From a virus: a stretch of 20,020 bases of DNA. This document shows positions 1-20,020 of the stretch, one piece after another. How positions within the stretch are numbered: the stretch's first letter is position 1; every line of letters begins with the position of its first letter. Under the pieces are notes generated by a model. It was not told where the DNA came from and searched no databases. It saw nothing but the letters and a program-made list of their open reading frames with translations. The position numbers were made by a program, and so were the translations under genes. Location of the stretch: the IMG/VR virus record IMGVR_UViG_3300032360_000066, positions 1 through 20,020 of that record; one strand, given 5' to 3'.

Positions 1-821
1 GCGGATGTACTTTCAGTAGTCAGGCTAGACCAGAGATAGTCACCTACAACAAGAATATCTGTATACGTTGTAGAAGATGAAGAATCAAATGTATTATTAA
101 ACTCTGATACCATATCAACTAAGGTAACCTTATGAATGATAGTCTTTGATGCATTATAATCAAGTACCCATAGGTGCGTAGAGTCACCAGATAAACAAAT
201 CCCCTGTAGTTTAGTAAATAAGGTTTCAGATTTTTTGATAAATGATTTATCACTAACTTTGAATTTATATATACGCTGTTCTTGATAGCCTATTCCATAG
301 ATATATCCACCTACTTCTACTACCTTATACATATCGGGAAACCCAGATGGATTTGTTAGTCTAGCATCTTCAACTTGTGGTGTTGTTGGAACAGCAGAAT
401 CAAACTGAATATTCTCTATGAAACCTGTCCATTTTGGATAATTCTGAGCACCTGTACCTATATGTACCTCTTTGTTATTTACTTCCATTGTAGGGGTACT
501 TACGGAGCTCTCAGCACTACCTGAGAGTGTGACTATAGATGGACTTGATGCATCAAGGTCATTAACTTGTTTTATCTTATCATCGGTATCATCATAATAG
601 ATAATATGGTTAGTTCCATCATCATTTATTTTTGCCATTGATGTTGCACTTACACTAGCTAATTTAGTTACATCTTCTGGACGACCTTCAAGTCTACCAT
701 CAACATTAACTGGCTCTATATTCTGGCTATTAGGTGTAGCGTCCAATGGTATATCAGCTTCTTCTGGAGTTGATATGGTTCCAGCGTGAAATGCCTTTAT
801 TTCTACTACTTGTTTAGGCAC
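1..821 (-). CDS. Structural protein, possibly propeller-like tail/stabiliser protein (partial, 3' end outside window)
   Basis: An open frame reads from a GTG at 821 to the left edge without a stop (273 codons seen). The GTG sits 8-9 bases after a strong GGAGGAG ribosome binding site, and the gene overlaps the end of the phosphoesterase gene by 8 bases. The protein begins MPKQVVEIKAFHAGTIS and continues through a segment reading DATPNSQNIEPVNVDGRLEG. Later come NNKEVHIGTG and beta-rich stretches such as GGYIYGIGYQEQRIYKFKV and THLWVLDYNASK, which resemble blades of a beta-propeller. No signal peptide or membrane segment is visible. The opening 'defined positions then ground-level parameters' style recalls phage structural proteins of the P22 gp10-like or tail-hub type, but this is only a resemblance. 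Coding is certain; the function is inferred from location and fold impression. Confidence 0.85.
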   Translation of the reverse strand, partial: MPKQVVEIKAFHAGTISTPEEADIPLDATPNSQNIEPVNVDGRLEGRPEDVTKLASVSATSMAKINDDGTNHIIYYDDTDDKIKQVNDLDASSPSIVTLSGSAESSVSTPTMEVNNKEVHIGTGAQNYPKWTGFIENIQFDSAVPTTPQVEDARLTNPSGFPDMYKVVEVGGYIYGIGYQEQRIYKFKVSDKSFIKKSETLFTKLQGICLSGDSTHLWVLDYNASKTIIHKVTLVDMVSEFNNTFDSSSSTTYTDILVVGDYLWSSLTTESTS

Positions 822-1575
822 TTATTATTTCTCCTCCGTAAGATGTGATTCCATCTACAATGTCTAATACAACAAGATTAAAGTTTCCATTGTGAAAAAT
901 ATCAACAAGACCAACATTATGTGTCCAGTTTGTTGGACGACCTTTAAGATAATCTTTTGACATATCAGTTAAGCACCCCATTGAGTAAGCCATATGTGGA
1001 CCAGAGATGTGAGTGATAACTGCTTTTTGGCTGTCATGAGTATGTCCATATATTATATTGCACCCCATTTGGAGAGCATGCGTTCTTGCATGAGCAATCC
1101 CTGCATAATGCCCACCATGATAAGCATATAACTTGCTTCCAAAAACTTTAAAAACTTCACCGTATGGATGCCATTCATATCCACGCTCATCAAAACCAAA
1201 AGCAGGTCTTGAGCCGTAATGTTCAAGATAAGGATTCTCCTGAACAAAATGGTCGAACCATATCTCATGATTACCTTGAGCGAATTGTTTTTTATTACAC
1301 TTAACTTCATTAAGGGCTTCATCTATTCTATCTAGTCCTCTATTGCCTTCTGCGATTTCTTTATTGATAGCAGGTAATTGATACTCAAGCGGTGGTCTTT
1401 TCTTCTTAGACCATTGCCAATGTGAAACACTTTCGCCATCAATTACGTCCCCTAATAGTAGGAATGCAGTTGGCTTCATGTGTCGTATAACATTTAAAGC
1501 ACATTTAAATGCCCTCTCGTCGTGATTTGGAAAATGAATATCTGGAAATACTACTACTCTTTCTTTTATTTTCAA
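814..1575 (-). CDS. Calcineurin-like metallophosphoesterase
   Basis: A 253-residue protein with the full set of metallophosphoesterase metal-binding motifs in order: D-x-H at residues 12-14, GDVID at 42-46, GNHE at 101-104, HGGHY near 153, and GHTHD at 177-181. The family hydrolyses phosphomonoesters or phosphodiesters with two divalent metals; all ligands appear intact, so the enzyme should be active. The substrate is not evident. Phage members include DNA-processing nucleases and cyclic-nucleotide or nucleotide phosphodiesterases. The start is a TTG preceded by AGGAG at 6-base spacing. The gene follows the endolysin by 36 bases and its end overlaps the next gene by 8 bases, so it is co-transcribed with late genes and not with the replication genes where phage phosphoesterases are more usual. 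No signal peptide is visible, suggesting cytoplasmic action or packaging in the virion. Confidence 0.9.
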   Translation of the reverse strand: MKIKERVVVFPDIHFPNHDERAFKCALNVIRHMKPTAFLLLGDVIDGESVSHWQWSKKKRPPLEYQLPAINKEIAEGNRGLDRIDEALNEVKCNKKQFAQGNHEIWFDHFVQENPYLEHYGSRPAFGFDERGYEWHPYGEVFKVFGSKLYAYHGGHYAGIAHARTHALQMGCNIIYGHTHDSQKAVITHISGPHMAYSMGCLTDMSKDYLKGRPTNWTHNVGLVDIFHNGNFNLVVLDIVDGITSYGGEIISA

Positions 1576-1611
1576 TAGAAACTCCTATTGTTTTATTTAT
1601 CATCTCTTCTC

Positions 1612-1989
1612 CTACAGTAATTCAAAATGAACTAGGTCATCGAATTTATTATCCTTAGTTTCAAAATCACCATCCCAGTCCCCACCCCAACGTACAGATA
1701 CATTAAGTCTCTTGGCAATGCCTTTAACGTACCCTCCAAAGTAATGAAATCTATCTCTGTCTGCCCAGTCTATTGGGTAAGGTGCAACATCCATAGCTTT
1801 GCCCTGAACATGCTTACCAAATTTAGTCTTGCTTTTTCCTTCTTCTACTAATTTATTTTGACGTTCCTGACTTCTCATGCCTTCAATAATAGTACAATCA
1901 AATTCTTTGACTACTTCATTAAATACATTCTGAAGTTTTGCATCAACGCCCCTCATTCTTTCCTTACTACGTTTTCCAAATTTCGGCAT
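1612..1989 (-). CDS. Endolysin, M15-type zinc peptidase (L-Ala-D-Glu or D-Ala-D-Ala endopeptidase-like)
   Basis: A 125-residue single-domain protein. It carries the M15 zinc signature: H60-V-Q-G-K-A-M-D67, where H60 and D67 are the predicted zinc ligands, and D118-x-x-H121 near the C-terminus, giving the catalytic acid and third ligand. The family cleaves peptide bonds in the peptidoglycan stem or crossbridge. The length matches small phage endolysins of the T5 type. There is no signal peptide or cell-wall-binding domain, so release would need a holin, and several small membrane proteins lie directly upstream. The ATG shares one base with the stop of the preceding gene (TAATG) and has only a weak AAGAAA-type ribosome binding site, so translation is probably coupled. 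It could alternatively act as a virion-associated lysin, but the location favours lysis. Confidence 0.9.
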   Translation of the reverse strand: MPKFGKRSKERMRGVDAKLQNVFNEVVKEFDCTIIEGMRSQERQNKLVEEGKSKTKFGKHVQGKAMDVAPYPIDWADRDRFHYFGGYVKGIAKRLNVSVRWGGDWDGDFETKDNKFDDLVHFELL

Positions 1990-2144
1990 TAGAATTTCTT
2001 TAGTATTTCTTTTATTTGAGAAACCATTTCATCATCTTTCTTTGTTGGTGTAGCTTTAGCTATTAAACCCAGAACCCAGATAACCATTCCTTTAGCTCCA
2101 CGTTTTTTTACTTGTCTTTCAATATACTTAGAAAGCATACTCAT
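1989..2144 (-). CDS. Small protein with P-x-x-K-D-D motif, lysis-cassette associated
   Basis: A 51-residue protein (MSMLSKYIERQVKKRGAKGM...). The ATG overlaps the upstream stop as ATGA and sits behind an AAAGGAGA ribosome binding site; the stop overlaps the endolysin start as TAATG. A short hydrophobic stretch (VIWVLGLIA, residues 21-29) follows a basic N-terminus, then comes A-T-P-T-K-K-D-D and a charged helix ending in KKF. The hydrophobic run is short for a transmembrane helix but could be a membrane-binding amphipathic segment. It shares the motif K-x-[ST]-P-[ST]-x-K-D-D with the gene immediately upstream, suggesting the two arose by duplication. Similar tiny proteins are common next to phage endolysins. 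A role in lysis or lysis control is inferred from position only. Confidence 0.75.
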   Translation of the reverse strand: MSMLSKYIERQVKKRGAKGMVIWVLGLIAKATPTKKDDEMVSQIKEILKKF

Positions 2145-2293
2145 TTTTTTTCTCCTTTAACCATCTTAGTTAAACCTTGGATAATGACATCCAAGAGAAT
2201 ATCGTCCTTATCAGAAGGACTCATTTTTACTATTTTTTCTAGAATCATGAATCCAAGTAGAACCCACTCCCAGTTTGTTGATAACCATTCCAT
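2141..2293 (-). CDS. Small membrane-associated protein, holin-like candidate
   Basis: A 50-residue protein (MEWLSTNWEWVLLGFMILEKIVKM...). A single hydrophobic segment covers about residues 8-21, followed by S-P-S-D-K-D-D and a charged C-terminal helix. I chose the ATG at 2293 because it forms a TAATG overlap with the upstream stop and has GGAG six bases before it. An alternative in-frame ATG at 2305 would add MEYI but lacks a ribosome binding site. The end overlaps the next gene as ATGA. One short hydrophobic helix, small size and position two genes before the endolysin fit a holin or holin accessory protein, but several neighbours compete for that role. The downstream 51-residue protein shares its P-x-x-K-D-D region. 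Confidence 0.75.
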   Translation of the reverse strand: MEWLSTNWEWVLLGFMILEKIVKMSPSDKDDILLDVIIQGLTKMVKGEKK

Positions 2294-2496
2294 TATGTAC
2301 TCCATGCTATTATGAAAGTTATTATTCCCATACCTCCAAGTATGTAATTACGCCAGTTCTCTAACGACCTTGTGCGACCATTAGATAATTTTAGCTGTTC
2401 TTTAATATCTGGCAATTCTCTATTTAGTATTGTTTCAATACGGGTAAGCCTTTCTTTTACATCTCCACGATAGTCATCAATATTCTTATAATCCAT
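2293..2496 (-). CDS. Small coiled-coil protein with C-terminal membrane anchor (XhlA/holin-like)
   Basis: A 67-residue protein. Residues about 10-40 form a charged heptad-like helix (VKERLTRIETILNRELPDI), followed by a basic amphipathic stretch (GRTRSLENWRN) and a hydrophobic C-terminal segment at about 51-65 (YILGGMGIITFIIAW) with only two residues after it. This layout of cytoplasmic coiled coil then tail anchor is that of XhlA-type lysis accessory proteins and some short holins. Both ends are TAATG overlaps with neighbouring genes, so it is translated as part of a coupled series running to the endolysin. The exact role (holin, antiholin or accessory) cannot be separated from its neighbours by reading alone. 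Confidence 0.8.
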   Translation of the reverse strand: MDYKNIDDYRGDVKERLTRIETILNRELPDIKEQLKLSNGRTRSLENWRNYILGGMGIITFIIAWST

Positions 2497-2807
2497 TATT
2501 TCTGACTCCCATTAATTCTACCACTTACATAACTTACCTTTTCTGATAAATCAGAAATTTCACGGATAACATCTTCTCTATGTCGAAGAGATATTTCGTC
2601 TGATTTGTTCCACCTCTCAATTAGCTTTATAATCATACTTTCCATATTAGCTAATGTTTCAGATTGTCCACGATTTTCAACCTTTAAATCTTCTAAAGTT
2701 TTTTGCTGAGAATCTGACTTCTTTGACATTGATACCACCAGATAGACAAACATCACGCCCACTACGCCAATCATTCCTGCTTCGCCATAAATTGCCATAA
2801 AATCCAT
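2496..2807 (-). CDS. Membrane-anchored coiled-coil protein, holin/lysis-associated candidate
   Basis: A 103-residue protein. An N-terminal transmembrane segment covers about residues 10-27 (GMIGVVGVMFVYLVVSM), followed by SKK as a positive flank. The remaining 75 residues are charged and predicted to be coiled-coil. The order of N-terminal anchor and cytoplasmic helical tail resembles BhlA/UviB-type putative holins, although this protein is somewhat longer. The ATG follows AAGGA at 8-base spacing, and the stop overlaps the next gene as TAATG. It starts a run of five coupled genes ending with the endolysin, which supports a lysis function. The family assignment is a resemblance, not a match I could test. 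Confidence 0.82.
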   Translation of the reverse strand: MDFMAIYGEAGMIGVVGVMFVYLVVSMSKKSDSQQKTLEDLKVENRGQSETLANMESMIIKLIERWNKSDEISLRHREDVIREISDLSEKVSYVSGRINGSQK

Positions 2808-2901
2808 TCTTTAAATCCTTAGTTGACATTTGTCACCATTTTTCATATTTAATCCTTGTTTTTCATACTATTTATCCGAAATGTAGCATAATTCGCACAT
2901 T

Positions 2902-3219
2902 TTACTTCTTTTTACGCTTTCCCCAACTAAGTGGGTTAATGTTAAATTCTTTCTCATAGAAGTTCACTTTCTCTTCGAGTTGCTCCCGTTGTACCTTTTC
3001 TTCCACCATATGTTTGTCCAGTAAATCCCCAATTTTAACATCAGCCGTGACCATCTCTTCTTCAAGGCTTCCCAGTCGAGACTCGATACGCCAATAACCA
3101 TAAACAAGCATCCCGACCAAAACAAGTAACTGCCCCAGCCATTTGAGATTGATACTAACCACAGCATTATCATCAACGACAGTACCCTTGTAACTTCGAG
3201 CAGTCTCAAGTTCAGCCAT
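2902..3219 (-). CDS. Single-pass membrane protein with coiled coil, unknown (lysis-region)
   Basis: A 105-residue protein. Residues 1-24 are polar, a transmembrane helix covers about 28-46 (LGQLLVLVGMLVYGYWRIE), and the rest is a long charged coiled coil ending in a very basic GKRKKK tail. It resembles the neighbouring lysis-region proteins in architecture (anchor plus helical tail) without obvious sequence identity. Its ribosome binding site is weak (AAGAAG about 10 bases before the ATG). A perfect TATAAT lies 20 bases upstream of the start, so it may head a separate lysis transcript. A gap of 94 bases follows its stop. The role is unknown; holin, spanin-like or accessory functions are all possible. 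Confidence 0.8.
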   Translation of the reverse strand: MAELETARSYKGTVVDDNAVVSINLKWLGQLLVLVGMLVYGYWRIESRLGSLEEEMVTADVKIGDLLDKHMVEEKVQREQLEEKVNFYEKEFNINPLSWGKRKKK

Positions 3220-3238
3220 TTAAACATACTTCTTGTCG

Positions 3239-3269
3239 ATTATAGAAACATAATGCTTGGGGGTTACAA
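3239..3269 (-). promoter_or_regulatory. Candidate sigma70-like promoter for the lysis genes
   Basis: On the minus strand a perfect TATAAT (3244-3239) is preceded by TTGTAA (3269-3264), which matches four of six bases of the -35 consensus, with a 19-base spacer. Transcription would start near 3232, just ahead of the 105-residue gene. The long spacer and AT-rich background make this a tentative call. The TTGTAA lies in the loop region of a small hairpin. Confidence 0.3.
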
Positions 3270-3291
3270 TCCCCGTAAAAACATACTTTAC
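3260..3291 (-). other. Two adjacent small hairpins downstream of the 77-residue gene
   Basis: Two inverted repeats stand side by side in the 91-base gap between genes: GTAAA-7-TTTAC (3275-3291) and GGGG-7-CCCC (3260-3274). Neither is followed by a U-rich tract on the minus strand, so a classical intrinsic terminator is not supported. They could be a processing or stability element, or be part of the promoter region just downstream. A 10-base sequence, AAACATACTT, occurs at 3222-3231 and again at 3279-3288. Confidence 0.35.
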
Positions 3292-3310
3292 AGGGATTCC
3301 ATAGCTTGTG

Positions 3311-3544
3311 CTACTCGACCACTTCTGCTTCTTCAGGTTCTTCAAGGGCTTTCTCCAATTTCTTCATAAAGAACTCACGTCCACCTTGTAGTTGGGCTAG
3401 ATTGAACATACTACTTCCAATCTTCCTGTCTAGGTCGGCTACATGATTAACAAGCATTACCTGTTCTTCATTTAAGTCTTCTGGTTTGTACTCGACATCG
3501 TTGATAACGACAGTCTGCTGTTCTTTTTGTTTTTTATCAGACAT
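3311..3544 (-). CDS. Small helical protein, unknown function
   Basis: A 77-residue protein (MSDKKQKEQQTVVINDVEYKPEDLNEEQ...). It opens with a charged leader, then a short beta unit reading VVINDVEYKPEDL, then a helical stretch with LDRKIGSSMFNLAQLQGGREFFMKKLEKAL, and an acidic tail. This 'I-x-D/G-V-E-Y-x-x-E-D-L then helical pair' pattern is one I associate with small conserved proteins near the tail and lysis genes of marine phages (DUF6447-like); the name is recalled, not tested. AAGGA lies 8 bases before the ATG. Its stop is TAG, and a gap with two hairpins follows. No membrane segment is visible. Confidence 0.8.
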   Translation of the reverse strand: MSDKKQKEQQTVVINDVEYKPEDLNEEQVMLVNHVADLDRKIGSSMFNLAQLQGGREFFMKKLEKALEEPEEAEVVE

Positions 3545-3561
3545 TATTTATCCTTTTTGGT

Positions 3562-3885
3562 TTACAGAGCTTGAATATCAGTCTTCAAGGTTTCCCACCC
3601 TTCTTTCTGAGATGTTGACTCTGCTATTGAATTATCACACATGGCGATTCTATCGTCACACATGGCTACTGTTACCTCTTGAACTGAATCTGCACCTGCT
3701 TTACCAGTTTCAGCATCATAGGTCTTTTTTGATAGTTTGATAGTTTCGTGGGACACTTCAGCTCTTGCTTCACGAACCACGACTCCATCGCTATCTTGTA
3801 CTTCAGAAACAGCAGGAGCATCAACTACTACAGTCTTTGCTACTGACCATTTCTTGTTCTTTTTTCTTAATGCATAGTCTTTCAT
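3562..3885 (-). CDS. Hypothetical protein, unknown function
   Basis: A 107-residue protein that I do not recognise. It starts with a basic segment (MKDYALRKKNKKWSV), has a beta-rich middle rich in valine and acidic residues, and near residues 73-85 contains a short internal duplication, I-A-M-C-D, spaced so that AMCDDR is followed by AMCDNS. It ends with a helical segment. Translation should be strong, since TAAAGGAG lies 7 bases before the ATG. It sits between the fibre genes and the lysis genes with its two small neighbours, so a tail-fibre-associated or virion role is possible but unsupported. Confidence 0.8.
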   Translation of the reverse strand: MKDYALRKKNKKWSVAKTVVVDAPAVSEVQDSDGVVVREARAEVSHETIKLSKKTYDAETGKAGADSVQEVTVAMCDDRIAMCDNSIAESTSQKEGWETLKTDIQAL

Positions 3886-3900
3886 AGCTATACTCCTTTA

Positions 3901-4167
3901 TTAGTCTTCAAGCCCGTCAACGTAGCTAGACCAAGATGATTTCAATTCATCTGTCCATACTAAATTGGCTATATCTTGAACTTCTATTGGTTCACCTGAC
4001 ACATCTGCATCAGGAGTTAAAACTTTTCTATGTGCTGAACGAGATAATTCTGTCCAACCATCTGCATCAGAGCCTTCAGAAACAACTGTTGATTCCCTGA
4101 CTCCAATCTTCTTAAATCCACCATTAACTTGGATTTGGTCTATTCTTGTTTCTTTTTTAAGTGCCAT
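3901..4167 (-). CDS. Small conserved phage-type protein, unknown function
   Basis: An 88-residue protein (MALKKETRIDQIQVNGGFKKIGVRESTVV...). It has a beta-rich first half and a helical second half containing an S-x-H-R-K-V-L-T-P-D-A-D motif followed by V-x-D-I-A-x-L-V-W-T. The pattern of a hairpin giving 'R-E-S-T-V', then H-R-x-V-L-T-P, then D-I-A-x-x-x-W-T is familiar from small proteins downstream of fibre genes in marine phages; the function is not known to me. AAGGA precedes the ATG by 7 bases. It lies 14 bases after the large fibre gene, so it is probably on the same transcript. Confidence 0.82.
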   Translation of the reverse strand: MALKKETRIDQIQVNGGFKKIGVRESTVVSEGSDADGWTELSRSAHRKVLTPDADVSGEPIEVQDIANLVWTDELKSSWSSYVDGLED

Positions 4168-4181
4168 AATTGAATCCTTGA

Positions 4182-7100
4182 TTAATCATCTGTTTCGTAT
4201 TGAATTGAAAAATAAATATCTTCGTCAGCACCTGATACATCATCACCATCAACTTTATCCCAAGCATATGCCGATGCTGTTTCATAGAAGAATATATGTT
4301 CACTAGTATTGGTATAACAGGATATATTATTAGATTTGCTGTTAGGAGACATACTTTTCATCATAACATCTCCCCCAACTGCATTGTGTTTAACCGTAAA
4401 TGGTAGTCCTTGTACTAAAAAATCCCCAGATACAGCACTTACATTACCAAGATTAGCCCATAAAGTAACCAAAGCCCCAATTTTCACATATCTAGTGTTT
4501 GCAGTAATAATATCACATGACCAATTTGCAGGTAAGGTAGGAGTCCAACTGCCTTCTTCGTAGGAATCTAGAGTTTCACCAAAAGATGAGGTTAATCTTA
4601 CTCCACCTTTAGCCCATAATAAGCCCTCACTTATGTTAGTGCCTGAACCTGTCGCATTTACAACCCCTTGAAATGTGGCTAATGCTCCAAATGTAGCAAC
4701 TCCACCAAATGTAGAACCAAGTCCACTACCATCAATCTCTACAAGATTACTTCCATTTACACCAATAAGATTTTTTGTAACGCCACTTGTGTTTTTAGCA
4801 TTTAACATATTATTATTTGGAAGTAAAACTGTCCCACCAAAAGTAGCGTTGCCTGAAGAGTTTAGTGTAAAACAAGATGCATCATTTCCATTTAGAAACT
4901 GCAATTCATCATCAGGTGATACTGCTTTTATTTTCCAATAATCTTCGTTTGTCGCACCATTATCAGAAATAAGAGATAGAGTAGCATCACCATTGCTTGT
5001 GTCTGTACTCTTTATAACTACTTGGGGGGCATCATTGAGAACTGTAAATTGACCTATCGAAGTCAAAGTACCTGCAAATGTGGCATTGCCTCCGTCTGCT
5101 ATATTAAAAACATTTGTTCCACCAGAAGAGCCATCATATACTGAAAAAATATTAGTTGTGTTGGAGTTAATAGTCGCTGTTTGTGTTCCACCGTGCCATA
5201 ATTGTAATTGAATACCACTCGCACTTGCTGAAACCATTTTTTGAAAAGTATCTCCTGTAGTATCCCCTATTGTTAACGCTGTAGTTGAACCACCAGTAAT
5301 TGCGACATCCCCAGCAAATGTGGCATTGCCTACAAGAAAATTATGCTCACTTCCATAATATTTTAATGGTTTATAAGCATTGTCTGCATCATTCATCGAG
5401 AGAATTCTTGCTTCATCAGCTTCTGATGTCAATGCTAAATTACCATCTGTTCCATTATGTATGTGAAGTCCAGCATATTTTGGAGCCGCTGTCCCAATTC
5501 CGACATTGCCATCTGCTTTTATTCTAACTTTTTCATTATATGAAGAATCTGAATAAGTAAGAAATTTAATATCGCCATATGCACTCCAACTTGCCGCTCG
5601 TCCTGTAGCAGTCCCCTCATCTAATACGATTCTTCTATCACCATGATTAGATAAAATTGATTTACCTTCAGGTATTATTACATGACCACCAAATGTGGCA
5701 TCGTGGGATGAATCAAGAGTTAAAGCCAAGTCTGAACTCGTTTCTCCATCTGTATAAAATTTTATAAATTTACTTGTATGACCAAACACAATCATTGCAT
5801 TATCTGCACTATTACCGTCAATTAAGTTTGTTACCCACATACTGGTAAGACCAACATTACCAAAAGTACTATGACCTGTAGCTGTAATTGGACCTGAACC
5901 TATCGTTCCAGCAAATGTGGCTCCAGATGAAGTTAACACCAATGATGAGGCATCTGCGTCTACAGAAAATCTTGTAGCATTTGGACTAGTGCTTAAATTA
6001 TATAATTGCCATTTAGTCTGACTACCCTCAACCCCTGCTAACCACCTATCATTACCTCCTTGACTATGCAAATTCCAAGATGCCGTAGTGGTTGCCGATG
6101 AATTAATTCTCATATACGCATGGGTAGTTGAATTGGTAGCTATATCCCCAGTAAATGTACCAGTAGTTCCTGAGATACCAGCAGTAGATGTAATTGCTCC
6201 TGAACCTATTGTCCCACCAATTACAGCGTTTCTTCCTAAATGTAAATCACGAGGACGAGTTGCTCCAGAAGCACCGATATCACCAACATTATCGGTTTCC
6301 CAGAGTATATCTGATGAACCAATCATTGAAAGATGAGTGCCTGCAATTGGCAGACTAAATATTTCGGTGGATGATTGTCCAGTATAGAATTGAATACCAT
6401 CTCCATGAGATGCAATCTCTCCACGCCTTGTACCTCCTTCACTTAACCATTCAATATTCCCCCCGTTTACATCAAGCAACAGAGTCTTGCCTGCACCACC
6501 TACTCTGACATCCCCAGAAAATGTGGCGTTGCCTACACTTGTTCCACTTAAGGTAAGTGCAGTTGTTGCTCCATTGCCAACCTTAAAATTCATTCCATTC
6601 TCATGGGTAGCACCTTGCTCTGAACTTATTTCACCAATGGTTGTTCCCCATTCATTTTCAAATTCCAATGTACAGGCTTGACTCCCTGCGGTTCGTTTGA
6701 TTGTTAATTTTGGAGTGGTGGACTTTGATATTAAGACATCCCCAGCAAATGTGGCGTTTTGAGATGTGTCAAAAGACAAGGCTACTGCATTTGCTGAATA
6801 AATTTTAGGAAAATAAGAAGTAGATTGACTACCAAAAGCACCAATCATTACCTCTCCAGTAGTCCCCATAGCCTTCATTCCTGCGACAGCGTTACCTCCA
6901 CCTGTCTCCAATTTCAGAAATGGTTCATAGGGGCTACCATCAGCACGAATAGTTAATGTAGCGTATCCATCAGTAGTTTCTTTTATTAAAACATCTCCAG
7001 TAAATGTGGCTGACCCATCACCGAGTATCTGTGCTTTTACATTATCGTCTTTATCATTAAATGTTGTTATATACTTTGATGAAGTACCATCGGTTGCTCT

Positions 7101-7514
7101 TATTTTTAATCCATAACCAGATGCGTGTGCATTCCCAAGATTCCCAAGAACTGAAGTGCTATTATAATTGACTAAAAGTTGGTTGCTTACAGTAACTGAC
7201 CCAGCAAATGTTGCATTTTGGGAATTATCAAAAGTTATAACATTATCACCATCTTGTTTTATTATACCACCAACAGAACTATGACTACTTTTAAAATCAA
7301 GTACGGGGAATATTGTCGTACCGCTAGTTGTTTGTATAACTAGTGTAGTATCAGCAGAAGAACTGGTTATTTTTACAGCACCACTAAAGGTATTATCGCC
7401 CGTAAAAGTATTATCGTCACCAAGACCTACAGCCTCATAAGTCCCGAATGTGCCATCACCCTTGATATATTGAGATGATGTGCCAGAGCCTAATACTATT
7501 TTCTGCCAAGCCAT
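4182..7514 (-). CDS. Large repeat-containing tail fibre protein
   Basis: A 1110-residue protein and the largest gene in the window. The N-terminus (MAWQKIVLGSGTS) resembles that of the 464-residue fibre and may be the shared virion-attachment end. Residues 45-945 are low-complexity beta-rich repeats. The unit N-A-T-F-[AGS]-G-[DSTH]-V recurs near residues 100, 169, 253, 329, 532, 606, 730, 810 and 889, with 60-200 residues between copies. Around 660-680 is ADGNVGIGTAAP, a motif common in phage fibres. The C-terminal 150 residues (from about WAKGGVRL, then LDSYEEGSWTPTL and a YVKIGALVTLWAN segment) are a compact domain, likely the receptor-binding or trimerisation tip. No chaperone autocleavage serine was identified. 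Its start overlaps the preceding stop as TAATG. Confidence 0.93.
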   Translation of the reverse strand: MAWQKIVLGSGTSSQYIKGDGTFGTYEAVGLGDDNTFTGDNTFSGAVKITSSSADTTLVIQTTSGTTIFPVLDFKSSHSSVGGIIKQDGDNVITFDNSQNATFAGSVTVSNQLLVNYNSTSVLGNLGNAHASGYGLKIRATDGTSSKYITTFNDKDDNVKAQILGDGSATFTGDVLIKETTDGYATLTIRADGSPYEPFLKLETGGGNAVAGMKAMGTTGEVMIGAFGSQSTSYFPKIYSANAVALSFDTSQNATFAGDVLISKSTTPKLTIKRTAGSQACTLEFENEWGTTIGEISSEQGATHENGMNFKVGNGATTALTLSGTSVGNATFSGDVRVGGAGKTLLLDVNGGNIEWLSEGGTRRGEIASHGDGIQFYTGQSSTEIFSLPIAGTHLSMIGSSDILWETDNVGDIGASGATRPRDLHLGRNAVIGGTIGSGAITSTAGISGTTGTFTGDIATNSTTHAYMRINSSATTTASWNLHSQGGNDRWLAGVEGSQTKWQLYNLSTSPNATRFSVDADASSLVLTSSGATFAGTIGSGPITATGHSTFGNVGLTSMWVTNLIDGNSADNAMIVFGHTSKFIKFYTDGETSSDLALTLDSSHDATFGGHVIIPEGKSILSNHGDRRIVLDEGTATGRAASWSAYGDIKFLTYSDSSYNEKVRIKADGNVGIGTAAPKYAGLHIHNGTDGNLALTSEADEARILSMNDADNAYKPLKYYGSEHNFLVGNATFAGDVAITGGSTTALTIGDTTGDTFQKMVSASASGIQLQLWHGGTQTATINSNTTNIFSVYDGSSGGTNVFNIADGGNATFAGTLTSIGQFTVLNDAPQVVIKSTDTSNGDATLSLISDNGATNEDYWKIKAVSPDDELQFLNGNDASCFTLNSSGNATFGGTVLLPNNNMLNAKNTSGVTKNLIGVNGSNLVEIDGSGLGSTFGGVATFGALATFQGVVNATGSGTNISEGLLWAKGGVRLTSSFGETLDSYEEGSWTPTLPANWSCDIITANTRYVKIGALVTLWANLGNVSAVSGDFLVQGLPFTVKHNAVGGDVMMKSMSPNSKSNNISCYTNTSEHIFFYETASAYAWDKVDGDDVSGADEDIYFSIQYETDD
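4671..7218 (-). repeat. Degenerate coding repeats of the fibre gene
   Basis: The DNA encoding the N-A-T-F-A-G units is itself repeated. On the plus strand GCAAATGTGGC occurs at 5074, 5314, 5910 and 6745, with near copies elsewhere. The 17-mer GCAAATGTGGCATTGCC is exact at 5074-5090 and 5314-5330, 240 bases apart. Such repeats are substrates for in-frame recombination that would change fibre length. Confidence 0.7.
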
Positions 7515-7654
7515 TAGCTTACACTCTTCTCAAATGCTTTAGATAGTTTAAGGAGTAATTTGGCAATGACAGGAGCGTCCTTGCCTTTTATAGTCATATT
7601 CTCAAGAGACATAATAGTAACTTGTAAATCGTCAGGTGATAGTTCAATCTTCAA
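7514..7654 (-). CDS. Tiny protein, unknown function (likely paralogue of the preceding gene)
   Basis: A 46-residue protein starting at a TTG that follows AGGA by 6 bases (MKIELSPDDLQVTIMSLENMTIKG...). It overlaps the end of the upstream 57-residue gene by 11 bases, and its stop shares one base with the large fibre start (TAATG). It reads as one strand plus two helices: [KE]-I-E-L-S-x-x-D, a hydrophobic helix, an IKG turn, and a final helix with LLLKLSKAFEK. Without gaps it aligns to its neighbour at I-x-L-S-x-x-D, G, and K-L-S-x-x-x-x-K. Small proteins of this shape are frequent in phages and bacteria, with no assigned role that I know. A fibre-assembly helper is conceivable from position only. 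Confidence 0.72.
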   Translation of the reverse strand: MKIELSPDDLQVTIMSLENMTIKGKDAPVIAKLLLKLSKAFEKSVS

Positions 7655-7817
7655 GGTGTTTCCTATGCATCTCTGATAGTTTTTGTATTACATTGTATGC
7701 AGATTCAATTTCCACACCTTCAAAAACAGATTTCATTATCAGCTTAAGAAGGAAGTCCGTGTCTTTAACTGATAATTTTATTTCTGGTTTTCGAACATTA
7801 GCAACCAGCTTTGACAT
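7644..7817 (-). CDS. Tiny protein, unknown function (likely paralogue of the following gene)
   Basis: A 57-residue protein (MSKLVANVRKPEIKLSVKDTDFLLKLIMK...). The ATG overlaps the stop of the 464-residue fibre as TAATG, with no good ribosome binding site of its own, so translation is probably coupled. The layout matches the next gene: a short strand (EIKLSVKD), a helix, a G at the turn, and a second helix ending QKLSEMHRKHLED. No cysteine, signal peptide or membrane segment is visible. Coding is supported by the clean overlaps at both ends and by the similarity with its neighbour. Confidence 0.72.
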   Translation of the reverse strand: MSKLVANVRKPEIKLSVKDTDFLLKLIMKSVFEGVEIESAYNVIQKLSEMHRKHLED

Positions 7818-9211
7818 TAAGATGTCCGAATATATAGGAGGTCATTACCAGTATCGAAATGAAACGAACCTACACCACCTGCATTACCCGTAGGTGCTGT
7901 ACTATTTGTAGAAAATTCCATAATTGCTATTGGGAACTTATCGTCTTGAGTATCTTCTGCCGTCCACCCAGTTAATTCTCCATCTGAACCCCAACTCAGT
8001 TTTGCGAAATTACCAGTAGTTCCAGCAGAATCAGTATACAATGAGATTCCACCACCATTTGCCCCAGTTGCCGCCGCCGCATCATTAGCGTATGCACTAT
8101 CAGGAGTACCAAGTACAATTTCCTTATCTTCTACTTCTAAATTTGCTGTACTAATAGTGGTTGTAGTTCCATTAACTGTAAGGTCACCTGCTATAGTTAC
8201 CGCTCCAGTTAATGTACTTGTTCCTGTTGCAGTAAAGTTTTCATCTACTGTAAAGTTACCTGCTGTATCTAAAAGATAACCAGAAGACCCAATAGACATA
8301 GCCGCATCTGCTGACAAACTTGCTTGTTTAGCACCGAGCTGAGTTTGGATATTAGATGATACCCCATCAAGATAGTCAAATTCAGTACCAGTTACACCAG
8401 TATCATACAATGTCTTTGCATAAATCAGGTCATCCACATCTCCAGTAAATCCATCAAGAGTATTTAGTTCTGCGGTTGTAGAAGTGATACCATCCAGTAT
8501 TGCAACTTCAGTTGATGTCAATAAAGCCAAAGCGGTAGCTGAACCAGTTTGGCAACTAGATAAAGACGTTAAGTCAGCATCCAAAGGTTGAATACCAGCC
8601 TCAGCTAAAGTTTTATTAGCCCAAGCATTAGCACCAGTAGAAAACAAAATCTCATTTGCCGCTGAAGAAGTAATAGTTGTATCTGTTAAATTTGCAACTG
8701 TTGATATATCAGCTGGTGTAGCCCAAGTCAATCCACCTGTATTACCTGACTGTGCTGATAAGAACATTCCATTTGTGGGAGAATTACTTACCACTAGATT
8801 ATCTTCATCTACTGAGTCTGATGCCATCTTAGCTAAGGTTATATTAGCATCAGTAATATTAGATGTTGTAACTGAATTATCTGCAAGTTTTCCTTGAGGA
8901 ATTTGTTCATCTCCAATAATATCACCTGCAACTGCACCATCAGCCATCAAAGCGAGTGTTATCTGGTCATCCCCGATATGTGCTGTATCAATAGAAGCAT
9001 CTACATACATATCACTATCAACAGAGTTATCTGCCATCAAAGCGAGTGTTATCTGGTCATTAGCTATGTGACCTGTATCAATAGACCCATTTGTTATTTG
9101 ACCTGAATCAACTGCATCTAAAGTTGCCAATGCACCTTGACTTGCTAATGTTGCCGCCTCTTGGGCTATTTTACCCGAAGCTGATTCAGTTACTACTTTT
9201 GTCCATGCCAT
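7817..9211 (-). CDS. Repeat-containing tail fibre or virion structural protein
   Basis: A 464-residue protein. The N-terminus (MAWTKVVTESASGKI) resembles that of the 1110-residue fibre. Residues 37-135 are near-tandem repeats built on D-x-S-I-D-T-x-H-I-x-x-D-Q-I-T-L-A-L-M-A-D with a 30-residue period. Further on come two fibre-type motifs, I-L-D-G-I-T-S-T-T-A-E-L-N-T-L-D-G at about 239-254 and Y-L-D-G-V-S-S-N-I-Q-T-Q-L at about 280-292. Residues 342-368 (DLTVNGTTTTIS then VEDKEIVLG) match a segment very common in marine phage structural proteins. The ATG follows AGGAG by 6 bases. It is likely an adhesin or fibre acting with the larger one. Confidence 0.9.
   Translation of the reverse strand: MAWTKVVTESASGKIAQEAATLASQGALATLDAVDSGQITNGSIDTGHIANDQITLALMADNSVDSDMYVDASIDTAHIGDDQITLALMADGAVAGDIIGDEQIPQGKLADNSVTTSNITDANITLAKMASDSVDEDNLVVSNSPTNGMFLSAQSGNTGGLTWATPADISTVANLTDTTITSSAANEILFSTGANAWANKTLAEAGIQPLDADLTSLSSCQTGSATALALLTSTEVAILDGITSTTAELNTLDGFTGDVDDLIYAKTLYDTGVTGTEFDYLDGVSSNIQTQLGAKQASLSADAAMSIGSSGYLLDTAGNFTVDENFTATGTSTLTGAVTIAGDLTVNGTTTTISTANLEVEDKEIVLGTPDSAYANDAAAATGANGGGISLYTDSAGTTGNFAKLSWGSDGELTGWTAEDTQDDKFPIAIMEFSTNSTAPTGNAGGVGSFHFDTGNDLLYIRTS
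8943..9060 (-). repeat. Exact 28-base direct repeats within the 464-residue fibre gene
   Basis: The same 28 bases occur at 8943-8970 and 9033-9060, exactly 90 bases apart. They encode the D-Q-I-T-L-A-L-M-A part of two consecutive 30-residue repeats. Such identity at DNA level, not only protein level, suggests a recent duplication or gene conversion. Confidence 0.85.
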
Positions 9212-9227
9212 GATTGACTCCTGTTAG

Positions 9228-9506
9228 TTATTTGGCTATGTATAATTCACCACTTATAAAAGCCAAATCCCCATCTGTAGGGCTACTCGGTTGTGATGAT
9301 TTTTCTTTTAAGTTTAATGTTCCATAAATTATTATAGAATCTGTCATTTTTAATGTGTTAGTACCCATCCAGAGTGGACTTCCAGTACCATCACCGTCAA
9401 ATATTTGTTTAGTAGAAGCAGTTAAACCTTCACCAGCCGTGCTACCAAGAACTGTTAGTAAGTCGGGGAAAGTATTTTTTACTTTTTGATTATATAAAGT
9501 TGCCAT
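9228..9506 (-). CDS. Small virion-type protein, unknown
   Basis: A 92-residue protein (MATLYNQKVKNTFPDLLTVLGSTAGEG...). It is beta-rich, with the central stretch reading T-D-S-I-I-I-Y-G-T-L-N-L-K and a C-terminal S-P-T-D-G-D-L-A-F-I-S-G-E-L-Y-I-A-K. That last motif resembles end segments of phage fibre or decoration proteins in which a data-like 'DGDL.fi.G.Ly' hairpin repeats. Its ATG overlaps the previous stop as TAATG, and its own stop lies 16 bases before the 464-residue fibre. A small fibre-attachment or neck protein is a reasonable inference. No catalytic motif is visible. Confidence 0.8.
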   Translation of the reverse strand: MATLYNQKVKNTFPDLLTVLGSTAGEGLTASTKQIFDGDGTGSPLWMGTNTLKMTDSIIIYGTLNLKEKSSQPSSPTDGDLAFISGELYIAK

Positions 9507-9754
9507 TAGATACTCGTCATAGTTGTTGTTGGTATGGTAATTTCGGTTATAGTTGGTGCTATATACTTATCACGCATTTGATATACTGGTTTGGCATACT
9601 TTAGTACACCTTGAATTTGAGCATACTCGTCTACTTTAAAGTCTAAACCATTTTTCGTTATTGCTTCAATGAATCTCCATTGCTGGGACACGTTTTGCCA
9701 ATAAGCATCACCTATAAAATTATTTGATTTAGCAGGACTTTTAATAGAATTCAT
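9506..9754 (-). CDS. Small connector-region protein, unknown
   Basis: An 82-residue protein (MNSIKSPAKSNNFIGDAYWQNVSQQWRFI...). The N-terminal half is helical, with aromatic residues W19, W26 and F28. The middle has KVDEYAQIQGVLKYAKP, and the C-terminus is a Thr-rich strand (ITEITIPTTTMTSI). Both ends overlap neighbouring genes as TAATG, so it is translated together with the neck-region genes. No family is recognised; its position between adaptor-like genes and fibres fits a head-tail junction or tail-tube component. Confidence 0.8.
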   Translation of the reverse strand: MNSIKSPAKSNNFIGDAYWQNVSQQWRFIEAITKNGLDFKVDEYAQIQGVLKYAKPVYQMRDKYIAPTITEITIPTTTMTSI

Positions 9755-10119
9755 TAGTAGTTATGACCCTGAATGCTATAGTTACTATTATCGTAACCTT
9801 TATTAGATGATTTCTTAGCTTCTACTATCGCTTCTTGGAACTGTGCTTTGAAATAACCAGCTAGTTGTAGAGCCTCTGGCTTTCTCTCATAACCCTGCTG
9901 GATTACTCTATATGCTAAAGCCTCATGGAATTCATCTTGAATATTAGAGCTTTCTGTCATGCCTATACCAGTACTAGATGTATCATCGGAAACGAATGGC
10001 TCATCTTCTTTAATTGTAAACATAGTTACAGTTTTTACTTCAGAAGGACTTGTAAATGTTTTTAAGTCACTACTATCTGCAATTGCAATTGCGTCACGTT
10101 CAATCCAATAAACCTTCAT
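9754..10119 (-). CDS. Probable neck/head-tail connector protein
   Basis: A 121-residue protein. The first 60 residues are beta-rich (MKVYWIERDAIAIAD...VKTVTMFTI). Residues 62-100 form a helical segment reading DEFHEALAYRVIQQGYERKPEALQLAGYFKAQFQEAIVEAKK. A 'helical E/D-x-F-H-E-A-L followed by A-x-x-F-x-x-x-V/I' arrangement is typical of small phage adaptor proteins that pack under the portal. A GGAG sequence lies 11 bases before the ATG. The start overlaps the previous stop as ATGA and the stop overlaps the next start as TAATG. The final residues are polar and Asn/Tyr-rich. The role is inferred from pattern and position. Confidence 0.8.
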   Translation of the reverse strand: MKVYWIERDAIAIADSSDLKTFTSPSEVKTVTMFTIKEDEPFVSDDTSSTGIGMTESSNIQDEFHEALAYRVIQQGYERKPEALQLAGYFKAQFQEAIVEAKKSSNKGYDNSNYSIQGHNY

Positions 10120-10379
10120 ACTAAATCACGCTCCTCTGGTCTACCGACTAACCTTTTAATTGTTTTACCATCGTAATCTACAGAATCTACTTCAATTATT
10201 TTGGAATCTAAACCATAAAATCTTTGACCAACTATAGTATCAAACTGAAATGCACCATTTAGAATTCTCGATTTGCGACAAAATTCTTTCATTGCATTAT
10301 TTAATCGGATACGTATTTCACCTTCTGTCATATCTGGATGGTGTAACCTTATTAATTCATGTAATTGCGATTGCGTCAT
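10116..10379 (-). CDS. Probable neck/adaptor protein
   Basis: An 87-residue protein (MTQSQLHELIRLHHPDMTEGEIRIRLNNAMKEFCRKSRI...). A helical N-terminal half is followed by F-D-T-I-V-G-Q-R-F-Y-G-L-D, a beta unit, and V-D-Y-D-G-K-T-I. The 'helix with F-C then D-T-x-x-G-x-x-x-Y-x-L, then V-x-x-V-x-Y-D-G' order is familiar from phage head-tail adaptor proteins. CGGAG sits 7 bases before the ATG. It overlaps both neighbours by ATGA, so the three connector genes are translationally coupled. No other function is suggested. Confidence 0.8.
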   Translation of the reverse strand: MTQSQLHELIRLHHPDMTEGEIRIRLNNAMKEFCRKSRILNGAFQFDTIVGQRFYGLDSKIIEVDSVDYDGKTIKRLVGRPEERDLV

Positions 10380-11425
10380 ACTTTAGCTCCGCTTAATCTT
10401 TGTAATTCACTTTGATATTTAACCTGATTCATTTGATACTGAGCACTCAAAGATTGAAATATTGCTTGAATCCTTTGGAGATTGGCTCCAAATTCTTGTG
10501 TCTCTTGAGTTAAATTAGACTGATACTGTTGTACTTCCTTACCTACGGACGTTTGAAAATCTTGTACTTCGGCTGAGTACAACTGAAGTTTCTGTGCATC
10601 ATCAGTTGACGTTAACTGTGCATTTTGTATTGCTATCTGCAACTGAGCCTGATATGCAGTAGTCTCTTTATTGAACTCATTTAATTCATTTTGTATATCT
10701 GCTTGATACTCACCTAACTCATGCTGTAATCTACCTAATTGTATTTGTGCTAATTCAGAATCTTCATTGTCCTCTAGGAATGTCTGAAGCTGTGTAATAT
10801 CAAATGTCTGAGTAGGTTTGGAATATGTAGGAACCCCTGCACTAAACGAAACAGATTGAGCTGAAACAGAAGGAGCAGAAGGAGATGTTGCAGAAATTGT
10901 TAAGTCACTTATGGATAATGCACTTGGAGTAGCTTCTCTCTGGGCTGACATTAAACCCATTATAACAGAACATGATGCTCCAATAACTACAGCATATTCA
11001 GCATTACTTGGAAAATTATCTATATCAGATGCACCATGCACAACTGATGGATATACAAACCTAAGTACCTGAGCTTTTTCAGAACTACTTGGACTAGGTA
11101 GTACAGTTAGAGTAGAACCCTTAAAATAATGCATAGGACTTTTTACAGTAGCATAGTGAATACTCTCACTATCTCCAGCTTGTGCACTCATCCCGAATGG
11201 GATTTCCACAGTAGACCTACCATTTCTAGAAACAGCAAAAACTTTTGTATTGGAAATTTCTACAGTAGATGCACTCTCTAATAGAGTTGAGTTATATATC
11301 AGGACTTCATCTGGTAAAATATCTGATACTTCACGTGCCGATGCTGTTAGATAATCACTCAATGCAGTAGTATCAGATACTGTAACTCCTACTATGTCTT
11401 CAACTTTTTCTTTAAAAGTACTCAT
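10376..11425 (-). CDS. Structural protein with long C-terminal coiled coil, connector region
   Basis: A 349-residue protein. The first 155 residues are globular and beta-rich (including ALSDYLTASAREVSDILPDEVL and a later LRFVYPSVVHGASDIDNFPSNAEYAVVIGAS helix). Residues 165-215 are a Ser/Ala/Thr/Pro-rich linker. About residues 215-345 are an almost uninterrupted coiled coil with many Gln (YQAQLQIAIQNAQ, VQQYQSNLTQETQEF). An ATG follows AAGGA by 5 bases. It is the first gene after the major capsid protein, ends in an ATGA overlap with the adaptor genes, and is likely a head-tail junction or tail-associated virion protein. The coiled coil is too short for a typical tape measure. Confidence 0.85.
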   Translation of the reverse strand: MSTFKEKVEDIVGVTVSDTTALSDYLTASAREVSDILPDEVLIYNSTLLESASTVEISNTKVFAVSRNGRSTVEIPFGMSAQAGDSESIHYATVKSPMHYFKGSTLTVLPSPSSSEKAQVLRFVYPSVVHGASDIDNFPSNAEYAVVIGASCSVIMGLMSAQREATPSALSISDLTISATSPSAPSVSAQSVSFSAGVPTYSKPTQTFDITQLQTFLEDNEDSELAQIQLGRLQHELGEYQADIQNELNEFNKETTAYQAQLQIAIQNAQLTSTDDAQKLQLYSAEVQDFQTSVGKEVQQYQSNLTQETQEFGANLQRIQAIFQSLSAQYQMNQVKYQSELQRLSGAKV

Positions 11426-11441
11426 TTATTTCCTTATCAGG

Positions 11442-11469
11442 ACTAGGGAGAGCGTTAACCCTCCCTAGT
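11442..11469 (-). terminator. Stem-loop downstream of the major capsid gene
   Basis: A perfect 9-base inverted repeat, ACTAGGGAG (11442-11450) and CTCCCTAGT (11461-11469), encloses a 10-base loop that can extend the stem with a G-U and a G-C pair. It lies between the capsid stop and the next start. There is no U-tract after it on the minus strand, so partial termination, RNA processing or 3'-end protection of the capsid message is more likely than full rho-independent termination. Confidence 0.55.
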
Positions 11470-11482
11470 TATTCCCTGTTGC

Positions 11483-12787
11483 TTAAGAAGCAGTTATTTT
11501 GAACAACTTATGTGATTCAATTAACTGAATACCAACGCCTTCATCAGACATATATTGGTCTTTCACGCCATCAAAAGCATTATCTGTTTTGATATTGGCT
11601 TGATAAACCATAGGTCTGTACTGAGCATGGAACAAGTTATCGTCGCTAACTACGACCATGTACTTGTTATAAGGTCCACGCAAAGATGGAGTTGGAATCA
11701 ACTGCAACATACCATGAGGTGTTTCTAGAGTTCTGTAATTAAAACCCAAGGAGTCACGTTTCATGTCTCCAATGTTTACAGTCCATCCAGATTTACCTGC
11801 TAGATTGTTACCAGTTTGTAATTTACTCCAATAACCTAGAGCACCAGCACCAACAAAGGCTCTTTTAGAACCGCTTTCTGGGACATATTGGAAAACTTTT
11901 TCCATGTCGTCCACAAAATCTGCGTATTCGTATTCATCTTCTTTAATAGAGAAGATGTTCTGGTCATCACCAGATGAAGTACCATAGTCGTCAATCGCTG
12001 GAATAATTCCATAGGTTGAACGGATTAGGTTCCCATCAGCATCAGTACGTCCACCGTCTGCAAAAGAATCAGAAGAACCACTCAGATTGGTGCCGTCTAC
12101 ACGTGTACCAAATAAGAATGCTTTCTCTTTTTGAATCTTATGCTCTTGAGCTTTCATTCTACGAAGACGAGCTAATTCATTAGACTCTCCACGTAAAACT
12201 GCCGCTTCTAGTGTGCCTGTGACTTGTAGTGGTGTTTTGAAAATCTGACAAGAATTCCAAACTACACTTAGTTCATCAGCCCATGCTTCTGGAGAAGATG
12301 AACCCTCGCCACGTGCATTACCGATAACCATACATACATCATCATCCGCAAGTACAATAGTTGCACCTTTTGTTGACTTCATTGTAAGACTACCGCTAGT
12401 AACAGCAGAAATAACTGCTGTTCCTTTTTTGGTGGTCTTAGCTGAATTCCAAACTTCAACCTGTAGACCAATATAAGACGAGTCTGCGGTTGATGCTAAT
12501 CCTACAATGCCGTCGATAGGCAATGAGCCTAATCCAACGTCACTATTTGGAATAGTTCCTGGAGTTCCTTTGTTTATTGAAAACTCTTGTTTCACCCAAG
12601 GATTGCGATGCTCAAACATTTTAAAAATAGGGTCTGGCACATCACGAGTTTCTTGGTTTGAAATAAGAGTTGTAAATGGTGCTACGTCTGTCCATAGCTC
12701 TTTGGTAACCTGTGGGTCGACGTAAAAATCTCGTCGGTCCGTATACAGAACACCTGAAGCTCCTAGCTTCTTTTCTGTTACTGCCAT
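11483..12787 (-). CDS. Major capsid protein (probable HK97 fold, DUF5309/SU10-like)
   Basis: A 434-residue protein. Its location directly after a scaffold-like gene, its AGGAG with 7-base spacing and its size fit a major capsid protein. Features include an early T-L-I-S-N motif (residues 39-43), F-K-M-F-E-H and W-V-K-Q-E-F nearby, a middle segment reading W-N-S-C-Q-I-F-K-T-P-L-Q-V-T-G-T, the charged helix ELARLRRMKAQEHKIQKEKAFLFG, and a C-terminal part with K-Y-M-V-V-V-S-D-D-N-L. The 'N-x-x-Q-I-F-x-x-x-x-x-V-S/T-G-T then helical K-E-x-x-x-L-F-G' order is characteristic of the SU10/DUF5309 group of HK97-fold capsid proteins. No prohead protease is visible nearby. Confidence 0.9.
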   Translation of the reverse strand: MAVTEKKLGASGVLYTDRRDFYVDPQVTKELWTDVAPFTTLISNQETRDVPDPIFKMFEHRNPWVKQEFSINKGTPGTIPNSDVGLGSLPIDGIVGLASTADSSYIGLQVEVWNSAKTTKKGTAVISAVTSGSLTMKSTKGATIVLADDDVCMVIGNARGEGSSSPEAWADELSVVWNSCQIFKTPLQVTGTLEAAVLRGESNELARLRRMKAQEHKIQKEKAFLFGTRVDGTNLSGSSDSFADGGRTDADGNLIRSTYGIIPAIDDYGTSSGDDQNIFSIKEDEYEYADFVDDMEKVFQYVPESGSKRAFVGAGALGYWSKLQTGNNLAGKSGWTVNIGDMKRDSLGFNYRTLETPHGMLQLIPTPSLRGPYNKYMVVVSDDNLFHAQYRPMVYQANIKTDNAFDGVKDQYMSDEGVGIQLIESHKLFKITAS

Positions 12788-12816
12788 TTTATGACTCCTG
12801 TCATGTTATGTGTGAA

Positions 12817-13650
12817 TTACCTCCCCAGTAATGCATCACTAAAGACTTGCTCATCAGTCCTAGGTTGTTCAGCTTTGCCAGTCTGCACAACGGCAGTTCT
12901 CGGCACAGCTAATCTCTGGGCTTGGTTTTGCATCTCTTGAGTGCGTTGTTGCACAACTGGATTGGAATTTGTTCTTAGTTCAAACAACTTAGCTAGATTA
13001 TCAATAGTTAGGTTATCAGGATTACTTGCCCACTTAACAAACGAATTAGCCTTTTCAGACTCCCATCCATATGAATTCACCGCATGGCTCTGAGCCTGCG
13101 TCTTCATCATGTTATCACGTTCCATTGCCATCTCATATTCATATTGTTGAGTTAGCTGTGTTTCCCTGACTTCATCCTTCTCTTTCAAGAAAGACATATA
13201 ATCATCTCGATACTTATCTCTATCTAAGCGATACTTAAACGAATCCGAATCTGGGTCGCTATAAGCATCTATTTCGTTGTAGCTAACTGGTCTATCAGGT
13301 TCAGTAGGCACCTGCAATGAAGGCTCTTGCAATCCCTGTTCTTGGGGGTATGCCTGAGGTTGTTCATTGGATGGTGTAGTATTCTGACCTTGGGAACGAT
13401 AGTAATCCACTTCATTCCTTAGTTCGCTTAACTCACCCTTGGCTTTATCTGCCTGTGACTGCCAGTACTCAAAACGAGTTTGGTCTTGATTTGGCGATAA
13501 GACCGTATCGCTAGTTTCTGCAATTGGTTCCTGTGCTACAAAATCTTGTTGCACTTCACCAGAAGGAATACTGGGATTTTCTACTTCCATCCCAATGTTC
13601 TCAACTGGTGGTTGGTCAGCATTACGTACTTCCAATATTTGTTCTTCCAT
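12817..13650 (-). CDS. Probable scaffolding protein
   Basis: A 277-residue, Gln- and Glu-rich, highly charged protein immediately before the major capsid gene, which is the usual place for a scaffold. Residues 1-60 are disordered and acidic, about 58-88 form a coiled coil (RFEYWQSQADKAKGELSELRNEVDYY), a Pro/Gln-rich linker follows, then a helical stretch from about 135 to 245. The C-terminus carries RLAVPRTAVVQTG and DEQVFSDALLGR; basic or amphipathic tails of this type often bind capsid protein. An AAAGGAA precedes the ATG. No protease motif is visible, so the scaffold would be released or cleaved by other means. Confidence 0.8.
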   Translation of the reverse strand: MEEQILEVRNADQPPVENIGMEVENPSIPSGEVQQDFVAQEPIAETSDTVLSPNQDQTRFEYWQSQADKAKGELSELRNEVDYYRSQGQNTTPSNEQPQAYPQEQGLQEPSLQVPTEPDRPVSYNEIDAYSDPDSDSFKYRLDRDKYRDDYMSFLKEKDEVRETQLTQQYEYEMAMERDNMMKTQAQSHAVNSYGWESEKANSFVKWASNPDNLTIDNLAKLFELRTNSNPVVQQRTQEMQNQAQRLAVPRTAVVQTGKAEQPRTDEQVFSDALLGR

Positions 13651-13693
13651 TATTATTTCCTTTGCGATTTGGTTAATACCAGCAACCGCTTCC

Positions 13694-14494
13694 TCAATTA
13701 TTTAGTGGATTTGTTAAATCTTCCAAGTCCATATATCCATTAAATGGCTCTTGATAATCAACATAGTTTTCTGGAGCTTGATTATAAACTGTTCTTTCAT
13801 AGGGATTATCTCCTTGGGGGTCTGGTTGATAGTTTCTCCCTAGAATATCTTTTGACTGCCAACCTCGAAAAAAATCTTTTTTCTGTGTAATAGGTCTGGA
13901 TTCTCTTTCAGGGACTGTATTCTCTGCATATGAAGCCCTTTCATCATTGTAAGCAGACATTGCTGACGCTGTTAGAGGTCCTACCTTGCCATCAATTTGT
14001 AACTGATTACCTTCTTTATCTAAGTATCCGCTATTATTTAGCTCTTGTTGCATGCTTTTTATTCCCTGTGATGTCATCTTAGATGGGTCGGCACGCATAA
14101 GCCTGTCTAACAGAAGCTTACTGTCAACCTTTCTGTTATCACCACTCCTTAAAGCATCACCCATATCACCTTGATTATCAATACTTGGAGGAGTAAATGG
14201 TAATTCTGAACGTATACTATCACCACGACCATAACCACCATGTCTACCAGATTCCATCATTTGTGCCTGTCTGTTCATCTCATCAGGATTATTACGCATA
14301 GTTCTATCCATTAATCCTGATGCTTGCTCAGTCATATTGCCCTGTCTCTGCTGGTGCATAGCTTGCTGTAATGGACTTGTCCCAAAACGCTGTTGAGTAC
14401 TACGTTCACCAGCTTGCTTCCACTTACTGACGGCATCACCACCAAAATCAGTTGCACGTTGTTTTAACTGTGCCATTCTTTCTCTAAAACCCAT
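13694..14494 (-). CDS. Head-module protein with peptidoglycan-binding-like segment
   Basis: A 266-residue protein between portal and scaffold. Residues 1-100 are polar, Met/Gln/Arg-rich and probably disordered. Residues about 140-185 read MTSQGIKSMQQELNNSGYLD then QLQIDGKVGPLTASAMSAYND, matching the PG_binding_1 pattern: helix with V/I-x-x-x-Q-x-x-L-N-x-x-G-Y, then I-D-G-x-x-G-x-x-T-x-x-A-x-x-x-Y/F. The C-terminal 80 residues are polar and rich in Pro, Asn and Tyr. It overlaps the portal stop by TAATG and has AAAGGA 6 bases upstream. It could be an internal or ejected virion protein that contacts the cell wall during entry, or the domain may serve another purpose. Confidence 0.8.
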   Translation of the reverse strand: MGFRERMAQLKQRATDFGGDAVSKWKQAGERSTQQRFGTSPLQQAMHQQRQGNMTEQASGLMDRTMRNNPDEMNRQAQMMESGRHGGYGRGDSIRSELPFTPPSIDNQGDMGDALRSGDNRKVDSKLLLDRLMRADPSKMTSQGIKSMQQELNNSGYLDKEGNQLQIDGKVGPLTASAMSAYNDERASYAENTVPERESRPITQKKDFFRGWQSKDILGRNYQPDPQGDNPYERTVYNQAPENYVDYQEPFNGYMDLEDLTNPLNN

Positions 14495-16704
14495 TATTCA
14501 TCCTTTAAGCTTAAAAGCTCTTCATTCATTTGACGTTGTTTATTATCGGCTAATGGTTGAACTTTCTCTTTGTCCATTTTCAACTCATCTGCAAGGCGTG
14601 TACTATATAGCTTCTGTGCCATTTCAACTTTAGCCTCTGCCTTAGCCAGTTTCTTTTCAAACTCCTTGACTTCAACTCTTTTGCGGTCATGTAATGATTC
14701 TCGCTGTGCAGTCTGTAAGTCACCTTTGAGTTTCTTAATTTCTTCTTGTTGAGACTGTACCTGTCCTTGTAATTGTTTCATTTGTCCAGAACGCTCTAGT
14801 ACTCCCTCCATATCAGCTACATCTGTTTGTTTTAAAACTTCAATTTGGTCAATTAGACCAGATTGATGTAACTGCATATAATATTCAAATCTTGCCCATC
14901 TATTTGATGGTAATGTAGAACCCGATGTTACAATTACATCATACTTGCCAATCGTAATGTCATTTATCTTCCCCATATAATTACCAAGGTCGTCATAGAT
15001 AGGGGAATTCATAACAACTTCTTTTGGCATATTATTGGGTTGCATAAGTCGCATAACTTTTTCATCTCTATATACGTATTGAATAAGACCAACAGCAACT
15101 CTTGCTAGTTGATTTAATCCTTCTTCAATATCATCCCGTTTTGATTTTATTCTACGCTGACCATATTCATCCATAGCCACAGTACCCTTGAATGTCTGTG
15201 GGGCTGAACCACCATCCCCCTGCATAAGAGCATAAATTCCAAGGATACGTTCTATATCTGCTCTTGCATCTGCTTCATTCTTATATAATTCGTTTGGTAG
15301 AGGTACTGGACCTGCCACTACGGGTGTCCCTAACTCTGGGTCAAACTCAATAACTGCTGTCCCTGCCCTGCCCCAGTCTTCCTCTAATTGTTTTTTATTT
15401 ATAGCTCCACGTGGTATTAGTAGTTTTGTATTTGTTGAAGTGGATGCATGTGCAATTATAAGAGACCTAATCTTATTAATGTATTCCTGTAGCCCCTTAA
15501 CCAGCCTCACGTCACTCATTGGATATGGATTCCTATTCCAGCCATTCATAATAGGCACAACTGGGTACTCCTCTATGGGAAGTATAATAGAGAACAGCTC
15601 TTTGTCGCCTATGGAAACGTATTGTTCTATTTGACATATCTCTATATCATTAACTAGTATTTTACCTGCTTCTACTAGATGTCCCTTGGTAATAACATCT
15701 ATGGTGGTTGTACTATTTGGCATAGCACCTAGATGTTCTTTGCCAGCCATAGGAGTGGGTTGTCCAGTTTGGGGGTCCATCATCATATGAAACTCGTCGC
15801 CTTGCTCATTATGAATCTTGAGATAGTCAGCAACTGATTTTGGGTCTGTAAGAATCTGCTCACCATCTGGTGATAGAAGTAGTATTGCTGGTTCTTGTTT
15901 ATACTCTTCAAATTCATCAGAAGCTAGTATCTTCTGGTCATCAGTAAATGGGTCATAAATCTTATGATACGGCATGAATACCTTGCTATATCTCTCCATC
16001 AATTCTAATTCTCTCTCTCCAGTAATGCTCTTACCAGTAAGATTTCTTCTTTGAGCTACTTGTTGTGACTCATGTCCATATCTAGAGCCACTTGTAATAT
16101 TGATATAGTTTGTTTCCTGACACTCCAATATCTGTTCTTCATATTCTGGGTATGCTTTTATAAGTGCATCTTCCGATACTATCTTAGCTACAATGATATT
16201 ACTAGCATCTCGGCAGAAGGCATCCTTAGATGACGGGTCTATGAAAACTTCTAACGGGTCTATAGATTTTATTTTAACTTCGCCAGAACCAAAGTCGGCA
16301 TCAGGGTCTACATATCCATATAGAATACCCATACCTTTTACATAATAGTCATCTATGGCTTGTTTTAGTTCTACATTGCCTATAGATATATCCCAGACGT
16401 AAGCCATAATATCGCTAAACATGCGACCTACTTTATTGTCACTTACTTCACGACCTGTTGATTGGAATTTTGGTTTATTAGATGTGAGCATAGCTTTTGC
16501 CTGCTCTACCGCTGAATATACTATGTTCACAACAATGGGTTGCTGTGAACGCTGTTTTAGAGCTGTTGCTTCATCATCAGTCCATTGCTTACCATTCCTG
16601 AACTCATTATCTTCTACAGCTTGTTTTGCCCAACTTTCTCTAGCGGATGAATACTCGCTGAGTAAATCATGGGTGTGTTGGACACCCGATGTTTTTTTAT
16701 GCAT
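14494..16704 (-). CDS. Portal protein (P22-like)
   Basis: A 736-residue protein, long as in the P22-type portals. Motifs near the N-terminus include a W-A-K-Q-A-V-E-D-N-E-F-R-N-G-K-Q-W stretch (residues 25-41) and Q-P-I-V-V-N-I-V (55-62), both typical of this group. A middle segment reads MGILYGYVDPD...VKIKSIDPLEVFIDPSS (about 124-157), the 'wing' region. Residues about 395-480 contain the clip/stem portion (PIMNGWNRNPYPMSDVRLVKGLQEYINKIRS). About residues 640-736 are a charged coiled coil that may form the barrel or contact the scaffold. No ribosome binding site is evident before the ATG, and a 74-base gap separates it from the large terminase gene. It forms the dodecameric DNA channel at one capsid vertex. 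Confidence 0.93.
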   Translation of the reverse strand: MHKKTSGVQHTHDLLSEYSSARESWAKQAVEDNEFRNGKQWTDDEATALKQRSQQPIVVNIVYSAVEQAKAMLTSNKPKFQSTGREVSDNKVGRMFSDIMAYVWDISIGNVELKQAIDDYYVKGMGILYGYVDPDADFGSGEVKIKSIDPLEVFIDPSSKDAFCRDASNIIVAKIVSEDALIKAYPEYEEQILECQETNYINITSGSRYGHESQQVAQRRNLTGKSITGERELELMERYSKVFMPYHKIYDPFTDDQKILASDEFEEYKQEPAILLLSPDGEQILTDPKSVADYLKIHNEQGDEFHMMMDPQTGQPTPMAGKEHLGAMPNSTTTIDVITKGHLVEAGKILVNDIEICQIEQYVSIGDKELFSIILPIEEYPVVPIMNGWNRNPYPMSDVRLVKGLQEYINKIRSLIIAHASTSTNTKLLIPRGAINKKQLEEDWGRAGTAVIEFDPELGTPVVAGPVPLPNELYKNEADARADIERILGIYALMQGDGGSAPQTFKGTVAMDEYGQRRIKSKRDDIEEGLNQLARVAVGLIQYVYRDEKVMRLMQPNNMPKEVVMNSPIYDDLGNYMGKINDITIGKYDVIVTSGSTLPSNRWARFEYYMQLHQSGLIDQIEVLKQTDVADMEGVLERSGQMKQLQGQVQSQQEEIKKLKGDLQTAQRESLHDRKRVEVKEFEKKLAKAEAKVEMAQKLYSTRLADELKMDKEKVQPLADNKQRQMNEELLSLKDE

Positions 16705-16778
16705 AAAGTTTAGAGTATACTTATGTTACGGTGCTACCGCATTGGTGGCTTATACGTAGTAATGCTAAGAAAGTTCCA
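16705..16778 (-). other. Intergenic gap between terminase and portal genes
   Basis: This 74-base gap is one of the longest in the window, and the portal start after it has no ribosome binding site. It holds a small hairpin, CGGT-GCT-ACCG (16729-16739), a longer weak inverted repeat with GCATT/AATGC arms, and a TATACT sequence ending 9 bases before the portal ATG. No matching -35 element is seen, so I do not call a promoter. Confidence 0.5.
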
Positions 16779-18254
16779 TTAAGCTACTTTCCAGCTATTA
16801 GTGTTAGCGACATATCGCTCTTTAGTGTTATCTAATTCTACTTCTTCTGTATGATTTGGTCTATAACATTTTTTCATAGCATAAAACATACCATCTAATA
16901 AATCATCATGTTTACCACGAGGATATAGTAGAAGTTCATCTTTTAATTCTAGCATATCTTTCTTCATATACATTTTACCTTGTGCAAAATAAGGCTCCAT
17001 TGTTTCAAGCCTAGATGATTTTGAAGTACGTGGAGATTCTTTTATTTCTAATCCAGATATAAATATTTTTTCTTCATCACATCTTGTTCTTAGATACTCC
17101 CTCAGCATCTCCTGATAGCCAACTGATTCTATACGCACCTTTGATGGCTTATACATTTTAAACCATTGTATAATACTTTCAGCTAATTTCATGGGCGTGG
17201 CTCTTTTGCGGTAATAAGGTAGTATATACCTATTATTATCTTTGTCTACTGCTATCGGCATAATAACTGAATAGTCAGCAGTCTTGCGTATTGAGGATGC
17301 AGGGTCCACGCCCATGAAAATATTAACTGGTATCTGATTCTCTCCGTCCTTGAGGAAGTGATTGCCATCATCGTCTATGCTATAATCGTAATTATGGTAT
17401 TTTAAATACTTCTCGCTGAATAGTTGGTCTTCATCTCCCACTATCTGGCATAGATACTCTCTATAGAACACAGATACACGTGCGATAGATTCTAATTCTT
17501 TCTTCTTCTGCTTTAATTTCTCTATAGGTTGCCACTCTTCCCAGAGTGCTATCTCCTTATCCATGTCTGGACTGAAGTGCATATTCGTCCATCCGTCCAT
17601 TTCCTTTAAGACTTCTACTAGACACCTCTGGTGTTGTGGTGTACCGATAACTGCTATCTTTCCACGTATAGGGTCTAGTGATGGAATTGCAGATTGGAGC
17701 AACCATCTTAGATTCTGTTCCATCGCTTCTGCTGTTTTAGTGTTATTCTCGTCTTCTGGGTCATCTACTACAATGAGTGTAGGTCTTTGACTTCCAACCT
17801 TGATACCGCGTAACTGCTGACCAGTACCTTTGCAGATAATCATAGTGCCATCCTTGAGCTCTATCTCTGCCTTAGCCCAAGTTTTTGCTGAGTGCTGCCC
17901 CCAGTAGCCATAGATAGCTCTTAATTGTTGACTGTAATCTAGCATATCCTTAATAGTGCCTAATAGTTTTATGGCATGGTCTTGTGTACGAGACACTAAG
18001 ATAATTAATTTCTTCCCCTCATGGTTCATTAAATGGAACAACGGGTAAATTCCCCCAACTATAGATGACTTTGCGTGTCCACGAGGGGCGATAATGTTCA
18101 CTTGTTTCTTATCGTCATTCATAAGAACATCAGCTATTTTATAGTGGAAATCAGGGGATGCTACAGAAAACATATTTGAACTGACGATACGTCCAAATAA
18201 TATCATATTATCTTTTAATTTAGCCTTCAGTAGGTTATTTTCTTGTGCAGTCAT
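16779..18254 (-). CDS. terL: Terminase large subunit
   Basis: A 491-residue protein with both activities intact. In the N-terminal ATPase domain, the Walker A-like motif APRGHAKS is at 56-63, Walker B LIVVDDPED at 160-168, and a coupling motif IGTP at 203-206. In the C-terminal RNase H-like nuclease domain, MGVDPASS gives D317, RIESVG gives E375, and KHDDLLDG at 448-455 gives the final acidic cluster. The length is normal for the family. It packages DNA into the prohead through the portal and cuts concatemers. The ATG overlaps the preceding stop as ATGA and has no strong ribosome binding site of its own, so it appears coupled to the 104-residue gene. Three small genes separate it from the small subunit, which is unusual but known in compact phages. 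Confidence 0.97.
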   Translation of the reverse strand: MTAQENNLLKAKLKDNMILFGRIVSSNMFSVASPDFHYKIADVLMNDDKKQVNIIAPRGHAKSSIVGGIYPLFHLMNHEGKKLIILVSRTQDHAIKLLGTIKDMLDYSQQLRAIYGYWGQHSAKTWAKAEIELKDGTMIICKGTGQQLRGIKVGSQRPTLIVVDDPEDENNTKTAEAMEQNLRWLLQSAIPSLDPIRGKIAVIGTPQHQRCLVEVLKEMDGWTNMHFSPDMDKEIALWEEWQPIEKLKQKKKELESIARVSVFYREYLCQIVGDEDQLFSEKYLKYHNYDYSIDDDGNHFLKDGENQIPVNIFMGVDPASSIRKTADYSVIMPIAVDKDNNRYILPYYRKRATPMKLAESIIQWFKMYKPSKVRIESVGYQEMLREYLRTRCDEEKIFISGLEIKESPRTSKSSRLETMEPYFAQGKMYMKKDMLELKDELLLYPRGKHDDLLDGMFYAMKKCYRPNHTEEVELDNTKERYVANTNSWKVA

Positions 18255-18565
18255 GAAGTAATCTTATATTTTAAAAGAATTTCACTTTTAAGTTCATCAT
18301 TACTGGCATTTCTCCAATCTGCAATAAATCTATCAATCATTTGTCCACCTAAGTACCCATCTTCTGGTGGATATATATTATCTTCATTACCACGAAATAT
18401 AGCCTGAAGGAGCCTTAATTGTTGTAGACGGTTCTTAGCTGTAACATATTTACGCTCTGCATTGACAACATCCGTAGCGAAGTCTTCAAACTTGATGGCT
18501 ACTCCATCAACGTATATGATTCTATCTTTAGGATGTTTGTATCCTTGTTTAAAACTTATATCCAC
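18251..18565 (-). CDS. Hypothetical helical protein upstream of terL
   Basis: A 104-residue protein starting at GTG, which shares its first base with the stop of the gene before it (TAGTG). The N-terminal part reads KHPKDRIIYVDGVAIKFEDF, a short beta hairpin, followed by long helices (ATDVVNAERKYVTAKNRLQQLRLLQ, then MIDRFIADWRNASNDELKSEILLKY). No known motif is recognised. Its end overlaps terL by ATGA, which ties its expression to the large terminase. A packaging helper or DNA-associated role is conceivable. The lack of a ribosome binding site at the GTG suggests reinitiation after the preceding gene. Confidence 0.78.
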   Translation of the reverse strand: MDISFKQGYKHPKDRIIYVDGVAIKFEDFATDVVNAERKYVTAKNRLQQLRLLQAIFRGNEDNIYPPEDGYLGGQMIDRFIADWRNASNDELKSEILLKYKITS

Positions 18566-18777
18566 TAGACTACTGCTGGAAGTACTATTGTTTCAAAGTA
18601 TATACAGGTCTTACTGGCAACTACACATGGTTTACTGGCAAGTCTGCTATCAATCATATATGAGAGTTCTCCATTACGATAAGTCATCATACATCCTAAG
18701 CACACTCCTGATGTGAAATTAGCACAGTTCTTCTGAGCAACTGAAAGATTGTTACTCTTCATCTTCGTAGAAGTCAT
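18565..18777 (-). CDS. Small Cys-rich, probably metal-binding protein
   Basis: A 70-residue protein with five cysteines at 18, 26, 29, 51 and 58, spaced C-x7-C-x2-C-x21-C-x6-C. The sequence around them, NCANFTSGVCLGC, later PCVVASKTCIYFETIVLP, has the look of a zinc-ribbon or similar metal knot; the C-x-Y-F-E-x-x-V-L-P ending is one I associate with small phage and bacterial Cys-rich proteins of unknown role. The chosen ATG at 18777 overlaps the upstream gene by 26 bases and has only a weak GCGGA before it. An internal ATG at 18762 (MKSNNLS) is an alternative and would leave all cysteines intact. Confidence 0.78.
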   Translation of the reverse strand: MTSTKMKSNNLSVAQKNCANFTSGVCLGCMMTYRNGELSYMIDSRLASKPCVVASKTCIYFETIVLPAVV

Positions 18778-18952
18778 ATAGGAGTCCGCTTATCTCCATA
18801 TCCCTAAGTGCATTTAGTGCCATTTCTGCTGTCTGAGCATTATCTATCTCAGTCATGATGGCTATAACATGAAGACACCTGACGGCTATCTCTATCTGAG
18901 CCTTCATCTGCTCTAGTTTCTGGTTGAATATATCAGATTCGCTCTGTATCAT
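18752..18952 (-). CDS. Small helical acidic protein, unknown
   Basis: A 66-residue protein (MIQSESDIFNQKLEQMKAQIEIAVRCLHVIAIM...). It is predicted almost entirely helical, with a heptad-like first half and an acidic C-terminus (YDFYEDEE). It overlaps the small terminase gene by 20 bases and the Cys-rich gene by 26 bases. The ribosome binding site is a weak AAAGAAG. Nothing in it points to a biochemical activity. Its conserved-looking frame inside a densely overlapped packaging module suggests it is real, but the evidence is the arrangement, not a family match. Confidence 0.7.
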   Translation of the reverse strand: MIQSESDIFNQKLEQMKAQIEIAVRCLHVIAIMTEIDNAQTAEMALNALRDMEISGLLYDFYEDEE

Positions 18953-19748
18953 CTTTTTCTTCTTTGCGTTTTAGAACCAGTTTCTTCTCTTCTTCTTGTG
19001 TTATCTGGTCTAGAATCTTTTTAGTATCAATCATTTCTACTGTATCTGTAGTTATGAGCTTATTCGGCTTCATCTCCAGTAAATCCATAATATGGTCATT
19101 AGCTTTTAGAAAATTACCCACATCACCCTTATGTTCTGCCATATCTAATGCTTTTACGATGTTATCTACAGCAAATTCTTTGTTTATTGCCTTATCAGAC
19201 AATATCTCTTTTACTTTCTTCTCTACCATCATCTTAACTCTTTTATTTTTTAGAAATCTTCGTACAGTTGCTCTGGGTATCTCACTATCTGGTCTATATA
19301 CCTTTCCTAGGGTGTCAAAGTCTACTGAACCATTCAACATCATGTTAGCATAGGTATTTATAGTGTTAGTTCCCCTAGTGCTCTTAACTTCATACTCATC
19401 CCATGTCTTAGCTGGGTTTACCTTAGTATACTTCTTATAAGCATGGTTTAATTTGAAATTTATTTTTGCAGACGGACTACACCACCCAACTCCACCCGAT
19501 AATTTAACGAATGTCTTGATGTTTCCATTCTTATCGGTATAATCCTTTCTAGACAAGCATCTCATAACATAATCATCATCTGTTATTGCATAATCCCCTT
19601 CATTAGCATCTTTCCAGTCACAATAGCCCATACTGGAGTCAGCATCTGCTTCTTCTTTAGTATAGATGTTAAATCGTTGCTTTTTGTGCTGAAATAACCT
19701 ATCTATAACTATCAAATTAATTTTTCCCTTACTTATAACAAGTAACAT
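18933..19748 (-). CDS. Probable terminase small subunit
   Basis: A 271-residue protein from an ATG at 19748. The N-terminal portion contains FNIYTKEEADA, then WKDANEGDYAITDDDYVMRCLSRKDYTDK. A central HTH-like region reads IPRATVRRFLKNKRVKMMVEKKVKEIL (about 174-200). The C-terminal part has the helical pattern DNIVKALDMAEHKGDVGNFLKANDHIMDLLEM with a charged tail, which is typical of DNA-binding small terminases. Its position upstream of terL agrees. The start is uncertain: the frame stays open to a TTG at 19808, but that would translate the palindrome cluster. A TTG at 19715 after TAAGGG (spacing 11) is another good candidate. It would recognise the packaging site and regulate the large subunit. 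Confidence 0.75.
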   Translation of the reverse strand: MLLVISKGKINLIVIDRLFQHKKQRFNIYTKEEADADSSMGYCDWKDANEGDYAITDDDYVMRCLSRKDYTDKNGNIKTFVKLSGGVGWCSPSAKINFKLNHAYKKYTKVNPAKTWDEYEVKSTRGTNTINTYANMMLNGSVDFDTLGKVYRPDSEIPRATVRRFLKNKRVKMMVEKKVKEILSDKAINKEFAVDNIVKALDMAEHKGDVGNFLKANDHIMDLLEMKPNKLITTDTVEMIDTKKILDQITQEEEKKLVLKRKEEKDDTERI

Positions 19749-19815
19749 GTTATCTTTTACATGTAGAAGATATCTTTTACATGTAAAAGTACTCTTAAGA
19801 GTACGCAAGTACTTG
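19744..19815. repeat. Cluster of tandem palindromes with 20-base direct repeats
   Basis: Seventy-two bases contain six adjacent or overlapping palindromes: AACATGTT (19744-19751), CTTTTACATGTAGAAG with one mismatch (19754-19769), AAGATATCTT (19767-19776), CTTTTACATGTAAAAG (19774-19789, perfect), GTACTCTTAAGAGTAC (19789-19804, perfect) and CAAGTACTTG (19806-19815, perfect). The TATCTTTTACATGTA core is also a tandem direct repeat with a 20-base period (19751-19770 and 19771-19790, 18 of 20 identical). It lies between the stop of the upstream gene and the small terminase gene. This fits protein-binding sites such as an operator, or a packaging or terminase recognition site. Confidence 0.85.
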
Positions 19816-19819
19816 TATT

Positions 19820-20017
19820 CTAATCCGTACTCTCAATATCCTGCTTAGTACCAACGTGCATTGCAATAGAACGCTGTATTATCTGGTATTCAGCTTCCAA
19901 AACGTCCACATCATCTTCGTGTAGAGCCTGAAAGCTCTCTATCTCGTCCTCAGTCATCTCTACCTTAGTCCACTTACCAGTCAAGGGGTCGAATACTTCC
20001 ATCTTCTTTTTCTTCAT
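19820..20017 (-). CDS. Small acidic protein, unknown (start near window edge)
   Basis: A 65-residue protein (MKKKKMEVFDPLTGKWTKVEMTEDEIESFQ...). It begins with a lysine run, then F-D-P-L-T-G-K-W, then an acidic helical segment ending GTKQDIESTD. The 'D-P-x-T-G-K-W-x-x-x-x-M-T-x-x-E' opening is typical of small hypothetical phage proteins. The first ATG is three bases from the right edge, so the ribosome binding site cannot be seen and a longer N-terminus is possible; an internal ATG (MEVFDPL) is also possible. Its stop is followed almost at once by the palindrome cluster. Confidence 0.7.
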   Translation of the reverse strand: MKKKKMEVFDPLTGKWTKVEMTEDEIESFQALHEDDVDVLEAEYQIIQRSIAMHVGTKQDIESTD

Positions 20018-20020
20018 ATC

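Follow-up and report, generated by a model that had tools for sequence, protein, structure and literature searches.

A palindrome array of changing sequence beside a small-terminase-like gene: a possible packaging-initiation region in uncultivated marine tailed phages

What keeps a dense cluster of palindromes in one place while its letters are replaced from lineage to lineage? The question arises from the window, i.e., the whole stretch of DNA analysed here, a 20,020-bp IMG/VR virus fragment with its genes on the minus strand. In minus-strand order these are p65, a 65-aa open reading frame of unknown function (19820-20017, minus strand), the palindrome/repeat array, a gene resembling that of a small terminase subunit (TerS; 18933-19715, minus strand), the large terminase gene (TerL; 16779-18254, minus strand; phrog_38, Terminase_6C), and genes for a P22-type portal and an SU10-type capsid. 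The array fills the entire gap from the p65 stop to the TerS start (19716-19819, 104 nt, minus strand). Our tentative answer is that it could be part of a packaging-initiation region that docks the terminase in an uncultivated marine tailed-phage family.

Direct reading of the sequence revealed six palindromes within 72 bases. Five are perfect, including two of 16 nt, and the sixth has one mismatched pair. They comprise the perfect TAACATGTTA (19743-19752), CTTTTACATGTAGAAG with the mismatched pair (19754-19769), the perfect AAGATATCTT, flanked by two CATG sites (19767-19776), the perfect 16-nt palindromes CTTTTACATGTAAAAG (19774-19789) and GTACTCTTAAGAGTAC (19789-19804), and the perfect CAAGTACTTG (19806-19815). 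A tandem direct repeat of two 20-mers (19751-19770 and 19771-19790), identical at 18/20 positions (90%), lies in the same stretch; no strand is assigned to the palindromes or the repeat. A preliminary description had reported both the six palindromes and the 20-base repeat, which we recovered, but had counted only four palindromes as perfect. Its view that chance was unlikely to produce such a stretch holds as well: counting palindromes with arms of 5 or more, 58 of the 104 nt of the gap are covered, whereas 2000 dinucleotide shuffles averaged 5.3 covered nt and never exceeded 44. The array is also the top 80-nt stretch of the window by palindrome coverage, with 58 bases versus 15 in the runner-up, and a window-wide motif search for regulon-like further copies found none.

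The array is fully intergenic, since relatives place the TerS start at the equivalent of TTG 19715 in the window, where they carry GGAG followed by ATG or TTG. Judged by that position, two other starts are unlikely, namely TTG 19808, which is given in the list of open reading frames and would make the array intragenic, and ATG 19748. The TerS-like protein had no significant sequence-family or profile match, and a fold search of its model against the PDB returned nothing significant. The AF2 model (mean pLDDT 74) predicts a beta domain, a tri-helical HTH (residues ~113-156) and a long helical hairpin (residues 158-212), and a Foldseek search of viral models (BFVD) returned many neighbours annotated 'Terminase small subunit' with probabilities of ~0.85-1.0. 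As expected of a TerS, the predicted HTH precedes an oligomerisation helical hairpin and the gene adjoins that of TerL, with the portal gene beyond. By predicted fold and synteny, the gene downstream of the array looks like a small terminase gene, in agreement with the preliminary description. TerL itself matched the NCBIfam T7-type model with an E value of 7e-22, yet fell under the cut-off of that model. Its nearest cultured counterparts, at ~25% identity, come from Halcyone-cluster Paenibacillus phages, which are DTR phages. No relatives of TerS were found among isolates in 50,697 phage records, and a TerL scan of GTDB genome contigs, conducted as a host search, yielded no relative.

A palindrome/repeat array occupies the equivalent gap in at least 132 related loci with 66 distinct arrays, none from a cultured phage; because these loci are redundant, with sampling tilted toward closer relatives, locus counts overstate independence, and the 66 arrays, 73 p65 genes and the tree are better units. 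The letters of the array vary by lineage (TACATGTA, GTAACwGTTAC, TATAGCTA, ATTACTATATAGTAAT, ACTAATTAGT and others). Its period drifts as well (16, 17, 18 and 19/20 nt among relatives), which speaks against the earlier suggestion that a 20-base period reflects cooperative binding on one face of the helix. Arrays were also present in further relatives with TerS identities as low as ~42-50%. Perfect palindromes exceeded shuffles at p<=0.05 or near it in 13 of 17 sequence clusters; in the other four (L024, L031, L038, L084) they did not, the dyads being imperfect or gapped. Distant relatives carry different arrays again, some of which are significant solely as gapped inverted repeats, and the arrays of L205 and L265 are significant neither in this form nor as perfect palindromes. 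Alignment of relatives, which the preliminary description had advised, thus showed an unusual form of conservation, in which position and symmetry persist through replacement of the letters.

On the TerS tree, the motif classes required 10 changes (minimum 8; shuffles average 41.7), an exact turnover count that depends on the signature patterns by which we defined the classes. As the classes follow the tree, the arrays were inherited with TerS and turned over several times. Among the longer contigs containing the array, about two thirds had it first or joint first in palindrome density. The preliminary description had also suggested looking for further motif copies; in contig-wide searches of the longer contigs tested, the class motif was essentially confined to the array locus, with no sign of a regulon, while the looser GTAACAGTTAC class also gave scattered two-mismatch matches elsewhere. 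No satellites carrying the array or its surrounding cis block without a terminase were found. A layout that is kept while its letters are swapped by lineage is probably where a packaging machine or a late-gene regulator lands.

The array abuts an element that has hardly changed. Element B, GAGTANGGATTA, reads GAGTACGGATTA in the window (19821-19832, minus strand) and spans the p65 stop codon, and all of its positions but N are invariant across 73 distinct p65 genes. Considering that synonymous positions are fixed, that the sole free site N is a second codon position, and that in L266 the element sits past the stop codon and is still present, element B is under DNA-level rather than protein selection. 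A further copy, A (GTANGGATT; GTAAGGAGT in two close relatives), lies on the same strand 443-576 nt upstream of B in 109/109 informative loci, a count that leaves out L156 (a self-hit) and in which many contigs appear twice. In a second locus set, copy A was present in 47/53 and element B in 60/64. Element B has been lost in L223, L267 and L209, where an array-like stretch persists. The window ends at p65, and copy A and the conserved block described below are known from relatives alone; in L003, whose TerS is 99% identical to that of the window, copy A precedes B by 504 nt.

Between copy A and p65, past the edge of the window, L168, L184, L077 and other relatives carry a highly conserved non-coding block ~70-250 nt before p65 (GAACTCAAC..GGGGGGTA..CTCTCACACACATTCT..AAGAG..TGGAAC). 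Covarying structure was looked for in this block and none was found; as its sequence is conserved without covariation, the block is probably a DNA-level control element. Gene insertions in four relatives (L028, L205, L219, L246) leave the array beside p65 and element B, not beside TerS, so that the tie between array and TerS is indirect.

Four contigs of 44.6-47.1 kb represent closed genomes of ~44-47 kb, since their ends overlap exactly (77-300 nt) at differing break points. In complete relatives, late genes run rightward from p65, which is the first gene of the late operon, and early genes run leftward. More than 100 loci run through the array region, and no pile-up of contig ends was seen there. 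The preliminary description had proposed a candidate packaging site of the pac or cos type. The spanning loci, together with the four circular contigs that break elsewhere, argue against a cos site. The circular contigs do not separate headful from terminal-repeat packaging, because both assemble as circles.

Of the roles considered, packaging leads, since the array is fixed within a conserved cis block adjoining TerS. Sites of the pac type lie within the TerS gene or next to it, as the array does. Dyads point to a DNA-binding protein that is symmetric and multimeric; TerS, a conserved phage protein predicted to bind DNA, is encoded next to the array, and the array classes have been inherited with it. 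Moreover, a motif found essentially at a single locus is easier to reconcile with one docking site than with a regulon. The tandem dyad sites next to the TerS gene would dock the terminase complex, most likely as a TerS ring that binds cooperatively, while GAGTANGGATTA beside the array and its upstream copy would mark the point at which the complex is placed or cleaves. Copies A and B might serve headful (pac) packaging or might form both ends of a terminal repeat of ~0.45-0.58 kb. We infer that TerS (or TerL) binds the array and that packaging starts there.

If TerS is the binder, how could it follow such turnover? Its predicted recognition helix is ~91% identical even in TerS pairs of 50-60% identity, and only 8% of the pairs in that identity range share a palindrome half-site. 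A simple HTH-to-sequence reading is unlikely, since the predicted recognition helix is near-invariant while the palindromes differ. TerS would rather read DNA shape or bend, or use its variable N- and C-terminal parts, and not the HTH helix alone. By analogy, shape reading would fit, as proposed for SF6, where TerS recognises the bend of the DNA and shows little local sequence specificity (PMC4737164). Recognition through TerS segments other than the HTH would also fit, as in HK97 (PMC11331095), and so would a different binder. More speculatively, and in our judgement improbably, the recognition signal might be the arrangement of tandem flexible dyads plus the invariant 12-mer instead of the letters, with the 12-mers as cut sites bounding a terminal repeat. 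If so, the letters would be free to turn over while one near-invariant TerS HTH keeps recognising the array.

Among known systems, the pacL-pacC-pacR sites of SPP1/SF6 are alike in that they lie at and before the TerS gene, including a non-coding part, and offer several TerS contact points, with bent-DNA reading and weak local specificity (PMC4737164, PMC6316719, PMC9611059). The array differs from them in its short dyads that have turned over between lineages and in its invariant 12-mer with a distant copy. The R sites of lambda-type cosB are likewise multiple TerS sites near the terminase genes with sequences that differ between relatives, and their differences go along with packaging specificity among lambda, 21 and N15 (PMC4669245). 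However, in lambda-like phages differences in both recognition helix and R sites explain specificity, whereas in the array family the helix is near-invariant and the circular contigs argue against cos. The Halcyone-cluster phages have DTRs of 377-378 bp, similar in size to the A-B spacing of 443-576 nt, and a terminase ~1.3 kb from the left end (PMC6070908). Checked as a model for copies A and B, the DTR boundaries of Tripp showed no obvious shared motif and no palindrome array, which makes the idea of the two copies as repeat ends a guess.

The array could also be an operator or promoter of the late operon, a doubtful but possible explanation in which the palindromes are sites for regulator dimers acting from TerS onward and the 12-mer and its copy are promoter-like. 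Dyads are the classic form of a dimer operator, the late genes begin with p65, and the block sits at the divergence of early and late genes, with copies A and B in many lineages preceding AT-rich TATATA-like DNA in the late direction. Outside the lineage of the window, many TerS starts lack a Shine-Dalgarno sequence, and the final repeat may extend into the start codon; the pac site of SPP1 likewise overlaps promoters, together with the TerS RBS and gene start (PMC6316719). However, most repressors also mark their own promoter, whereas the motif is near-exclusive to this locus in the tested contigs, and neither the motif at other promoters nor a conserved cognate regulator was found in the contigs checked. 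In addition, the window stretch has no sigma-70-like site, and genes inserted between array and TerS are tolerated. The early region of G008 (L101-L103) encodes an AbrB-like protein of 71 aa and a winged-helix-like protein of 105 aa, with an Erf annealing protein and DUF932 nearby. The AbrB-like and winged-helix proteins were rejected as array binders as they are not conserved; they are missing from the other contigs checked, whereas the array is family-wide. A conserved but unrecognised regulator is possible.

In the lambda ori, tandem dyad or direct repeats of ~18-20 bp adjoin AT-rich DNA. The array is built alike, with tandem dyad units of 16-20 nt and AT-rich TATATATAA in most lineages, and the SPP1 origins, oriL and oriR, consist of direct repeats and an AT-rich unwinding element (PMC6316719). 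The phages also encode a DnaB-like helicase/primase and the Erf annealing protein. A replication origin with initiator-bound iterons, whose specificity turns over with the initiator, is nonetheless quite unlikely, considering that the array lies beside the terminase and not the replication genes, that no initiator gene was recognised near it, and that GC skew tracks gene strand only, with no extra switch opposite the array. The motif classes track TerS, although any vertically inherited protein would do so. A role of the repeats in the transcript, as RNA hairpins or as a terminator behind p65, is very unlikely. In many lineages, folding of the sense RNA falls below that of shuffles, and on the minus strand of the window GTACTCTTAAGAGTAC (19789-19804) doubles as one weak terminator-like stem followed by TTTT. 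However, folding is just as good for the antisense strand and few G-U pairs occur, which is what DNA dyads would give; moreover, the T-tract is missing in most relatives, perfect palindromes allow little loop, and an Rfam search with the array gave no match in the relatives searched. Least likely of all, the palindromes could be functionless products of neutral AT-rich repeat slippage or mutational hairpin correction. Complete sequence turnover and the four of 17 clusters not above shuffles for perfect palindromes would agree with this. Against it, the array holds one fixed place in otherwise gene-dense genomes of relatives down to ~42-50% TerS identity, adjoins an invariant element, and, in some two thirds of the longer contigs that contain it, has the top or tied palindrome density.

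It is still debated how the small terminase recognises viral DNA (PMC9611059, PMC4737164). In the array family, the putative docking sites have been naturally replaced eight times or more against a near-constant predicted HTH, which makes sequence versus shape reading directly testable. The cis block of ~0.7 kb (copy A, conserved block, p65, GAGTANGGATTA and array) also provides a recognisable marker for locating packaging or control regions, as well as possible hitchhiking elements, in uncultivated marine phages.

Several smaller features were observed in relatives. L028 carries an inserted small ORF with a VEIKIR (E-x-K) motif at 8330-8890, the block is interrupted by a lipoprotein-like ORF in L205 and L219 and by an HNH-like zinc-finger ORF in L246, and a 194-aa ORF separates block and p65 in L209. 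A minus-strand tRNA gene lies close to the block in L138 (862-940). In G008, G010 and G013, the late operon ends with a protein of 2,665-2,883 aa of unknown function with only a weak PHROG match. Finally, L178 (a 73,241-bp contig) and L182 (88,986 bp) are far longer than the closed genomes of ~45 kb and may be chimeras, concatemers or larger relatives.
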